Notes under the pieces: model-generated
Told to the model about the DNA's origin: nothing
Seen by the model: only the letters and a program-made list of their open reading frames with translations
Database searches by the model: none
NCBI GenBank assembly: GCA_002067365.1
Contig: MVRK01000023.1
Coordinates: forward strand, 1 to 61,450
DNA: 61,450 bases
Reading direction: 5' to 3'
Source: Methanosaeta sp. PtaU1.Bin060
GTDB taxonomy: Archaea > Halobacteriota > Methanosarcinia > Methanotrichales > Methanotrichaceae
In this document: positions 1-61,450 of the stretch, piece by piece
Position numbering within the stretch: the first letter of the stretch is position 1
Layout: each line of letters begins with the position of its first letter
Translations under genes and position numbers: made by a program

Positions 1-2
1 AT

Positions 3-710
3 GCTTCTGAAACACCGGAGGGAAAATATGTCAGCGGGACCCGCAGCGGTGATGCCAATGAGGGTTATGCCAACGAGGGCTATGCCAACGAGGGCTATGC
101 CAACGAGGGTTATGCCAATAGTGGCTATGCCAATGAGGGTTATGCCAACGGGGGATATGCCAATGAGGATTATGCCAACGGGGGATATGCCAATGAGGGT
201 TATGCCAACGGGGGATATGCCAATGGAGGCTATGCCAACGGGGGATATGCCAATGAAAACAATGGCAAGGAAACAGCCGAAGAGCCTCGCATAGAGACGT
301 CCGCCGTACCAGGGGGAGAGAGCATTGTGATCTTCGACAACTGGAACATCGATGGTGTGAGCAACAATCCCTCCTGTAATCCCAGCTTCACCATCACAAG
401 CTCTCAGAAGATCACATATATCGACAGCTATCACTGGAACTACGGATACGGCACAGCCGAGCCGGGAATGATATCTCTTGTCAAAGAAGACGGCACTGAA
501 CTCGGACCCTGGCAGGCGGAGGGCCAGCCCGGCATGAACGGCGTTCCCAATGCTTACTGGATAGTTCATCCCTATATGGTGATCCCTGCAGGAACCTATG
601 TGATCCTGAACTCCGATCAGGAGACCTGGTCGCAGAACTCTGCCTCTGGAGGCTGCGGATTTAGCAAGGTCCAGGGCTACCCGGATCAATCTCAGCCATC
701 GAGGTGGTAA
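3..710 (+). CDS. C-terminal part of a secreted-type protein with YANEG pentapeptide repeats (5' end outside window)
   Basis: The frame is open from base 3 and runs through the repeat into a globular C-terminal part ending with TAA at 708-710, so the gene begins before the window. Fourteen 5-residue units of the form Y-A-N-[E/G]-G are encoded at 51-260. After a short acidic linker, about 130 residues rich in Trp, Tyr, Gly, Asn and Ser follow, with an IVIFDNWNI start and two cysteines near the end (GGCGF). This composition resembles extracellular archaeal beta-sandwich domains, but I recognise no named family. Function is unknown; a cell-surface or sheath role is inference. Confidence 0.75.
   Translation, partial: ASETPEGKYVSGTRSGDANEGYANEGYANEGYANEGYANSGYANEGYANGGYANEDYANGGYANEGYANGGYANGGYANGGYANENNGKETAEEPRIETSAVPGGESIVIFDNWNIDGVSNNPSCNPSFTITSSQKITYIDSYHWNYGYGTAEPGMISLVKEDGTELGPWQAEGQPGMNGVPNAYWIVHPYMVIPAGTYVILNSDQETWSQNSASGGCGFSKVQGYPDQSQPSRW
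51..260 (+). repeat. Tandem 15-bp repeat, 14 units
   Basis: Units of the type TATGCCAAYGRGGGN repeat 14 times in phase with the coding frame, giving Y-A-N-E/G-G. Neighbouring units differ mainly at the fourth codon (GAG or GGG/GGA) and in synonymous positions, as expected of a slippage-prone coding minisatellite. Confidence 0.95.
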
Positions 711-909
711 AAAGAAGTATTGATTTCAAAATGAGATGAGATCCGGAAGAAGAAATTTAGACGAGGGGCACTGAGATTCTCGTGCTGCTCGTCTCTTTTG
801 TCTCAAGCCATTATTGCCATTCTTCAGAGATATTTTGCATCCCGCATGAGAGCAGCATGAAAGTTTTCCGTGAGGATCATCACAGCATGCAGGGCGCTCT
901 CATTGATTA

Positions 910-1830
910 TCAGATGCGGCTTAACTCCTTTTTCCTGAAACTCCATATGCCATCCACATGCACCCTCTCCGGCATTCCCCCGAAACTCGCCTGCAGGATC
1001 AGCTCGCCTAATGACTCACGCATCACCTTCGCAATCCCGATGATCGATGTCGTCGGCCTGGCATTCACATCCACCACCCGCGCCTGATCCCCCAGAACGA
1101 AGTCGATGCCCGCATACCCCCGCAGGCCCAGCGCCGCAGCAGCCTTCCTCACCGCCTCCCAGATCTCGTCAGCGCGGGGTGTAGGGTAGGGCACCTCGCT
1201 CCCCTCGTAGCCCATGCCGTCCCCCTCGAACTCGATGAGCTGCCGGTTGATGGTCAGAGGCAAAAAACTATCCTGACCAACGATGAAGCTTGCACTCAGG
1301 TGCAGGCCCTCGTAGTATCGAGTGACGATCTCGTTTTGGCCCGCCCTGGCAGTGGATGTGATGCGCACCCCCTCCGAGCCGCAGCCGCTGCGGGGCTTGA
1401 TCACATAGCGATGGCAGCCCTTCTCGCAGGGCTCGGGCCCCGGCACGATCTCTGCTACTGGAACGCCTGCGTCCTTCAGCCGCTCTGTGGAGAGCAGCTT
1501 GTCGGCACAGAGCCTCGCCGCCTCGGGGCTGCAGCCCAGGTTCACTGTGCTCTCTTCGAGGACCTTCAAGAGATGGGGCTGCAGTTCGTCGGGCGCCATG
1601 AGAAGTCCCGCATCAGCCCGGGCCGAGGCCGGTAACTTCTCGAAATCCTCATGGCCTCTCAAAAAAACCGGCTGGCCAGCGGCGATCGTCGGGCCTGAGG
1701 TGGGGTAGATCACGCTGTGCCCTGCTCTCTCGAAGCTCTCGGCGAGCGCGTAGAGCATCGCCCTGCCCTCCAGCTCGCAGGTGCCGCCCAGTCCGAGGGC
1801 GGAGGCGTACTCAGCCACCAGGATCTTCAT
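910..1830 (-). CDS. mfnD: ATP-grasp ligase, probable tyramine--L-glutamate ligase (methanofuran biosynthesis)
   Basis: 306 residues with an ATP-grasp layout: N-terminal preATP-grasp (MKILVAEYAS), a central ATP-binding part with YVIKPRSGCGSEGVR, and a C-terminal metal/ATP part ending FVLGDQARVVDVNARPTTS. It fits COG1821, the family of MfnD, which joins glutamate to tyramine for the methanofuran tail. It starts 7 bp after the proS stop, so it is probably the last gene of spoIIM-proS-mfnD. A methanofuran role fits the fwd operon in the same window, because Fwd uses methanofuran. Other ATP-grasp ligases of COG1821 cannot be excluded from sequence alone. Confidence 0.75.
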   Translation of the reverse strand: MKILVAEYASALGLGGTCELEGRAMLYALAESFERAGHSVIYPTSGPTIAAGQPVFLRGHEDFEKLPASARADAGLLMAPDELQPHLLKVLEESTVNLGCSPEAARLCADKLLSTERLKDAGVPVAEIVPGPEPCEKGCHRYVIKPRSGCGSEGVRITSTARAGQNEIVTRYYEGLHLSASFIVGQDSFLPLTINRQLIEFEGDGMGYEGSEVPYPTPRADEIWEAVRKAAAALGLRGYAGIDFVLGDQARVVDVNARPTTSIIGIAKVMRESLGELILQASFGGMPERVHVDGIWSFRKKELSRI

Positions 1831-1837
1831 ATCTTTC

Positions 1838-3355
1838 TCAGTACTGCCTGGCCATGTACGTGCGTCCCGTGCTCACCCTGCCGCACACGGCACAAGCGGC
1901 CTCAGGGAAGCTCTGGCCCTGCGGCTCGCCCAGAATGTTCGCAGCCACCCGATCCTCCAGCTCGTGCCCGCACTCCTCGTTGCCGCACCAGGGAACCAGG
2001 GCAACTCCGCCCTCTGTCTGCTCTATCGCCTCATCGATGCTCGTGACTTCCTTGATCTTGCCGTCCCGGAACTGCTTTGCCCTCTCGTAGAGGACGGCCT
2101 GCAGCTCATTGGCCTCGCACGCGATTGCGGTCAGAAGATCTTTCAATGGCACTGCTTTCTTGACGCCGTCGCGGCGTGCCAGGGTCACGACACCCTTCTC
2201 GATGTCCCGCGGCCCGACCTCCAGGCGGATAGGCACGCCCTTCATCTCCCACTTGTAGAACTTGGCCCCCGGCCGCTCGTCGCTCGTGTCGAGCCTCGCG
2301 CGCACGCAGGCCGCCTCCAGCTTCTCCAGCAGATTCCTTGAGACCTCCAGAACCTTCTCCTTGTCCCCTAGGAGAATGGGCACTATCACCACCTGCGTCG
2401 GAGCTACCTCCCAGGGCAGCACCAGGCCCCTCTCGTCGCCGTGCACAGAGACCAGGGCGGCGATGCAGCGCTCAGAGATGCCGTAGCAGGTCTGGCTGAT
2501 AAGCTTCTGCTCGCCATTCTCAGCCTCGTAGGTTATCTCGTATGTCCTGGCAAAGGTCGAGCCTAGATGGTGAGCAGTGCCCGCCTGCAGAGTCCTGCCG
2601 TCGGGCATTACCACATCCAGTGCAATGGTGTAGTCGGCTCCGGGGAACTTGTCCCAGGCCGGACGCCGGCTCACCAGGAAGGGGACTGCCAGGCGGCGGT
2701 AGAACTCTGAGTACCTCTCGATGGCCGTCTCGACCTGGGCAGCGGCATCCTCCCATGTGGCATGGGCTGTGTGAGCCTCCTTGAAGGATGTGATCTCCCG
2801 CACGCGGATGAGCGGCCGAGTGTGCTTTGTCTCATACCTGAAGGTGTTGACGATCTGGTAAATGCGCAGGGGCAGGTCGGCGTGCGACCTGATCCAGAGC
2901 TTGAACATGGGATAGATGGCGGTCTCGCTTGTGGGCCGCAGCGCAAGCTTGACATCCAGGGGGGATGTTCCGCCGCTGGTCACCCAGTAGACCTCATCCT
3001 CGAAGCCCTTGATGTGCTGGGCCTCCTTCATGAACTCGTTCTCAGGGATCAGGAGGGGGAACTGGGTCTCCTGGTGGTCAGGGTCCAGAAGCTCTCGGAT
3101 TATGCCGTAGACATTCTTTCTGATGGCGAAGCCGAAGGGAAACCAGACGCACATCCCCTTGACGGGGTAGCGGTTGTCGACGACCTCCGCAGTCATGAGC
3201 AGCTCATGATACCACTCGCTGAAGTCTTCCTTTTTGGGAAGCTTGCTGCTCTGAATCCTGGTGTCCGTCTTTGAATGCGTCTTTGAGTCTGCCTTTGAAT
3301 CCGCCCTGGACTTCTTATTGGGATCAGTCTTGAACTCTAGATTGGAATCAGTCAT
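1838..3355 (-). CDS. proS: Prolyl-tRNA synthetase (archaeal/eukaryotic type)
   Basis: Charges tRNA-Pro. The class II core shows [20 protein letters not shown] and [25 protein letters not shown] (motif 2), then an anticodon-binding domain ([10 protein letters not shown]) and the C-terminal zinc domain with CGNEECGHE and CAVCGR, ending in the typical Tyr (ARQY). 505 residues. The ATG overlaps the spoIIM stop by 4 bp. The first ~40 residues are an unusual hydrophilic extension with repeated DSK/TDSK units before the conserved [11 protein letters not shown] start, so a later start is possible, but no internal ATG precedes the conserved part. Confidence 0.95.
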
Positions 3356-3954
3356 GCAACCACCGATAGGATGATGGGTGTGATAAAAGTTTCAATGGCA
3401 GCCGCTAGGAAGAGCAGAGGCGCGAAGAATCGCAGGAGCAAGTGCAACGCCATCCTTGTCTCGCCAGCCAGGTCCTCCTTCTTTCCAAGAATCGTCAGGA
3501 TGAGGAGGTGACCGAGTCGAAAGCCCACTGCAATCCCTATCAGAACAGTGGGAAGCTCTATGATGCCGTGGGGCAGAGTTCCTGCCAGCAGATAGAGGAT
3601 TCCTGCCTTCTGGATGGCGTCATAGGAGACTATGCCGAGCATGATGCCGTTGCTGCTGGCGACTAGCAGTGGCACAAGCCCAAGGCCGAGGCCCAGCAAT
3701 ACCGCCAGAGCGCATGCCAGGAGATTCTTGAGAAATATTATCACCATTATGAGGATCGGAGGCTGGTCGAGGATCCATTTCAGCATCTGCAGCTCCTTCA
3801 TCCAGACCTCTGCAACCTCTGGATCGTGGGCAGCGGCGATGTAGCCCATGACTGCGGCGAGGAAGAAGATCCAGACTGACATGAGGATATAGATGCGAAT
3901 GCGCTTCAGATACGCCAGATCATCATGAAGAGACAAGGGCCTTTCTCCTGTCAC
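3352..3954 (-). CDS. SpoIIM-family (DUF95) integral membrane protein
   Basis: 200 residues, GTG start, with about five hydrophobic segments. The segment [24 protein letters not shown] carries the PHGIxELP signature of the SpoIIM/DUF95 family (COG1300). Archaeal members are widespread; their role is unknown, since the organism does not sporulate, and a membrane-remodelling function is only analogy. First gene of a probable unit with proS (4-bp overlap) and mfnD. Confidence 0.85.
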
Positions 3955-4153
3955 CCATCACTCGGGCATTTATTTAAGGCTGGCGCGGTTTTCAGGGCGA
4001 TCGGCCCTCGATGACATCGGCCCAGTCGAAGGCGTGCTCTCTCTTCACAAGGGGCATGAGGATCTCTTTTGCAGGAGGATAAAGGCAGAAGAAAGTGAAA
4101 AGGTTTATCTCTCAATCCCGCATCGCAATATTGTCCGGAGTGGAGGTTCAAAT

Positions 4154-5137
4154 ATGATCTCGAACAAAAGTCTCTTGCTATGTGTATCTCTATTGGCCTT
4201 GCTCCTCCCCTGCACTGCAGGAGGCAGTGAGGCTGGAGGATACGGTGTAGAGGATGCCCTGAAAGACCTGGGCGCCACGGAATTTTCTGCGGCCCTGGAG
4301 CAGGCGGGCATGAACCAGACCCTCGACAACCAGGGCGTTCTGATCATCGGTAAAGGATCCTTTGTGGTCTTTGCGCCAGATGATGATGCCTTTGCCAACG
4401 CCACAGGGATCGATATCAATGGTCTCTCGGAAAACCAGACGGAGCTCAAGGGATTTCTGGGCTACCACATTATATGGAACGACGGCCTTTTCGACGATAT
4501 CTCTCAGCTCTCGTCCCTGCAGACCCTCCAGGGTGAAAACCTGACCCTTGAGAGCAGCGCGCCTGACAACAGCAGCGGCTCGAACGAGAGCAGCACTGAA
4601 AACGTCAGCCTCCTGAGGGTGAACGGGGCCAATCTCCTCTCATCCAAGAGCTATGACAATGGCGTGGTGTACCTGATCGATGAGGTCCTCGTTCCGGAGA
4701 AGCTGGAGGCCATGGGTGTGGTCGAGGCGTCGAGCGGGCTTGGGGCAAAGAAGTTCGCAGAGGCGGTGCGATCAGCGGACCTCGCCGAGAGGTTGAACGG
4801 CCAGGGTCCGGCGGGGATCGCATCCCTATCGGAGGGACCCTTCACAGTCCTCGCCCCCAGCGATGAGGCATTCTCGGGGGTTCCCAAGGAGACCATGGAT
4901 TCCATCACCAAGAAGGAAGGCGGTTTAAGATCGCTCCTCAGCTACCACGTGATCGACGCAAAGGCGCTGTTCAACAGAACTGATCTGGGCTCAGTCAAGA
5001 CTCTCGAGGGCGGATCGCTGGCAATCGATAACACCACAGGCATGGTCAGCAGCGCCAAGATCCTGAAGTCTGCGAGATACGAAAACGGAATCGTGTACCT
5101 CATAGATCAGGTGCTGGTGCCTATCGGGCTCAGCTAG
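4154..5137 (+). CDS. Secreted protein with two fasciclin (FAS1) domains
   Basis: The ATG at 4154 is chosen over an upstream start because GGAGG lies 7 bp before it and a signal peptide (SLLLCVSLLALLLPCTAGG) follows directly. The mature part has two FAS1 repeats, residues ~35-180 and ~190-325, each with the FTVLAPSDEAF-like block (FVVFAPDDDAFAN and FTVLAPSDEAFSG), an LLSYHVI-like block and a C-terminal NGIVYLIDQVLVP-like strand. FAS1 domains mediate surface adhesion in many organisms. The linker within repeat 1 is rich in N-x-S/T sites, consistent with N-glycosylation. It is divergent from the upstream minus-strand unit. Confidence 0.9.
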   Translation: MISNKSLLLCVSLLALLLPCTAGGSEAGGYGVEDALKDLGATEFSAALEQAGMNQTLDNQGVLIIGKGSFVVFAPDDDAFANATGIDINGLSENQTELKGFLGYHIIWNDGLFDDISQLSSLQTLQGENLTLESSAPDNSSGSNESSTENVSLLRVNGANLLSSKSYDNGVVYLIDEVLVPEKLEAMGVVEASSGLGAKKFAEAVRSADLAERLNGQGPAGIASLSEGPFTVLAPSDEAFSGVPKETMDSITKKEGGLRSLLSYHVIDAKALFNRTDLGSVKTLEGGSLAIDNTTGMVSSAKILKSARYENGIVYLIDQVLVPIGLS

Positions 5138-5156
5138 GTTCATTCTGGCTTCAGCC

Positions 5157-5171
5157 TCTTTTTTCTTTCAT
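5157..5171 (+). terminator. T-rich tract after the fasciclin gene
   Basis: A run of CTTTTTTCTTTC begins about 20 bp after the fasciclin stop. Archaeal RNA polymerase commonly terminates at oligo-T without a hairpin. Confidence 0.45.
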
Positions 5172-5404
5172 AGTCCTCGATCAAACATCGCCTTGCCCAA
5201 TCGAGCTCTTAGGAAGGCGCTATTCCTGCATTGGCTATTGCAGAGCGCCGTGCATGAGGATGATTGGGGCATGAAGACCTTCTTAGTCTAGAAAATCTGA
5301 TACATCCCGATGCCATCAATCCAGATGGACGCGTCGGAGAATTGCGATAAAATATTTGCGGGAATTTAATCCCGCATTCATGAGTCTTAAGCCACGTCTC
5401 GCAG

Positions 5405-6019
5405 CTACTTGACGGGGCATATGGGCAATACGACTTTTTTATAGACCTCGTTCAGCACCTGGGCAGCAGCGGCATAAATCGCTGTAAATCCGCAGAAGAT
5501 CCCTTCATAGCCTGTAATTGTGGCGATTGATGCACTCCCTGTGTAGTCCCTAAGGGCGAGAAGCCAGAAGAGTATAGTCAAAGTGCCGAACACCACCTGA
5601 AGGGCGCGATTTACTCGGAGTGTGCCTATGAACATGTAGAACGTGAAGAGTCCCCACATGAAGAAATAGGCTATCAGAGAATTATTCGAAGGTGCATCCC
5701 ACCATCCATACTTTGGCATCAATAAGAGGAATACCAGCGAAAGCCAGAACAAGCCATAAGAGGTGAATGCCGTTGTCCCGAAGGTATTCCCCTTCTTCCA
5801 TTCCATGATGCCAGCGATAACCTGAGCAAGGCCGCCGTAGAAGATGCCCATGGCCAAGATCATAGTGTCCACGGGGAACCAGCCGGCGTTTGCCATGTTC
5901 AAGAGGACAGTCGTCATACCGAAACCCATCAAGCCAAGGGGTGCTGGGTTAGATGATTTATCGGTAACCTCGACTGGCCCCAAGTGCATTATATCTCTCG
6001 ACCTAATTTCCTCCGCCAT
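5405..6019 (-). CDS. aceP: AceTr-family acetate uptake transporter (GPR1/FUN34/YaaH)
   Basis: 204 residues with six predicted membrane helices. The family signature [14 protein letters not shown] is at residues ~24-37, and [25 protein letters not shown] follows, as in YaaH/SatP and methanosarcinal AceP. It moves acetate, probably with protons, across the membrane, which fits an acetoclastic lifestyle. An AGGAGGG ribosome-binding site sits 8 bp before the ATG at 6019. It stands alone, behind an unusually long AT-rich leader region (6020-6548). Confidence 0.9.
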
Positions 6020-6548
6020 CCGTTGACCCTCCTAAATAGATAATATACCTTAAAGGAAAACCATCCATCATTTACAATTACTAACAATTATCCATCCCAA
6101 TTCTACACTATTAATAATTCATGGATCACCTCTTAACAATAAGTTACTCATTATCACTTATAAACATTCTGGGTCGCGTGTACCTTATCTTTGGATTGAG
6201 CCTCCGAAGTTCGGCGGGGATTCGGTCATGGGTACCTGAAATCCTCACTAAAATCAATGCAGGCTCTCTTCCAGCATAAAAGACCAATGCATCAGACGAT
6301 GGCGCTTTTTCGGCAGGGGACATATGCGGCCTGCCATCACATTTTTGCAAAATCCTTCGGCTTTTTTTATAGCCGTAATATGTCTAATTGTTGCCTAATT
6401 AATCCACCTCATAATTACACAATTGATACTGGCAATATTATTAATCCAATTGATTATGATAATGTATCGCGAAGCACCTTTATCGCGTGGCAATCCGATC
6501 GAGGTATAGAATTGCGAAAGCTGCATCAATATCGTGGGCCATCGAACT
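6020..6548. other. AT-rich region upstream of the acetate transporter, no gene seen
   Basis: This gap lies upstream of aceP and downstream of the DUF460 gene, both on the minus strand, so it need only hold the aceP promoter. A minus-strand TATA-like CTTATAAAC occurs at 6158-6166, which would give a ~110-nt leader. CAATTGAT occurs twice as a direct repeat (6420-6427 and 6447-6454) around palindromic CAATTG cores and could be a regulator site. Short open frames here have no coding character. Confidence 0.5.
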
Positions 6549-8516
6549 TCATCCCTGCCTCAGCTTCTTTTGCTCCTTCTTGCGCTCCGTCCTGTACTCC
6601 TGGAGGATGCTCTCCAGTCGTTCAGCCTGGCGCTCAGCCTTTCTCGCCTTCATCTGCTCTGTCCACCTTGATCTGGCAGCCTCGAGATCTCCGGGCCTGA
6701 CGAAGGGAACGCCCTCGATCCACCGGACTGGAACATCCCTGCCGGTGAAGACGGGTATCCCGTTATCCTGGAAGTGCTCCCTGACCTCCGCTGCCATTTC
6801 GCTGTCCGTGATCACAGCCTCGATCCCCTTCTCGATGAGCAGGTCTGCGGTATTCCTTCCACCGCCGCTGGCGTCCTGCAGAAGAAGGATGTCCCCCTCG
6901 CCCAGGCGCTCCATGGCAGATAGAGATGCCTCGCGGGAAAAGGCATCGAGGATGCTGAGCTTTCTCAAGCCCTCGCGCTCCTCGATCCTCTTGACCTTTT
7001 TCTGGCGCGATATGTCACGCTTCAGTCTCTTGGCGTACTTCCTCTCGGAGCGCAGGAGCGCCCTCAGCCGCCTGATCTCCTTGTCACGGATCTTGATCTC
7101 CTGGTCGCGTTTGATCTCCCTCGCAGCCTTCTCCTTCAGCCGATCAAGCCTGGCGTTCGCCATCCTCACCAGGGCATCCTTCTGTGACAGCTCGGCCCTG
7201 ATCTCGTCCACATATGCCCGAAGGGTCCTGACCTGCTCTGCAAGCTGCTGGTTGCGGCTCTTCAATGAGGAGGTCTCTGCCGTCTCGCCTGCAGCAGCCG
7301 CCTCAGGCAGTCTCGCCTGCTTTTCCTCCTCTTTTGAGGCGGGCACCTCCTCGAACTCTGCCACTGCATTCTCGATGGAATAGCCCTTCACAACCAGTGC
7401 CTTGACCTCGTCCGGGTCCACCTCAGGCGGCACCTTCTTCTCAACAAGCTGGAACTTGTTCCTGTATCTCTTGAAGGCGCTAGACGCTGCCGCCAATGCA
7501 TCGCGCTCGTGGTCGTTCTTGTAGCCGAACTCCCGCGCGAGGGCGATCTTCTCCTCGGCGGGCACGTCCGAGCCCGGAGAAAAGAGGACGGCATTGAAGG
7601 CCCTCTTCACCTTTTCGACTGCTCCTGGTGTCGGAAAGACGTCAGTCGCGATGATGAGCGGCCTTCCCCGCGCAGCGATCCACTCCACCACATCCGATGA
7701 GGAGAGGGCCCGTGCGCTCGTCAGGTCTATCAGATCGCCCTTAAGGCTCAGGGCAGCAATGCCGGTCGTCGTCCCAGGGTCGAGGCCTACAATGATGTAG
7801 CCCCTCCTCTGGAGGATGGGCTTGAACTGCAGCTGCGGCCTCTCGATCCTCTGCACCTTGATCTGGGCATCGCTGTAGTATCCGGGGTTTATGTGCACCC
7901 TCTCGCGCGGTGCCTCCACAACGAACTCCGCGCGGGTGTAGCCGCCGAGCCCCTCGACAGTGCGACAGGTGAAATCGAGGCCTGCGTCGCATAGCTGCTT
8001 CTCCACCTCGCGAGCCAGGCCCTTCACAGCGCCGTGGATCTTGCGATGGTAGCGGTTCTGGCTCCATCCTCCCCGCCCGGGCGAGCGGCGGCGGCTAACC
8101 TTTATCCATGTCCTGTCCTCGAAGGCCGAGAGGGCAGCGCCGACGCCCTTCGCAGCCAGCCTGGCGCAGGCCTCGGCCTCCTGCAGAGGGTTTGTCCTGT
8201 CGAATGTTATGCCGTGCCATCTGGCCACCCTGATCAGGGACTCTGGCCTCTCGCCGCCTGTCACCTGCACCAGCCTTGTGGAGGGCGGCAGGCGATGCAA
8301 TAGGGCGATGAGGTCCTTTCGGCCAGCGGCAAGCTCATGGACATTGTCCATGGCAACGATCTCCGGCTGGCGCTCCCTGATGAGCCTGATCAGCTTGTGT
8401 CTGCTGATCATGTGGTGGCTCGAAGTTGCGTCGCCGTTCAGGATAAAGAGCGAGTAGCTGGGTGCCTGGCGGCTGCTGGGCGAGCCGCTGGCGATATCGA
8501 CGCCAAAGACTGTCAA
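6549..8516 (-). CDS. DUF460 / COG2433 protein, RNase H-like fold with coiled coil
   Basis: 655 residues, TTG start preceded by GGAGGGG at 8 bp and lying 1 bp after the RIO2 stop. A second RNase H-like segment (YIIVGLDPGTTTGIAAL, about residue 245) matches the RuvC/YqgF-like fold of COG2433; a long acidic-basic coiled coil (~400-520) and a C-terminal domain (~530-655) follow. The family is an uncharacterised archaeal core protein, presumably nucleic-acid acting. Coupling to a RIO2 kinase suggests a role in RNA or ribosome processing, which is inference. Confidence 0.85.
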   Translation of the reverse strand: MTVFGVDIASGSPSSRQAPSYSLFILNGDATSSHHMISRHKLIRLIRERQPEIVAMDNVHELAAGRKDLIALLHRLPPSTRLVQVTGGERPESLIRVARWHGITFDRTNPLQEAEACARLAAKGVGAALSAFEDRTWIKVSRRRSPGRGGWSQNRYHRKIHGAVKGLAREVEKQLCDAGLDFTCRTVEGLGGYTRAEFVVEAPRERVHINPGYYSDAQIKVQRIERPQLQFKPILQRRGYIIVGLDPGTTTGIAALSLKGDLIDLTSARALSSSDVVEWIAARGRPLIIATDVFPTPGAVEKVKRAFNAVLFSPGSDVPAEEKIALAREFGYKNDHERDALAAASSAFKRYRNKFQLVEKKVPPEVDPDEVKALVVKGYSIENAVAEFEEVPASKEEEKQARLPEAAAAGETAETSSLKSRNQQLAEQVRTLRAYVDEIRAELSQKDALVRMANARLDRLKEKAAREIKRDQEIKIRDKEIRRLRALLRSERKYAKRLKRDISRQKKVKRIEEREGLRKLSILDAFSREASLSAMERLGEGDILLLQDASGGGRNTADLLIEKGIEAVITDSEMAAEVREHFQDNGIPVFTGRDVPVRWIEGVPFVRPGDLEAARSRWTEQMKARKAERQAERLESILQEYRTERKKEQKKLRQG

Positions 8517-8517
8517 C

Positions 8518-9405
8518 TCATGACCCCTCCAGAGGAGCCTTCACCGCGGCGAGGGCCTCATCCAGGGACTTCTGGAGCTTGTATTTGCGCGAAAAGAAGC
8601 GCAGCACATTGGAAACGTCTCGCCCGAGAAGCTCATCTGCATGAGGGTGGGTGGTGGCCACGGCCTGGGGCCAGTCGATGATCTTTGGTCCCACTGCGGT
8701 TACTATTATGTTGAACTCGCTCAGGTCGGCATGAATTACGCCCAGGCACCAGGCTTTTCGCACCTGCTCCAGGATATTATCTAGGGCATTTTCCGGGTCC
8801 GAGAGGGTTATCCTGTTGAGCTGGCAGCCCTCTAGAAACTCCATCGCCAGGGCGTGCCTGGAGAGGGCGACGGGCCTTGGAACGGCGACTGCGGGATAAA
8901 GCGTCTGCATGACCTGAAACTCATGGCGGGCGGCCAGGGCTGCTGCATAGAGCCAGGGCACGCGGGGCAGGTCTGTCAGATGCTCTCGAACGCGGCGGAC
9001 ATGCTTGAAGCTGGTCCTGCCCTGGCGGTGGAACTTGATGGCCAGGGGGATCTCGCCCAGGGCCTCATAGACAACAGACTCCTTGCCGACGCCGATTCGC
9101 TCCCCGATGCTTTTGACTGAGTCGCGCTTCACAAAATCCGAGAGGGCCAGGAGATCATAGGCATCGAACTCTATCTGGTATCCCTCATAGGCCAGGGCCT
9201 CCCGCCTGATCAGCTTCTTCTTGAAAAGAAGGCCAAGCCTGTACTCGGCCTTTTTGCCCGTGAGGCCTGAGAGGCGCGCAATCTCGGGAAGAGGTACCCA
9301 CTCGTGGTCCCTCATCCCAAGCTCGATGGCAGAGAGGAGAGAGAAGTCCTCACGCTCTAGCCCAAGAAATGCTTCTGCGAGATTTTCCACAAAGTCAGAT
9401 AGCAC
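8518..9405 (-). CDS. rio2: RIO2-type serine protein kinase
   Basis: 295 residues from a GTG start. The N-terminal winged helix (~1-85: YRLGLLFKKKLIRR) is diagnostic of RIO2. The RIO kinase core shows IGVGKESVVYEA (nucleotide loop), AIKFHRQGRTSFK, the catalytic GVIHADLSEFNIIV and the metal-binding PKIIDWPQAV. RIO2 acts in late maturation of the small ribosomal subunit. It is co-transcribed with the DUF460 gene. RIO1 and Dim2, which act in the same process, are at 26.3-27.8 kb. Confidence 0.95.
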   Translation of the reverse strand: MLSDFVENLAEAFLGLEREDFSLLSAIELGMRDHEWVPLPEIARLSGLTGKKAEYRLGLLFKKKLIRREALAYEGYQIEFDAYDLLALSDFVKRDSVKSIGERIGVGKESVVYEALGEIPLAIKFHRQGRTSFKHVRRVREHLTDLPRVPWLYAAALAARHEFQVMQTLYPAVAVPRPVALSRHALAMEFLEGCQLNRITLSDPENALDNILEQVRKAWCLGVIHADLSEFNIIVTAVGPKIIDWPQAVATTHPHADELLGRDVSNVLRFFSRKYKLQKSLDEALAAVKAPLEGS

Positions 9406-9466
9406 TCTTTTTGGCTAAAGCTTTACCTCTCTATGCCACTCGTCTCCTTCTCTTTTGCCTCTTTCA

Positions 9467-9487
9467 GTTCTTCTTCTTCTTCTTCCT
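9467..9487. repeat. Short TTC/GAA microsatellite
   Basis: Six to seven TTC triplets follow directly after the stop codon of the dehydrogenase gene (minus-strand GAAGAA...). It is non-coding. Confidence 0.7.
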
Positions 9488-10687
9488 CTAACTCTGGAAG
9501 CTCTTCCAGCGGCCTTCGAGGTTCGGGTCCTTGAGTGTCTCCATCACGTAGTCGGCGAACTGGGTGCCAGTGGCACCGCTTGCGCGGCCGGTGATGACGA
9601 ATCTCTTCTCGAACTGGCCGCAGATGTCTAGGGCCATCTCGAAGCGCTTGGCCTGCTCGACTAAGCCGATGTGGCGCAGGAGCATCACGGCTGCGCGCAT
9701 CATGCTGGCGGGATCGGCATAAGATGCCCTGCCCTCCTGTACCATCCTCGGGGCTGAGCCGTGGATCGCCTCGAACATGGCGTACCTCTTGCCGATGTTG
9801 GCAGATCCTGCTGTGCCGACGCCGCCCTGAAACTCTGCTGCCTCATCCGTCAGGATGTCGCCGTAGAGGTTGGGAAGCACTATGACCTTGAAGTCCTTCC
9901 TGCGCTTCTCGTCCACTAGCTTGGCGGCCATGATATCCACGAACCAATCGTCGAACTGGATCTCTGGGTACTCCTTTGCCACGCGCCTGGCTGTCTCAAG
10001 GAACTTGCCGTCGGTGGTCTTGATGACATTCGCCTTTGTCACAGCCGAGACCCGTTTGATGCCGTTCTTCCTGGCGTACTCGAAGGCGAGGCGCACTATC
10101 CTCTCAGCGCCCTGGCTGGTGATGACCTTGAAGTCCACAGCCAGGTCGTCTGTGACGTTGAAGCCCTTGCTGCCTAGAACATACTCTCCCTCGGTATTCT
10201 CCCTGTAGAAGATCCAGTCGATTCCCTGCTCGGGAACCTTCACAGGCCGCACATTCGCGAAGAGGTCAAGCTCGCGGCGCATTGAGACATTGGCGCTCTC
10301 GAGGTTCGGCCAGGGGTCGCCCTTCTTCGGAGTTGTCAGGGGGCCTTTGAGGATCACGTGGCACTCCTTCAGGGCGGCCAGGGCATCCTCTGGCAGGGCC
10401 TTGTTGGCAGCCGCCCTCTCCTCGATGGTCAGGCCGGGTATGTCCCTGAGCTGGATTTTTCCTGCAGCGATCTCTTCTTGAAGGAGGTACTTCAGGACCC
10501 TGACAGCCTCGCGGGTGATGTAGGGGCCGATGCCGTCACCGCCTACTACTCCTACTACTATTGGTTTCAGCTGGCTGTAGTCAGCCCAGCCCTCGCCCGA
10601 CTTCATCTGCTCCACGCGCTTCAGCTGCTGCTCCAGCAGCTCTCTGAAGTGCTCCAATGCCCTATCGATGCCCTCAGTCTGGTTCAT
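9488..10687 (-). CDS. Isocitrate/isopropylmalate dehydrogenase family protein, probable isocitrate dehydrogenase
   Basis: 399 residues of the beta-decarboxylating dehydrogenase family: VVGGDGIGP start, substrate-binding SANVSMRRELDLFANVRPVKV, catalytic YRENTEGEY, VTKANVIK, metal-binding NLYGDILTDEAAEFQGG and the cofactor loop FEAIHGSAPRM. A Ser where isocitrate phosphate-site enzymes carry it (LESANVSMRR) favours isocitrate over isopropylmalate. It would feed 2-oxoglutarate synthesis by the partial oxidative TCA route used in Methanosarcinales. ATG 10687 is preferred because AGGTG lies 6 bp upstream; the in-frame GTG at 10696 overlaps that site. Cofactor preference is not clear. Confidence 0.8.
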   Translation of the reverse strand: MNQTEGIDRALEHFRELLEQQLKRVEQMKSGEGWADYSQLKPIVVGVVGGDGIGPYITREAVRVLKYLLQEEIAAGKIQLRDIPGLTIEERAAANKALPEDALAALKECHVILKGPLTTPKKGDPWPNLESANVSMRRELDLFANVRPVKVPEQGIDWIFYRENTEGEYVLGSKGFNVTDDLAVDFKVITSQGAERIVRLAFEYARKNGIKRVSAVTKANVIKTTDGKFLETARRVAKEYPEIQFDDWFVDIMAAKLVDEKRRKDFKVIVLPNLYGDILTDEAAEFQGGVGTAGSANIGKRYAMFEAIHGSAPRMVQEGRASYADPASMMRAAVMLLRHIGLVEQAKRFEMALDICGQFEKRFVITGRASGATGTQFADYVMETLKDPNLEGRWKSFQS

Positions 10688-10815
10688 GACGCACACCTAT
10701 TCCGCAGAGCTAGAGCGCCTGCTGGCAGATCAATCTTTTGCAGAAATGAATCGAGATGCGCTCATGGGAAATGCGGATTAGAAAAGGAGATCGGAATACG
10801 GACCAATCTCTACGG

Positions 10816-11502
10816 CTAGATCAGGCCTTTGGACTTCAGGATCGCCTTCATCTCGGAGAGTTCGATCTCGATTTTTTCAAATCTCTGATCCATATAATCC
10901 CTGAGGTCCCTCCTGGCATCCCTCACTTCATTGAGGGTATCCCTCTGGGTTTCGATCATCGTGTCCATCTTTCCGCCAAGATCGCGATTCCCTTCGCTTA
11001 TGGCGTTGCCTAGATCATGGTTCATTTCATTTATGGCATCGCAAAGATTGCGGTTGCCTTCGCTTATGGCACTGCGAAGATCACGGTTCCCTTCTTTTAT
11101 GGTGCCGCCAAGATCGTGGTTCCCTTCACTTATGGCGCTGTGAAGATCGCGGTTCCCTTCACTTATGGTTATAATAATCTCTTTTAAAAGTTCTATTCCT
11201 TGATCTAGTCGTGAGTCTGTCTCGCCCGCATCCACCGCCTTGTAGAAGCGGCTCAGTTCTCCTGTGGCATCAGAATATGTTCTTTCTATGGATGAAACCT
11301 GAATGAGGGTATTCTTGATATTGATGGCTTCCTCGAACCATCGCAGCCGCTCTTCTTCCCCTTCGGCTATGATTCTAACCTTTCCATCAGCCAGGTTTTC
11401 AACGAATCCCTTTAGACCAAGGGCGTTGGCTGTCTGGGCTACTCTTGCCCTGTAGCCGACTTTCTGGACATTGCCGGAGACCAGCGCCGTTAGTCGTTTC
11501 AT
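10816..11502 (-). CDS. Acylphosphatase domain fused to an 11-residue-repeat coiled-coil stalk
   Basis: Residues 1-90 are an acylphosphatase: SGNVQKVGYRARVAQTANALGLKGFVENLADGKVRI, with the catalytic Arg (YRAR) and Asn (VENLADG) positions kept; they hydrolyse carboxyl-phosphate bonds in the known family. Residues 113-178 hold six 11-residue units of the form I-S-E-G-N-R-D-L-x-x-A, then an amphipathic helix to the end. Hendecad repeats favour right-handed coiled coils. Free acylphosphatases are ~90 residues, so this is more than twice the normal length. The gene stands alone on the minus strand. The role of the stalk (oligomerisation or tethering) is inference. Confidence 0.85.
   Translation of the reverse strand: MKRLTALVSGNVQKVGYRARVAQTANALGLKGFVENLADGKVRIIAEGEEERLRWFEEAINIKNTLIQVSSIERTYSDATGELSRFYKAVDAGETDSRLDQGIELLKEIIITISEGNRDLHSAISEGNHDLGGTIKEGNRDLRSAISEGNRNLCDAINEMNHDLGNAISEGNRDLGGKMDTMIETQRDTLNEVRDARRDLRDYMDQRFEKIEIELSEMKAILKSKGLI
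10969..11166 (-). repeat. Six 33-bp coding repeats (hendecads)
   Basis: Six units encode ISEGNRDLxxA-type hendecads in the acylphosphatase fusion. On the plus strand they appear as repeated CCTTCGCTTATGGC-like blocks. Confidence 0.9.
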
Positions 11503-11671
11503 TTCTATAGATTTTGGACCTCTTCTTATTTGTCTTTTCTGTCCTTATTCTTGGGAGATCAGCAGGCTTTAAGCATGGCAACGGCCTTCTCACCTTCGAC
11601 AGAAATTGTGAATCTCAGGTGAGACGCATCTTGCCAAAGAAAGATATATTTTCCTGAACTCATCTCTCCTG

Positions 11672-12634
11672 ATGCCTCTTGTAATCGGTCATCGAGGCGC
11701 AAGATCTCTTGCTCCCGAGAACACCCTCGAAGGAATCAGGGTCGCAGCGCATTGCAGAGCAGACTGGGTCGAGGTGGACATCAGGCTCTCCCTAGATGGA
11801 GCCCTCGTGCTGATGCATGACGAGACAGTGGATCGAACCACCGGCGGCTCTGGCAGGGTCGAGGACCTCGATCTCGCAGGGCTGAAGGCCCTCGACCTGA
11901 ACGGCCAGAGGATTCCCACCCTCCAGGAGGCAGTGGCCACTGCCAGGGAACTTGGCATCTGCCTGGTGGTCGAGATGAAGGAGGAGGGCCTGGAGGAGCT
12001 GGTGGCCGAGGCCCTTAAGGGTAGCCAGGCCCTTGTCACATCCTTCTATCACTCAAGCCTGCGCGAGATCAAGGAGCTCTCCAGCCTGAAGACCGGCGTC
12101 ATCATCGCATCGCTCCCCGTGAAGCCCATCGAGCTTGCCCTCTGGGCCGGGGCCGACGCCATCTTTCCCAAAAGGGTCAATCCGAGGCTCTTCAAGGAGG
12201 CGCACCAGCATGGCCTGAAGGTATTTCCCTGGACTATCAACGAGAAGGACGAGGCCTCCTGGCTCTTGCGCCTCGGGGCCGATGGCCTGGTCACAGACGA
12301 TCCTTGCCTGATTCGAGCGGCTGCCGACCAGCCTATAAAAGGCACTGGAAAAGGCAACTGCGAATACTATCCATGCCATCACTTCGAAGGACAGGACTGC
12401 ACCCACTGCTTCTGTCCCCTCTACCCCTGCAAGGACTACGATCTAGGCAGATTCGTCAGAACTAAAAGGGGCAAGAGGGTCTGGACCTGCATAGACTGCA
12501 AGCTGGTACATGAGCCGATCATAGCGAAATACCTCACTGAGCACCCGCAGGCGACGACTGCCGAACTGAAGGCGCTGGAGAAATCCGGGGGATCGGGCTC
12601 AGAAGAGAATCGAATCGGAGCAAATCAAAAATGA
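11672..12634 (+). CDS. Glycerophosphodiester phosphodiesterase fused to a cysteine-rich small domain
   Basis: Residues ~1-220 are a GDPD TIM barrel: VIGHRGARSLAPENTLEGI (catalytic His, Arg), VEVDIRLSLDGALVLMHDETVDRTT (metal-binding Glu/Asp, catalytic His), LVVEMKEEG, FPWTINEKDEASWLLRLGADGLVTDDP. Such enzymes cleave glycerophosphodiesters to glycerol-phosphate and alcohol. Residues ~230-290 form a separate domain with at least eight Cys (CEYYPCHHF, CTHCFCPLYPC, CIDCKLVHEP), resembling the cysteine-rich small domain family (PF04071-like) thought to bind metal. The tail is a hydrophilic helix. The substrate in an organism with ether lipids is unknown. Confidence 0.88.
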   Translation: MPLVIGHRGARSLAPENTLEGIRVAAHCRADWVEVDIRLSLDGALVLMHDETVDRTTGGSGRVEDLDLAGLKALDLNGQRIPTLQEAVATARELGICLVVEMKEEGLEELVAEALKGSQALVTSFYHSSLREIKELSSLKTGVIIASLPVKPIELALWAGADAIFPKRVNPRLFKEAHQHGLKVFPWTINEKDEASWLLRLGADGLVTDDPCLIRAAADQPIKGTGKGNCEYYPCHHFEGQDCTHCFCPLYPCKDYDLGRFVRTKRGKRVWTCIDCKLVHEPIIAKYLTEHPQATTAELKALEKSGGSGSEENRIGANQK

Positions 12635-12690
12635 GAATGAATAGTGGGCCCTGATTTTTGGCTCACTACGTATACCACCTTCAATCCAAT

Positions 12691-14787
12691 TTAAGGCGAT
12701 TTCGCGGCCCTCATCCGCTTGACACGCCTCTCATGTCTGTGCATGATGGCAAGCGCGTCAGCTACCTCCTCAGGCGTCGAGAAGACCGGGATTCCCGCCT
12801 TCTCCATCTTTATGACTTCGGGCATGGCGAACTCCTTTCCTGCAACACAGGCGATTATGGGCTTGCCCTTGAAGTCGATGCCCTTCAGGCTCTCGACGTA
12901 GCTCTCCAGGATCTCGGCCTGCAGCACGACTATGAAGCTTCCCACCTCTTCGCTCTCCACGCCTATCTCGATGGTCTTCTTCACCACCTCTGCGTTCTGG
13001 CTGAATGTGTAATCCACAGGGTTCATCCCCCCGACGTAATCCGGGAGCAGCTCCTTCAGCCTATCCTTCAGCTCCGGCTCGAGATCCGCAAGCTGAAGGC
13101 CGTTATCGGTGATGGCATCAGCAGCGATGACGCCAAGAGAGCCCGCATAGGTTATTATGAATACGCCCTCCCTATCGGGCAGAGGCTGCTTGGAGATGGC
13201 GCGCGCCAGGTTGAACATGTGCTCATAGTCGCGAGCACGGATGATTCCTGACTGGCGGAAGACCTCGCTGAAGATCTGATCGTTGCCCGCGAGGGAGGCA
13301 GTGTGCGAGGCAACAGCCTTCTTTCCCGCCTCCGTTCGGCCAGATTTGAGGACTACTATCGGCTTTTGGAGAGTAATTCTGCTGGCAGAGTCGATGAACC
13401 GCCTCCCGGCCTTGACAGATTCGAGATACATGCAGATCACATCGATGTTCTCGTCGGTGCTCACCGTCTCCAGGATGTCAGTCTCATTGATGTCCAGCTT
13501 GTTGCCGATGGTGGCGATGATTCCGAAGTCCATGATGTGGCGCAGCCCCCACAGCATTCCCGCTGCGCAGACGCCTGCCTGGGAGATCAGGCCGATGTTC
13601 CCCTTGCTGAGGGCATCCACAAGGCCTATGGACTGCACCATGCTGCAGTGAGTGTTGATTATGCCTGAGCAGTTGGGACCAAGAAGCCTGACTCCGTACT
13701 TATCCGCGATCTCCTTCATCTGAAGCTCGATCTCTTTTCCCGCAAGGCCAAGCTCTGCGAAGCCTGCAGACTCCACGACGATGTAGCGCACTCCGCATTC
13801 GCAGCACTCCTCGACCACCTCAGGGGTCATGCCAGCTGAGACGAGGATGATCGCCACATCCACAGGCTCTGGAACATCGCTGATTCGCGGATAGGCCCTT
13901 ATCCCATAGATCTGGTCTGCCTTCGGGTTTATCGGATAGAGCCTCCCCTTGAATTCGTGTGTCACGAGGTTTGTGAAGACATTCCAGCCGAGCTTTCCGG
14001 GAGTCGCTGATGCTCCAATGACAGCAACGCTCTTCGGATAAAAGAGATCATGGAGATCGGATGCTTCCGGGGCATGCTTTGCCGAGGGCTGCGCAGGACG
14101 CGGCTCACCGAGGATTATCCTCGCGTCCACCACTGTATAGCCGTCGGGATATAGAAAGACCGGGTTCAGGTCCATCTCGGAGATCTGAGGGTTCTTCACA
14201 ACAATATCTGAGATCAGAAGCATCAATCTCTTCAATGCCTGGATGTCTGCTGAGTGTCCGCGAAAGCCCCTCAGGAGAACGCTGCCCTTGATCTCCTCGA
14301 TCATCTCATCTGCATCAGACTCGGTGATGGGAATGGACCTGAAGGAGACGTCCTTCAATACCTCGACGAAGACTCCGCCAAGGCCGAACATCAGCATCGG
14401 CCCGAAGGTGGCGTCCTGGGTCACGCCCACGATGGCTTCAATTCCAGGCTTCGCCATCCTCTGAACAGAGATGCCTGCCAGCTTCTTTCCCTGAAAGGCG
14501 CTGGAGATCTCCCGAAAGGCAGCTCGAACCTCTGCTGCGCTCTTCACGTCCAGCTTTACCCCGCCCGCGTCGGATTTGTGGACAACATCGGGTGAAAGAA
14601 CCTTCAGGGCCACTGGAGCGCCGATGGACTGGAAGATATCCACGGCCTCCTCCTCTGACCTCGCCACACGGGAACCCGTCGTTGAGATCCCGAAGCCTTC
14701 TAGTATGGCCTTGCTCTCGTGCTCCATCAGATAGGCCCTGCCCTCTGCCTGTGCCTGACCCATGATCACTCTTGCTTGTTCAGCCAT
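12691..14787 (-). CDS. ADP-forming acetate/acyl--CoA ligase, fused beta-alpha subunits
   Basis: 698 residues. The N-terminal half is an ATP-grasp beta part (ESKAILEGFGI, KVLSPDVVHKSDAGGV with the ATP-site Lys/His, SEMDLNPVFLY). The C-terminal half is the CoA-binding alpha part (FYPKSVAVIGASATPGKLG, GLISQAGVCAAGM and ASHTASLAG with the His that is phosphorylated in the family). The reaction is acyl-CoA + ADP + Pi = acid + CoA + ATP, reversible; acetate, aryl or branched acids are possible substrates. ATG 14787 follows GGGGATCGAA, favoured over a TTG at 14799. In an acetoclast it may salvage or activate organic acids beside the main AMP-forming enzyme. Confidence 0.9.
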   Translation of the reverse strand: MAEQARVIMGQAQAEGRAYLMEHESKAILEGFGISTTGSRVARSEEEAVDIFQSIGAPVALKVLSPDVVHKSDAGGVKLDVKSAAEVRAAFREISSAFQGKKLAGISVQRMAKPGIEAIVGVTQDATFGPMLMFGLGGVFVEVLKDVSFRSIPITESDADEMIEEIKGSVLLRGFRGHSADIQALKRLMLLISDIVVKNPQISEMDLNPVFLYPDGYTVVDARIILGEPRPAQPSAKHAPEASDLHDLFYPKSVAVIGASATPGKLGWNVFTNLVTHEFKGRLYPINPKADQIYGIRAYPRISDVPEPVDVAIILVSAGMTPEVVEECCECGVRYIVVESAGFAELGLAGKEIELQMKEIADKYGVRLLGPNCSGIINTHCSMVQSIGLVDALSKGNIGLISQAGVCAAGMLWGLRHIMDFGIIATIGNKLDINETDILETVSTDENIDVICMYLESVKAGRRFIDSASRITLQKPIVVLKSGRTEAGKKAVASHTASLAGNDQIFSEVFRQSGIIRARDYEHMFNLARAISKQPLPDREGVFIITYAGSLGVIAADAITDNGLQLADLEPELKDRLKELLPDYVGGMNPVDYTFSQNAEVVKKTIEIGVESEEVGSFIVVLQAEILESYVESLKGIDFKGKPIIACVAGKEFAMPEVIKMEKAGIPVFSTPEEVADALAIMHRHERRVKRMRAAKSP

Positions 14788-14940
14788 TTCGATCCCCAAA
14801 ACCGTGATTTTGTAGCTCTATCTCTATTCCAAACAAAGTATTGCCGATTATCGATCCTATGAATGCATCTCCTGTAGCTGTACTAATAAACATTTTGCAT
14901 CAAACTGGCATGAACTGCCTCGAATTCTGGCTCCAGAGCG

Positions 14941-15714
14941 ATGCGCTTATCTCGGATCAATGCCCAACAATTCTGCATGGACAAGGACATCGTTCAGGTC
15001 ATTCTCGAGAAGGAGCCATCCGTCAAGAACCCCATTCTGATAGAGGGATTCCCGGGAATCGGCCTGGTAGGCAACATCGCGAGCCAATACATCGTCACAG
15101 AGCTCGATATGACTTACCTCGGTGCCATGAGCTCCAGGTTCTTCCCGCCGCTGGCCGTCCTGATGGGCGGTGTGGTGAATATGCCTGTCAGAATCTATGA
15201 GGACGAGGGCAAGGGCATTGTGATCCTCACAGCGGACATACCTGTGCATCCTCTGGCGTCCTACGACATAGGAAAGGCGATAGTCTCATGGGCAGAATCC
15301 ATAAACGCCAAGCAGATGGTCTGTCTTGCGGGGATAACTGTAATGAGCGAGCAGCACAGGGTCTTTGGTGCAGCGAGCAAGAATGAGCTGCTCGACAGCA
15401 TAAAGGGGATGGCTGAGATCTTTGAGCTGGGAACGATCACTGGGATCACAGGCAGCATCATGAACGAGTGTCGCATCAGGAACCTCCCGGCGATATGTCT
15501 CCTCGGCGAGACGGCGAGCGCTGATCCGGACCCGAGGGCAGCAATTGCCACCATCGAGACCCTGAACAAGATCTATAGCCTTGGCGTCAGCACGACCAAA
15601 CTGGCTGAGCAGGCGGAGCAGATCGAGTCGCAGATGGCGCAGCTCGCCCAGCAGATGAAGGCCGCAACGCCAGAGGAACAACAACTTCCGAAAGAGTTCC
15701 CGATGTACGGGTGA
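14941..15714 (+). CDS. PAC2-family (proteasome-assembly-chaperone-like) protein
   Basis: 257 residues with the PAC2 signature ILIEGFPGIGLVGNIASQYIV and later GITVMSEQHRVFGAASKNELL and NECRIRNLPAICLLGETAS. The C-terminus is a Gln/Glu-rich helix. The family (COG2047-like) resembles eukaryotic proteasome-assembly chaperones, but archaeal function is not settled. The start is uncertain: ATG 14941, or ATG 14977 (MDKDIVQVILEK), which is where homology probably begins. DUF473 follows 6 bp after the stop. Confidence 0.85.
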   Translation: MRLSRINAQQFCMDKDIVQVILEKEPSVKNPILIEGFPGIGLVGNIASQYIVTELDMTYLGAMSSRFFPPLAVLMGGVVNMPVRIYEDEGKGIVILTADIPVHPLASYDIGKAIVSWAESINAKQMVCLAGITVMSEQHRVFGAASKNELLDSIKGMAEIFELGTITGITGSIMNECRIRNLPAICLLGETASADPDPRAAIATIETLNKIYSLGVSTTKLAEQAEQIESQMAQLAQQMKAATPEEQQLPKEFPMYG

Positions 15715-15720
15715 TGGCTC

Positions 15721-16110
15721 ATGATCTACATAGCGTTAACGGGAATTACACGGCATGTGATGAAGGAGCTTCTGGCTGCTCGAATCAGAACCCTGGAGAT
15801 CAGAAGCCCGAACAACTTCTTTACTCTGTTAAATGTTCAGCCTGGAGACGGGATTTTCATAACCGAGGCAAGCGCGCCTGATGTGCAGCCCGGAACCACC
15901 GGCCTCATAGCCAGGGTGAGGGGCATTCAGATTATAACTCACAGGGTCATCCAGTCGAGCGAGGATTACTACGAGGAGAGCGAGGCCCAGGCGGCGAGGA
16001 CGCAGCTGCAACTGGTGGCTGCCGGTAGAGTGAGAAAGGTTGCAGCTCACGAGGGGGGAACCCCGATGGTGCTGGATGTGGACGAAGTGAGGTACTGCGA
16101 CGCAAGATGA
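15721..16110 (+). CDS. DUF473 methanogen protein
   Basis: 129 residues beginning MIYIALTGITRHVMKELL, with TLEIRSPNNFFTLLNVQPGDGIFIT, typical of DUF473, a small protein of unknown function found mostly in methanogens. Beta-rich, no membrane segment. It forms a two-gene unit with the PAC2 gene. Confidence 0.85.
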   Translation: MIYIALTGITRHVMKELLAARIRTLEIRSPNNFFTLLNVQPGDGIFITEASAPDVQPGTTGLIARVRGIQIITHRVIQSSEDYYEESEAQAARTQLQLVAAGRVRKVAAHEGGTPMVLDVDEVRYCDAR

Positions 16111-16132
16111 GCTGATAAAATCGGCTGTATCG

Positions 16133-16173
16133 CTCTCTTTTTCTCTTCTGCTTCTTTTTATCTTGTCCTCTCT
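16133..16173 (+). terminator. Pyrimidine/T-rich tract after DUF473
   Basis: CTCTCTTTTTCTC and CTTCTTTTTATC runs begin about 20 bp after the stop. They fit an archaeal oligo-T terminator for the PAC2-DUF473 unit. Confidence 0.5.
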
Positions 16174-16767
16174 TTCATGATCAGCTGATGGTAATTTGAT
16201 TGCGATTTTCGATATCATGCTCGATGGCGGTCCCGACGTCGGCTGCTCGAAACTGATAAAACCGACCAAAAATATTATTGTAAATAATATAACCTGTATC
16301 AAATAAGGTCCCCGAATCCTGCTGTCTCTGAACTCTCACTTTCTTCTGTCGGATAATAAATCCAAAATATCTTAAGTAAATAATTCAATTAATTATGTGA
16401 AAAACCAAAAAATTCAGAATATTAGATCAATACAAAAATATTCATATATAACGATTCTCAGTAATTTATTTATTAACGAATATTACAAAATATTATGTTG
16501 TAATGATACTAATCTTAAATATATGATATAGTATTATCATAACAAAACAATGGAATATGGTGATAAATTAACAATATTTAATAATATATAGTTGTCTAAT
16601 ATTATTTTTGGTTTTAGGGATTAGTTTCTCCTCAGTCTTAAAAATCAATTAATCCATGTTGTTTTATAAATTATGATTTCGGGTAAAAAGTCAATAGGTT
16701 TTGCCTGGTATTCTTGTTTATAAAAATATAACGATTTTCAGGCTCGCAGATACTGTTTTAGTATAGT

Positions 16768-16868
16768 CTATGTGAATGAATCCCCCTCCGAATAGGAATT
16801 CGCTCTTGAGAGCATTTTCCAAGTCGCTAAGCATGAGGATGGGCGCTGAAAGGCCCGTATTCACATAG
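16768..16868 (+). ncRNA. Candidate structured RNA, closed by a perfect 10-bp stem
   Basis: CTATGTGAAT (16768-16777) pairs exactly with ATTCACATAG (16859-16868). Inside are a hairpin GGAA/TTCC with inner GCTC/GAGC (16795-16820; a symmetric 3x3 internal loop and a TTGA tetraloop) and a second hairpin GGGC/GCCC (16841-16856). The region is GC-richer than its AT-rich surroundings. A TATA-like TTTATAAAAATATA lies at 16717-16730. I recognise no known family and no clear C/D or H/ACA boxes. The strand is chosen from the TATA position and is not certain. Confidence 0.45.
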
Positions 16869-16953
16869 TGTTTGGTATAATGATCCTATCAAAAATGGAT
16901 CTCAGATCGACCGAGCAACTTTATACCTATAGTTTATAAGAAAAGATGCTGGG

Positions 16954-17003
16954 TGGAGGTCTCATACAGATGTCTTACATATCTTCTTGGTCGCAGACCT
17001 CCA
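16954..17003 (+). ncRNA. Second candidate structured element, closed by a perfect 9-bp stem
   Basis: TGGAGGTCT (16954-16962) pairs exactly with AGACCTCCA (16995-17003) around a 32-nt loop. A TATA-like AGTTTATAAG is at 16931-16940. It lies 85 bp after the first candidate. It could be an independent RNA, part of the same transcript, or a terminator-like hairpin. Confidence 0.35.
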
Positions 17004-17294
17004 AGAGAGATAATTCACAAAAATTAAATGTGTACATATAAAATTAATATTTAGGAAAACATTTTGATTATAAAACCAAAAAATTTATTGTCAAAATAAT
17101 TTTTACATATAACTAAATAGTAAAATTCTTGTACATATTTCTATATATAAAAATTAAAAGTTTTTCTCTGCTGATTTAATATATTATTATTTTACATATA
17201 CGTGGTTTAAATAACTAAATTAAAAATTTATATTTTAAACAACAATCCGAAATTTATGTTTATATATTCCTGAAATGAAAGTGAGAGATCAATT

Positions 17295-18059
17295 TTAACT
17301 AAAACCTTTAATAAATTTGCTTATGCAAAACTTCAGATCGGGATGGTATCCTCCTTCAAGCACAGCAAATCGCCTCCCTTCGCAGCGCTCTGAGCCTTCA
17401 GATATCATTCTGCCGATCATCTCGTAATCATCGGTTGTGAGAAGTCCGCCCCAGTCCTCGATATAGGTGTCGAATCCAGCAGATACTCCGATGACGTCAT
17501 AATCGAAGCCCAGGAGTGCCTCCTCAATCTGCTTCATGTAGCCGTAAGAATCCATGCTCAAATAATCGAAGTTCTTGTCGACTGATCCAGGATTCACGAT
17601 CCTCACGCCGCTGTCTCCGCGAAAGATGCTGACCGTCCCATCGCCGAAATGAAGATCTATGTCGATTATCAGAACTCGCGCAGCCCTCTGCATGATCCGC
17701 CTCACAGCGATGGCCATGTTGTTGAAGAAACACAATCCCCATGCCCTGCTGGCAGAGGCGTGATGTCCCGGCGGCCTGATCAGGGCAAAAGCGGGCTCGC
17801 CCGCCAGGCCCAGTTCGGCTGCGGCAATCGCGCCGCCTGCCGCCCATGATGCTGTCTCATAAAGGCCGCGGCGCCGCACATTTGTTACGTGTTCCATGCC
17901 ATGAACCCTGCGAATGTCCTCCTCTGCGGCCGGGCTGGGCTCAATGAAATCATATCCCGATCTCATCAGCTCCAGAGCAGGATTCCTGACTCTGTCGGGA
18001 TTCTCAACAGGGTTCGTTTGATAGCGCTCTTCAAACCTCCGGCTGTATATTATCTTCAT
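17295..18059 (-). CDS. Histone-deacetylase-family (AcuC-like) amidohydrolase
   Basis: 254 residues with the HDAC-fold motifs in order: MKIIYSRRFEERYQTNPVENPDR, ALIRPPGHHA (catalytic His pair), GLCFFNNMAIA, LIIDIDLHFGDGT (zinc Asp/His), GVSAGFD (zinc Asp) and LEGGYH. Members deacetylate protein lysines or small acetylated amines. It is short for the family but keeps the zinc and charge-relay residues. Its substrate could be acetyl-lysine in chromatin protein or metabolic enzymes, or an acetylpolyamine; sequence does not decide. It lies 116 bp downstream of the SAM synthetase gene on the same strand. Confidence 0.9.
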   Translation of the reverse strand: MKIIYSRRFEERYQTNPVENPDRVRNPALELMRSGYDFIEPSPAAEEDIRRVHGMEHVTNVRRRGLYETASWAAGGAIAAAELGLAGEPAFALIRPPGHHASASRAWGLCFFNNMAIAVRRIMQRAARVLIIDIDLHFGDGTVSIFRGDSGVRIVNPGSVDKNFDYLSMDSYGYMKQIEEALLGFDYDVIGVSAGFDTYIEDWGGLLTTDDYEMIGRMISEGSERCEGRRFAVLEGGYHPDLKFCISKFIKGFS

Positions 18060-18175
18060 GGATCATCTGCTCTTGCCAAAAAAGTCTTCTGCAGCCCTTC
18101 CCCTGATCGGCTGCCGTGCTCATCGCGAGATTCTCTTGGACACAAAAAATTTCTGAAGCTCATTTGAGCTCGGGC

Positions 18176-19366
18176 TCAGTAGGTGCGAAGCTCTCCCCTG
18201 AAAAGCATCTGCTGTAGCTTAGGGATGTTCGCAAGCCACTCATCCAGGACCTCTGTGGCCCCTGCCTCCAACGCCTTCATGTCTGCTCCATCCTTCGGAA
18301 CAACCTGCACGCTGGCGACATGAGGCTGGTCGATTGGCAGGCCGATCTGCGAGAGGATGCGCAGGTAGACCTCCTCGATGCCCTCGACCTCCTCTGCGAT
18401 CTGCCTGGCAGCTTCTGTGGAGAGAAGGTTGTAGATCTTGCCGACGTGGTTTATCGGATTCTTGCCGCACGTCGCCTCGAGGCTCATGGGCCTGTTCGGC
18501 GTGATAAGCCCATTGGACCTGTTTCCGCGGCCTACCGCCCCGTCGTCGCCCATCTCTGCCGATGTTCCTGTGACTGTGATGTAAACAGACCCCTGCTCGA
18601 TGTTGTCTGCCACATTCATCTGCGCCCTCACCTGGCGGGATGTGAACTGCTTGGCATACTCGGTGATGTGCTCTATGATGTTATTCTTCGTCTCCGCATA
18701 ATCCTTGAGGTTCGAAATGTGCCTGTCGATCATGGCACAGGCTATGGTCAGGTTGATGGTGTTCCCTTCACGCATTCCCATGACCTTGATGTCCTCGCCG
18801 ATGGCGGGTATGCTCTTCTTGAGGTTCATCAGCTCTCTCTCTGTGTTGAAGACGATGCGCTCCGTCTCGGATAGCGGCGCATACCCCACGCCGAAGGATG
18901 TGTCGTTTGCCGAGGGGATTTTCCTGCCGAAGACGTCCCGCAGATCCGAGGAGCCCATGCCGATCTTAGCATCCAGGATGATATGGTTGTTGACGTCCAG
19001 GTTGGTGAGCGAATCCTGCAGGAGCTTTCTTGCTGCTTTGATGGCGATGGTATCGACGGGAATCTCCACCTCCTTGAAGACCCTCGTGGCGCGCCCGGTG
19101 AGCAGGATGTAAAGCGGACAGATGACCTCGCCCCCTCCGAACTCCGGGCGCGATCTGCCAGCCACGATCTGCGTCTTGTCGGTGTTATGATGGAGCACTG
19201 CTCCAAACCTATCAAGGTACTCCTTGCAAAGGGCTTGGCTGATGGACTCCGCCAGGCCGTCAGCCACGCTGTCCGGATGACCTATGCCCTTGCGCTCTAC
19301 CAGCTCTATCTCCTGCTTCTCTATCGGTCTCTGATTGAGGCGTTCAACCTTGATGTTTCTCTTCAT
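18176..19366 (-). CDS. mat: S-adenosylmethionine synthetase, archaeal type
   Basis: 396 residues: [36 protein letters not shown] at the start, [16 protein letters not shown], and [44 protein letters not shown], all characteristic of the archaeal AdoMet synthetase family (COG1812). It makes SAM from methionine and ATP. Single gene with its own divergent promoter region upstream. Confidence 0.97.
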
Positions 19367-19941
19367 GACTATTCACCGACTTGATCTAACAACATCTAAC
19401 AACTGTAATTCTGGTGCAAAGAGAATTCCTATGCCATATTAATGCTTTGCATTCTTTGGCAATCGATGTCCCGAGAGGGCCAAAACGATGGCAGAAATGA
19501 GTGAAGTTGGAGGCTGATAAGGCGAATCAGTGATGGATATTTCAACAACAATGAACTGTGCTGTGAATGTCAAAGAGTCCATGTGATCTGGCAAAATGTG
19601 AGGCGATCCCGAGAAGGAATCCGCTGCGCATGGCTTCTAGCCTGGAAAGCTCAAGTAAAATATAGGATTGCGAGTAGGTCGCCACAGAGCATGTCGCCGC
19701 CGCCCAAACCGTTAGGAACCGTAGATGAGCGATAGGGAAAGGCCAGGCGGCCCCTTCTGAAGCTGAACGGTGGTTACATGGGCGATACATTTGTAGAGTA
19801 GTGTCTCGCCTATTTTCTCACCTCATGAATATCTATGTAATTATTACTATTTCAATTTATGCATTGAGTGATAGATATCCTCCCTGGCAGATCGCCAAAA
19901 CAGGTCAATTGAAATATCTGCAAATATGAACGGCGTGGCAA
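19367..19941. other. Divergent intergenic region, no gene supported
   Basis: The gap separates the divergent mat and GNAT genes and must hold both promoters. Its left and right parts are AT-rich (AATTATTACTATTTCAATTTATG before the GNAT gene, split here as an AT-rich patch near 19838-19862). The central part (19560-19800) is GC-richer, and a minus-strand open frame of 82 codons there has no recognisable protein features. I see no RNA gene or repeat that I can support. Confidence 0.4.
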
Positions 19942-20463
19942 ATGGCCAAAGAGATTCATGATGAGGTTTTCAGGGTTGAGATGGTCAAATCCTGGCAGGA
20001 GGACCACATTGAAGAGCTATATCGTGCAGGTGGCTGGTGGGAGATGGGCATGGACAAGCGTCGCATAGATGAGCTGATCCAAAGAAGCTTCCTTTTTGCC
20101 GTGGCGATCGATATTTCTACCAGAAAGGCCATCGGGATGGGACGTGTGATATCTGATGGTGTTTCCGATGCGTATTTTCAGGACCTCGTGGTGCTCCCAG
20201 AATGCAGGGGAAAGGGCGTCGGCAAAATGATCCTCGAAGCACTGCTCGGCGAATGCCTTGCCCGCAAGATTTCCTGGATTGCTCTGATCGCCGAGCCGAA
20301 GACAGGCGATTTTTATAGTGCATTGGGCTTCAGGCCGATGGTCGGATACGCACCTATGCTCTATGCTGCCAAAGCAATGCCTTCCTCTTCGAGAGCAGAT
20401 GAATCGCCAGCAAGCGAATCATCAGAAAAAAGCGGTTCATCGGGGGAAATAAAACGATGCTGA
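19942..20463 (+). CDS. GNAT-family N-acetyltransferase
   Basis: 173 residues. The acetyl-CoA-binding region DLVVLPECRGKGVGKMILEALL carries the R/Q-x-x-G-x-G/A loop, followed by ALIAEPKTGDFYSALGFRPM, typical of GNAT motif B. The last ~30 residues are Ser/Glu-rich and disordered. The substrate is unknown. It overlaps the following DUF2156 gene by 7 bp, so the two are translationally coupled. Confidence 0.9.
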   Translation: MAKEIHDEVFRVEMVKSWQEDHIEELYRAGGWWEMGMDKRRIDELIQRSFLFAVAIDISTRKAIGMGRVISDGVSDAYFQDLVVLPECRGKGVGKMILEALLGECLARKISWIALIAEPKTGDFYSALGFRPMVGYAPMLYAAKAMPSSSRADESPASESSEKSGSSGEIKRC

Positions 20464-21380
20464 GCGATTCTGATTTTCGGCCCGTCACTCTGGATGACAG
20501 GGAACTATTTGCGCGACATTATGAGCTTTTTCCACAGGTGCACAGCGACAACACCTTTGCAAATATGGTCTGCTGGAATCCCTATGCAGACTACAGGTAT
20601 GCATTTGTGCAAGATTGCATAATCCTATCAAGCACCATAGGGGGCCTGACGCGCTACCGGCCGCCCATTGGGCCGCGCAGCCCCGAGCTGCTGTGCGACC
20701 TGCTCGAGCTTGCCGCCAGAAGCGATGACAAGAACCCTCTGGTCATACTGGACCCGGGATCAAGGGAATGGATCTCGGAGCTATATCCGCACATGCAGCT
20801 CGTGCCTGAGCGAAAGTACTTCGACTATGTCTATCTAGCACAGGACCTGGCCGAGCTTCCAGGCAAGAGATACCTGACAATAAGACACCAATTGAACAAA
20901 TTTCAGAAGACCTGCTCGCCGCAGATCGAGAAGATCTGCAGGGAGAATGTGGGTGAGATCGAGGAATTCCTGGACCAGTGGTGCGACTGGAAGGATTGCG
21001 ACTCGGATCCAATGCTCCTTCACGAAAAAGAGGCAGTCTTCTTTGCGCTATCTCATCTTGAGAGGCTGGGCCTCTCAGGCATAGCCATCAGGGCGGGCGG
21101 CAAGATCGGAGCAATGTCGCTCTTCGAGGGGCTCAATCGTGAGACTGCACTCGTCCATTTCGAAAAAGGGCTTCCTGATTGCAAGGGAATCTATCGTGCC
21201 ATCAATGCCGAGACGGCAAAGATGCTTGCGGTACATTACACCTACATCAACCGGGAGAGCGACATGGGCGTGGAGGGCATTCGCGAGGCGAAGATGCGCT
21301 ACCATCCTCATCATATGGAGGAAGTCCATCTGGTGAAACAAGAGGATCTGCAGATTGCATTGCACCAGGGCGCGAAATAA
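20457..21380 (+). CDS. DUF2156 (phosphatidylglycerol lysyltransferase C-terminal-like) protein
   Basis: 307 residues matching the COG4866/DUF2156 pattern: FRPVTLDDRELF, YFDYVYLAQDLAELPGKRYLTIRHQLNKF, GKIGAMSLFEG, VHFEKGLPDCKGIYRAINAETAK and the final YHPHHMEEVHLV. These are GNAT-like folds related to aminoacyl-transferases. There is no membrane domain, so it is not a full MprF. Coupled to a GNAT gene; the pair may modify the same molecule, which is inference. Confidence 0.85.
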   Translation: MLSDSDFRPVTLDDRELFARHYELFPQVHSDNTFANMVCWNPYADYRYAFVQDCIILSSTIGGLTRYRPPIGPRSPELLCDLLELAARSDDKNPLVILDPGSREWISELYPHMQLVPERKYFDYVYLAQDLAELPGKRYLTIRHQLNKFQKTCSPQIEKICRENVGEIEEFLDQWCDWKDCDSDPMLLHEKEAVFFALSHLERLGLSGIAIRAGGKIGAMSLFEGLNRETALVHFEKGLPDCKGIYRAINAETAKMLAVHYTYINRESDMGVEGIREAKMRYHPHHMEEVHLVKQEDLQIALHQGAK

Positions 21381-21456
21381 TTTTCGGGCTCAACAAAATC
21401 AGCATCTGAAGATCTAGCGAGAAAGATTTAAGTACGCAGGCTCTCGAACTTGAGGC

Positions 21457-21705
21457 ATGATCCTCTCCATCCCATTGTTCTCCCCCCTTCTGCTCGTGGC
21501 AGCTGCCCTCATGGCCATCGGGCTGCTCATATATCCCCTCTCAGCCAGGCTATCAGTTGCGAGCATCGGGGCGGGCAGCGTGATCATGGGCGCTGTGGTT
21601 CTGACGGGGCTTCCCGAGGGGTTTAAAATACAGGCTGCCATCCTCTTTGGGATGGCTGTGGTGGTGGGTGGCTGGATGATGTTCATTGCTATCAAGAAAG
21701 GTTGA
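21457..21705 (+). CDS. Small integral membrane protein
   Basis: 82 residues with three hydrophobic stretches (residues ~7-25, 32-50, 57-77) and very few charged residues apart from the KKG end. No family recognised. It ends 12 bp before the phosphoglycolate phosphatase gene, so the two are probably co-transcribed. Confidence 0.75.
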   Translation: MILSIPLFSPLLLVAAALMAIGLLIYPLSARLSVASIGAGSVIMGAVVLTGLPEGFKIQAAILFGMAVVVGGWMMFIAIKKG

Positions 21706-21717
21706 TGAGGGACTGAA

Positions 21718-22395
21718 TTGATCCGAGCTCTCGCTGTGGACATCGACGGAACTCTAACCGATGGGAATAGGGTTCTTTGTCCCTCTGCCGTAGAGGCGGT
21801 GCGACGCCTGAATGTACCGATGATTCTCGCCACAGGAAACACCCACTGCTTCACGAGGGCCGTCTCAGTGATGCTGGGCACTCCGCGCATCTTCGTGGCG
21901 GAGAACGGCGGCGTTGTCTCCTACTCGGAGGATGAGATGGTGATCCTGGCTGACCTTGGCATCTGTGAATCGGCTTTTCGGGAGATGAGCAGGGTCTTTC
22001 CCATGCAAAGATACAACTCAGCGCGCTACAGGTTCACCGACATCGCCCTGCAGCACAACTTCGATCTCGAAAAGGCATCTCGCTATGCAGAGGCTCACGG
22101 CCTGCCTGTGGATCTCATCGACACGGCCTTTGCCGTGCACATCAAGGACAAGAGGGTGAATAAGGGAACAGGTCTTGAGCATGTGGCAGAGCGCATGCAG
22201 ATCGACATTAAGGATTTCGCCGCCATCGGCGACAGCAGAAGCGATATCAGTATGTTCTCCCTGACGGGATTCAGGGCCTCTGTCGGCAATGCCTCCCCGG
22301 AGCTGAGGGCTGTCTCAGACTACGTCGCCAAGGCGAAGTACGGCCAGGGCTTTGCCGAGATCATCGACTACATGATAAAGATGAAGATGCTCTAG
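21718..22395 (+). CDS. Archaeal-type phosphoglycolate phosphatase (HAD superfamily)
   Basis: 225 residues, TTG start with GAGG 7 bp upstream. HAD motifs: VDIDGTLTD (nucleophile Asp), ILATGN, the Lys near KDKRVNKGTGLEHV and AAIGDSRSDISMFSLTGF. The cap is Cof type and the length is that of the archaeal phosphoglycolate phosphatase family, which removes 2-phosphoglycolate. Other sugar-phosphate substrates are possible. It overlaps the convergent cysteine-cluster gene by 4 bp. Confidence 0.88.
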   Translation: MIRALAVDIDGTLTDGNRVLCPSAVEAVRRLNVPMILATGNTHCFTRAVSVMLGTPRIFVAENGGVVSYSEDEMVILADLGICESAFREMSRVFPMQRYNSARYRFTDIALQHNFDLEKASRYAEAHGLPVDLIDTAFAVHIKDKRVNKGTGLEHVAERMQIDIKDFAAIGDSRSDISMFSLTGFRASVGNASPELRAVSDYVAKAKYGQGFAEIIDYMIKMKML

Positions 22396-23087
22396 CGCCT
22401 CTGCAACATTCCAAGCAGCTTTGCCCAGTTGTTCTCGCAGATTATCCACCAGCCAAGAGTCTCTTTTGCGAGCTGACGCGCCGCGGGGCAGAAGGCATCT
22501 ACTGCGAGGTTGCAGGGCATCTCCTTCAGGGGTGGATGCAGGGGGTACTTGGCGCAGGTCAGGGGCCGGATATCGTAGATCTCGCACTTCTTTCTCGATT
22601 TGTCGTAGAAGGGGCAGGGCTGTCTGAGAATCCAGATGCTCTGGCACCTGTCGTACTTGCACAGTGCCCTGAGCCTCCTACGCCCTATGCGCTTCGCTAT
22701 TCTCTCGAAGTCCTCCTTCTCCAGGCAGAGGCCTGCGCCGGGATTAAAGCAGCATCTGCCACAATGCTGGCAGCTGAACCTCTCCCAGAAGAGCCTCACG
22801 CCCTCATCGGAGTCGGGCAGCTCGGCGTCGCGCGCCGGCAGAGGCAGTGCGATGTCGAAGGGGATCTTTTCTCCCTGGTCGATCTTCTGAAACTGCTCGG
22901 CCCTCTTTTGGACCGACCAGTGGGGTCGCTCTTGGAGAAGGATAGCATCCTGGCCCTCACGCTTCTGCTTGACGCAGGCTGAGCAAAGAAGCCGGTGACA
23001 TAGAATGCGCACGCGGGTGATTTGATCGCCCTCGCGGTTGCTTGCGGCAGCGCCGTCTGATCCATCCATAGCATCCATCCTCAGCAC
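22392..23087 (-). CDS. YkgJ-family cysteine-cluster protein
   Basis: 231 residues. The C-terminal part shows FSCQHCGRCCFNPGAGLCL, CPFYDKSRKKCEIYDIRPLTCAKYPLHP and a final FCPAA Cys, the CxxCxxCC cluster of PF03692, thought to bind zinc or an Fe-S cluster. The N-terminal ~70 residues have a second small Cys motif (LCHRLLCSAC) and are not conserved in ways I recognise. Function of the family is unknown. Start chosen at the first ATG; ATG codons at residues 4 and 7 are alternatives. Confidence 0.85.
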   Translation of the reverse strand: MLRMDAMDGSDGAAASNREGDQITRVRILCHRLLCSACVKQKREGQDAILLQERPHWSVQKRAEQFQKIDQGEKIPFDIALPLPARDAELPDSDEGVRLFWERFSCQHCGRCCFNPGAGLCLEKEDFERIAKRIGRRRLRALCKYDRCQSIWILRQPCPFYDKSRKKCEIYDIRPLTCAKYPLHPPLKEMPCNLAVDAFCPAARQLAKETLGWWIICENNWAKLLGMLQRR

Positions 23088-23300
23088 AGATTCTTATTCG
23101 TCGAAGAGGTGTATTACTTCAATATTCAGGATTCTAATTCAAGATCAATCCTTCCCACGGCTCTGCAGATCTTGATGCTCTCGCGATCTCATGCTTCATC
23201 GATGAATGTATGTTTTCACGGGACAGCACATCTCGAAGATTCTGGCATCTCGACGGATAGATTTAAGTCGATTGTCGATTTACTCTGCTTAGGTGATTAG

Positions 23301-23918
23301 GTGATTCGGAAATTTACGGCACTAATTCTCTTTGGATTGTTGGCAGCCACATCTCATGGATCTGATTGGCTGGAGGGCGGCTATGTGCAAAGCGGAGGCT
23401 CCACTGATGTGGCGCAGTACTTCACCGACCCCATCTTCACCTCTCCCAGCGGCCACTATCTCTCGTCGGACCCCTCGATCAGGCAGATGCAGATCTCCCT
23501 CGATATGCCACGGCCCTCTGCCACAGCAGGGTTGACAAAGTCCGCCCAAAATGCGGCATCGACGACGTCGAGCACAGCCACAGTACAGAGCTATCTCAAC
23601 TCGGCTGGAAGGTGGCAGATTGAGCTGGCGGACAGAACAACCTTCGATCTGAACCTTTACCAGTCCAGCTATATGGTCTTTGGCAAGGGCAGATGGATGA
23701 AGCTGCAGGCCTCCGGGGGTGTGAGTGCGAGCGGCGATATCTACGGGAGCACCCTCAGGATAAGCGTGCTTCCCGATGGCGGAACAGAGCTTTACGGTAT
23801 AGCGATCGACCTGAGCCGGATGCCCTATACAGGCTCCTTCGCCCTCTTCAGAGCCGGGGCACAGCCGCAGATCGGAGCCGTGAAGAGGATACTGTGGTCG
23901 CCGTCGCCACGGGCCTGA
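23301..23918 (+). CDS. Secreted protein of unknown function
   Basis: 205 residues, GTG start with AGGTGA just upstream and a signal peptide (KFTALILFGLLAATSHG). The mature part is Ser/Thr/Gly-rich, followed by a beta-rich domain with WQIELADRTTFDLNLYQSSYMVFGKGRWM. No Cys after the signal and no membrane anchor. No family recognised. Isolated gene, convergent with the winged-helix gene. Confidence 0.8.
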   Translation: MIRKFTALILFGLLAATSHGSDWLEGGYVQSGGSTDVAQYFTDPIFTSPSGHYLSSDPSIRQMQISLDMPRPSATAGLTKSAQNAASTTSSTATVQSYLNSAGRWQIELADRTTFDLNLYQSSYMVFGKGRWMKLQASGGVSASGDIYGSTLRISVLPDGGTELYGIAIDLSRMPYTGSFALFRAGAQPQIGAVKRILWSPSPRA

Positions 23919-23968
23919 GCCTGATGATTCCTGTGAGGCCGAAGAAGGGGCCTGAAAAGGGATCATGA

Positions 23969-24319
23969 TCAGAGCCTGTCGGCCCCGCCCATCTCCTTTT
24001 GTCGCGAGACCAGATCGCCGTAGGCTCTGCCGGACTCAGTCAGCGCGATCTGTCCCTCATTCACCTTTATCAGCCCGGCCAGCTCCAGGCGGTGCAGGTG
24101 GTAGTCGAGCATGGCTGGGCCGACTGCTGAGGCGATCTCGGCCACAGTCTGGATGCCCTGGTTCATGAGTATTATCATCCTCCTGCGGATGGGGTTCTCC
24201 AGGGCGTGGTGAATCCGGGCCATCTCCTCGGGCGACTCTGGCACCGGCTTATGTCCAGCTCCCATGAGGGCATATTGGCGGAAGGCGACTTCTTTTTTTC
24301 GGCCCGCTGAGGTGCGCAC
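23969..24319 (-). CDS. ArsR-like winged-helix transcriptional regulator
   Basis: 116 residues with a winged helix at ~35-100: HHALENPIRRRMIILMNQGIQTVAEIASAV and YHLHRLELAGLIKVNEGQIALTESGRAYGDL. No metal-binding Cys, so the inducer is not an ArsR-type metal through thiols. It is divergent from the FmdE-like gene and may regulate that unit or itself (inference). The GTG at 24319 is uncertain; ATG 24265 is an alternative that keeps the whole winged helix. Confidence 0.85.
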   Translation of the reverse strand: MRTSAGRKKEVAFRQYALMGAGHKPVPESPEEMARIHHALENPIRRRMIILMNQGIQTVAEIASAVGPAMLDYHLHRLELAGLIKVNEGQIALTESGRAYGDLVSRQKEMGGADRL

Positions 24320-24395
24320 GACCGCTCTTTACTTATCCAGAACCGTCCAATCTGGATACAGATCTGAATTTCAGCTTTCAGCCAGGGTGATCTGA

Positions 24396-24974
24396 ATGGA
24401 CGATGATTTCAAAGAGGCTGTCAAGTTTCACGGGCACATCTGCCCGGGCCTCGCCATCGGCTACCGGGTGGCGAAGTACGCGAAGGAGCATTACCCCCGC
24501 TCGGAGGACGAGGAGCTGGTGGCGATCGCGGAGAACAAGTCATGCAGCGTGGACGCCATCCAGGCGCTCTTGGGCTGCACCTTTGGCAAGGGGAACCTGG
24601 TCTGCAACGACTTCGGAAAGCAGGTCTTCACCATCTACTCCCGCGAGAAGGGAAAGGCGCTGCGCATCTACTTCAAGGGCGAGGTCCTGGAGGGGATGGA
24701 CAGGCTCCGGCAGAAGGCGGCAGAGGGCACCCTCTCGACAGAGGAGAAGCGCGATCTGGAGGCAATGCGGGATAAGCTCATACAGAAGATCCTGAGAGCG
24801 CCTGACGATGAGATCCTCTCGGTCACTGAGGTCTCTATCCCAGCACCCGAGAAGGCGAGGGTCTATCCATCCCTGAAGTGCCAGCAGTGCGGCGAGGCAT
24901 TCATGGAGATCATGGGAAGGACTGCGGGCGGAAAGGTGGTCTGCCAGGAGTGCTACGAGAAGATGGTGGGGTGA
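24396..24974 (+). CDS. fmdE: FmdE-family protein with C-terminal zinc ribbon
   Basis: 192 residues. The FmdE core (VKFHGHICPGLAIGYRVA, ENKSCSVDAIQALLGCTFGKGNL, KQVFTIYSREKGKALRI) is followed by a two-CxxC zinc ribbon (CQQCGEAF...CQECYEKM). FmdE was named from the molybdenum formylmethanofuran dehydrogenase operon, but it is not a catalytic subunit and its role is unsettled. Here it lies 8.5 kb from the fwd operon and 92 bp before cbiK, suggesting it is not strictly tied to Fwd. Confidence 0.92.
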   Translation: MDDDFKEAVKFHGHICPGLAIGYRVAKYAKEHYPRSEDEELVAIAENKSCSVDAIQALLGCTFGKGNLVCNDFGKQVFTIYSREKGKALRIYFKGEVLEGMDRLRQKAAEGTLSTEEKRDLEAMRDKLIQKILRAPDDEILSVTEVSIPAPEKARVYPSLKCQQCGEAFMEIMGRTAGGKVVCQECYEKMVG

Positions 24975-25066
24975 AGCTGAGCGAGACTTCAAAACGAGAG
25001 CTAACGAGTTCTTGTCATCTCGCGAGATTGCGCGAGGGGCAGTCGAAATAGCGGTAGTAGTCAACC

Positions 25067-25879
25067 ATGCCCTCATCCACCCCCGCAATCCTCCTCGTCG
25101 CCTTCGGCTCCCTGGAGCCCCGCGCCCTCGCCACATACGATATGCTCCGCGAGCGCTACCAGCAGGCGTTCCCGGGCTCCGAGGTCCGCCTGGCCTTCAC
25201 ATCGGGCCTGATGAGGCGCAGGCTGGCCGAGAGGCAGTCCATCTCTTTTCCTGGTCCCCTCGCTGCCCTCGCCGAGATGCACGACCTCGGCTGTAAAAGC
25301 GCCATCCTCCAGTCGCTTCAGATCGTGCCTGGCGAGGAGTTCCACGGCCTCGCCTCGCTCGTCTCCGGCCTTCGGACAGCTCGCGGCAGCCTCGCCTTCG
25401 AGCGGCTGGAGGTCGGCTTTCCCCTCCTGGCGGGCCTGGAGGACTGCAGGAGAGCATCCTCTGCTCTCGCTCCCCGCCGGGGCGAAGTCGTTGCAGCAGC
25501 GGGGGCGGTGGTGCTCGTCGGCCACGGCACGGGCCACCCTGCGGACAGCCTCTACTCGCTTATGGACGATGTGCTGCAAGAGGACCACATCAATGTCTTC
25601 CTAGGCACCCTGAAGGGCTTTCGAGGCGCAGAGGATCTGGCCGCCCGGCTGAGGTCCTGCGAGGCGAGAAAGGTTCATCTCTGGCCCTTCCTCCTGGTGG
25701 CCGGGGGCCATGCTGTGCATGAGATCGCGGGAGACGATCCGGCATCCTGGAAGAGCATCTTGGAGCGAGAGGGCTTCGATGTCCAGGTGCACCTTCAGGG
25801 GCTGGCCGAGAACGATGAGATCGTCGCCATATTTCTTGAGCACACGCGCAGGGCAATGACGCAGCCAGAGCGTATTTAA
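25067..25879 (+). CDS. cbiK: Anaerobic sirohydrochlorin cobaltochelatase, CbiK type
   Basis: 270 residues. The pattern follows CbiK: AILLVAFGSLEPRALATYDMLRERY, LQSLQIVPGEEFH, VLVGHGTGHPADSLYSLMDDVL (metal-site His) and WPFLLVAGGHAVHEIAGDDPASWKSILE (second His). It inserts cobalt into sirohydrochlorin in the early-insertion cobamide pathway, which methanogens need for methyltransferases. Many archaea use the shorter CbiX form instead. High GC and only 92 bp after fmdE. Confidence 0.92.
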   Translation: MPSSTPAILLVAFGSLEPRALATYDMLRERYQQAFPGSEVRLAFTSGLMRRRLAERQSISFPGPLAALAEMHDLGCKSAILQSLQIVPGEEFHGLASLVSGLRTARGSLAFERLEVGFPLLAGLEDCRRASSALAPRRGEVVAAAGAVVLVGHGTGHPADSLYSLMDDVLQEDHINVFLGTLKGFRGAEDLAARLRSCEARKVHLWPFLLVAGGHAVHEIAGDDPASWKSILEREGFDVQVHLQGLAENDEIVAIFLEHTRRAMTQPERI

Positions 25880-25917
25880 GGAATAGCGGGAAATCTCAGC
25901 CCTCGGGGGCATAAAAG

Positions 25918-26277
25918 ATGAGTCGCGCGGTTCTGCTACTATTACTCTTACTTCTGGCGATGGCCGCCCTGGCCGAATGCCGAAGGCCGGCCAAGATCGA
26001 CGGCAGCGACGGCGAGGCGCTTCTGAAGGGCCTGACCAACAACTCCACGAACTTGACATGGGACGGCAAAGCAGTCAACCTCACCCAAAACGGGACCGCA
26101 GTCACCATAGGAGGCACTGACGGCACAATGCTGCTGGAGAACATCACCCGCGCCAGCAACACCACAAACCTCTCCTGCTGGGGGTCTGTGCCCCGCAAGA
26201 CCCCACCGCCGCCCGAATATGATTACAAGGAGGCCCAGATGATCTCAGTCATCCGGCAGAACCACCTGGGATACTAG
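25918..26277 (+). CDS. Small secreted, glycosylation-site-rich protein
   Basis: 119 residues with a signal peptide (LLLLLLLLAMAALAEC). The mature ~100 residues hold about eight N-x-S/T sequons (NNS, NLT, NGT, NIT, NTT, NLS), suggesting heavy archaeal N-glycosylation. The Cys near the cleavage site could be a lipid-attachment point, and one more Cys follows later. No family recognised. It lies 38 bp after cbiK and has its own in-phase start. Confidence 0.75.
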   Translation: MSRAVLLLLLLLLAMAALAECRRPAKIDGSDGEALLKGLTNNSTNLTWDGKAVNLTQNGTAVTIGGTDGTMLLENITRASNTTNLSCWGSVPRKTPPPPEYDYKEAQMISVIRQNHLGY

Positions 26278-26299
26278 GATCGATTATAATATCATTTTA

Positions 26300-26842
26300 T
26301 TACAAAAAGCCCTGCTCCCTCAGCTCTTCCTTGGCCAGGTCTTGATGCTTCTTCTCCAGGAAGCTGTAGACATTGCCGTGGGGTGCGCCGTCCAGAAGCA
26401 TCTCTATGGCTGTCCGGGCTACCCTGATCTGCTCGGCGCGGCCCAGGAGAGCCACAGTCTTTCCATAGACAGATACCTTGGCTCCAGAGAGCCTCTCCAT
26501 GATCTCTCGCGACCTTCCGTCCTTGCCGATGATGCGGCCCTTGAAGCGCGCCATGTCTCTCTTGGTGCCCACAACCTTCGATAAGTCGAGCACATCCAGG
26601 ATCAGCATCTCGTCATCCAGTATCGAGAGTGCCCTCTCGGGCGAAAATCCCCTGCCGATGGCCCTCACGAGGTCCATGACCCTCATCGCGCTGAGGGGAT
26701 CATCTCTCGATGTGACTGATACTGTGCCTGTCTCGCTGTCTATCTCAAGGTTGGTCTTTGTCTTCTCTTCTATGAGGTGCTTCATGGACCCACCGGGTCC
26801 CACCAGCACGCCGATACGTTCCTCTGGAATCTTGATATCCAA
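26300..26842 (-). CDS. KH-domain protein Dim2/Pno1 family
   Basis: 180 residues with two KH domains: IKIPEERIGVLVGPGGSMKHLIEEKT (~3-60) and RFKGRIIGKDGRSREIMERLSGAKVSVYG (~100-150). This is the archaeal Dim2p/Pno1 homologue, which binds the 3' end region of small-subunit rRNA and aIF2 in known cases. TTG start 4 bp after the rio1 stop; the KH domain begins immediately, so no later start fits. Third gene of the aIF1A-rio1-dim2 operon. Confidence 0.9.
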   Translation of the reverse strand: MDIKIPEERIGVLVGPGGSMKHLIEEKTKTNLEIDSETGTVSVTSRDDPLSAMRVMDLVRAIGRGFSPERALSILDDEMLILDVLDLSKVVGTKRDMARFKGRIIGKDGRSREIMERLSGAKVSVYGKTVALLGRAEQIRVARTAIEMLLDGAPHGNVYSFLEKKHQDLAKEELREQGFL

Positions 26843-26846
26843 TTGA

Positions 26847-27752
26847 TCAGCCTTCTTTCTCTCGATCCGATCTTCGATCTTCCTTTCCCAGTCTATTTTT
26901 CGGCTTATTCTTGCCTAATTTCTTTCTCGCTTCTCTGTCTGCCCTTCGATCCGGCCCCTCTTTTCCTTGATCCGCCTCTTCCCCCTGGCTTCGAAGCCTC
27001 GCCCAGATCTCCTCTTCCGACCCTATGCCATATTTTTTCTTGAAATAACGGGCCAGGTTCGCGATGTCGCGCTCCAGGAACTTCCGGGCCATGGGGTGAT
27101 CGAGGGTGACAGACTGTCCCATATCGATTATCACTGGCTCTCCCCGATCGTAGAGCACATTGAACTCGCTCAGATCGGCGTGGACTAGGCCAGCCCTGTG
27201 ATAGAGGACGCCGATGTATTCAGCGAGCTTCTCAAAGACCCTCTTCGCCTCGTCCTGCTCCAGATCCACATCCTTCAGCTGCGGGGCGGCTTGGTCCTTC
27301 TCGCCTACCATCTCCAGGACCAAGATGTTCTCCTTCATGGCCATGGGATGGGGCACGCGCACGCCGACCTCCTCCGCCCTGGTCAGGTTGCGATACTCCT
27401 TTTTGGTCCAGGCAGCGACGATGGCCCTCTTGGTGCCTTTCACTGTTCCGAACCTCGGGTCGCCATGCAGATAATCCTGCATCGCCTTGAAGTTGCTCGT
27501 AGTGACGCGATAGATCTTTAAAGCCAGCTCTTTCTCGCCCACGATGGCCTTGAAGATGTTAGCCTCCTTGCCTGTGCAGATGGAGCCGCCCAGGGCGTCG
27601 ATCACGCCCTTGCTGGCGAGGCTGTAGAGGTCCATCAGTGTGCGCTTATCGAAGACGGCCTCCTGAACGGAGAGGTCGTCCGAGTCCTTTATCCTGGTGC
27701 GAAGAACATCGATTTTGGTATCGAAATACTCATCCTTGGTCCGGCGGCTCAT
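26847..27752 (-). CDS. rio1: RIO1-type serine protein kinase
   Basis: 301 residues. RIO1 motifs: GSICTGKEANIFKA (nucleotide loop), ELALKIYRVTTSNF, EYRNLTRAEEVGVRVPHPMAM, LVHADLSEFNVLYDRGEPVIIDMGQSVTLDHP. It lacks the RIO2 winged helix. The last ~45 residues are a Lys/Arg/Glu-rich tail. It acts in release of late factors from the pre-30S subunit. The start overlaps the aIF1A stop by 4 bp. Confidence 0.95.
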   Translation of the reverse strand: MSRRTKDEYFDTKIDVLRTRIKDSDDLSVQEAVFDKRTLMDLYSLASKGVIDALGGSICTGKEANIFKAIVGEKELALKIYRVTTSNFKAMQDYLHGDPRFGTVKGTKRAIVAAWTKKEYRNLTRAEEVGVRVPHPMAMKENILVLEMVGEKDQAAPQLKDVDLEQDEAKRVFEKLAEYIGVLYHRAGLVHADLSEFNVLYDRGEPVIIDMGQSVTLDHPMARKFLERDIANLARYFKKKYGIGSEEEIWARLRSQGEEADQGKEGPDRRADREARKKLGKNKPKNRLGKEDRRSDREKEG

Positions 27753-28072
27753 GAAGTGCCTTTCAGAAAACCTTTACGCTGCAGCCAGTCCACCTGGGGC
27801 CCTGTGTATCTCCATACCACATCGGCCTTATCGTTCTGGAACTCCCAGGGGATGATTATCACCACATCGCCCTCTCTGATCCAGATCCTCTTCTTCATCT
27901 TGCCGGGGATCCGGGCCATCCTTGTGACCCCATCGATGCCCCTGACCTTGATGCGATTGGACCCGAGAAGGCTCTCCACGTGACCGAACATCTCTCTTTC
28001 CTGCTTGTGGGGGAGGCGAACCCTGGTTATGACTGCTCCTTCCTCCTCCTTTCCACGACCTCTTTTGTACAG
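27749..28072 (-). CDS. eif1A: Translation initiation factor aIF-1A, apparent CTG start
   Basis: The OB-fold core MFGHVESLLGSNRIKVRGIDGVTRMARIPGKMKKRIWIREGDVVII is unmistakable. From the ATG at 27991 the protein would be only 80 residues, lacking the family's basic N-terminal tail. The same frame continues upstream with YKRGRGKEEEGAVITRVRLPHKQERE, matching the usual VRLPRR-x-E-x-E-MFG pattern, to a TGA at 28084-28082. No ATG, GTG or TTG occurs there; a CTG at 28072-28070 sits 3 nt after GAGGTGAT, a good ribosome-binding site. CTG gives 107 residues, the normal length. aIF1A helps open the ribosomal A-site for initiation. Confidence 0.8.
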   Translation of the reverse strand: MYKRGRGKEEEGAVITRVRLPHKQEREMFGHVESLLGSNRIKVRGIDGVTRMARIPGKMKKRIWIREGDVVIIIPWEFQNDKADVVWRYTGPQVDWLQRKGFLKGTS

Positions 28073-28224
28073 CTTATCACCTCAAAGGCTATTGGACCTC
28101 AGATGAATGGGATCTCCGGGTTTTGTCGCGGGCCCAAGCCCGCTCAGCCGAAGCTTCTTCTCTGGCCCTTGAAGAAGTAAGAATCCCACTTAAATAGTTA
28201 AAGGTTGTGTCGATCAAAAGCGCA

Positions 28225-28298
28225 TGGGCCCGACGCGATTCGAACGCGTGATCCCCGCCGTGTGAAGGCGATGTCATAACCAGCTAGACCACGGGCCC
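28225..28298 (-). tRNA. tRNA-Val (CAC)
   Basis: A 74-nt cloverleaf: acceptor GGGCCCG/CGGGCCC with discriminator A, D arm GTCTAGCTGGTTATGAC, anticodon arm CGCC-TTCACAC-GGCG (anticodon CAC after U33), and T arm ACGCG-TTCGAAT-CGCGT. CCA is not encoded. No intron. Confidence 0.95.
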
Positions 28299-28429
28299 TC
28301 GAACTAAGGGAGCAGCATCAGCTATTAGTATCTTGCCCCCCGAGGATGCTTCAGGAGATAGGATTCAGCCCTCGCTTCGTCAGGGCAGAGGAATCATTTA
28401 AGTACTAATTCGCGAAGTGAATAATTTAA

Positions 28430-29227
28430 ATGAGTCCAGGCATCCTGAACCCGGCTTACGCTCTTTATGAACATCTCCTCGAGCGCAAGATCAAAGCAGG
28501 AGGCTCAATCGAGCACGTGGCCATCATTCAGGACGGCAACCGCAGGTATGCACATCAGAGAGGCATACCCAAGATCCTGGGGCACAGCCTCGGGGCCGAT
28601 ACATCAGAGATGGTCGCGGACTGGTGCCTGGAGCTTGGAATCAAGCACCTCACGCTTTATACGTTCTCCATGGAGAACTTCATGAGGGACGAAGAGGAGA
28701 AGCTGTATCTCTTCGGTCTTATCAAGAACAAGTTCAAAGAGCTTTGCACCTCCGAGAAGATACACAGAAACAGCGTTTGCGTTCGGGCCATAGGACGAAC
28801 AGAACTTCTTCCAAAGGATCTGAGAGATGAGATACTCCGCACCGAGGAGGCCACGAGGAAATACGGGAAGATGCACCTGAACATCGCTGTGGCTTATGGC
28901 GGACAGCGCGAGCTTGTCGATGCTGCCAGGGCGCTGGCTGCAGAGGTCAGAGCCGGGAAGATCAATGCGAAGGACGTCAGCGAGGAGCTGGTGGCGGAGC
29001 ACCTCTATCCGCAGGGCGGGACTGCGGTGCCCAAGGTCGACTTGATAATAAGGACGGGCGGTGAGTATCGCACATCCAATTTTCTGCCCTGGCAGGCCAA
29101 CGGCAACGAGTGCGCTGCTTATTTCTGCGCGCCCTACTGGCCCGAGTTCAGGAAGATCGATTTTTTGCGTGCCATAAGGACTGCGCAGACAAGGCGATCG
29201 GGCGGACGAGCAAGCCAACAAGCTTAA
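28430..29227 (+). CDS. uppS: cis-prenyltransferase, (poly-cis) isoprenyl diphosphate synthase
   Basis: 265 residues. VAIIQDGNRRYAHQRG (catalytic Asp), GHSLGADTSEMVADWCLELGIKHLTLYTFSMENF, LNIAVAYGGQRELVDAAR and DLIIRTGGEYRTSNFLPWQANGNE define the UppS family (COG0020). It makes the long-chain polyprenyl diphosphate used as lipid carrier for N-glycosylation and cell-wall sugars. Its 5' side is AT-rich with ATG in AATTTAAATG, suggesting a short leader. tRNA-Arg follows 33 bp after the stop. Confidence 0.95.
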   Translation: MSPGILNPAYALYEHLLERKIKAGGSIEHVAIIQDGNRRYAHQRGIPKILGHSLGADTSEMVADWCLELGIKHLTLYTFSMENFMRDEEEKLYLFGLIKNKFKELCTSEKIHRNSVCVRAIGRTELLPKDLRDEILRTEEATRKYGKMHLNIAVAYGGQRELVDAARALAAEVRAGKINAKDVSEELVAEHLYPQGGTAVPKVDLIIRTGGEYRTSNFLPWQANGNECAAYFCAPYWPEFRKIDFLRAIRTAQTRRSGGRASQQA

Positions 29228-29259
29228 TTACAGGAAGCATGCCATGACGGTTGTTGTCT

Positions 29260-29345
29260 GTCCCGATGGGGTAGTGGACATCCCGGAGGCCTGCGGAGCA
29301 TTGCGCAGCAAGCCTTCAACCCGGGTTCGAATCCCGGTCGGGACG
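29260..29345 (+). tRNA. tRNA-Arg (GCG) with a 14-nt intron
   Basis: Acceptor GTCCCGA/TCGGGAC with discriminator G; D arm GGG...CCC; T arm CCGGG-TTCGAAT-CCCGG. The anticodon stem GAGGC/GCCTT holds CTGCGG, then an insert, then A. Removing 14 nt (29297-29310, the standard 37/38 position) leaves loop CTGCGGA with U33 and anticodon GCG, which reads CGC. The insert pairs with the anticodon (CTGCG with CGCAG) and leaves a CAA bulge at the 3' junction, as expected for archaeal splicing endonuclease. Mature length is 72 nt. TATA-like CTTAATTA at 29223-29230. Confidence 0.88.
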
Positions 29346-29469
29346 CTCGATTATTGGTAGAAGATGGCGATTCGAGATCGGATCTCTGTCATTGCCGGGC
29401 ATCGCAGAAACGATTCTGAGCTGAGCGTGCGCCTCAAGAGATAAGCAAATAAAAGAACCAGCGGATCTC

Positions 29470-29982
29470 TTATGCCTGGCTGCTCAGGAGGATCTCCCCC
29501 TCCTCGGTGACGAATATCTCAGCCTCCTTCTCAAGGGCCCTCCTCTTGAAGAGGCTGGGGGCCTTGCGCCGGAGCTGAACTATGATGTCGAGGGAGGTGA
29601 TCGGCAGCCTGATAGCTCTTTTATCTGCCGCCTCGAAGATCATCCTCGGGAGATCGAAGACGTCCGTCCCTGCATCGGCCTTGAGGGAGATCGGCGCGCG
29701 AATCATCATCCACTGCTTCAGCGTCCTCTCGGCGCGCAGGATGTTCTGGTGGGCGCGCTTCTCAAGGATGCTGATGTTGGAGCGCGTCGTCCCGAGCATG
29801 TCAGCCACCTCCTGCTGCGAAAGCCCCTGCAGCCGCAGCTGCAGCACTTGCAGCTGCCTCTCTGTGAAGAAGGATTCCTGGCCTCCCTCGGCCTCTCTCG
29901 CTTCTTCCTCGCCTTCGTCCCCTTCTATGCGTTCGAGATTCATCTCACCTTTTACAAGAGTGCTGAAAGAAGATAAAACCAT
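29470..29982 (-). CDS. tfx: Tfx-family DNA-binding transcriptional regulator
   Basis: 170 residues. The helix-turn-helix at ~40-95 (FFTERQLQVLQLRLQGLSQQEVADMLGTTRSNISILEKRAHQNI) followed by an acidic C-terminal domain is the Tfx family, described from Methanothermobacter as a protein binding the fmd (molybdenum formylmethanofuran dehydrogenase) promoter region. It lies 13 bp after tupC in the tungstate-type transporter operon, which supports an oxyanion- or Fwd-related regulatory role. The ATG at 29943 (MNLERIEG) is an alternative start nearer the family's usual length, but AGGTGAG lies only 1-2 bp before it. Confidence 0.88.
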   Translation of the reverse strand: MVLSSFSTLVKGEMNLERIEGDEGEEEAREAEGGQESFFTERQLQVLQLRLQGLSQQEVADMLGTTRSNISILEKRAHQNILRAERTLKQWMMIRAPISLKADAGTDVFDLPRMIFEAADKRAIRLPITSLDIIVQLRRKAPSLFKRRALEKEAEIFVTEEGEILLSSQA

Positions 29983-29995
29983 CTTTCCCCTGCCG

Positions 29996-30712
29996 TCACC
30001 AGGTCACAGAGGGGAGCGAGAAAGATTCATCCTGCTTCATCACAGCCGCCAAGACCTCTTCAGGCCTCCCAAGCCCAGTCAGCCTTCCTTCCCGAATCAC
30101 AGCGACCCTGTCGGCCAGTCTATGGCACTGCTGCATATTGTGAGTTGCCATGATAACTGTTGTCTTGCGCGAGAGATCGTGAATGAGGCGATCTATCGAG
30201 GCGGCGCTCTTCGGGTCCAGGTTCGCAGTCGGCTCGTCCAGGAGGAGGAGCTCAGGCTCCAGAACCAGTGCTCTCGCGAGGGCCGTCCTCTGCATCTCGC
30301 CTCCTGAGAGGGTGCTGGCGATGCGAGAGCCGAAAGAATCCAGGCCCACTGCCCTCAGGCTCTCATCAACCTTTCTCGGATCACCCATTTTGCGGACATT
30401 GAGGCCGAAGGAGATGTTCTCGCGCACGCTTCCCTTGAACATCACCGGCTTTTGAAAGACCATCGCCATCCTGCGGCGTGCTCGAATCTTCTCCTTCTCA
30501 GGAAGAGCGGTGATATTCACTCCGTCGAAGATCACACTTCCCTCGCTTGGCTCATCAAGGAGGTTTATCAGGCGAAGGAGGGTGGTCTTTCCCGAGCCCG
30601 TCGGGCCTATCAGGGCCAGGACATCGCCCCTCTCTACGCTCAGGCTTATGTCCTTGAGGATCTGCGCCTGGCCGTAGGCCTTTCCCAGCTCCCTCGTCTC
30701 CAAAAACGTCAT
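29996..30712 (-). CDS. tupC: Tungstate/molybdate-type ABC transporter ATP-binding protein
   Basis: 238 residues with Walker A GPTGSGKTTLLRL, Q-loop VFQKPVMFKG, signature LSGGEMQR, Walker B LLLLDEPTANLD and switch His in ATHN. It belongs with the TupA/TupB genes upstream and powers oxyanion uptake. ATG 30712 is chosen because GGTGATGAG directly precedes it and ABC domains begin at MTFLETRELGK; the in-frame GTG at 30745 would add a Cys-containing leader. Confidence 0.9.
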   Translation of the reverse strand: MTFLETRELGKAYGQAQILKDISLSVERGDVLALIGPTGSGKTTLLRLINLLDEPSEGSVIFDGVNITALPEKEKIRARRRMAMVFQKPVMFKGSVRENISFGLNVRKMGDPRKVDESLRAVGLDSFGSRIASTLSGGEMQRTALARALVLEPELLLLDEPTANLDPKSAASIDRLIHDLSRKTTVIMATHNMQQCHRLADRVAVIREGRLTGLGRPEEVLAAVMKQDESFSLPSVTW

Positions 30713-30762
30713 CTCATCACCGTCCGCGCTGCAGCCACAGTGCAATTATACCTCTCTGCAGC

Positions 30763-31449
30763 TCACCATCCCTGGACCTTTCCCAGCACCAGGTTGATCG
30801 CCAGCGAGAGGGTTATAAGTATTATTCCAAGGGCCATCGAGAGCTCCAGGTCTCCCATGGAGGTATTGAGTGCGATGGCTGTGGTGAGGACGCGGGTGTA
30901 GCCCTGGATGTTCCCTCCGACCATCATGGCCACGCCCACCTCCGAGAGGGCTCTTCCGAATCCGAGAAGCACAGCAGCCATCACAGCAGGCCTTGCCTCT
31001 TTTATCACTGTCAATATCACCTGAGCCTCGCTCGCCCCAAGGGACTTCGCGGTCTCCTTGATCTGCGGGCTCACGCCTGCGAGGGCCGAGATGGTGAGCC
31101 CTGTCATGACTGGGCTGACGAGGATCGTCTGGCCTATGATCATGCCTGCAGGCGAGAAAAGAAGGTGTAGGCCTCCAAGGGGCCCAGAGCGCGAGATGAG
31201 CAGGAAGACCAGAAGGCCTACTGTCACTGTGGGAAGGCCGTATAGCGTCTGGATCAGGTTGACAATAGCCCTCTTGCCCCAAAAACTACGAAACTCGATG
31301 AAACCGCCCAGGGGTATGCATATCAGGGCAGCCAGAAAAGCAGAGGTGAGGGAGATAAAGAGGGATCTGGCTGTGATCTCCACCACCACGGGATCAAGTC
31401 TCGCTATCAGCTCGACTGCCTTGAGAAGCCCATTCCAGATCTCTTCCAA
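30763..31449 (-). CDS. tupB: Tungstate/molybdate-type ABC transporter permease
   Basis: 228 residues with about five membrane helices. It shows RSLFISLTSAFLAALICIPLGGFIEF and the permease EAA-like loop ETAKSLGASEAQVILTVIKEARPAVMAA, where the ATPase docks. FGRALSEVGVAMMVGGNIQGYTRVLTTAIAL is typical of tungstate/molybdate permeases of the TupB type. Middle gene of tupABC. Confidence 0.9.
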   Translation of the reverse strand: MEEIWNGLLKAVELIARLDPVVVEITARSLFISLTSAFLAALICIPLGGFIEFRSFWGKRAIVNLIQTLYGLPTVTVGLLVFLLISRSGPLGGLHLLFSPAGMIIGQTILVSPVMTGLTISALAGVSPQIKETAKSLGASEAQVILTVIKEARPAVMAAVLLGFGRALSEVGVAMMVGGNIQGYTRVLTTAIALNTSMGDLELSMALGIILITLSLAINLVLGKVQGW

Positions 31450-31496
31450 CAGCCCTCACCGCTGGCTTCCTTTGCAGCTAAATCGATTGTATCTTC

Positions 31497-32429
31497 TCAG
31501 GCCTCTGCACAGGTGGCGCTGGCCGAAACAGCGCACTCAGCGGGCGGGCAGCCAATGGCGGCGCAGTTGCCCTTGGCCGGGAAGAATATCTGTTGGCCGA
31601 ACTTCTCTGCTCCATAATCCGCGATCAGCTTCTGGCCCTCATCGGATACGAGGAAGTTTATGAAGTTTGTGGCCATCTCGCAGTTCACCCCAGGGCGCTT
31701 CATCGGGCTCACGGCGATAGCTGTGTAGACATTTAGAAGCTCGTTTCCTCCCTCGATCAGGGGGACTAGGGTGAAGTTGCCCTTGTATTGCGCATTGTAG
31801 GCCATGAAGGTGGACATGTCGCTCAGAGTGTAGGCGCTCTTCTCATTGGCCATCATGAGCGTCGCTCCCATGCCCTGGCCCGCGGAGATGTACCAGCGGT
31901 CCGAGGCATTGAATTTCGAGATATTGTAGCCCGCTGCCTTCCAGAGGTTTTTCTCCTTGGTGTAGGTTCCAGAGTTGTCTCCCCTCGACACGAACATGAC
32001 CTTCTCAGGGTCTGTCCTTCCCTCCTCCAGGATCTTCTTGAAAGCCTGGGTGGCGTTCAGCCCCTTGACGCTCGCGGGGTCTCCTCTTGGTCCCACAACG
32101 TAGAAGTAGTTGTAGGCGATGCATCTCCTCTCAAGCCCGTTGCCGCTACCAACGAACTTCAGCTCAGCATCTTTGTCGTGTACCAGGAGGACATCAGCGT
32201 CTCCCGTCTCGCCGAGCTTGATGGCCGCTCCGGACCCAACGGCGATGACATCCAGGGAAACATTGTACTTCTCCTCGAACTTCTGCTTAACCACATCCAG
32301 GAGCCCTGTATCATGAAGGCTGGTCGTCGTAGCCAGCCTCAGCCTTTCGCCGTCTGATGCCATCGCAGCAGTGCATAAGACAGCCAGCGCCATGAGCATC
32401 ATCGAGATCTTGAGGATATAGCCCCCCAT
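31497..32429 (-). CDS. tupA: Extracytoplasmic tungstate-binding protein, TupA type
   Basis: 310 residues with a signal peptide (ILKISMMLMALAVLCTAAMA). The ligand-site motif LRLATTTSLHDTGLLDVV and the later VSRGDNSGTYTKEKNLW are the TupA signatures for tungstate/molybdate capture. The C-terminal ~25 residues form an extra Cys-rich tail (four Cys) not usual in the family. ATG 32429 is preferred over GTG 32438 because it directly precedes the signal peptide. It leads the tupABC-tfx operon. Confidence 0.9.
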   Translation of the reverse strand: MGGYILKISMMLMALAVLCTAAMASDGERLRLATTTSLHDTGLLDVVKQKFEEKYNVSLDVIAVGSGAAIKLGETGDADVLLVHDKDAELKFVGSGNGLERRCIAYNYFYVVGPRGDPASVKGLNATQAFKKILEEGRTDPEKVMFVSRGDNSGTYTKEKNLWKAAGYNISKFNASDRWYISAGQGMGATLMMANEKSAYTLSDMSTFMAYNAQYKGNFTLVPLIEGGNELLNVYTAIAVSPMKRPGVNCEMATNFINFLVSDEGQKLIADYGAEKFGQQIFFPAKGNCAAIGCPPAECAVSASATCAEA

Positions 32430-32459
32430 ATCTATCACGATCTTAAATAAACAAGCTTA

Positions 32460-32481
32460 CGATAAAAGGTTTATGTTATCG
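32460..32481 (-). promoter_or_regulatory. Candidate operator of the tupABC-tfx operon
   Basis: A perfect 6-bp inverted repeat CGATAA-N10-TTATCG lies 31 bp upstream of the tupA start and overlaps the likely TATA region (minus-strand CCTTTTATCG). The shape, with CG at both outer edges and an AT-rich core, resembles molybdate/tungstate regulator boxes, but the binding protein is unknown; Tfx itself or a ModE-like protein are candidates. Confidence 0.4.
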
Positions 32482-32690
32482 CTCCTGGAAACCTCATAGA
32501 TTCCGGCCCATAGATGGTCACAAAATGCTTATATCTTTGCGACTCCTTCTTAACAAAATAACTTGAATTTGTCGCATCAAAGATCCAGAGCGACCTGACG
32601 ATGAATGCCGCATCTCACCGTTATCCGCTCATTCGGATGAAAATATCGGAGATGTTGACAGATTGTTGTGAAGAAATCAGGAGGGTATTG

Positions 32691-33437
32691 ATGAGATACT
32701 TGAAAGAAATTGTGATTCTAACTTTTTTGTTAGGATTGCTCGTCAGCAGCGCATCTGCCGACGATGACCAAAATCCGCTCGCATTTGCCTCTGCAGGCAT
32801 GCCAACGGATTCCGCCAGCCTCGTCTCAGATACGGGACTCACCTCGGCTACTAGCTACTCCTTTGTTTCAGGATTCCCTTCAGCGTCTTCGGGCTTTGGC
32901 GCTAGTGCAGGCGTTCCCACAAATTCTTTGAGCTTTGCTGTTAGCGCAGGTTATCCCACAGCATCTTCAGGCTTTGGTGCCAGTGCAGGCATCCCCATGG
33001 ACTCGGCGCTCAGTGCTGCTGCATACGCTACAACCGCACCGCCCGTCGCTGAACAAAATTCACTCATCGCATATGATGTGGCCGCGTCTCCACCCACGGC
33101 AGTATATTACGGCGGAAGTTTGATCCCCTGGGCAAGCTTTTATCCCTCATTCAGAGGAACCACGCCGATGCTCTGGGTGCTCACAAGAGGCGGATGGAAC
33201 ATATACGCAACCTGCCCGATAGGAGGATGGGCTCGATATCTGATGTACATCCCGTATTCAGGGTCTCTGAAGATGTATGAGATATACCCTGATACCAGCG
33301 TGCGATTTTATAATTACGGCTGGAGTTCTCCAGGCTACAAGTACCTGTGGTTCTTTGCAGACACGCCGGGAAGACATATCTCCTTCATCACATTAACCGA
33401 CCGGCCAAGCAATTGCGTGACCATTGACGTATCTTAA
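32691..33437 (+). CDS. Secreted repeat-containing protein with Trp/Tyr-rich C-terminal domain
   Basis: ATG 32691 is chosen because AGGAGG lies 8 bp upstream and a signal peptide (EIVILTFLLGLLVSSASA) follows. Residues ~20-115 hold imperfect repeats of the form SSGFGASAG-[V/I]-P...S. The C-terminal ~110 residues (TPMLWVLTRGGWNIYATCPIGGWARYLMYIPYSG and WFFADTPGRHISFI) form a beta-rich domain with two Cys. No named family recognised. It lies between the tup and fwd operons on the opposite strand, so it is probably unrelated in function. Confidence 0.8.
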   Translation: MRYLKEIVILTFLLGLLVSSASADDDQNPLAFASAGMPTDSASLVSDTGLTSATSYSFVSGFPSASSGFGASAGVPTNSLSFAVSAGYPTASSGFGASAGIPMDSALSAAAYATTAPPVAEQNSLIAYDVAASPPTAVYYGGSLIPWASFYPSFRGTTPMLWVLTRGGWNIYATCPIGGWARYLMYIPYSGSLKMYEIYPDTSVRFYNYGWSSPGYKYLWFFADTPGRHISFITLTDRPSNCVTIDVS

Positions 33438-33438
33438 A

Positions 33439-33462
33439 TTTTTTACTTTTTTTGTTTTTTTT
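33439..33462 (+). terminator. Oligo-T terminator
   Basis: Three T runs (6, 7 and 8 T) follow directly after the stop of the secreted protein gene, ahead of the convergent fwdB end. Confidence 0.7.
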
Positions 33463-33486
33463 AAAAAATGAGCAGGCCCCTCGCCT

Positions 33487-34788
33487 CTATCTCAGGCTTT
33501 TGACCCTTTGGAATATCTGCCGCATTGTATCCTCATTGCTCTTTGTAAAGCCGAAGGGCGAGCTTGTGAAGGGCTGGAAGTAGACAGGCACGTCGTCCAG
33601 GCGGTAGAATGTCCCGTCGCACTCCATGGCATCTATCACACCCGGCAGGACGACATCGGAGATCATTGTGGTGGGGCACGGCGAGATATCGATGCAGGCC
33701 ACGGGGATCTCGGCCATATACTCGGCGCACGCTGCGGGAAAGTGGGAGACCGGGTCCGCAGAGACTATCAGCGCTGCATCGACATCCTTCTCCCTCAGCA
33801 GGTCGACTGCAGTGTACTCACCAGGATTGTAGCGGGGATAGCCGCGCGAGAAGTCCAATCCGAAGGGGTACCCGTAGAGATAGGATGCGACCTGATTGAA
33901 TCCTGCCACATTGCAGTGGCCCCGCAGAGCGCCTATGATGAACTTCGTCTGGCCGTTCAGCTCCTTGACCAGGTTGAATGCCGCCTCAGCATTGCGGTGT
34001 TTGCCGTAGGAGGAGGCGATGCCCAGGCCGACATATATGGCCCCGAATTTGCAGTCGAGCATCATCCTCATCATCTCCTCCAGCTGGGCTATGGAGACGC
34101 CCGTTATCTTCTCCACAGAAGGATGCGGCCTTTTGCCGTGAAGCAGCGTCAGAAGCGCTGAGAAAAGCTCATAATCAGTATTGGGCTTCGGCTGGATGTG
34201 CAGGTCTGAGTTCTCGGCTGTCACAGACCTCCGTGGGTCCACAGTGATGACCTTCCTGTCGAACCTGCCCCTGCGAGTCCAGTAGCCGCGAGGGTAAACA
34301 GCATATCTGGACATGTGTCTTGGCATCGACTCCAGGGGATTTGAGCCCCAGTATATCGTCAGATCCGCCCTGGACTTGCTCTGGCCTGCTGTTGCTCCGA
34401 CGCGCCCGGCCTCCTGGATGCCCATAGCCGTAGGCCCGTGGCAGACTGTGGAGTTGGAGTCCACGACAGCGCCCAGGAATTCCCCCAGGTGCAGGCCGAC
34501 CTCCATCGCCTCGCAGGATGTCTCGCTTCCCATGAAGATCAAAGGGCGCTTGGCATGGACCAGGATCTCGGCACTCCTTTTGACGGCCTCATCCCATCCC
34601 GCAGGCCGCAGGCTTCCGTGCTCTCTCAACAGCGGCTCCCTGATCCTGTGGGCGCTCACGATCTCCTGAAACTTGGCGTTTCCCATCTTGCAGGCATTCC
34701 TCGTCGTAATCCTGCCACCTTCCAGCTCCACCTGAATATCGTCGCAGGAGGCACCGCAGACGGGGCAGACTATGTTCTTGCTGACCAT
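33487..34788 (-). CDS. fwdB: Formylmethanofuran dehydrogenase subunit B (catalytic W/Mo-bisPGD subunit)
   Basis: 433 residues. It begins with a [4Fe-4S] motif (CPVCGASCDDI... NACKMG) and has the metal-ligand Cys in DSNSTVCHGPTAMG, which is Cys and not selenocysteine here. The molybdopterin oxidoreductase core follows (LTIYWGSNPLESMPRH, ITVDPRRSVTAENSD). It catalyses CO2 reduction to formate inside the Fwd complex. Last gene of fwdFACDB; 3-bp gap after fwdD. Whether the metal is W or Mo is not visible from sequence. Confidence 0.96.
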   Translation of the reverse strand: MVSKNIVCPVCGASCDDIQVELEGGRITTRNACKMGNAKFQEIVSAHRIREPLLREHGSLRPAGWDEAVKRSAEILVHAKRPLIFMGSETSCEAMEVGLHLGEFLGAVVDSNSTVCHGPTAMGIQEAGRVGATAGQSKSRADLTIYWGSNPLESMPRHMSRYAVYPRGYWTRRGRFDRKVITVDPRRSVTAENSDLHIQPKPNTDYELFSALLTLLHGKRPHPSVEKITGVSIAQLEEMMRMMLDCKFGAIYVGLGIASSYGKHRNAEAAFNLVKELNGQTKFIIGALRGHCNVAGFNQVASYLYGYPFGLDFSRGYPRYNPGEYTAVDLLREKDVDAALIVSADPVSHFPAACAEYMAEIPVACIDISPCPTTMISDVVLPGVIDAMECDGTFYRLDDVPVYFQPFTSSPFGFTKSNEDTMRQIFQRVKSLR

Positions 34789-34791
34789 GGC

Positions 34792-35232
34792 TCACACCCG
34801 CCGATAAAGCTTCAGGACGAGGGCCTCTGCGCTCAACACATCATCGCCCGTCGGCTCGACGACGACTGGCGAGCCCTTGTAGAGCGGCGAGCCTGTGGAG
34901 AAGGTCTCAGGGTCCACAACGACATTGGACCAGACGGCTCTGGGCATGAAGACCTGACCCTGTGGGACGGATCTATCCGGGCGGGCATAGACGGCCACGC
35001 TGTGCTTTTTGTCCCTGCTGATGACCTTCACCTTCCCTGGCGATCCCAGGTCACAGTGATCCTGCGGATTCATCTTGCAGACAGCGCATTCCTCGGTGTA
35101 CTCATCGGTTAGCTTGCGGCCTCCTTTGGCCAGCCTCCCCTCGTCGATGGTGCTTCCCGTATTGAGCAGAAACTCCGCCATAATCTTCTCTAAGCCTCCT
35201 GTGTGAACAGATAGAGGGAGCGTCGCCTCCAT
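34792..35232 (-). CDS. fwdD: Formylmethanofuran dehydrogenase subunit D
   Basis: The molybdopterin-dinucleotide-binding domain: LLNTGSTIDEGRLAKGG, ECAVCKMNPQDHCDLG, GQVFMPRAVWSNVVVDPETFSTGSPLYKGSPVVVEP. It caps the cofactor bound by FwdB. The ATG at 35232 has GGGAGG 8 bp before it and a 3-bp gap to fwdC. However, homologues usually begin at the MAEFLLNTG start (ATG 35181, 129 residues), so the first 17 residues may not be translated. GGAGGCTTAG occurs before both candidate starts. Confidence 0.93.
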   Translation of the reverse strand: MEATLPLSVHTGGLEKIMAEFLLNTGSTIDEGRLAKGGRKLTDEYTEECAVCKMNPQDHCDLGSPGKVKVISRDKKHSVAVYARPDRSVPQGQVFMPRAVWSNVVVDPETFSTGSPLYKGSPVVVEPTGDDVLSAEALVLKLYRRV

Positions 35233-35235
35233 CGA

Positions 35236-36039
35236 CTAAGCCTCCCTCAAGTAAAGCAATCCCTTGGGATTCTTGCTGACTGCATAGTCTCCTGTGAATT
35301 TGGCGAATCTCCCCTCGATCTGAAGATCTCCGAGCTTTGGATTCTCCTCTGTGCCCGCCTCCACGAAGCTTGGCAGAAACTGCTCGATGGTCCCGAGGAC
35401 CGCCAGAGCGCCTCCAGTCATCTCCGCGCCTGCTCCGCGCCTGGCAGACCCCTTGACAAGGATTGCGCCTCCACCCTGGCGGATTCCACAGAAGTTTTGG
35501 ACGCTGCCCTCCACGACGATGCGCCCGCCTACGAGGCCGCCGCCCAGCTGACTTCGTGCATTCCCGCCGATTGTGATCTGGCCGCCGCTCATCCCCCGCC
35601 AGCTTCCGCGATAGGCGGAGCCGATGTGGTCTCCGGCGTCGCCCAGGATCTGGAGCACACCTCCCTTCATCTCCATGCCTCCCCAGGCGCCAGCATCGCC
35701 GTGGACGACAATGCTTCCCCCGGCCATCTCAGCTCCAAGGTGCATGCCTGCAGATCCAAAGATCTCGATCCTCCCCGCCTTCATTCCCTGGCCAATGCGC
35801 TTGACACGTGTGACATCGCCCTCGATCAAGACAGTCGTCTCCTCGGCGGGGCCGCTCCCTCGCACATCAACATCGAAGAAATCGCCCAGCAAAAGCTTTG
35901 CCGGACCCTGCCACACATGCAGCTTCTCTATCTCCTCTGCCCTCTTCTGGGCAAAGTTGTCGGCCCGGATGACCTCGGCCTCGAGCATAATTCCGATCTT
36001 GTCCTTTGGACGGAGAAGTACCTCAGCCATCATCTTCAC
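35236..36039 (-). CDS. fwdC: Formylmethanofuran dehydrogenase subunit C
   Basis: 267 residues forming the right-handed beta-helix with repeated G-x-x-M/G-x-G-x-I-x-V/I-x-G-[DN]-A units (for example GAEMAGGSIVVHGDAGAWGG, MSGGQITIGGNARSQLGGGLVGGRIVVEGSVQ). This is the GXGXG/glutamate-synthase-like domain that scaffolds the Fwd complex. It overlaps the fwdA stop by 4 bp. Confidence 0.95.
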   Translation of the reverse strand: MKMMAEVLLRPKDKIGIMLEAEVIRADNFAQKRAEEIEKLHVWQGPAKLLLGDFFDVDVRGSGPAEETTVLIEGDVTRVKRIGQGMKAGRIEIFGSAGMHLGAEMAGGSIVVHGDAGAWGGMEMKGGVLQILGDAGDHIGSAYRGSWRGMSGGQITIGGNARSQLGGGLVGGRIVVEGSVQNFCGIRQGGGAILVKGSARRGAGAEMTGGALAVLGTIEQFLPSFVEAGTEENPKLGDLQIEGRFAKFTGDYAVSKNPKGLLYLREA

Positions 36040-37805
36040 CTCCGGACTATGGCCTCCAGGGGCTTGTTTGCCTGGATCGCCACTGGATTCTTCAGATACT
36101 TTTCAGGCACAGGGTAGTTGGCAATGCCGATGGTGTAGTACTTGAACCACTCCTTGACGTCTGCCAGCATCTCCTTCTCCACAGTCTCATCCACAAAGGG
36201 CGCGCTGTAGAATCTGCGGCCATCAGGCACCTGAAGGATCTCTCCTTTATGGGCGATTATCTCTCCGTCTTTTACTGTGTATTCTGCCCTGGAGAAGGCC
36301 GTCTTGATCTTTGCATAATCGTTAACATCCAGCCTTGTCGGGTCAAGATCGTAGACTGCAACATCGCCATCTGCTCCAGCGCCCAGGTGCCCTTTGCGGT
36401 TTGCCATGCCGATGGTCCGAGCCTGGTTGGCCCTGGTCACTATGGCGATCTCAGAGAGGCTCATCTCTCGATCGATGCCGGCCAGGCTGGATCTGGCGCT
36501 TGCCCAGGCATGGCAGCCCTTCATGGTCTCCTCCCTCGCTTTCCTGGACATCAGCCAGGCGATGACATCCGGATACTGCACGAAGAGGCCGCCGTTGGGA
36601 TGGTCTGTGGTCATGATGGTCTTCCAGGGGTCTTTGATCAGCAGAAGCAGCTCCAGGCCCATCGCCCACTGCACGCTGTTGATGGGGCTGCTCTTGAGGT
36701 AGAGCCAGGGGATCACGCCCGAGCCGCACTCCAGCTCCACATCTGTGTTGGACCACTTCTGGCCCGAGAGCATATAGAGGTCGTGGATGGCGGGGCCGTC
36801 GCCTGTCATGGCTGTGCCGGGCCCGAAGGGAACAGCACCGTTGTCGATCACCACATGATCGACCTTGTTCACATAGTCCGCCACGCTCTTCGCCCCTGAG
36901 CAGAAGTCCCGCCAGGAGGTCCCACCGAAGGAGCTGAACTGGGCATGGGCCAGGTAGACAGTCTGCCTGCGCCTTGCGTTCATCTTCGTCTCTGCCCACT
37001 GGACGTCTGTCTTGTTTCGAGGCTCCAGGCCATCCAGTATCTGCAGCGAGTCACAGGTGATCTCCCAGTTTCCAGGATGTCCCAGGTTGTTGGCATGAAG
37101 ATGCAGCGAGTTGGGCAATCCCAGAAGCTCATTCACCTCGCCCAGGCCGCGGATCATCTCACGCGCAGTGATCTCAAAATGAATATTGGGCTCGTCAAGG
37201 CTGTGCACATTCTGGGCCCAGCCCCAGTTCTCAACGCCGGCGGGATTGACGCACTTGATGCCGTAGCCCTTGTGTGTCCTCAGCATCCATGCTGTGTAGG
37301 CGGCTGCCTTCTCCACATCGCCATCCCGCAGGTAGCGCATGATGAACCAGTTGTTGCCCAGCACCATGTAAGCGCCCATGTCGAGAATTGGTGTGGCCCT
37401 CATCTCCTCATGAGTATGCCGCGCCTCCAGTGGCGGCATGGCAGCCTCAAAGACTGTGGTGTAGCCCATGGCAGCATAATCATAGCCCTGCTTGTACACA
37501 GAAGGAACACTGTATCCGCTGCCCGAGTGGGTCAGCGCCGTCTTGGGGCGGACGGACTTGTAATGGTCCTCGGGCCTCATGAGTCGGCCGGCGTTCACCT
37601 TGGCTCCTGCCACATGAGAATGGGAGTCCACGCCGCCGGGCATGACAGTCTTGCCTGTGGCATCTATGACTTTAGCATCCTTCCTGTCAGCACCTGAAAG
37701 ATCGCTTACCACTTTTCCGTTCCTTATGAAGATATCCTTGACGTCGCCGTTGATATCATTCAGGGGGTCAAAGACATAGCCGTTCCTGATAATCAAATTC
37801 GCCAT
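36036..37805 (-). CDS. fwdA: Formylmethanofuran dehydrogenase subunit A (amidohydrolase subunit)
   Basis: 589 residues. It is a metallo-amidohydrolase with zinc ligands in VDSHSHVAGAKVNAGRLMRPEDHY, a candidate carboxylated Lys in GYGIKCVNPAG, HLHANNLGHPGNWE, and the catalytic Asp in TDHPNGG. It condenses formate, delivered from FwdB through a tunnel in the known structure, with methanofuran. The ATG at 37805 is chosen because MANLIIRNGYVFDPLND is the homologous start and it overlaps the fwdF stop (TGATG); an open frame extending upstream is within fwdF and is not coding. Confidence 0.96.
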   Translation of the reverse strand: MANLIIRNGYVFDPLNDINGDVKDIFIRNGKVVSDLSGADRKDAKVIDATGKTVMPGGVDSHSHVAGAKVNAGRLMRPEDHYKSVRPKTALTHSGSGYSVPSVYKQGYDYAAMGYTTVFEAAMPPLEARHTHEEMRATPILDMGAYMVLGNNWFIMRYLRDGDVEKAAAYTAWMLRTHKGYGIKCVNPAGVENWGWAQNVHSLDEPNIHFEITAREMIRGLGEVNELLGLPNSLHLHANNLGHPGNWEITCDSLQILDGLEPRNKTDVQWAETKMNARRRQTVYLAHAQFSSFGGTSWRDFCSGAKSVADYVNKVDHVVIDNGAVPFGPGTAMTGDGPAIHDLYMLSGQKWSNTDVELECGSGVIPWLYLKSSPINSVQWAMGLELLLLIKDPWKTIMTTDHPNGGLFVQYPDVIAWLMSRKAREETMKGCHAWASARSSLAGIDREMSLSEIAIVTRANQARTIGMANRKGHLGAGADGDVAVYDLDPTRLDVNDYAKIKTAFSRAEYTVKDGEIIAHKGEILQVPDGRRFYSAPFVDETVEKEMLADVKEWFKYYTIGIANYPVPEKYLKNPVAIQANKPLEAIVRR

Positions 37806-38830
37806 CAGACCACCTCCCGTCGCATCAACCATATGGCTTGTACAGGGCATATCATGCTGCAGGTGGCGCAGGAGCCGCAGACCTCCTGATCTACGACCCT
37901 CACTGTGCCATTGGCCACCTCCAGAAGCGGTTTTGTCTCCAGCTCGTTGAGATGGCCAGCTGCCAGATATGGGTCGGACAGAGCATTGACGGGACAGGCG
38001 ATGACGCAATTTCCGCAACCAAGGCAGGCTTCTTCATTTGTCTTGAGCCATGATGTCAGAGTGGGCAGGGGTGCGAGAGGAGCAAGCTTCTTCTCGAAGG
38101 CTTTCTTTCCCTTCATCGCCGGGATCACTGCCGTCTTTCTGACCTTGATCGCCCGGACGGGGCAGGCCTGGGCGCATGCGCCGCAGTAGATGCAGGCGTC
38201 CTTCCTGTGAGTGACCTTCTCCACGATCTCGCCTTTTTTCCACTCTCGGTTGAAGAGGGCATTGGCAGGACAGGTCTGCACACATGTCCGGCAGGCCTGG
38301 CAGATTTTATCGTCCCGGAAAAACTCGCCTGCAAAGGGCTTCTCGAAGGTGATGGCCCCCACAGGGCAGATGGCCGCACACCAGCCGCAGTGCACACACC
38401 GGTTTAGGTCGATATGCGTTTGGCCTGCCATCCTGAGGCTCCCGTCCCCGGCAATCTTGCGGCCCTTCACCTCGATGCAGCCCTTCGGACAGACCTCGGC
38501 ACACAGCCCGCAATGAACGCACTTATCGCTCACCTGCGTGGGCTTCATGGCCACGTGAAGGTAGGATTCGTCCTCTTCAGCTTTCCCTGCAGTCCTAATC
38601 TCCAGGGCTCCAGTGGGACAGATGCGAGCGCATAGAGCACACATGGTGCACTCGCCCTTTCGCTTCTCAATGAAGTCCTTGTCTATGAGCCTGCGGGCCA
38701 CAGCGCCAACCGAGCCTATGACCAGCGCTCCTTTCGAGCAGACCTGAACACATGTGCCGCAGCCGATGCACTTCTCGGGCAGATAGACCTGAGTTCGGTC
38801 GTCCTTCGAGTCCAGCACTACCTCTTTCAT
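37805..38830 (-). CDS. fwdF: Polyferredoxin subunit F of formylmethanofuran dehydrogenase
   Basis: 341 residues with eight CxxCxxCxxxC motifs (CIGCGTC, CTMCALC, CVHCGLC, CVHCGWC, CQACRTC, CIYCGAC, CLGCGNC, CGSCATC), so eight [4Fe-4S] clusters, arranged as four ferredoxin-like pairs. It relays low-potential electrons into FwdB. The presence of FwdF indicates the long-wire Fwd form. First gene of fwdFACDB. For an acetoclast, Fwd would serve CO2 reduction or oxidation outside the main acetate route. Confidence 0.95.
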   Translation of the reverse strand: MKEVVLDSKDDRTQVYLPEKCIGCGTCVQVCSKGALVIGSVGAVARRLIDKDFIEKRKGECTMCALCARICPTGALEIRTAGKAEEDESYLHVAMKPTQVSDKCVHCGLCAEVCPKGCIEVKGRKIAGDGSLRMAGQTHIDLNRCVHCGWCAAICPVGAITFEKPFAGEFFRDDKICQACRTCVQTCPANALFNREWKKGEIVEKVTHRKDACIYCGACAQACPVRAIKVRKTAVIPAMKGKKAFEKKLAPLAPLPTLTSWLKTNEEACLGCGNCVIACPVNALSDPYLAAGHLNELETKPLLEVANGTVRVVDQEVCGSCATCSMICPVQAIWLMRREVV

Positions 38831-38930
38831 CTTTTCCCAGCCTGTTGGGCCGGATTATTGGACGGCAAGGGTTAAAGACATTTTGCACGAACGCCGATCT
38901 GAATTGGGTTCATGCGAATGCCGCAGCCAG

Positions 38931-38942
38931 CGATGATCATCG
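38931..38942. promoter_or_regulatory. Perfect 12-bp palindrome upstream of fwdF
   Basis: CGATGATCATCG lies about 100 bp upstream of the fwdF start, in the only gap that can hold the operon's promoter. It could be an operator, but a 12-bp palindrome can also occur by chance. Confidence 0.25.
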
Positions 38943-39090
38943 GGCAGTTGGCAGCCTGGGACTCCTGTTCGAGTCTCCTATGAACAGTTCAGCATCAAGA
39001 GCACAATGATTATGCAGAATTAGTCATAATTTGATCATCTTTTTGATGTTTTGTCTCTCTTCTTCGAGATTGCTGGAGCAGAATATCTCC

Positions 39091-39291
39091 CTAACCATGG
39101 ATAGGTTCTTCCATTGCAGCCTTCGCGTGCCCTGTCTCATTGATCCGAATGCTATCATCGATCTTCTTGAGGATGATCGTCCCATCGCCGAGGTGGTCCA
39201 CAGCCAGCTCATCTCCCTCATTCAGATCCAGCCAGTATCTTATGGTCAGAGGAAGCTGAATTCTGCCATTGGCATCAATCGTGGTAATCAT
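39091..39291 (-). CDS. SpoVT/AbrB-domain DNA-binding protein
   Basis: 66 residues. MITTIDANGRIQLPLTIRYWLDLNEGDELAVDHLGDGTIILKKID is a swapped-hairpin AbrB domain, as in antitoxins and small regulators. No toxin gene is adjacent. The C-terminus ends abruptly (AAMEEPIHG), while a neighbouring frame continues with a plausible amphipathic helix (NLSMVREIF...NIKKMIKL) to 39024, so a frameshift may have shortened the protein. Confidence 0.75.
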   Translation of the reverse strand: MITTIDANGRIQLPLTIRYWLDLNEGDELAVDHLGDGTIILKKIDDSIRINETGHAKAAMEEPIHG

Positions 39292-39542
39292 GAACCACTC
39301 ACCATGGCAGACCCCGTCTACTCGGATTTATTAAAGCCTTCTTTTGAGATGAGATTCACATGAAGCCTACAAGATGAACTGCGACTGCAAAATATGAGAT
39401 AGATCTCCCAGATGGCAGATCTGCCAATACGTGGACCTGGCTGCCAAAGACTGCAGCCTCAGCGCATGTAGTATGGATGTCGCACCGCCATAATTCTGAT
39501 GGCATAGCATGAAACGCGAGGCTTGACCCTGGAGGCGAGATT

Positions 39543-40232
39543 TCAGCAGTCTATGTCATCGCAGCCAGTCCGCGACTTCTCTTCCACTGGGTTCTCGTGG
39601 AACTTTAGCAGCTTCTGCACCTCGAACTTGCCTGTGAATGACTCGTGGACTTTCACGTCCTTGGAGAGGAGCTTGTGCATCCTTGCGTCAGTCTCCCAGG
39701 TTCCATTGAAGGCGTTCTTGGTCTCGATGCCCACAGTATGCACAGGGCTTACTGCCAGGATCTCAGCGATCTTCTTCGGATCAGTCATGTAGGAGGCGGG
39801 GTCGGTGGAGGCGAAGAATGTGCTGCCCTCCCTCTCCATCTCTGTGACTGCGAAGTTCTCAGTCACCTCTGCGCCGATGCCGCCCCAGAAGGATTTGGAG
39901 TGGATGTACTTAGTTCCTATCATCGGGGTCTTGCCAGAGTAGGTCAGCTTTGTCTCCTCCAAGAGGTTGAGCGGCTGAGCTGAGCCGTTGCCCGTTCCTG
40001 ACCTGGCGGCCCTCTGCGCCTCGACTGTGCCCGAATCCATCTCGAGGTCGCCATCGCCTGTCAGGAAGTTGTAGTACTCAAGGGCAAGCCTTCTGTCCTT
40101 CACGGAGACTCCCACCTCAAAGGTGCCCGTCCCCGCCACCTTCAGCCTGTTGCAGAAATCCCCGTCCTGCACCGGCTCTTTGATGGGCGGTGTCCCCGAT
40201 GCCGGTTCAAGAGAGATGAGGATCATGAGCAA
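39543..40232 (-). CDS. Secreted protein of unknown function, start uncertain
   Basis: About 229 residues. A hydrophobic stretch (AIALLLMILISLEPASG) looks like a signal peptide, and basic residues (GRSTKG) lie before it in the same frame, but no ATG, GTG or TTG occurs upstream of the TTG at 40232 before an in-frame TAG. The true start may be that TTG, an unusual codon, or the N-terminus may be damaged. The mature part includes KLTYSGKTPMIGTKYIHSKSFWGG and ends with a two-Cys tail. No family recognised. Confidence 0.65.
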   Translation of the reverse strand: MLMILISLEPASGTPPIKEPVQDGDFCNRLKVAGTGTFEVGVSVKDRRLALEYYNFLTGDGDLEMDSGTVEAQRAARSGTGNGSAQPLNLLEETKLTYSGKTPMIGTKYIHSKSFWGGIGAEVTENFAVTEMEREGSTFFASTDPASYMTDPKKIAEILAVSPVHTVGIETKNAFNGTWETDARMHKLLSKDVKVHESFTGKFEVQKLLKFHENPVEEKSRTGCDDIDC

Positions 40233-40393
40233 CAGGGCTATTGCTGCTCCCTTCGTACTTCTACCCCTCTGGATCTACAGTATCAGTTATGATCTTCTAG
40301 CTAAAAAAGTTATTGCAGCCCGGCGGATATTCGTGACGTATTTATTTAAATAACAGTATTCATAGATATTCATATTTCCTGCCGGGTGGCCCC

Positions 40394-41125
40394 TCAAATC
40401 CTTTTAGCCCTCGGACCCAGATCGACGTTCAGCCCGCCAGGCACTGTGTAGCTCCTCTGGCAGATGCCGTCGCCCCGATCGCTGCAGCCTTTCTCTGGGA
40501 GATCGTAGTCGCCATATCTGTTGTTATCCCAGAGGTTAGGGCCGCTGTCAAAGGCGTTCTGGCTGTTATCATCGAGGCTGTTGTTCGCGATGGTGTTGTT
40601 CATCGCCCTGTCAAGGCGGATGCCGAATCCCAGATTGCCGTCCACTGTATTATTCGCTATGGTGTTGTTCCTGCCGCCCTGGATCAGCAGGCCATTGAAG
40701 TTGTTGCTGATATTGTTTCCATCGATTCTATTGTTGCTCGAAAGGACTTTGATCCCGGCCTCGGAAGCCTTCATGTCCATCAAGCTTCCGGCATTTTTGA
40801 TCCTGAATCCCTCGACGGTTGCTCCATCCGCTTTTATGGTGATGGCGCTTCCGCTGGAGGTGGCGTCAAGAACAGGCCATCCGATGCCCTTGAGATGGAC
40901 GGGCTTGTCAACCTTGAGGTGCTCGTAGTATACTCCTGCATTAACGATTATGGTGTCGGAGGGCTTTGCCTTGAAGATCGCAGCCTGGATGCTGTCTTCT
41001 GTGCCCACCATCAGGGTGGCTGCGTCTGCCACGAAGACCGCCTCAAGAAGGAAGATCGAGAGCATGAGGATGAGCAGGGAGCGCGAGCGCCTCTGGCTCC
41101 TTGAGACCCTTCTTATAGTCTTCAT
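40394..41125 (-). CDS. Secreted NosD-like parallel beta-helix protein
   Basis: 243 residues, signal peptide (SLLILMLSIFLLEAVFVADAA). The mature part starts with the NosD/PbH1 pattern SIQAAIFKAKPSDTIIVNAGVYYEHLKVDKPVHLKGIG and continues with beta-helix coils (NNRIDGNNISNNFNGLLIQG, NNTIANNTVDGN, NNTIANNSLDDN). Archaeal surface proteins often use this fold. Many N-x-T/S sites suggest glycosylation. Related in type, but not in operon, to the secreted gene at 39.5-40.2 kb. Confidence 0.85.
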   Translation of the reverse strand: MKTIRRVSRSQRRSRSLLILMLSIFLLEAVFVADAATLMVGTEDSIQAAIFKAKPSDTIIVNAGVYYEHLKVDKPVHLKGIGWPVLDATSSGSAITIKADGATVEGFRIKNAGSLMDMKASEAGIKVLSSNNRIDGNNISNNFNGLLIQGGRNNTIANNTVDGNLGFGIRLDRAMNNTIANNSLDDNSQNAFDSGPNLWDNNRYGDYDLPEKGCSDRGDGICQRSYTVPGGLNVDLGPRAKRI

Positions 41126-41384
41126 GAAAACACCACTTTCAATTCATCCTCTGGGAGGATGCAATTCGTCTGGCCGAGCAGCAAGATAATAAATTTGTTT
41201 TCTCAGTTCAAATCCTTTGCGCTCCTCTTTCCCCCTGAACTATGTGGTCCATCTCCATCTCCGTGTCAGAGATATAAAGGCGGCAGGAAGAATGGGTTGG
41301 AGCGGACGCATCATCTGAGGCAGTGAGAGCCCCATTAAAAATCAACCGGCAGCTTGATCTTCATAGTACATTTATTGTTCCGGG

Positions 41385-42218
41385 ATGTCAGGGGATATTG
41401 CCGTCGTCCTGGATGTTGCCGGAACCATGCTGAGGATGTACAGGGTTGCCAAGGATCTCGGCAGCGGCCTCCTGCTGAAAAAGGTCGTCACCTCGGAGCT
41501 GATCATGGAGAAGAGCGGCAGAGCCCTCGTTGTTCCCCAGATAAGGCCCGATCTTCTCTGGCGGTGTCCGCCTGATGAACCCCTGAGTTCTCTCTTCAAG
41601 GGCAAAGAGGCTCACATTGGGATCAGCTGCTCCAGCAGCCCCATCTCACGGGAGCAGGTGGCCTCAATACTCCTTCGCTCCAGGGCGAAGGTATCCGATC
41701 TCCAGGAGGTGCAGGTCGCTGTGAGGGCCAGATGCCCTGAAGAATACCAGACCACAGGAATGATAGTGGATGAGGATCTGCATGATGTGACTCATGTTAT
41801 CAGCACGGGCGGCACTCCCTTTCCCGGACTGTGCGGCGTGCTGAGGGAGATCGAGAGCATCGGGGCGGATATATATGTTGCGTCAGGAGACAGCATGCGC
41901 AGCCTCGTGAACCTGAAGGGTTACGGCATCGATCTGGGCAGAGTTTACCCTGTTGCAAGCCCTAAACGCAAACAAGAGATCGTGATGGAGCTTAAGGAGA
42001 GATACGGCAGTGTCGTCATGGTGGGCGACGGTCTGAACGATCTATACGCCCTGAGGGCGGCTGATTTGGGCGTGCTGAGCGTGCAGCAGGACAGCCAGCC
42101 CGCATTGAATCTCGTCCTTGCGGCGGACGAGATCATGGGGGACATCAAGGAGCTGCCAGGGATTCTAAAGAGAAGGATAATCCCCCAGCGTCGAGGCCCG
42201 ATCGATCTTGATGGGTGA
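41385..42218 (+). CDS. HAD-superfamily hydrolase (soluble P-type-ATPase-like)
   Basis: 277 residues. HAD motifs: VVLDVAGTMLRMY (nucleophile Asp), VASGDSMRSL, SPKRKQEIVMEL (Lys) and VVMVGDGLNDLYALRAADLGV (Asp pair). The large insert between motifs I and II (~20-150) is unlike the usual caps. The sequence resembles COG4087 and is mostly found in methanogens; the substrate is unknown. Single gene with a short AT-rich leader. Confidence 0.82.
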   Translation: MSGDIAVVLDVAGTMLRMYRVAKDLGSGLLLKKVVTSELIMEKSGRALVVPQIRPDLLWRCPPDEPLSSLFKGKEAHIGISCSSSPISREQVASILLRSRAKVSDLQEVQVAVRARCPEEYQTTGMIVDEDLHDVTHVISTGGTPFPGLCGVLREIESIGADIYVASGDSMRSLVNLKGYGIDLGRVYPVASPKRKQEIVMELKERYGSVVMVGDGLNDLYALRAADLGVLSVQQDSQPALNLVLAADEIMGDIKELPGILKRRIIPQRRGPIDLDG

Positions 42219-42571
42219 TATGTAAAGGATCACTTCCTGTATCCTCTTCGCTCATAAGTCTCAATGGATCGGCGATAAGAGCATCATCAAACCCTCAAAT
42301 CACCCGTCAAACAGATGCCATTTTCAATCTTATGCGTCCCGCATAACGAATGGCCTCCAGTTGAGATTGGGTGAGATGATCGCCGAAGGCAGATCCTTGG
42401 ATGGATTAATTCCGGATTATTTTGGAGACAAGGGATAGAGTCGAATGCAGAACGTCTTTTTCTATAATTCTAAGAAAAGTATTTATACTAAGATTGTTCA
42501 CCTCCCTTTAGCATCTTTTAGAATACTTCGAGATAAAAAAGACTGGAAGATATTAGGAGAGTAGCCCACAG
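42219..42571. other. Intergenic region with the promoter of the coiled-coil regulator
   Basis: No gene seen. AGTATTTATACT (42478-42489) is a palindrome containing a TATA-like element about 90 bp before the next ATG, and TTAGGAGAG precedes that ATG by about 11 bp. Confidence 0.45.
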
Positions 42572-43123
42572 ATGTTCGAAGAGCTTTTAGAGCTATACAA
42601 AGCAAAGGCTGAAGAGATAGAAAAGGAGAGAACAGAAGCCCAGGCAATGGTCACGCTGGTCACAGCTGTCGATAAGATGGCCAATGAACTCAGCTCCAAG
42701 CAGAGCAGCGTCGAGGTTCTGGGAAGGCTGGTGGATCAGGTGGATCGCCTCTCGAAAGAGGTGGCCGACCTGAAGAGCCAGCTTCGTACCAGGCACGGCC
42801 GTTCTGCAGTAGTCGTAGAGCAGACAGGCAGTGAGGGCAAAGCCTTGGACCACCACGCCAGATCCCTCATCGATATACTAGCCGAGAGGCCTGGCAGGTA
42901 CACCACGAGCGAGCTGGTAGACATGCTCGGGCTCAACAAGACGACTGTCATAAGCGTGATGAAGCGCGCATTGGACCTTGACCCGAGGCATGTTAAAATG
43001 ACCCAGGGCAAGAGGCGCAAGCTCTACCTGGCCTACGTCCCTGACGAGGAGAAGCCCGCTGAGTCGGAAGCGGGTTCCGGCGAAACTGATCCAGTGAAGA
43101 TGGAACTAATGGCCATGACCTGA
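42572..43123 (+). CDS. Coiled-coil plus winged-helix DNA-binding protein
   Basis: 183 residues. Residues ~1-75 are a charged coiled coil (LYKAKAEEIEKERTEAQAM, VDQVDRLSKEVADLKSQL). Residues ~95-155 are a helix-turn-helix (LIDILAERPGRYTTSELVDMLGLNKTTVISVMKRALDLDP), and the tail is acidic. The architecture suggests a dimeric regulator. Target unknown. Confidence 0.8.
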   Translation: MFEELLELYKAKAEEIEKERTEAQAMVTLVTAVDKMANELSSKQSSVEVLGRLVDQVDRLSKEVADLKSQLRTRHGRSAVVVEQTGSEGKALDHHARSLIDILAERPGRYTTSELVDMLGLNKTTVISVMKRALDLDPRHVKMTQGKRRKLYLAYVPDEEKPAESEAGSGETDPVKMELMAMT

Positions 43124-43522
43124 AATCCAATCGGGAAAGATATCCGATTGCGAAAGGCCCCTATATTGTGGCCTCATCCGGGTTGTTGAAGCTGATTCAA
43201 GGATCCATCGGCGGATAAATTGGCCGCCCGATCCAGTCCCCTTTCCTGCAGTTGTCTAATCCGCTCTGGGATTGAAGGGCCGATTTGAAGCGCGAAGAGG
43301 GCACGAAAGGCCATACAGCCATAAGGTCACCTTCAATTTGATCGTTTATGGGGTCGCATGCCATCGATCATATATTGATCGTTAATGCTCCTATAGTGTT
43401 GGTGAGGCAGAGCGCCCTGCCCGTAGCGGGAAGCTTCGGAGATCAGCCGCATCAGTCGTGACTGCAAAGTCGCAAAGTTCAAGATCCTTATATGCATCAG
43501 TTATGCAAAGATTATACAAAGA
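43124..43522. promoter_or_regulatory. Upstream region of trmO with palindrome and TATA element
   Basis: CGATCA-TATAT-TGATCG (43365-43381) is a perfect inverted repeat, with a third half-site TTGATCG at 43338-43344. TATA-like CTTATATG is at 43487-43494, about 30 bp before the trmO ATG, which implies a near-leaderless mRNA. The rest holds no gene that I can support; a minus-strand open frame over 43391-43948 is a shadow of trmO. Confidence 0.45.
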
Positions 43523-43984
43523 ATGGGGGCAGACAGTTTGGAGGAGATAATCTATCATCCCATTGGCATTGTCGAGAACGAATTCTCGGAGCCCAAAGAC
43601 CCAAAGAAGATAAGGAACTCGAGGTCCTTCCTGGTCCTTGACCCCATATATCTTCCCGCCCTGGAGGGCCTGGAGCGCTTCAGGCATCTTCTTGTGATCT
43701 TTCATCTCGACAGGGCTCCTGGCTACAGAGAGAGGGTTCATCCGATGGGCGATCCATCCATTCCTGAGAGGGGTGTTCTGGCCACCCGCAGCCCCTGTCG
43801 CCCCAATCCTCTGGGAACGACCGTCATCGAGGTCGTGGCGATAGAAGGAAGCAGAATAGAGGTCACGGGCCTTGATGCCCTGAATGGCACGCCCCTGCTT
43901 GACATCAAGCCCTATGAGGAGCATTTCGACTCTCCCCTGGGCTTGCAAAGAGAGAGGGACCCGCGATACAGGCCCTCAGAGTGA
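43523..43984 (+). CDS. trmO: tRNA m6t6A37 methyltransferase, TrmO family (UPF0066)
   Basis: 153 residues. IIYHPIGIVENEFSEP, the SAM-site region LAT-RSPCRPNPLGTTVIEV, and GLDALNGTPLLDIKPYEEHF are the UPF0066/TrmO signatures. The Escherichia coli member methylates t6A37 of tRNA; archaeal members lack the C-terminal domain, as here. Near-leaderless start at ATG 43523. Confidence 0.92.
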   Translation: MGADSLEEIIYHPIGIVENEFSEPKDPKKIRNSRSFLVLDPIYLPALEGLERFRHLLVIFHLDRAPGYRERVHPMGDPSIPERGVLATRSPCRPNPLGTTVIEVVAIEGSRIEVTGLDALNGTPLLDIKPYEEHFDSPLGLQRERDPRYRPSE

Positions 43985-44016
43985 GTCTGGCCCAAAAGTC
44001 CTCGATCTAGTTTTGC

Positions 44017-44430
44017 TCATCTCGGACAGGCTGTCACATCCTCCGCATATACCACCACTGTATTGGAGAGCATGTTGAAGAGGCGCTGTCCACTTCCACG
44101 CAGCAGCAACCAGCCCGCAAGGCAGTCCAGGGGGAGCAGGAAAGCCTTCCCGAAGCTCTCGATGCCGGCATCCCGGAAGCCTATCCTATCGCCCACAGGG
44201 CCCACCACCTCAAGGTTGAGGATCATCTTTCCAATAGACTGCCCGCGATAGCCCTCAAGGGCGGTCCAGTAAAGGAACATCAGCCCTGCCTGTATAGCGA
44301 TGCCGTCGCGGCCGAGAAACGCGATGTTCAGGACGATTGAGATCAGATATCCCAGGATGCTCATGAGGAGGAGATCTATCAGCCAGGCCCAGAATCTGGC
44401 TCCCCAGCTCGCACGCCTGATTGCTTCCAT
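44017..44430 (-). CDS. RDD-family membrane protein
   Basis: 137 residues, ATG chosen because AGGTG lies about 4 bp upstream. ARFWAWLIDLLLMSILGYLI is the RDD signature, followed by GQSIGKMILNLEVV and further hydrophobic segments (three helices in total). Function of the family is unknown, with ion-exchange suggested for some. Convergent with trmO. Confidence 0.85.
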   Translation of the reverse strand: MEAIRRASWGARFWAWLIDLLLMSILGYLISIVLNIAFLGRDGIAIQAGLMFLYWTALEGYRGQSIGKMILNLEVVGPVGDRIGFRDAGIESFGKAFLLPLDCLAGWLLLRGSGQRLFNMLSNTVVVYAEDVTACPR

Positions 44431-44472
44431 GCTGCACCTTTTGTTTTTAATATTATGAAGCAAAAGAAGGCA

Positions 44473-45534
44473 TTAGGCCTTCTTCTGCCGTCTCCTGTAC
44501 ATGTACCCGCCCGCAGCCGCCAGGATTACCAGAATCACTATCGCCGGAAGGAGAAGAGAGGCCGAGGCAGCCTTGACTTTTACAGGGATCTTCATGCTCT
44601 GCGATATCACTGTCTCTCCGTCCACGTCCGTGTACTTGATCTCGCTGTTTATGCCGTAATCCTTGGGCGTGGCGTCTGAGTCGATGTCTATTCTGAAGAG
44701 CACAGTCCTCTCCTCGCCTGGCTCAAGGGTTCCTATGAAGGCCTGGTCGTCGGTGGAGGAGAAGGGCTTGAAGATGGAGAGGCGAGCCACTGCATCCCTG
44801 ACGGGGTCCTCGCCGATATTCCTGTAGGTCACCTCGACTGGAGCCTTCTTGCCGCCGACGGAGAAAATCCCCTTGGCAGTGGTTATTTCGAAATCAGCCT
44901 GCTTCTTCACCATGATGGAGATGGGGACTGACTGATTGGCCTTCTGGTAGACGTACGATGTCCTGAAGTTGACAAGGGTCGGCGTGCCTGCCGATGTGGA
45001 AAGACCAGAGGCGTAAACCCTTACATTATCCTGGTAGTCGTAGGAGAGGTTCAGATCCAGAGGATATTCTCCTGCAGGCGCGTGCTCCCCTATCTTCAGG
45101 GTGAACTTCAGGGGCGACTGTGTCTTATCTCCCGATTTCAGGGCCTGCACAACCTGGTCGCCGGACTTGACATCGACCTGCGGGCTGCTTGAGACAAGGC
45201 TCGCGGTGATGCCAAGGGCTGTTGTCTTCTTGTACTCCTCCTGCAGCTCGGCTGCGGCCAGGGCAAACTCCTTGGGGTTATCGGGGGTCAGATCCTCCTT
45301 GAAGCCCAGAATCCTTCCGTAGTTGGTCAGGTCTACGAAGAGGGTGACTGTATCTCCTCGGTCGAACTCATCGGTCCCTGCCACACTCGCAGAGATGGCC
45401 GGACTTCCGTACATCGTGTAGTAGTTATCTCCGCCAAGCTCATAGGGTATGTAGGTGTTCTGAGCCTGGACAACAAGGGTCATCAGGGTTAAAAAGCTGA
45501 AGCAAAGCAGTGCTAGTTTGAATCTCATTTTCAT
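44473..45534 (-). CDS. Membrane-anchored COG1361-type (S-layer-like) extracellular protein
   Basis: 353 residues: signal peptide (LALLCFSFLTLMTLVVQAQ), two or three immunoglobulin/CARDB-like beta domains (for example FRTSYVYQKANQSVPISIMVKKQADFEI and VEVTYRNIGEDPVRDAVARLSIF, FKPFSSTDDQAFIGTLEPGEERTVLFRI), then one C-terminal membrane helix and an RRRQKKA basic end. The start overlaps the RND transporter stop by 4 bp, so the two are translationally coupled. It may act as an extracellular partner of the exporter (inference). Confidence 0.85.
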   Translation of the reverse strand: MKMRFKLALLCFSFLTLMTLVVQAQNTYIPYELGGDNYYTMYGSPAISASVAGTDEFDRGDTVTLFVDLTNYGRILGFKEDLTPDNPKEFALAAAELQEEYKKTTALGITASLVSSSPQVDVKSGDQVVQALKSGDKTQSPLKFTLKIGEHAPAGEYPLDLNLSYDYQDNVRVYASGLSTSAGTPTLVNFRTSYVYQKANQSVPISIMVKKQADFEITTAKGIFSVGGKKAPVEVTYRNIGEDPVRDAVARLSIFKPFSSTDDQAFIGTLEPGEERTVLFRIDIDSDATPKDYGINSEIKYTDVDGETVISQSMKIPVKVKAASASLLLPAIVILVILAAAGGYMYRRRQKKA

Positions 45535-47876
45535 CCTCCTCTTGCCCTTATGAGCTTGAGGGCTCGACTGAACTCCATCTTCGCATTCTCCAGGACCTCA
45601 CGCTGGACCTCCATGCGAAGCATCAGCACGACGAAGACCGTGAATGTGGTGAGCAGGGCGAAGACGACCGCCATGACTGTCACCAGTCCGAAGTTGCTGG
45701 TGATGAGGAAGGGCGAAGAGATCAATGCCCCAAAGCCGAAGACAGTGGTCAGGCCCGAGGCCACCAGGGCAGAGCCTATGCGGCGCGTGGCAGTTCCAAG
45801 CGACTCCATTGGGTCTCCTGTCTTCTCCAGCTCCTCGTAGAAGCGCTCCATCATCAATATGGCGTACTCAGAGCCGACCCCAAGGATCAGAGCGCCGAGG
45901 GTTGCCGTGAGGGGAGTGTACTTCAGGTCTGCCAGATACATGACCCCGCCCATCCAGCCGATCACCACCAGCATGGGAAGCACTGGCAGGAGTGCCTTGA
46001 TCAGGTCCCTGTAGATGATCAGGAGAAGCATGAAGATCAGCACCAGTCCTAGCAATGTCATCTCAGTTCTTCCTGTGGTTAGGGCTGCGATGACTGTGGT
46101 CATGACCACTGCGTCTCCAGTCTCTCGAACAGAGACGTCAGGCGGGGGCGAACGCCAGGCGACGTCCTTGTCGATCTCCTTGATCAGGCGGTCTGTTCCC
46201 TCGGCACCGAGATCAGATAATGTTTGGCCCACGTTGACGTCTATGATCGCTGTGTCATGGCCGTCCAGATATCTATCCCGAATCGAGGCTGGCAGGCCGT
46301 CGATCAAACTTTGCGCCGAGGTCTTGTCTTCGGGAATCGTGCCGCCGTTTGCCTGCTTGACGACGGAGGCTATGCTCATAGCGTCATAAACCTGCTCACG
46401 GGAGTTCTTGAGATACCCGCTGAACTCATCCATCCATTTGAGGGTCTCGGGATCAGTGATGTCGTCGCTCTGGACGAGGAGTTCCAGAGTGTTTGTGCCT
46501 CCGAAGACGTCGCTCATGTGTCTGAACTGCACCAGGGGCGGCAGGTCCGAGGGCAGGTAATTCTTGAAATCTGTGTCAACGAGAACCTGCGTGTCTGCAT
46601 AGGTTCCGACAAGAGAGAGCAGGAGCGCCACGGCCAGCACAACCTGCCACCTTTGAATGCACAGATCGGCGAGCCTCCCAATGGCGAGACCGATAACAGT
46701 CTCCTTCTGCACATCCGTCTCCTGCCCATTTTGTTCTGCACCCCTCTCATTCTTCGTAGGCGAGCTTCTCCGCTCGATGACGTAGAGGAGGGTTACGCCA
46801 ACGAAGAGAGCCGAGAGGTAGCAGAGGAAGAGCCCGATAAGGCAGGTCAGCCCGAAATCCCTGATCATGGGCACAGACGATGTCAGGAGGGAGACGAATC
46901 CCATGGCTGTGACGATCAGGGCGATCATGACAGGAAGGGAGACGTGGTTGATGGTCTCCACCACAGCCCTGATGGGCGACTGGCCTTTGGCGAACTCCTC
47001 GTGTATCCTGTTGTGGAACTGGATGGCGTAGTCTATGCCGATTCCTATGAGCACAGGAAAGGCCGCCATGGAGACCATGGTAAATGGTATATGCAGAAGC
47101 CCCATCGCACCGAAGGTCCAGGTCACTCCCAGAAAGACGATGGGAATCGGCAGAAGAGACCATTTCACATGCCTGAAGGTGAGGAAGAGCGCTATTATCA
47201 TGAGGAGTCCGGCCAGACCAAGGATCGGGCCGTTGGAATCGTTAATCTCGCTGGTGATCGATGTCTCGAGAGCAGGCTCGCCAGTGACTGTGACCCCGAC
47301 ATCGGGCGGGAAATCCGCCATCTGCACCTGGCCTATTGTCTCTTCGTAAATCTCATTAAGCTGCGTTTCCGTCAGGGTGACTGGCATCTCGATCGAGAGC
47401 ATTGTGTGCCTCTCGTCGGGCATCATGCCTTTTACAGCTTGGAGGTTATCGGGGCTTGCCAGGATCTCATCGATCCTCTCCTGGTCGGGAATAGACCTGA
47501 CCCCGCTCTCACGCTCCTCGGCGTCCGCGACAGTGTCGGCTATGCTATGCACCCCTATCACATCTGGTGCAGCCTTCATCTTGTCCGAGAGGGTGAGCAT
47601 CGCCTTCAATGTCTCCGGTTTTGTCACACCGTCTCCTTCGATCAGAATCGCGATGGCCTCTGTTCCGAACTTCTCGACGTAGAGATGGTCGTACAGCTGG
47701 TATAGCGGAGAATCTTTGCCGACCATGCTCTCTGTGGACATGCCCTCCGACCCTATCTCCTGGGCATAATGGATAGCGGCAAGGGTTAAGAGCACTGCAG
47801 CTGCGATGATTATGATGGGATTTTCTGCAATCCAGTAGCCAAGCCGCTCAGTGCTGTTCACCGAATCCCCTCTCAT
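45531..47876 (-). CDS. RND-superfamily exporter (HAE3/MMPL-like)
   Basis: 781 residues in two homologous halves, each with one membrane helix, a large outer domain and five further helices. Conserved blocks include AFPVLIGIGIDYAIQFHNRIHEEF and ALILGVGSEYAILMMERFYEEL (GxxxDY-type helices that carry the proton relay in relatives). Such exporters move lipids, hopanoid-like molecules or hydrophobic compounds. It is coupled to the COG1361 gene and divergent from the GbsR-like regulator, with 6 bp between the two annotated frames, so both share one control region. Confidence 0.9.
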   Translation of the reverse strand: MRGDSVNSTERLGYWIAENPIIIIAAAVLLTLAAIHYAQEIGSEGMSTESMVGKDSPLYQLYDHLYVEKFGTEAIAILIEGDGVTKPETLKAMLTLSDKMKAAPDVIGVHSIADTVADAEERESGVRSIPDQERIDEILASPDNLQAVKGMMPDERHTMLSIEMPVTLTETQLNEIYEETIGQVQMADFPPDVGVTVTGEPALETSITSEINDSNGPILGLAGLLMIIALFLTFRHVKWSLLPIPIVFLGVTWTFGAMGLLHIPFTMVSMAAFPVLIGIGIDYAIQFHNRIHEEFAKGQSPIRAVVETINHVSLPVMIALIVTAMGFVSLLTSSVPMIRDFGLTCLIGLFLCYLSALFVGVTLLYVIERRSSPTKNERGAEQNGQETDVQKETVIGLAIGRLADLCIQRWQVVLAVALLLSLVGTYADTQVLVDTDFKNYLPSDLPPLVQFRHMSDVFGGTNTLELLVQSDDITDPETLKWMDEFSGYLKNSREQVYDAMSIASVVKQANGGTIPEDKTSAQSLIDGLPASIRDRYLDGHDTAIIDVNVGQTLSDLGAEGTDRLIKEIDKDVAWRSPPPDVSVRETGDAVVMTTVIAALTTGRTEMTLLGLVLIFMLLLIIYRDLIKALLPVLPMLVVIGWMGGVMYLADLKYTPLTATLGALILGVGSEYAILMMERFYEELEKTGDPMESLGTATRRIGSALVASGLTTVFGFGALISSPFLITSNFGLVTVMAVVFALLTTFTVFVVLMLRMEVQREVLENAKMEFSRALKLIRARGG

Positions 47877-47894
47877 TGATATGTGTTCGAAATT

Positions 47895-47910
47895 TTCCGA
47901 ACGATCGGAA
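47895..47910. promoter_or_regulatory. Palindromic operator between RND exporter and regulator
   Basis: TTCCGA-ACGA-TCGGAA is a perfect inverted repeat, flanked by further TTCG/CGAA half-sites (TGTTCGAA at 47884-47891 and ACGAAAAG at 47914-47921). It sits between the exporter start and the regulator start, 13 bp before the regulator's likely TATA (ACTTAAAACTT, 47923-47933). Confidence 0.55.
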
Positions 47911-47951
47911 CATACGAAAAGTACTTAAAACTTGTGGTCTACTCTAGATCG

Positions 47952-48458
47952 ATGAACAAAGCTGAAAGGGACGCCTTGAAGCGACATATTGTGGACGCCT
48001 GCGTCAAGGGGGCGAACTCCAGGGGTTATGGAGATGCTGTAGGCGTTTTGCGAGGGACACTATTCCTTGCGATCAGGCCCATGTCCATGGATCAGCTTGT
48101 GGAGGAGACGGGGTACAGCAAATCCACTGTCAGCTTCAACATGAGCATTCTGGAGAACCTCGGGCTTGCCAGAAGAGTGATCACGCCTGGAGATAAGAGG
48201 TATCACTATCTTGCCGTGACAGATCATAATTCTATGAAAAAAGCCATGCTCGTGAATGTGAAAAATGAGAACCAGCTCATCATGACCGCCTTGGATATGA
48301 CCGAGAAGGATCTCGTCGGCAAATCAGTCTCCCAGGCAATCCTCGATAAGATCTCTGATGTGAGATCCTTCTACAGGAAGACTGACAGGTTGCTTGAGCT
48401 TGTCTCCAGGTACACCACAGACGAGATGATAGAGCTCTTGGAGAGAGAGGGCAGATGA
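47952..48458 (+). CDS. GbsR/MarR-like winged-helix transcriptional regulator
   Basis: 168 residues. The winged helix ~40-100 (GTLFLAIRPMSMDQLVEETGYSKSTVSFNMSILENLGLARRVITPGDKRYHY) matches the GbsR branch of MarR-like proteins, with a C-terminal dimerisation helix. ATG 47952 is chosen because the TATA element (47923-47933) would put the transcript start at about the ATG, making a leaderless mRNA; an upstream ATG at 47883 lies inside the operator. It probably represses the exporter and itself. Confidence 0.85.
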   Translation: MNKAERDALKRHIVDACVKGANSRGYGDAVGVLRGTLFLAIRPMSMDQLVEETGYSKSTVSFNMSILENLGLARRVITPGDKRYHYLAVTDHNSMKKAMLVNVKNENQLIMTALDMTEKDLVGKSVSQAILDKISDVRSFYRKTDRLLELVSRYTTDEMIELLEREGR

Positions 48459-48598
48459 GATCTCAAAGGCCGATGCAGTCGTGCTTCTTGTCAGCACCAA
48501 TTTTTCTTTAAATCTAAATCGGACTCCATAGGAGGTCCAATTCGATAGGACATTAAAATGACCAAATCTTTATTAGGTCTGACAGCTAATAATAATTA

Positions 48599-50467
48599 AT
48601 GATGAAAAGCGGAGGCTATCTTGTTATATCTCTTATGATGCTATCAGTAGCAGCATCGCATGCTGAAATAGCTGTTTCTGGCTCAACCACAGTTCAACCT
48701 CTAGCAAAGATATGGGCTTCTGAATTTGATGAGCTACAGCAGAATTATCATATATCAGTTCAAGGCGGCGGCTCAGAGAAGGGCATAATCTACATTGTTG
48801 AAAATAGATCAGATATGGACATGGTCTCAAGGAAATTCAACTCGGACGAAAATTATGAATCAGGCCCGGAGCTGAGCCGCGTTAATCTAACGGCATCCGA
48901 GATGTTCCGATTGGATCTTCGAAATACAAGCCTGGAAATGGCAGATCTGAGCAGATCATCTCTTGGCGAGGCTTGCATTAAAAATGCACGGCTGTTTGGG
49001 GCCAACCTCAGCCGGGCGGTCATGGAGGGAGCTGATCTTGAGGGGGCTTATCTGGTGGGCTGCGATCTATCCTTTGCAGATCTCAGCCATGCCAATCTGG
49101 TAGGAGCTGACCTGATCGGCTCAAACCTCACCGGCGTGGATCTCACTGGTGCAAATCTGCAACAGGCGAGGATGAGCAATACCACTCTTGTGAGAGCAAA
49201 GATGGATCTGACAAACTCAACTGCTGCTGACCTCAGCCGCTCAGATCTGACGGGAGCATCCCTTGTCGGGGCTTACTTGAGGAGGGCAGCATTTTGCGAT
49301 TCGATCTTGGCAGGAGCGGATATGAGCGGAGCAGACCTCGTCGGCGCCAATCTCATCGATGCCAACCTGAGCGATTCGAAGCTCAACGGAGCCGATGTAT
49401 CCGAGACTCGCTGCTACGGCGCGAATTTCGTCGGATCCGAGATCATCAATTCTGAAATGGGCTTTGCCAATTTAACATCTGCCAATCTGAGCATGGCCAA
49501 TCTCTCTGCCTCGAATCTCATGGCTTCAGAGCTGACAGGTTCTGATCTCTCTGGGGCCGACCTATCGGCTGCGAATCTTGAGGCTGCTTATCTGCATAAG
49601 ACGAAGGTCGTCGATGCCCGGCTAGTCGATGCCAGTTTGTCTGGGGCACACTTTGAGGATTCCGATCTATCGAATTGCGATCTCGGAGGAGCCGATCTGA
49701 CTGGCGCCCTGCTTGAAGGGTGCAACCTGACGGGTGCCAATCTGAATGATGCCAGGCTTTTAAGCTCGGATCTCAGCCAAGCCCTCCTGAAAGGAGTGCA
49801 CCTGGCCAGGGCAAATATGGTTGGTGCCACGATGAATTGGATAGAGATTGGCGAAAGCAGCATCACAAATTCCCAGTTGACCAGAGCAGAGCTCTTTGGC
49901 GCTAACCTGAGCCATTCTGATCTGACGGGCTCGGACTTCACAAGGGCGTATTTGGTGAGGGCGAACCTATCGAATTGCACTCTGGATGATGTCACCCTTG
50001 ATTTCGCAGACCTGAGCAATGCAAACCTGCAAAATGCCAATCTCGGCCAGGCCAGGCTATCTAGCCTCATAATGAATGATGCGGACCTATCAGGAGCGGA
50101 CTTGAGGGGATCTCACATGGATAGCATGACCCTTGAGGGAACTATTTGGCGAAGGGCAAACTTGAGGTCCTCCAGAATAATCTCCTTGGACATGGAGAAT
50201 ACCGACTTCAGCGGAGCCGATTTGAGGAACGTCCGGTTCGCCAAGACTTATCTGAATAATACGAACTTTTCGGGCGCTGATCTGAGAGGTGCCATCTTTG
50301 AGACATGCGCCTTCGAGAACGCCGATTTCAGTGGTGCAGATCTACGAGGAGTCAAGTATGATTCTGTAGCGCTCGGCTTTTTCGCCATCTCGAAGCTCGA
50401 TGGGGCTGGGATCAGTGCAGGCCTGATGGATGATCTTGAAAAACTTCGGTCAGGAAAAATGACCTAA
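48599..50467 (+). CDS. Secreted protein: PstS-like N-terminal segment fused to long pentapeptide-repeat domain
   Basis: 622 residues with a signal peptide (LVISLMMLSVAASHA). Residues ~23-83 match the beginning of phosphate-binding PstS proteins: IAVSGSTTVQPLAKIWASEF, ISVQGGGSEKGI and DMDMVSRKFNSDE. The rest of PstS is missing. From ~95 to ~590 runs a pentapeptide-repeat series A-[D/N]-L-x-x (for example GADLIGSNLTGVDLTGANL), which folds as a square beta-helix in known members. TATA-like TCTTTATTAGG lies about 30 bp before the ATG, so the leader is short. Function is unknown; the phosphate-site loops GSTT and GGGS are kept. Confidence 0.85.
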   Translation: MMKSGGYLVISLMMLSVAASHAEIAVSGSTTVQPLAKIWASEFDELQQNYHISVQGGGSEKGIIYIVENRSDMDMVSRKFNSDENYESGPELSRVNLTASEMFRLDLRNTSLEMADLSRSSLGEACIKNARLFGANLSRAVMEGADLEGAYLVGCDLSFADLSHANLVGADLIGSNLTGVDLTGANLQQARMSNTTLVRAKMDLTNSTAADLSRSDLTGASLVGAYLRRAAFCDSILAGADMSGADLVGANLIDANLSDSKLNGADVSETRCYGANFVGSEIINSEMGFANLTSANLSMANLSASNLMASELTGSDLSGADLSAANLEAAYLHKTKVVDARLVDASLSGAHFEDSDLSNCDLGGADLTGALLEGCNLTGANLNDARLLSSDLSQALLKGVHLARANMVGATMNWIEIGESSITNSQLTRAELFGANLSHSDLTGSDFTRAYLVRANLSNCTLDDVTLDFADLSNANLQNANLGQARLSSLIMNDADLSGADLRGSHMDSMTLEGTIWRRANLRSSRIISLDMENTDFSGADLRNVRFAKTYLNNTNFSGADLRGAIFETCAFENADFSGADLRGVKYDSVALGFFAISKLDGAGISAGLMDDLEKLRSGKMT

Positions 50468-50601
50468 AGCCATAGTCGCATCTGAGTCCCTCATCCCTCT
50501 TATCGCATCGATATCTCTCAGAAGGTTTATGAGGCCCATGCGAAGAAGTCTTGGTGCAGTGATCTGCAGTGCGGCAGGCCCCGGCTTTCTGGAGAATTAA
50601 T

Positions 50602-51342
50602 ATGAAGATAGCTTTCCTTGGCACCAACGGCTGGTACGACACAGAGACGGGCAACACCATCTGCACCCTCATCAGCTCCGAGAAGCACCACATCCTCCTC
50701 GACGCTGGCAACGGCATCTACAAGGCAGACAGATTCATCCAGGACGAGCGGCCCGTCCACCTCTTCCTCTCCCACTTCCACCTGGACCACATCGAGGGCC
50801 TGCACATCATCAACAAGTTCCGCTTTCCATCTCTGCAGATCTATGGCCAGAAGGGCACAAAGGCGGTCCTGAAGACCATCGTCAACGAGCCCTTTACTGT
50901 TCCCCTGGACAGGCTCCCCTTCCCCGTCGATGTGCACGAGCTTTTCGAGGGGCCTTACAAGCTTCCCTTCCCCGTGGAGTGCCGCTTCCTGGTTCACGCC
51001 TCTCCGACGCTCGGCTACCGCTTTGACCTGGACGGCAATGTAATTGCCTACTGCCCAGACACAGGCATCTGCGAGAACGCTGTGCGCCTTGCAGAGGATG
51101 CAGACCTGCTCATCACAGAGTGCTCCCACAAGCCCGGGGAGAGAAGCCCTATGTGGCCCCATCTGAACCCGCAGGACGCAGTCGAGATCGCCAGGAGAGC
51201 CCGAGCGAAGCGGCTGGCTCTGACCCATTTCGATGCGGGAAGGTACACGAGCATCCAGGAGCGCCTGGACGCTGCCAAGACAGTCGCAGACTTCAAAGAG
51301 CTGATCGTGGCCCAGGATGGCATGGTCCTGGAGCTGGAATAG
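50602..51342 (+). CDS. Metallo-beta-lactamase-fold hydrolase
   Basis: 246 residues: KIAFLGTNGWYDTETGNTICTLI, HLFLSHFHLDHIEGL (HxHxDH-type zinc site), VAYCPDTGIC-like IAYCPDTG, LLITECSHKPGE and LALTHFDAGRYTS. This is the RNase Z/arylsulfatase-like group of the fold; the substrate is not identifiable. ATG 50602 is chosen because MKIAFLG is the homologous start and GGAGA lies 6-7 bp upstream. Confidence 0.9.
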   Translation: MKIAFLGTNGWYDTETGNTICTLISSEKHHILLDAGNGIYKADRFIQDERPVHLFLSHFHLDHIEGLHIINKFRFPSLQIYGQKGTKAVLKTIVNEPFTVPLDRLPFPVDVHELFEGPYKLPFPVECRFLVHASPTLGYRFDLDGNVIAYCPDTGICENAVRLAEDADLLITECSHKPGERSPMWPHLNPQDAVEIARRARAKRLALTHFDAGRYTSIQERLDAAKTVADFKELIVAQDGMVLELE

Positions 51343-51523
51343 CTGTTGAGCTGGAGCCGCGACTCGGAGAGAGCGTCTTCTCGTTCCCGAGGCAGAAGCT
51401 CACCCATCGATCACTGCAAGCTTAAACCCGTATGAAAAATACGTAATGTACATATGGTTGATCTCCTCTCCGCTAGAATCCAACTCGTTAGCGGATTTGA
51501 TGTTGACTCGAAGCTGAAGATAT

Positions 51524-52477
51524 TCATTTCCTTTCCCAACCAAATCCAAGCAATTTCCTAAATCCTCTCTTTCGCTCTTTAGGGTCATCAGGTGGTTTCC
51601 ACCCACCTTTTTCGGCAAGTCTTGTGATCTCTGCCTGACGAGCTTCCTCGCCATATTCGGCTTTCAGCGTGGAGAGGAACCTGTCCGTTTCTGCGGGGGA
51701 GAAGTGAATTACATGATGGCAATTATCATGAAACAATCCTTTGGCGATCGCATTATCCAATGGCGTGAAATTAATAGCTTTGCCGCTTATGGAGAATGTT
51801 TGCCCCTGAAATGGCTTGCATTTAGGGCATTCGGTCGGATGGGATGAAATAGCGACTAGATCATATTGTCTCTCCTTAGCTACTCTGAACGCATTCTCTC
51901 TACAGAGTTTGTAGCCTCTATTAATATCCGCTATCAAGCGTTCTTTGTTAGGAGCTTCGATTTCAGACCAATCACAGTGGAGTATCTCTTGATTCTGTTT
52001 AGCCGCTTTCTTCTTTATTCGTTCAATCCTTCCAAGATAGCCTCCTTGTGTATTATCTCGCAAGCCAAGGTCAATCGCCTTTTCACAAACCCTGATAGCT
52101 TTTCCATATACCCGATCTTCAGTAAAAACCGTCGCAAGATGTTGAAACGCTGGCGTCGACGAAAGCTCAACTTCAGAGGGTTTTCTGCTATCGATTGGAT
52201 TGTAAAGAACAGGTTTGAGCGCGTCGAATACCGAAATATGCTCAATGGCTGTTTTCTTAAAAAGTTCCCGCATCTCCGAATCTTCGCGTTGCTTATATGT
52301 TTCTCGCGCAATGCCATTATAGATAAAATGTGTGTCGATTGGATGACCGACTTTGTGGATCTGCTTGAGCATCTTGTCTAAATTATTTGAGGTCCAAGCA
52401 CGGAATCTATCGTCAGCTTCAAAAAGCCCGCCGTGTACATATGACTTGTATTCGCTCTTGTTATCAGAATGTGCCAT
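51524..52477 (-). CDS. Protein with a phage minor-capsid-like Cys/His domain and helical repeat
   Basis: 317 residues. Residues ~205-260 show YDLVAISSHPTECPKCKPFQGQTFSISG ... NAIAKGLFHDNCHHVIHFSP, matching the minor-capsid/SPP1-gp7-type domain (PF06152-like: SxH-x-C-x-x-x-QG-x-x-x-S-x-S-G ... H-x-N-C-x-H), with a likely zinc site of Cys217, Cys220, Cys253 and the His residues. Residues ~108-140 resemble a tetratricopeptide unit. Such domains occur in phage head proteins and in toxin-like proteins; no other phage genes are nearby. Low GC. Its role is unknown. Confidence 0.7.
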   Translation of the reverse strand: MAHSDNKSEYKSYVHGGLFEADDRFRAWTSNNLDKMLKQIHKVGHPIDTHFIYNGIARETYKQREDSEMRELFKKTAIEHISVFDALKPVLYNPIDSRKPSEVELSSTPAFQHLATVFTEDRVYGKAIRVCEKAIDLGLRDNTQGGYLGRIERIKKKAAKQNQEILHCDWSEIEAPNKERLIADINRGYKLCRENAFRVAKERQYDLVAISSHPTECPKCKPFQGQTFSISGKAINFTPLDNAIAKGLFHDNCHHVIHFSPAETDRFLSTLKAEYGEEARQAEITRLAEKGGWKPPDDPKERKRGFRKLLGFGWERK

Positions 52478-52546
52478 GTTCCATGAAATCTTTCTGAGGC
52501 AAAAGCTTTTTCGTTAGAAGTCCAATCGCCGAGAGAGGGATTTATC

Positions 52547-53086
52547 ATGAAGATATTGGCGATAGCCTTTGTTCTCATGGCCGTGGGTGCGGCGGAAAAT
52601 GATAGTTATGTGATGGGCCCTTATAAGGTCTCATTTGATACCGGTTTTCCAAAATTCGATTATAGTGTAAATATTGAAGAGCCAATAATTTCAGAGACAT
52701 TGAGTGGGCGACAAATAGAATACATATTAAATTTGACAAATAAATCAGACGTCTTTTTAGGTACATTATTTATTAATTTAATATATATGGAAGGGGGAAG
52801 AGATATACCATCAAATTCGACAAAAGAGATGGCATTAAAATCGAAATTATATAATATGGATAAAAATTTTTATATTTGGGATTCTGCTATTCGAAAAATT
52901 GATGGTACCTACGGAGCAGCGGTACAAGGATTCTCTTTCCCTGTAATAGCATATCTTGCCTATTACAATCCACCTTTTGACCCAGAGCACCTCTCTGTCA
53001 CTATTTTTTCTGGATATCCAGAAAAGGAAGATTTCCTAACGCTCCTCAAGACCATCCATGTCGAGAAGCTCAACGCCACCGCATGA
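52547..53086 (+). CDS. Secreted orphan protein
   Basis: 179 residues, ATG with a signal peptide (MKILAIAFVLMAVGAA), very low GC. The mature part is beta-rich with no Cys and several N-x-S/T sites (NLTNKS, SNST, NATA). No family recognised. Divergent from the capsid-like gene with a 69-bp gap. Confidence 0.7.
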   Translation: MKILAIAFVLMAVGAAENDSYVMGPYKVSFDTGFPKFDYSVNIEEPIISETLSGRQIEYILNLTNKSDVFLGTLFINLIYMEGGRDIPSNSTKEMALKSKLYNMDKNFYIWDSAIRKIDGTYGAAVQGFSFPVIAYLAYYNPPFDPEHLSVTIFSGYPEKEDFLTLLKTIHVEKLNATA

Positions 53087-53198
53087 GCACGAGGTGATCG
53101 CGAGTCATCCGAAATCTTTTTCATCAGATCCTCCGATCTGGATTTGAGGAATTTAAATTAGAAAAAACCAACTATATATAGCGATTCTGATTTCAATT

Positions 53199-53726
53199 TT
53201 GGCAAATGGATTGACCGTCGCCAACGAGCCAAGCACTGCGGACGAATGGTATAATGACGCACTTACTCACGATTATTATGCTTCTACCGAGAATAAAAAA
53301 AGCGAGGCTTATAATGCAATCGAGAGCTATAAAAAGGTCCTGGAACTCGATCCAAAGAACACTTCCGTGATGTATCGCCTTGCAGCAGTATATGATATTG
53401 ATCTAGAAGACGACTCAAACGCACTAGCATACATCGAAAAGGGCCTCAAGATCGAACCCGAAAACTTGGATTTTCTCGATAAGAAGGGGCTCTATTTAAG
53501 CAGACTTGGCAATAAACAAGAGGCTGAAGTCATATACGATCAGATGATCCAGATTGCTGAACGCGATTGGTCCGAAAGTAAGAATTGTGGCTATCTGACA
53601 CGGTTGTCTGGTATCTGGGACTCGAAAGCCAAACTTCACGATGACAATCTCGAAATGTGGAAGCAATACATAGAAAAGTCTCAGAAATATGGCAAAGATT
53701 GGCGAAAATGCGAAGGACTTGATTGA
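53199..53726 (+). CDS. TPR-repeat protein
   Basis: 175 residues with about two and a half tetratricopeptide repeats (AIESYKKVLELDPKNTSVMYRLAAVYDI, ALAYIEKGLKIEPENLDFLDKKGLYLSRLGNKQEAEVIYDQMIQIAERD). TTG start: TATATATA at 53174-53180 lies about 25 bp upstream, so the mRNA is probably leaderless and the start is TTG 53199 or TTG 53211. Probable protein-interaction role; no signal peptide. Confidence 0.75.
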   Translation: MANGLTVANEPSTADEWYNDALTHDYYASTENKKSEAYNAIESYKKVLELDPKNTSVMYRLAAVYDIDLEDDSNALAYIEKGLKIEPENLDFLDKKGLYLSRLGNKQEAEVIYDQMIQIAERDWSESKNCGYLTRLSGIWDSKAKLHDDNLEMWKQYIEKSQKYGKDWRKCEGLD

Positions 53727-53792
53727 ATGTGGTGATTTTAATATAAATTATTTCGACAGACTCCTGTCCTCAAGAACTAATAAATACCCTCT

Positions 53793-54827
53793 TTAATCCG
53801 TCTGCTCAATCTCATCGAATCCGCACTCCTCCCAAAGGCGCACTCCCACAAGCACCTCGAACTCCGGCGGGGTGAGGATGGGAATCCTGTACTTGGCGGC
53901 GTCGTCCAGGGCGATCCTCGGGCAGGCTGTCGAGACCGCTGCCTCGGCCCCGAGGTTCAGCAGCCGATCCGGCTCGATGTTGTCGATGTAGACCAGAAAC
54001 ATCTCCCGGCCCTTCTCTTCTCCCATGGCCTTCAAACGCCTTGCGAGGCCGATCCTCCGCTGGCCCGGCTTTTTGGAGACGAGCACCGCAAACCTCTTCG
54101 AGTCTGCGGCCCTGGCGATCGCCCCGAAGCGCCGCCTGAGCATGGGATCTGGATCGATCTCGACAATCTCTCCTGTGACTGGATCGGCTGCTATCACCCT
54201 TTTCCCGGTGGCCAGGGCGATCCCAAGTGGATGAAACCTGCCAGTGCCGATGAAGAGGTACTCTTCCGCATCGCTCAGCCTGGCAGAGGAATAGCAGCAG
54301 CCCAATACCTGGCCTGGGTATTTCACGCGCCCTCCCGCAGGCCCGAGAACGCCCACGATCCCATGCTGCTTCAGGACCTCCAGGGCACCCTCGATCTGGC
54401 CTACGTGCTGAATAGTAGTAGCGACTCCCACCCTCTTCTCCTTGAGAAGCGGCAGAGCCCTGTGGGTGACGTCTCTCAGATCGTCCCTCCTCCTGGCCTC
54501 AAGGAATAGGACATTCTTCTGCCCTGCCCCCAGATCAGCATGCCCGAGATGAAGCATCAGATCCACCTCCTGGCAGAGCTGAGCATCGACGTCGCATGCC
54601 CCGTAGCATGGGTCGCCGGAGATCATGACCTCCGTGCCAGTCTTCTCCTCGATATGCCTCGCGATGCCAGGAAGCGCTCTCTTCAGGCCCTCGGGCGCTT
54701 GCAGCCCGACGCTGCCAGCTCGCCTCTTCTGTATCTCCTTCAAAGCAAAATCGAGGTTGAGATCGTATTCATGATCATGGCTGAAGGAGCCATGACTAGA
54801 ACCATCGCTCGAGGGTGCTCTGTCCAC
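53793..54827 (-). CDS. dph2: Diphthamide biosynthesis enzyme Dph2 (radical-SAM-like ACP transferase)
   Basis: 344 residues from GTG 54827, which has GGAGG 9 bp upstream and overlaps the last 32 bp of fen1; the frame runs further up but is antisense/out of frame with FEN1 there. The three cluster Cys are in GDPCYGACDVDAQL, YPGQVLGCCYSSA and AVSTACPRIALDD. The N-terminal ALKEIQKRRAGSVGLQAPEGLKRALPGIAR is typical. It transfers the aminocarboxypropyl group of SAM to the diphthamide His of aEF2, using a [4Fe-4S] cluster. Confidence 0.93.
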   Translation of the reverse strand: MDRAPSSDGSSHGSFSHDHEYDLNLDFALKEIQKRRAGSVGLQAPEGLKRALPGIARHIEEKTGTEVMISGDPCYGACDVDAQLCQEVDLMLHLGHADLGAGQKNVLFLEARRRDDLRDVTHRALPLLKEKRVGVATTIQHVGQIEGALEVLKQHGIVGVLGPAGGRVKYPGQVLGCCYSSARLSDAEEYLFIGTGRFHPLGIALATGKRVIAADPVTGEIVEIDPDPMLRRRFGAIARAADSKRFAVLVSKKPGQRRIGLARRLKAMGEEKGREMFLVYIDNIEPDRLLNLGAEAAVSTACPRIALDDAAKYRIPILTPPEFEVLVGVRLWEECGFDEIEQTD

Positions 54828-55806
54828 GCCTGTACGCCTCCTCCAGCCTTCCTGCCGTCTTCTCCACCCTCTCCCTATCGAAGTCCCTCTCATCCACGAG
54901 GAAGGAGAGGATCTCATCGACTCGGGGCTTGGTGATCTTGATGGCATAATCGTCAGTCACATCCGGATGAAGGAAGAACTCCCTGATCTGCTCGAAGTTC
55001 TCCATCGTCTCACCCCTATCAGCGAGGATCGACTCCAGGTCGCCCTTCTCCCGGATCAGCTTTAAGGCAGTCTTTGGCCCCACCTTTGAAAGGCCAGGGT
55101 TGTAGTCCGTGCCGCACATGATGCCTATCTCGATGAGCTGCTTCTGGCTCAAGCCTAGGCGCGCCAGCTCAGTCTGCAGATCGATCTCCTCCGGCTCCAC
55201 CTCCACGTAGATGTTCTTCCTCGGCAGCTTTCGCCTGCCTGTTATCGCCAGGTTCCTCACGACACGGGGCGCTCCGAAGAGAAGTGAGTCGTAGTCCTGG
55301 CTGGCAGCGCTGTAGACATCCCCCTGCACAGCCATATGGGCAGCCTGAGCCTCTCCCTCTGAGGGGGCCTGGATCAGGGGAAGCCCCATCGCCTGAATCA
55401 AGCGCTGGGCGTCCTCCAGGATCTCGGAGTTGAGATGAGATGACGCCTGAGCGTACTTGAAAGCATCCCGACCCTCGGCCCGCGCCTCATCCCATGCAAC
55501 CGCTGCCCTCTCTCTGACCTCGGCGCGCTCCCGCAGCGTCCCCGATTTGAATGACGGAGGGTCCCCATCGAAGACATAGGCCACCTTCACCCCAGCCTCG
55601 ACAAGGTTCGTCGTGCGGTACAGAAGTCCGGAGAGGTGCGATGTCACCCTGCCCGACCTATCCATGAGAGGCGTTCCATCCTTCTGGCGAATGATGCTCA
55701 AGAACTGGTAGAGGGTATTGAAGGCGTCTACAGCCACCCATCTGCCTGAGAGTCCCTTGATCTCGATCCTCTTCTTCTGCACCAGATCTCCCAGATCAAC
55801 GCCCAT
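54796..55806 (-). CDS. fen: Flap endonuclease FEN1
   Basis: 336 residues. MGVDLGDLVQKKRIEIKGLSGRWVAVDAFNTLYQFL (N-terminal region with catalytic Asp), YVFDGDPPSFKSG, APSEGEAQAAHMAVQGDVYSAASQDYDSLLFGAP (I region) and GIMCGTDYNPGLSKVGPKTALKLI (helix-hairpin-helix) are all present. The final QSTLERWF is a PCNA-interacting (PIP) box. It removes 5' flaps in replication and repair. Confidence 0.97.
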   Translation of the reverse strand: MGVDLGDLVQKKRIEIKGLSGRWVAVDAFNTLYQFLSIIRQKDGTPLMDRSGRVTSHLSGLLYRTTNLVEAGVKVAYVFDGDPPSFKSGTLRERAEVRERAAVAWDEARAEGRDAFKYAQASSHLNSEILEDAQRLIQAMGLPLIQAPSEGEAQAAHMAVQGDVYSAASQDYDSLLFGAPRVVRNLAITGRRKLPRKNIYVEVEPEEIDLQTELARLGLSQKQLIEIGIMCGTDYNPGLSKVGPKTALKLIREKGDLESILADRGETMENFEQIREFFLHPDVTDDYAIKITKPRVDEILSFLVDERDFDRERVEKTAGRLEEAYRRGQSTLERWF

Positions 55807-55911
55807 GCGAATACTACCTATTGCTCCTTCCTGATAAAGTCTCCACCGACTTCAAAAGGTGATAATATCTTTAAATACGAGTTTCAGGGAGATATAATTC
55901 TGGTGCTCTTC

Positions 55912-56292
55912 ATGATAGAGATAACAGAAGCTGCCGCCAGTGTGCTCAAGCGCAGCCAGGCCGAAGGCAAGGTCATAAGGATGTTCCTTCCGTCCCCCCC
56001 AAATCCCATCACGGGGGCCGAGTGGGCCATGGCCCTAGGAGATGCTGCGAAGAATGACGTGATCCTGGAGGATAAAGGAATAAAGATCCACATAGACCCC
56101 CTTGAGGCCGAGATCATGCGCGAGACAATAATCGATTACGTCGATGACGAGCGCGGAACAGGCTTCGTGATCCGCGGACCGGAGGATGAGGTCGACTCAT
56201 GTGGATCATGTGCCCATGCAGATGCCTGCGATCATGATCACAGCAGCTGCGACCATGATCATGAAGGGGGATGCGGCTGCGGCTGCAGTTAG
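55912..56292 (+). CDS. HesB/IscA-like protein with a His/Asp/Cys metal-binding tail
   Basis: 126 residues. Residues ~1-90 match the HesB-like fold (MIEITEAAASVLKRS, GAEWAMALGDAAKNDVILEDKGIKIHIDPLEAEIMRETIIDYVDD). The tail is Cys- and His-rich: DSCGSCAHADACDHDHSSCDHDHEGGCGCGCS, with repeated CDHDH units and CGCGCS, the last resembling the IscA Cys-Gly-Cys end. The family's central Cys is not evident. A few relatives are selenoproteins; no in-frame TGA is seen here. ATG 55912 has GGTG 6 bp upstream; GTG 55903 is an alternative. Fe-S or other metal trafficking is likely. Confidence 0.75.
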   Translation: MIEITEAAASVLKRSQAEGKVIRMFLPSPPNPITGAEWAMALGDAAKNDVILEDKGIKIHIDPLEAEIMRETIIDYVDDERGTGFVIRGPEDEVDSCGSCAHADACDHDHSSCDHDHEGGCGCGCS

Positions 56293-56433
56293 CTTTCAAC
56301 ATCTTCTGCATGTTTTGCCAATCGCCCACGAAGCAAGATTTATATCGCAAACATCGCAATAAGGGGCTCGGCAAAGGCGAAGAGGCGAGACCGCCTCCCA
56401 CCAGCTGTCGAGGCCGATAAAAGTAATGGTACT

Positions 56434-56772
56434 ATGCGTATGAAATCGCCATGCGAAGAGATAGTCTGGGATGTGCTTCCCAGTATCAGAGCAGCCATCG
56501 CTGAGGAATTGGTCAAGCGCGGGATATCTCAAAAAGAGGTCTCCAAGATGCTCGGAATCACACCTCCTGCCGTCTCGCAATACGTCTCCAAGAAGAGGGG
56601 CTATAACATAGAGTTCAGAGAAGATATTCGAGCGGCCATCGAGAAGCTAGCGGATGACCTCATCCAGAAGCGTGTGGACGACCTGGTGGAAAGGATCTGC
56701 GGTGTGTGCAGGATGCTCCAGGAGGATGAAACTGCCTGCATCTCGACCAAATGCAGGGGCAAGTCGAGATAG
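56434..56772 (+). CDS. COG2522-type helix-turn-helix regulator with C-terminal Cys cluster
   Basis: 112 residues. SIRAAIAEELVKRGISQKEVSKMLGITPPAVSQYVSKKRG is a Cro/XRE-type HTH; the C-terminal part has CGVCRMLQED and CISTKC, two CxxxC/CxxC pairs likely to bind metal or a Fe-S cluster. Together with the HTH this matches COG2522, a predicted archaeal regulator family. It lies 224 bp before larE and could control the sulfur cluster, which is inference. Confidence 0.85.
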   Translation: MRMKSPCEEIVWDVLPSIRAAIAEELVKRGISQKEVSKMLGITPPAVSQYVSKKRGYNIEFREDIRAAIEKLADDLIQKRVDDLVERICGVCRMLQEDETACISTKCRGKSR

Positions 56773-56996
56773 AATCCTTTCATCCCGATGTGATTCAATG
56801 ACCCACCATTATAATCTAGATGGATAATCTAGATGGCCGGTCATCGGCACGAAAGCCTCACCTGGCGGCTTTACTGGTGGATTTTGAATCTACTTTGAGG
56901 CAGGGTCGTTTGATCTATGAAGAATCTTGAGGATGATCTTTGCCGTCGACACCATCAGGATTAGGCGGCATCTAAAAATAATTCTCGAAGGAAAAG

Positions 56997-57797
56997 ATGA
57001 TGACCAGGTCGGACAGGCTGGCAGAGATCAGGAAAAAGATCAGCGAGAACGAAGGGCTCCTCATCGCCTTCTCCGGAGGGGTCGATAGCGGCCTTCTGGC
57101 GAAGATAGCAGCCGATCTCCTGGGCAATCGTGCTCTCTCAGTCGTCCTCGACTCCGAGACGATGCCGCGAAGCGAGCTTCGGAGTGCTCTGGAGCTTGCA
57201 AGCACCCTTGGCCTTAACTGCGAGACGGTGAAGTTCTCCATCCTGCAAGATGAGGAGTTCGTGAAGAATCCGGGCGACAGGTGCTATTTTTGCAAGAAAA
57301 GGTCCGCGCAGGTCTTGAAAGAGATAGCCGCCAGGGAGGGCATCTCTCGGATCGCCGATGGCGTGAACCTCTCGGATTACGGTGACATGCGTCCCGGAAT
57401 AAGGGCCTGCGACGAGGAGGGCATCTGGCATCCCTTCGTTGAGGCCGGGATAACCAAGGAGATGATCCGAGAGATCGCCAGGGAGATGGGCCTGCCCTTC
57501 TGGGATAAGCCCTCTTCAGCCTGCCTCTCATCGAGGATTCCCTACGGAGAGAGGATCTCCGAGGAGAATCTCAGGATGGTGGGGGAGGCCGAGGACTACC
57601 TGAAGAGCCTCGGCTTTGGGCAGCTGAGGGTCAGGGCTCACGGGAGAATTGCGAGGATCGAGGTGCCAAAAGAGGATGGAGAAAGGACTTTGAACCTCGG
57701 CGAGGATATTGCAAGGAGACTCAAGGAGATCGGCTTTTGGTATGTTGCCCTGGATCTCGAAGGATTCAGGAGCGGGAGCATGAACGAAGTCCTATGA
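56997..57797 (+). CDS. larE: LarE-family ATP-dependent sulfur transferase
   Basis: 266 residues. PP-loop LIAFSGGVDS (26-31), NPGDRCYFCKKR, and the family Cys in SSACLSSRIPYGERIS at about 176. LarE in lactate racemase maturation gives up its own Cys sulfur; relatives in methanogens are used for other sulfur insertions. No larB/larC is present in the window. The stop overlaps the cysteine desulfurase ATG by 4 bp (ATGA), so the two are coupled. Confidence 0.9.
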   Translation: MMTRSDRLAEIRKKISENEGLLIAFSGGVDSGLLAKIAADLLGNRALSVVLDSETMPRSELRSALELASTLGLNCETVKFSILQDEEFVKNPGDRCYFCKKRSAQVLKEIAAREGISRIADGVNLSDYGDMRPGIRACDEEGIWHPFVEAGITKEMIREIAREMGLPFWDKPSSACLSSRIPYGERISEENLRMVGEAEDYLKSLGFGQLRVRAHGRIARIEVPKEDGERTLNLGEDIARRLKEIGFWYVALDLEGFRSGSMNEVL

Positions 57798-58978
57798 ATG
57801 TCCGGGATATAAGATCTGATTTTCCTATCCTGAAGGATGCCGTCTACCTGGACAGCGCCTCGACGAGCCTCACTCCTGAGCCTGTGTTGAATGCGGTTCT
57901 CGATTACTACCACGGCTACAGGGCCAACATCGGACGAGGGATCTACAGGTTCGCTCAGATGGCAGACCAGCGGTACAGCGATTCCCACCACAAGGTCGCG
58001 GGCTTCGTGGGAGCCGAGGAGGGCGAGCTGATCTTCACGAGGAACACTACCGAGGCCATTAATGCAGTCGCCCGAGGCTTTAAATGGCGGAAGGGCGAGA
58101 GGGTTGTCACCACCCTCCTGGAGCACCACTCCAACCTTCTCCCGTGGATGCGGCTGACGAAGGGCGGCGTCGAGCTTTCTGTCGTGAGGCCCGACCCCCA
58201 GGGAAGGCTCGACCTGGGCGACATTGAGAGGGCGATAGACGAGAGGACCAAGCTCGTAGCTGTGAGCCATCTATCCAATGTCCTTGGCACTGTGCAACCG
58301 GTGAAAGAGATCGCTCGAATCTGCAGTGATCGAGGCGCAGCCCTCCTGGTGGACGGTGCCCAGGCAGTGCCCCACATGCCTGTGAGCGTGAATGATATCG
58401 ATTGCGATTTTCTCTGCTTCTCGGGCCACAAGATGCTGGGGCCGACGGGTACTGGATGCCTATGGATCAAGAGATCCGAAGAGATCGAGCCGCTCCTCGT
58501 GGGGGGCGGAATGGTGGCGGATGTTCGCGGATACGATTACGATATCAAGAAAGGCCACGAAGGCTTCGAGGCCGGCACGCCCGATATCGCGGGAGCGATC
58601 GGCCTTGGAGCTGCAGTCGATTATCTGAGGCGGGTGGGGATCGATGAGATCCATGATCACGAAAAAAGGCTGACAGGAAAGCTGCTGAAGGGCCTTGAGA
58701 AGATCGAGGGCGTGAAGGTTTATGGCCCTCCTGATCTGAAGGGCCGGGGCGGAGTGGTCTCCTTCAATGTGCACGGATTGATGCCCCACGAGGTGGCCAT
58801 GATGCTCGACCATGCATCGAACATCATGGTGAGATCCGGGCATCACTGCTGCATTCCTCTCATGAGACACCTGGGCCTGAAATATGGAACTGTGCGCGCA
58901 TCCCTTTACCTCTACAACACCGAGGAGGATATCAATCAGCTCCTGGCCGCCATCGAGCAGATCGCCAGGATGGGATGA
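57794..58978 (+). CDS. sufS: Class-V aminotransferase, cysteine desulfurase (SufS type)
   Basis: 394 residues. PLP Lys in CFSGHKMLGPTGTGCLW, TLLEHHSNLLPW, VDGAQAVPHM, and the active-site Cys loop in IMVRSGHHCCIPLM (with an extra Cys). It frees sulfur from cysteine as a persulfide for LarE, FdhD-like or Fe-S assembly. ATG 57794 overlaps larE by 4 bp; the frame extends further upstream inside larE, but MNVRDIRSDFPIL is the homologous start. No SufBC or SufE nearby. Confidence 0.93.
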   Translation: MNVRDIRSDFPILKDAVYLDSASTSLTPEPVLNAVLDYYHGYRANIGRGIYRFAQMADQRYSDSHHKVAGFVGAEEGELIFTRNTTEAINAVARGFKWRKGERVVTTLLEHHSNLLPWMRLTKGGVELSVVRPDPQGRLDLGDIERAIDERTKLVAVSHLSNVLGTVQPVKEIARICSDRGAALLVDGAQAVPHMPVSVNDIDCDFLCFSGHKMLGPTGTGCLWIKRSEEIEPLLVGGGMVADVRGYDYDIKKGHEGFEAGTPDIAGAIGLGAAVDYLRRVGIDEIHDHEKRLTGKLLKGLEKIEGVKVYGPPDLKGRGGVVSFNVHGLMPHEVAMMLDHASNIMVRSGHHCCIPLMRHLGLKYGTVRASLYLYNTEEDINQLLAAIEQIARMG

Positions 58979-59073
58979 GCGGCTGATCGGGAATGCCAAA
59001 GGAAGATGCGAAAAAGAGCAGTAGCTGGCCCAAAGGATCTTGAGAAGCCTGTGGAGTTCGGAGGTCCAGGGAG

Positions 59074-59826
59074 ATGCAGAAAGGTTTTCCATGCCTTAGG
59101 CTGGACGGCGAGAGCGTCGAGGATGCGGCCTGTCCCGTCGTGGAGGAGATGCCTCTCTCCATCTTCATCAATGGCAGACACTTTGTCACCGCCATGATCA
59201 GCCCTAAAGAGAGAAGGGAGTTCGTGACGGGCCACCTCTTCTCGGAGAGGATCGCATCGAGCATCAAGGAGATCGAGTCCCTGGAGATCGAGGGGAATGT
59301 GGCCCGAGCAGTCGTGGCCAATCCCATGAGGGCGATAGTTCCACGAAGGCCGATCGTCAGCGGCTGCGGAGGGATCGCCTCCTTCCTAGACGAATCGAAG
59401 CTTTCTGAGATAAGATCTGATTTGAAGATCACGAAAGAGGACGCCTTCTCTGCGATGAGGGCCATCTCCCTCTCAGAGCTTCATGTGGCCACGGGCGGGG
59501 TCCACAGCGTCGGCCTCTTCCAGAAGAGCGGCCCGGTCTGCATCATCGAGGACATCGGAAGGCACAATGCATTGGACAAGGCCATAGGCCATGCGCTCAC
59601 CCAGAAGGTGGACTTCGCCGAGACCTTTGCAGCCTGCACCGGCAGGATATCCTCGGAGATGGCCCTGAAGTGCTCAGTCGCCGGAATCCCGATCATAGTC
59701 TCGCGCGGGGCGACGACCAGCCTCGCCATCACCATCGCCGAGAGGACGGGCCTTGCCATCGTCGGCTTCATCCGGGGAAAGAGGCTTACCATCTACTCAA
59801 ACCGCCAGAGGATCACGATCGCATGA
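59074..59826 (+). CDS. fdhD: FdhD-family sulfurtransferase (molybdo/tungsto-enzyme sulfuration)
   Basis: 250 residues. Core FdhD motifs are present: MPLSIFINGRHFVTAMISPKERREFVTGHLFSE, HVATGGVHSVGLFQKSGPVCIIEDIGRHNALDKAIGHAL, TGRISSEMALKCSVAGIPIIVSRGATTSLAI and IVGFIRGKRLTIYS. The usual CxxC loop is replaced by VSGCGGIASF, with one Cys. FdhD inserts sulfur into the bis-MGD cofactor of formate dehydrogenases. No fdhA is in the window; the W/Mo enzyme FwdB is a candidate client (inference). 95 bp after sufS, and its stop overlaps ttuA. Confidence 0.9.
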   Translation: MQKGFPCLRLDGESVEDAACPVVEEMPLSIFINGRHFVTAMISPKERREFVTGHLFSERIASSIKEIESLEIEGNVARAVVANPMRAIVPRRPIVSGCGGIASFLDESKLSEIRSDLKITKEDAFSAMRAISLSELHVATGGVHSVGLFQKSGPVCIIEDIGRHNALDKAIGHALTQKVDFAETFAACTGRISSEMALKCSVAGIPIIVSRGATTSLAITIAERTGLAIVGFIRGKRLTIYSNRQRITIA

Positions 59827-60725
59827 TCTGCTCAAGGTGCAGCCAGAGGGCCATACTCTCCCAGCGCTATTCGGGCCTGCATCTGTGCCAGGATCATTTC
59901 GTCGAGGACTTTGAGAGACGGGTGGCAAAGACAGTTCGAGAGAATGGGATGATGCCGGACGGCGAGCGCATTGCAGTCGCAGTGAGCGGCGGCAAGGACA
60001 GCACAGCCCTCCTCTTAGTCCTGAAGAAGATCCTGGCGGATAGAGACGTCGAGATGGTGGCGGTCACAGTGGATGAGGGCATCGCGGGATACAGAGACGA
60101 CACCGTAGCGGCCGCGAGGTCGATCTGCGAGCGTCTGGGCGTCGAGCAGCAGATCGTCTCCTTCCAGGAGGAGTTCGGCTTCAAGCTCGATGAGATCGTG
60201 GATGGAAAGGATGCTGCCCCCTGCACCTTCTGCGGCGTCTTCAGGAAGAGCGCTCTCAACAGAGCAGCGAAGCGGCTCGGAGCCACGAAAGTGGCCACGG
60301 GTCACAACCTCGACGACGAGGCCCAATCGGTCATGATGAACTACCTGAAGGGCGACATCGAGCGGCTGCTGCGCTTTCGACCGAGGCGGGAGCAGCCGGG
60401 GCTCGTTCCGAGGGTGAAGCCCTTGAGGGATATCCCAGAGAAGGAGACAGCCCTTTACTGCATGGTGAATGCAGCCTTCACAGAATCAAGGGAGTGCCCT
60501 TATGCGCAGCTCTCGCTTCGGGCGGATGTGAGGGATATGATGAACAGAATTGAGCGCCTCTTTCCAGGCACGAGGCACTCCGCGCTTCAGGGATTCGAGG
60601 AGATTGCAGAGATGGCGAAGGGAAGGTGGACGGGGATCGATCTGGAGAGGTGCAGGAGATGCGGCGAGCCCTGCGTCAGGGACATCTGCAAGGCATGTGA
60701 GCTGCTGGAAAGGCTGAAGCTTTAG
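59823..60725 (+). CDS. ttuA: TtuA/Ncs6-type tRNA 2-thiolation enzyme
   Basis: 300 residues. MICSRCSQRAILSQRYSGLHLCQDHF is an N-terminal zinc finger; IAVAVSGGKDSTALLLVL is the PP-loop (55-60); PCTFCGVFRKSALNRAAK and GHNLDDEAQSVMMNYLKGD carry the cluster-binding Cys and catalytic residues; a C-terminal zinc finger (CRRCGEPCVRDICKACELL) closes it. The family (TIGR00269) thiolates U34 or U54 of tRNA using a thiocarboxylated Ub-like protein. ATG overlaps the fdhD stop (ATGA). Confidence 0.93.
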   Translation: MICSRCSQRAILSQRYSGLHLCQDHFVEDFERRVAKTVRENGMMPDGERIAVAVSGGKDSTALLLVLKKILADRDVEMVAVTVDEGIAGYRDDTVAAARSICERLGVEQQIVSFQEEFGFKLDEIVDGKDAAPCTFCGVFRKSALNRAAKRLGATKVATGHNLDDEAQSVMMNYLKGDIERLLRFRPRREQPGLVPRVKPLRDIPEKETALYCMVNAAFTESRECPYAQLSLRADVRDMMNRIERLFPGTRHSALQGFEEIAEMAKGRWTGIDLERCRRCGEPCVRDICKACELLERLKL

Positions 60726-60763
60726 ATCATTTTCTAGATCGATATTTTCAGCACAGATGCTTC

Positions 60764-61081
60764 CTAAATCGTCTCCCTCTCGTCGGTGCGCCTGCGTCGA
60801 GCCTCCAGGTCGCTTGTGGTCTCCGCCATCGCCTTCTGAAAGACCTCGAAGCTCTCTGTGCCCGCAGTGATCCCCAAGATCGAGTCGAGGTCCAGGAGCA
60901 GGAGGACGTCGGTCATCTCAACGGTGTCCCTCTGCCTCTTGGCGATGTTCAGGACGATGATGTTCTCATCGAACTCCTCAAGCTGCCCGAAGATGGTCTC
61001 GCTGGACTCCTTCAGAAGGACCCAGATGAGCTGGCCAGTGTTTGACTTCAGGAACTTCTCAAGAGCAGTACCGCACTTCAT
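60764..61081 (-). CDS. Small Sm-like protein (probable)
   Basis: 105 residues. TALEKFLKSNTGQLIWVLLKESSETIFGQLEEFDENIIVLNIAKRQ resembles an Sm1-type strand pattern (L-x(n)-G-x-x-I-x-V-x-L-K-x(n)-G-x-L-x-x-F-D-x-x-x-x-V), followed by an acidic strand and a basic helical tail (EARRRRTDERETI). Length and pattern fit a small RNA-binding or oligomeric protein, but no specific family is certain. Convergent with ttuA. Confidence 0.6.
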   Translation of the reverse strand: MKCGTALEKFLKSNTGQLIWVLLKESSETIFGQLEEFDENIIVLNIAKRQRDTVEMTDVLLLLDLDSILGITAGTESFEVFQKAMAETTSDLEARRRRTDERETI

Positions 61082-61151
61082 CTGACACCCAGGGGAAATA
61101 GGTTCAGAATCATTTTAAATTTTGCGGGGAAGGAGGACTGCCTCCATCTTA

Positions 61152-61391
61152 TCACAGGTATGATTGATGAAATGGATTATCGGGTTCGTCGTAGTCCGTC
61201 TCTCTGTCTAGAATGCTCTTGATCGCTTTAGTGTTGCTCCAGACTTCGATTATACCGGATTTTTTAATTTTATTAAAATGATTGTCATTAGTGATGAGGA
61301 TCGCATCAGCAAAAAGACAGGTTGCAGCGTGAACGATATCTGATAGCTCGCTATCAGGAAAAAATTCCGAACATATGTGGATTTCGAGCAA
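61152..61391 (-). pseudogene. C-terminal remnant of a PIN-domain (VapC-like) toxin
   Basis: ELSDIVHAATCLFADAILITNDNHFNKIKKSGIIEVWS is the second half of a PIN domain, with the Asp of TND and a DIVHAAT acidic residue. The first half, including the catalytic Asp near the N-terminus, is missing: the frame opens after a TAG just upstream of the only start (TTG 61391), and the preceding 60 bp are AT-rich and non-coding. It is probably a degraded toxin-antitoxin gene; no antitoxin is visible before the window end. Confidence 0.7.
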
Positions 61392-61450
61392 CTAATCTAT
61401 CAAAACATTTATATACTATAAATACTATTAGATAGTATGAATTCCTTTAT

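What the first reader, a model, noticed from the sequence alone, without database searches (positions are those of the whole stretch)
48599..50467. Chimera of the start of PstS and a long pentapeptide-repeat solenoid
The first ~60 mature residues are a recognisable PstS N-terminus, with GSTT and GGGS phosphate-contact loops, and then the protein turns into about 100 pentapeptide repeats. It is exported. I know of no described protein with this architecture; it may bind a phosphate-containing surface ligand, or the PstS part may be a relic from recombination.
Basis: partly seen in the sequence, partly recalled or inferred. Interest (0 to 1): 0.65.

Follow-up and report, generated by a model that had tools for sequence, protein, structure and literature searches.

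The report
Secreted pentapeptide solenoid with PstS remnant
A methane-producing archaeon of the genus Methanothrix carries a secreted rod-shaped repeat protein whose front end is the leftover quarter of a phosphate-binding protein; a relative still has the complete phosphate-binding head on the same rod, so this is a shortened version of an apparently undescribed family in which a binding domain is joined to a long repeat rod.

Summary
ORF 48599-50467 (+, 622 aa) has a signal-peptide-like N-terminus, a true PstS start (residues 20-85; PF12849, 32.9 bits, E 7e-8, only profile positions 8-73 of 267) and about 100 uninterrupted pentapeptides (98 of 100 centres in one register). Neither refutation test was met: the profile search succeeds and the fusion exists elsewhere. 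Another Methanothrix genome (G023, CABMDX010000334) encodes a complete PstS domain (111 bits) on a 61-63% identical solenoid. A third (G006, RPOO01000047) has a decayed PstS start with different deletion limits. In most relatives the same solenoid carries another solute-binding head, ABC_sub_bind (34 of 37 PF04392 matches in the family). At a conserved cluster, G023 and G006 have PstS where G012 and G015 have ABC_sub_bind. The window gene is best read as a PstS-solenoid fusion that lost about 200 aa of PstS in frame. It lacks loops needed to bind phosphate and probably works as a secreted rod with a vestigial leader. The family seems undescribed in the literature I could search; this member is a reduced one.

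The parts
48599..50467 (+). Complete ORF, 622 aa: leader, PstS remnant, pentapeptide solenoid
48599..48664 (+). Signal-peptide-like N-terminus (residues 1-22)
   Evidence: By inspection of the sequence; G023 and G006 homologues also start with a hydrophobic leader
48656..48853 (+). PstS/PBP_like_2 remnant, residues 20-85; contains the GSTT and GGGS loops, lacks the rest of both lobes
   Evidence: PF12849 positions 8-73 of 267; 62% identity to the head of the complete G023 fusion
48854..48874 (+). Deletion junction: about 200 residues present in G023 (alignment columns 108-312) are missing here
   Evidence: Alignment A1
48869..50368 (+). About 100 pentapeptides (about 25 coils) of right-handed quadrilateral beta-helix
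   Evidence: PF00805 E 4e-98; register count; model mostly pLDDT 80-95 from about residue 110 on; Foldseek to HetL and other solved pentapeptide proteins
50360..50464 (+). C-terminal cap: two short helices (residues 589-596 and 607-617), conserved end (LEKLRSGK)
   Evidence: Model m9f4581a8e133 and alignment A1
48558..48599 (+). 13-codon upstream ORF whose TAA overlaps the ATG of the gene (TAATG); significance unknown
47883..48458 (+). Neighbour: MarR/ArsR-like regulator, divergent from an MMPL-type transporter gene; the pair is conserved in the genus but is followed by this gene only here
50590..51342 (+). Neighbour: metallo-beta-lactamase-fold protein, at other loci in relatives

Best explanation
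The gene descends from a secreted fusion of a complete PstS-type phosphate-binding head with a long pentapeptide solenoid, as still found in Methanothrix genome G023. In this lineage an in-frame deletion removed about 200 residues, so only the export leader and the first beta-alpha-beta portion of PstS remain. Shown: the homology of both parts, the complete fusion in a relative, a second reduced copy with different deletion limits, and an intact reading frame. Inferred: that the protein is exported and acts as a rigid rod of about 12 nm (about 25 coils) in the cell envelope or sheath, as a scaffold or binding surface, with the PstS stub as a vestigial leader or N-cap that no longer binds phosphate.
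For: G023 encodes a complete PstS (PF12849 111.1 bits, positions 3-262 of 267) plus solenoid in one 832-residue frame. The window head is 62% identical to that head, against at most about 52% for the stand-alone PstS proteins compared and 39-42% for those of its own genome. It shares motifs with it (IWASEF, GGGSE.GI, VEN.S, SRK.NSD). Solenoids are 61-63% identical. G006 has the same architecture with a decayed head (9 of 36 conserved PstS columns kept, against 24 in the window and 23 in G023) and other deletion limits, so loss of the PstS core happened independently or was extended differently. In G023 and G006 the PstS fusion sits in the same gene order (PRP, small secreted protein, fusion, BMP-type gene) as the ABC_sub_bind fusion of G012 and G015. 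Rough solenoid dN/dS is 0.17-0.18, so the rod looks constrained.
Against: The three PstS-type solenoids do not form a supported clade: in the C-terminal third the window groups with an ABC_sub_bind-type solenoid of G014 (98/97), so the gene is partly mosaic. The window fragment has not decayed (24 of 36 conserved columns kept, rough dN/dS 0.22), which suggests a recent deletion or some remaining constraint. Export, location and function of the rod are inferred. Only one genome shows the complete fusion.
Confidence: 0.8

Rival explanations
1. Leader capture: a solenoid gene acquired only the first 90 codons of a PstS gene by recombination, and never had a complete PstS head.
For: The same kind of event appears next door in G006, where a BMP-type gene keeps only its leader and first residues and continues into TPR repeats. 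Solenoid segments of this family recombine.
Against: The fragment is nearest to the head of an existing complete fusion (62%), well above the other PstS proteins compared. G006 keeps the PstS C-terminal end and linker, which leader capture would not leave.
Confidence: 0.13
2. The PstS stub is functional: it folds as an N-cap or ligand-binding patch and is kept by selection.
For: It keeps conserved PstS columns as well as the complete G023 head does; rough dN/dS is 0.22 against G023.
Against: The remaining loops are only part of a PstS site and the SGTR loop is missing. The G006 counterpart has decayed. The model gives pLDDT below 50 for residues 1-89, although this is weak evidence because the complete PstS of G023 also scores below 50 with a 3-sequence alignment.
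Confidence: 0.1
3. Assembly or binning artefact joining two genes.
For: The genome is a fragmented assembly (136 contigs) and read data could not be examined.
Against: The frame is intact over 622 codons well inside a 61-kb contig. Two independent assemblies carry the same order of head and solenoid.
Confidence: 0.02

Closest known systems
PstS / phosphate-binding proteins (PF12849 PBP_like_2; e.g. 4q8r, 4gd5, 1twy, E. coli 1ixh)
   Same: Residues 20-85 are homologous to the N-terminal beta-alpha-beta part with the GST and GGGS loops; the G023 head aligns over its whole length.
   Different: The window protein keeps only 66 of 267 profile positions, so there is no complete site, and no pst genes are nearby.
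Pentapeptide-repeat proteins (PF00805; HetL 3du1, QnrB1, MfpA)
   Same: Repeat sequence and predicted right-handed quadrilateral beta-helix.
   Different: Much longer (about 100 repeats) and with an export leader; the solved pentapeptide proteins it matches are about 180-240 residues long.
ABC_sub_bind (PF04392) + solenoid fusions of the same archaeal family (e.g. G015:C27, G012:C49, G000:C58)
   Same: Homologous solenoid (46-66% identical), solute-binding head with leader, same gene neighbourhood as the PstS-type fusions of G023 and G006.
   Different: The head is from another solute-binding family and is complete; the window protein has a truncated PstS head and lies at a different locus.
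Archaeal sheath (SH) proteins of Methanothrix (PMC11576556)
   Same: Methanothrix cells are enclosed in a sheath; its SH proteins are exported beta-rich proteins with variable added domains.
   Different: SH proteins have an amyloid-like core of two beta-sheets; that paper does not mention pentapeptide proteins.

Membership tests
PstS phosphate-binding protein | Significant profile match to PF12849 | tested here: met
   32.9 bits, cut-off 27
PstS phosphate-binding protein | Complete two-lobe PBP domain | tested here: not met
   Only positions 8-73 of 267; one matched stretch
PstS phosphate-binding protein | SGTR-type phosphate-contact loop | tested here: not met
   REPGSGTRNVF of G023 falls in the deleted stretch
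PstS phosphate-binding protein | Linked pst transport genes | tested here: not met
   Neighbours are a MarR/ArsR-like regulator and a metallo-beta-lactamase-fold gene; the genome's stand-alone PstS genes lie on contigs C35 and C60
PstS phosphate-binding protein | Phosphate binding | not testable with these tools
   Needs purified protein
Pentapeptide-repeat protein | Tandem A(D/N)LXX pentapeptides | tested here: met
   PF00805 E 4e-98; 98 of 100 centres in register
Pentapeptide-repeat protein | Right-handed quadrilateral beta-helix | tested here: met
   Predicted model with regular 5-residue strand period; Foldseek matches to HetL and Qnr; prediction only
Qnr/MfpA-type gyrase-protecting proteins | Short cytosolic DNA-mimic without leader | tested here: not met
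   622 aa with a leader; solved matches of this type are about 180-240 aa
Methanothrix head+solenoid fusion family | Homologous solenoid with matching C-terminal cap | tested here: met
   54-66% identical to the best solenoid of a dozen genomes
Methanothrix head+solenoid fusion family | Complete solute-binding head | tested here: not met
   Head reduced to about 66 residues

The most novel reading that the evidence does not exclude
Methanothrix and relatives use a modular family of secreted proteins in which interchangeable solute-binding heads (ABC_sub_bind, PstS) are mounted on long pentapeptide rods, without a linked permease, to capture or sense ligands within the cell envelope or sheath; heads are swapped at a fixed locus and can be lost, leaving a bare rod as in the window.
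Probability: 0.4. Interest if true: 0.6.

Novelty: new variant of a known kind. Interest (0 to 1): 0.42.

Why it matters
The window protein by itself is a reduced member. It leads to a family in which solute-binding proteins, normally partners of ABC transporters, are permanently joined to a rigid repeat rod, in a major acetate-using methanogen whose cell surface is poorly understood. Most of the detected ABC_sub_bind domains of these archaea occur in this form. Complete, decayed and freshly truncated PstS heads in three related genomes give a readable series of how domains are swapped and lost.

Tried and rejected
(1) Recent supply of the PstS piece by this genome's own PstS genes: rejected, 39-42% identity against 62% to the G023 head. 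(2) A second complete PstS-solenoid in G021 (908-aa frame): rejected on reading; the frame holds another N-terminal domain, PstS and a non-solenoid C-terminus. G032 and G048 long frames: rejected, ordinary PstS with the frame extended upstream or read through a stop. (3) A single clade of PstS-type solenoids: not supported; segments give different trees. (4) Using the low pLDDT of residues 1-89 as proof of disorder: rejected, because the complete PstS of G023 scores as low with the same shallow alignment. (5) The PBP_like_2 gene in the window at 31497-32438 as source: by its neighbours it looks like a tungstate-type (TupA) gene, not PstS (my reading). (6) Literature on pentapeptide proteins in Methanothrix/Methanosaeta or on PstS-pentapeptide fusions: no relevant paper in the searchable library. 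(7) Plasmid collection: no match. (8) An empty insertion site: the MMPL-MarR pair is conserved but what follows differs, so the exact insertion could not be defined.

Full report
Observation. The ORF at 48599-50467 is real, uninterrupted and as described. Pfam gives PF12849 PBP_like_2 for residues 20-85 (32.9 bits, E 7e-8, profile positions 8-73 of 267) and PF00805 pentapeptide repeats with E 4e-98 for the remainder. Solved phosphate-binding proteins match the first 97 residues. The repeats run in one register: 98 of 100 pentapeptide centres are hydrophobic. The mature protein is about 63.5 kDa with pI 4.5. The leader is judged by eye.

The same fusion elsewhere. In 26 genomes of the genus, G023 has a single open frame (832 residues from its ATG) with a complete PstS (PF12849 111.1 bits, positions 3-262; PDB matches over the whole domain) followed by a solenoid 61-63% identical to the window's. 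G006 has the order leader, decayed PstS start, solenoid (634-aa frame). A search of named genomes found the same two: CABMDX010000334.1 (uncultured archaeon LFW-151_2, identical to G023) and RPOO01000047.1 (Methanothrix sp. bin.308, the G006 contig). No other complete PstS-solenoid was seen among 50 genomes of the family (the G021 candidate was rejected).

Deletion. Against G023 the window lacks about 200 residues (alignment columns 108-312). G006 lacks columns 75 to about 282 and keeps the PstS end and linker that the window lost. The two deletions therefore have different limits: they are independent, or a shared smaller deletion was extended differently. The window stub keeps 24 of 36 conserved PstS columns, G023 23, G006 9. 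Rough pairwise dN/dS for window-G023 is 0.22 in the stub and 0.18 in the solenoid; dS is near saturation, so these are only indications. The G006 stub has decayed, so the stub seems dispensable there; the window deletion looks more recent, or its stub retains some role.

Source of the head. The window stub is 62% identical to the G023 head, at most about 52% to the stand-alone PstS proteins compared and 39-42% to the two PstS of its own genome.

The family. In 50 genomes of the archaeal family, PF04392 ABC_sub_bind has 37 matches, of which 34 lie in open frames that also hold a homologue of this solenoid (frames and contigs compared by hand). So the usual head is ABC_sub_bind and PstS is a rare alternative. 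G000 itself has an ABC_sub_bind fusion on C58 (918-aa frame). In G012 the order is PRP, small secreted protein, ABC_sub_bind fusion, BMP-type protein, PRP; G015 has small protein, ABC_sub_bind fusion, BMP-family protein (PF02608), PRP. In G006 it is PRP, small protein, PstS-stub fusion, BMP-leader gene; in G023 PRP, broken small gene, PstS fusion, BMP-family protein. The head thus appears to have been swapped at a fixed position. The window copy is elsewhere, after a MarR-like regulator whose pairing with an MMPL gene is conserved in the genus; the solenoid gene follows it only here.

Trees. The solenoid tree is poorly resolved within the main group, and different thirds give different neighbours: in the C-terminal third the window groups with an ABC_sub_bind-type protein of G014 (98/97), while G006 and G023 pair weakly in the first third (86/82). 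Recombination among solenoids is likely.

Structure. AlphaFold2 gives a confident solenoid with a two-helix C-terminal cap, and nothing confident for residues 1-89. The complete PstS of G023 also scores below 50, so this does not decide whether the stub folds. Foldseek against PDB returns designed and natural pentapeptide solenoids, including HetL and Qnr proteins.

Mechanism. The best-supported account is a secreted rod that lost its ligand-binding head. Phosphate binding by the stub is unlikely because only part of the contact loops remain and the SGTR loop is deleted. The place and partners of the rod are unknown; the sheath or S-layer space is a reasonable guess because Methanothrix lives inside a sheath (PMC11576556), but nothing here shows it.

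Novelty. Both modules are known families. The combination, with swappable heads, was not found in the papers I could search; most subscription papers are not in that library. I rate the window protein as a new variant of a known kind: a reduced member of an apparently undescribed fusion family.

Noticed in passing
L049:11884-12756 (+), G006 contig C61: The gene after the decayed PstS-solenoid keeps the leader and first residues of a BMP-family protein and then turns into TPR repeats: a second solute-binding protein reduced to its leader in the same cluster.
   Followed up: partly
L046:4391-4890 (-), G023 contig C334: The small secreted protein gene between PRP and fusion is broken by stops and frameshifts in G023, while intact in G006 and G015.
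   Followed up: partly
L045:866-3589 (-), G021 contig C159: A 908-aa frame joins a transglutaminase-like N-terminal domain (by eye), a PstS domain and an unknown C-terminus: another unusual PstS fusion.
   Followed up: no
whole genus: Pentapeptide-repeat content varies greatly between species of the genus, from 0 matches (G004, G005; incomplete genomes) to 153 (G006), against 0-3 in the other families of the class that were searched.
   Followed up: no
window 48558-48599 (+): A 13-codon ORF ends with a stop overlapping the start codon of the gene (TAATG); possible coupling or chance.
   Followed up: no
window 29996-32438 (-): PBP_like_2 gene followed by permease and ATPase genes, which look like a tungstate-type (Tup) ABC transporter.
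   Followed up: no
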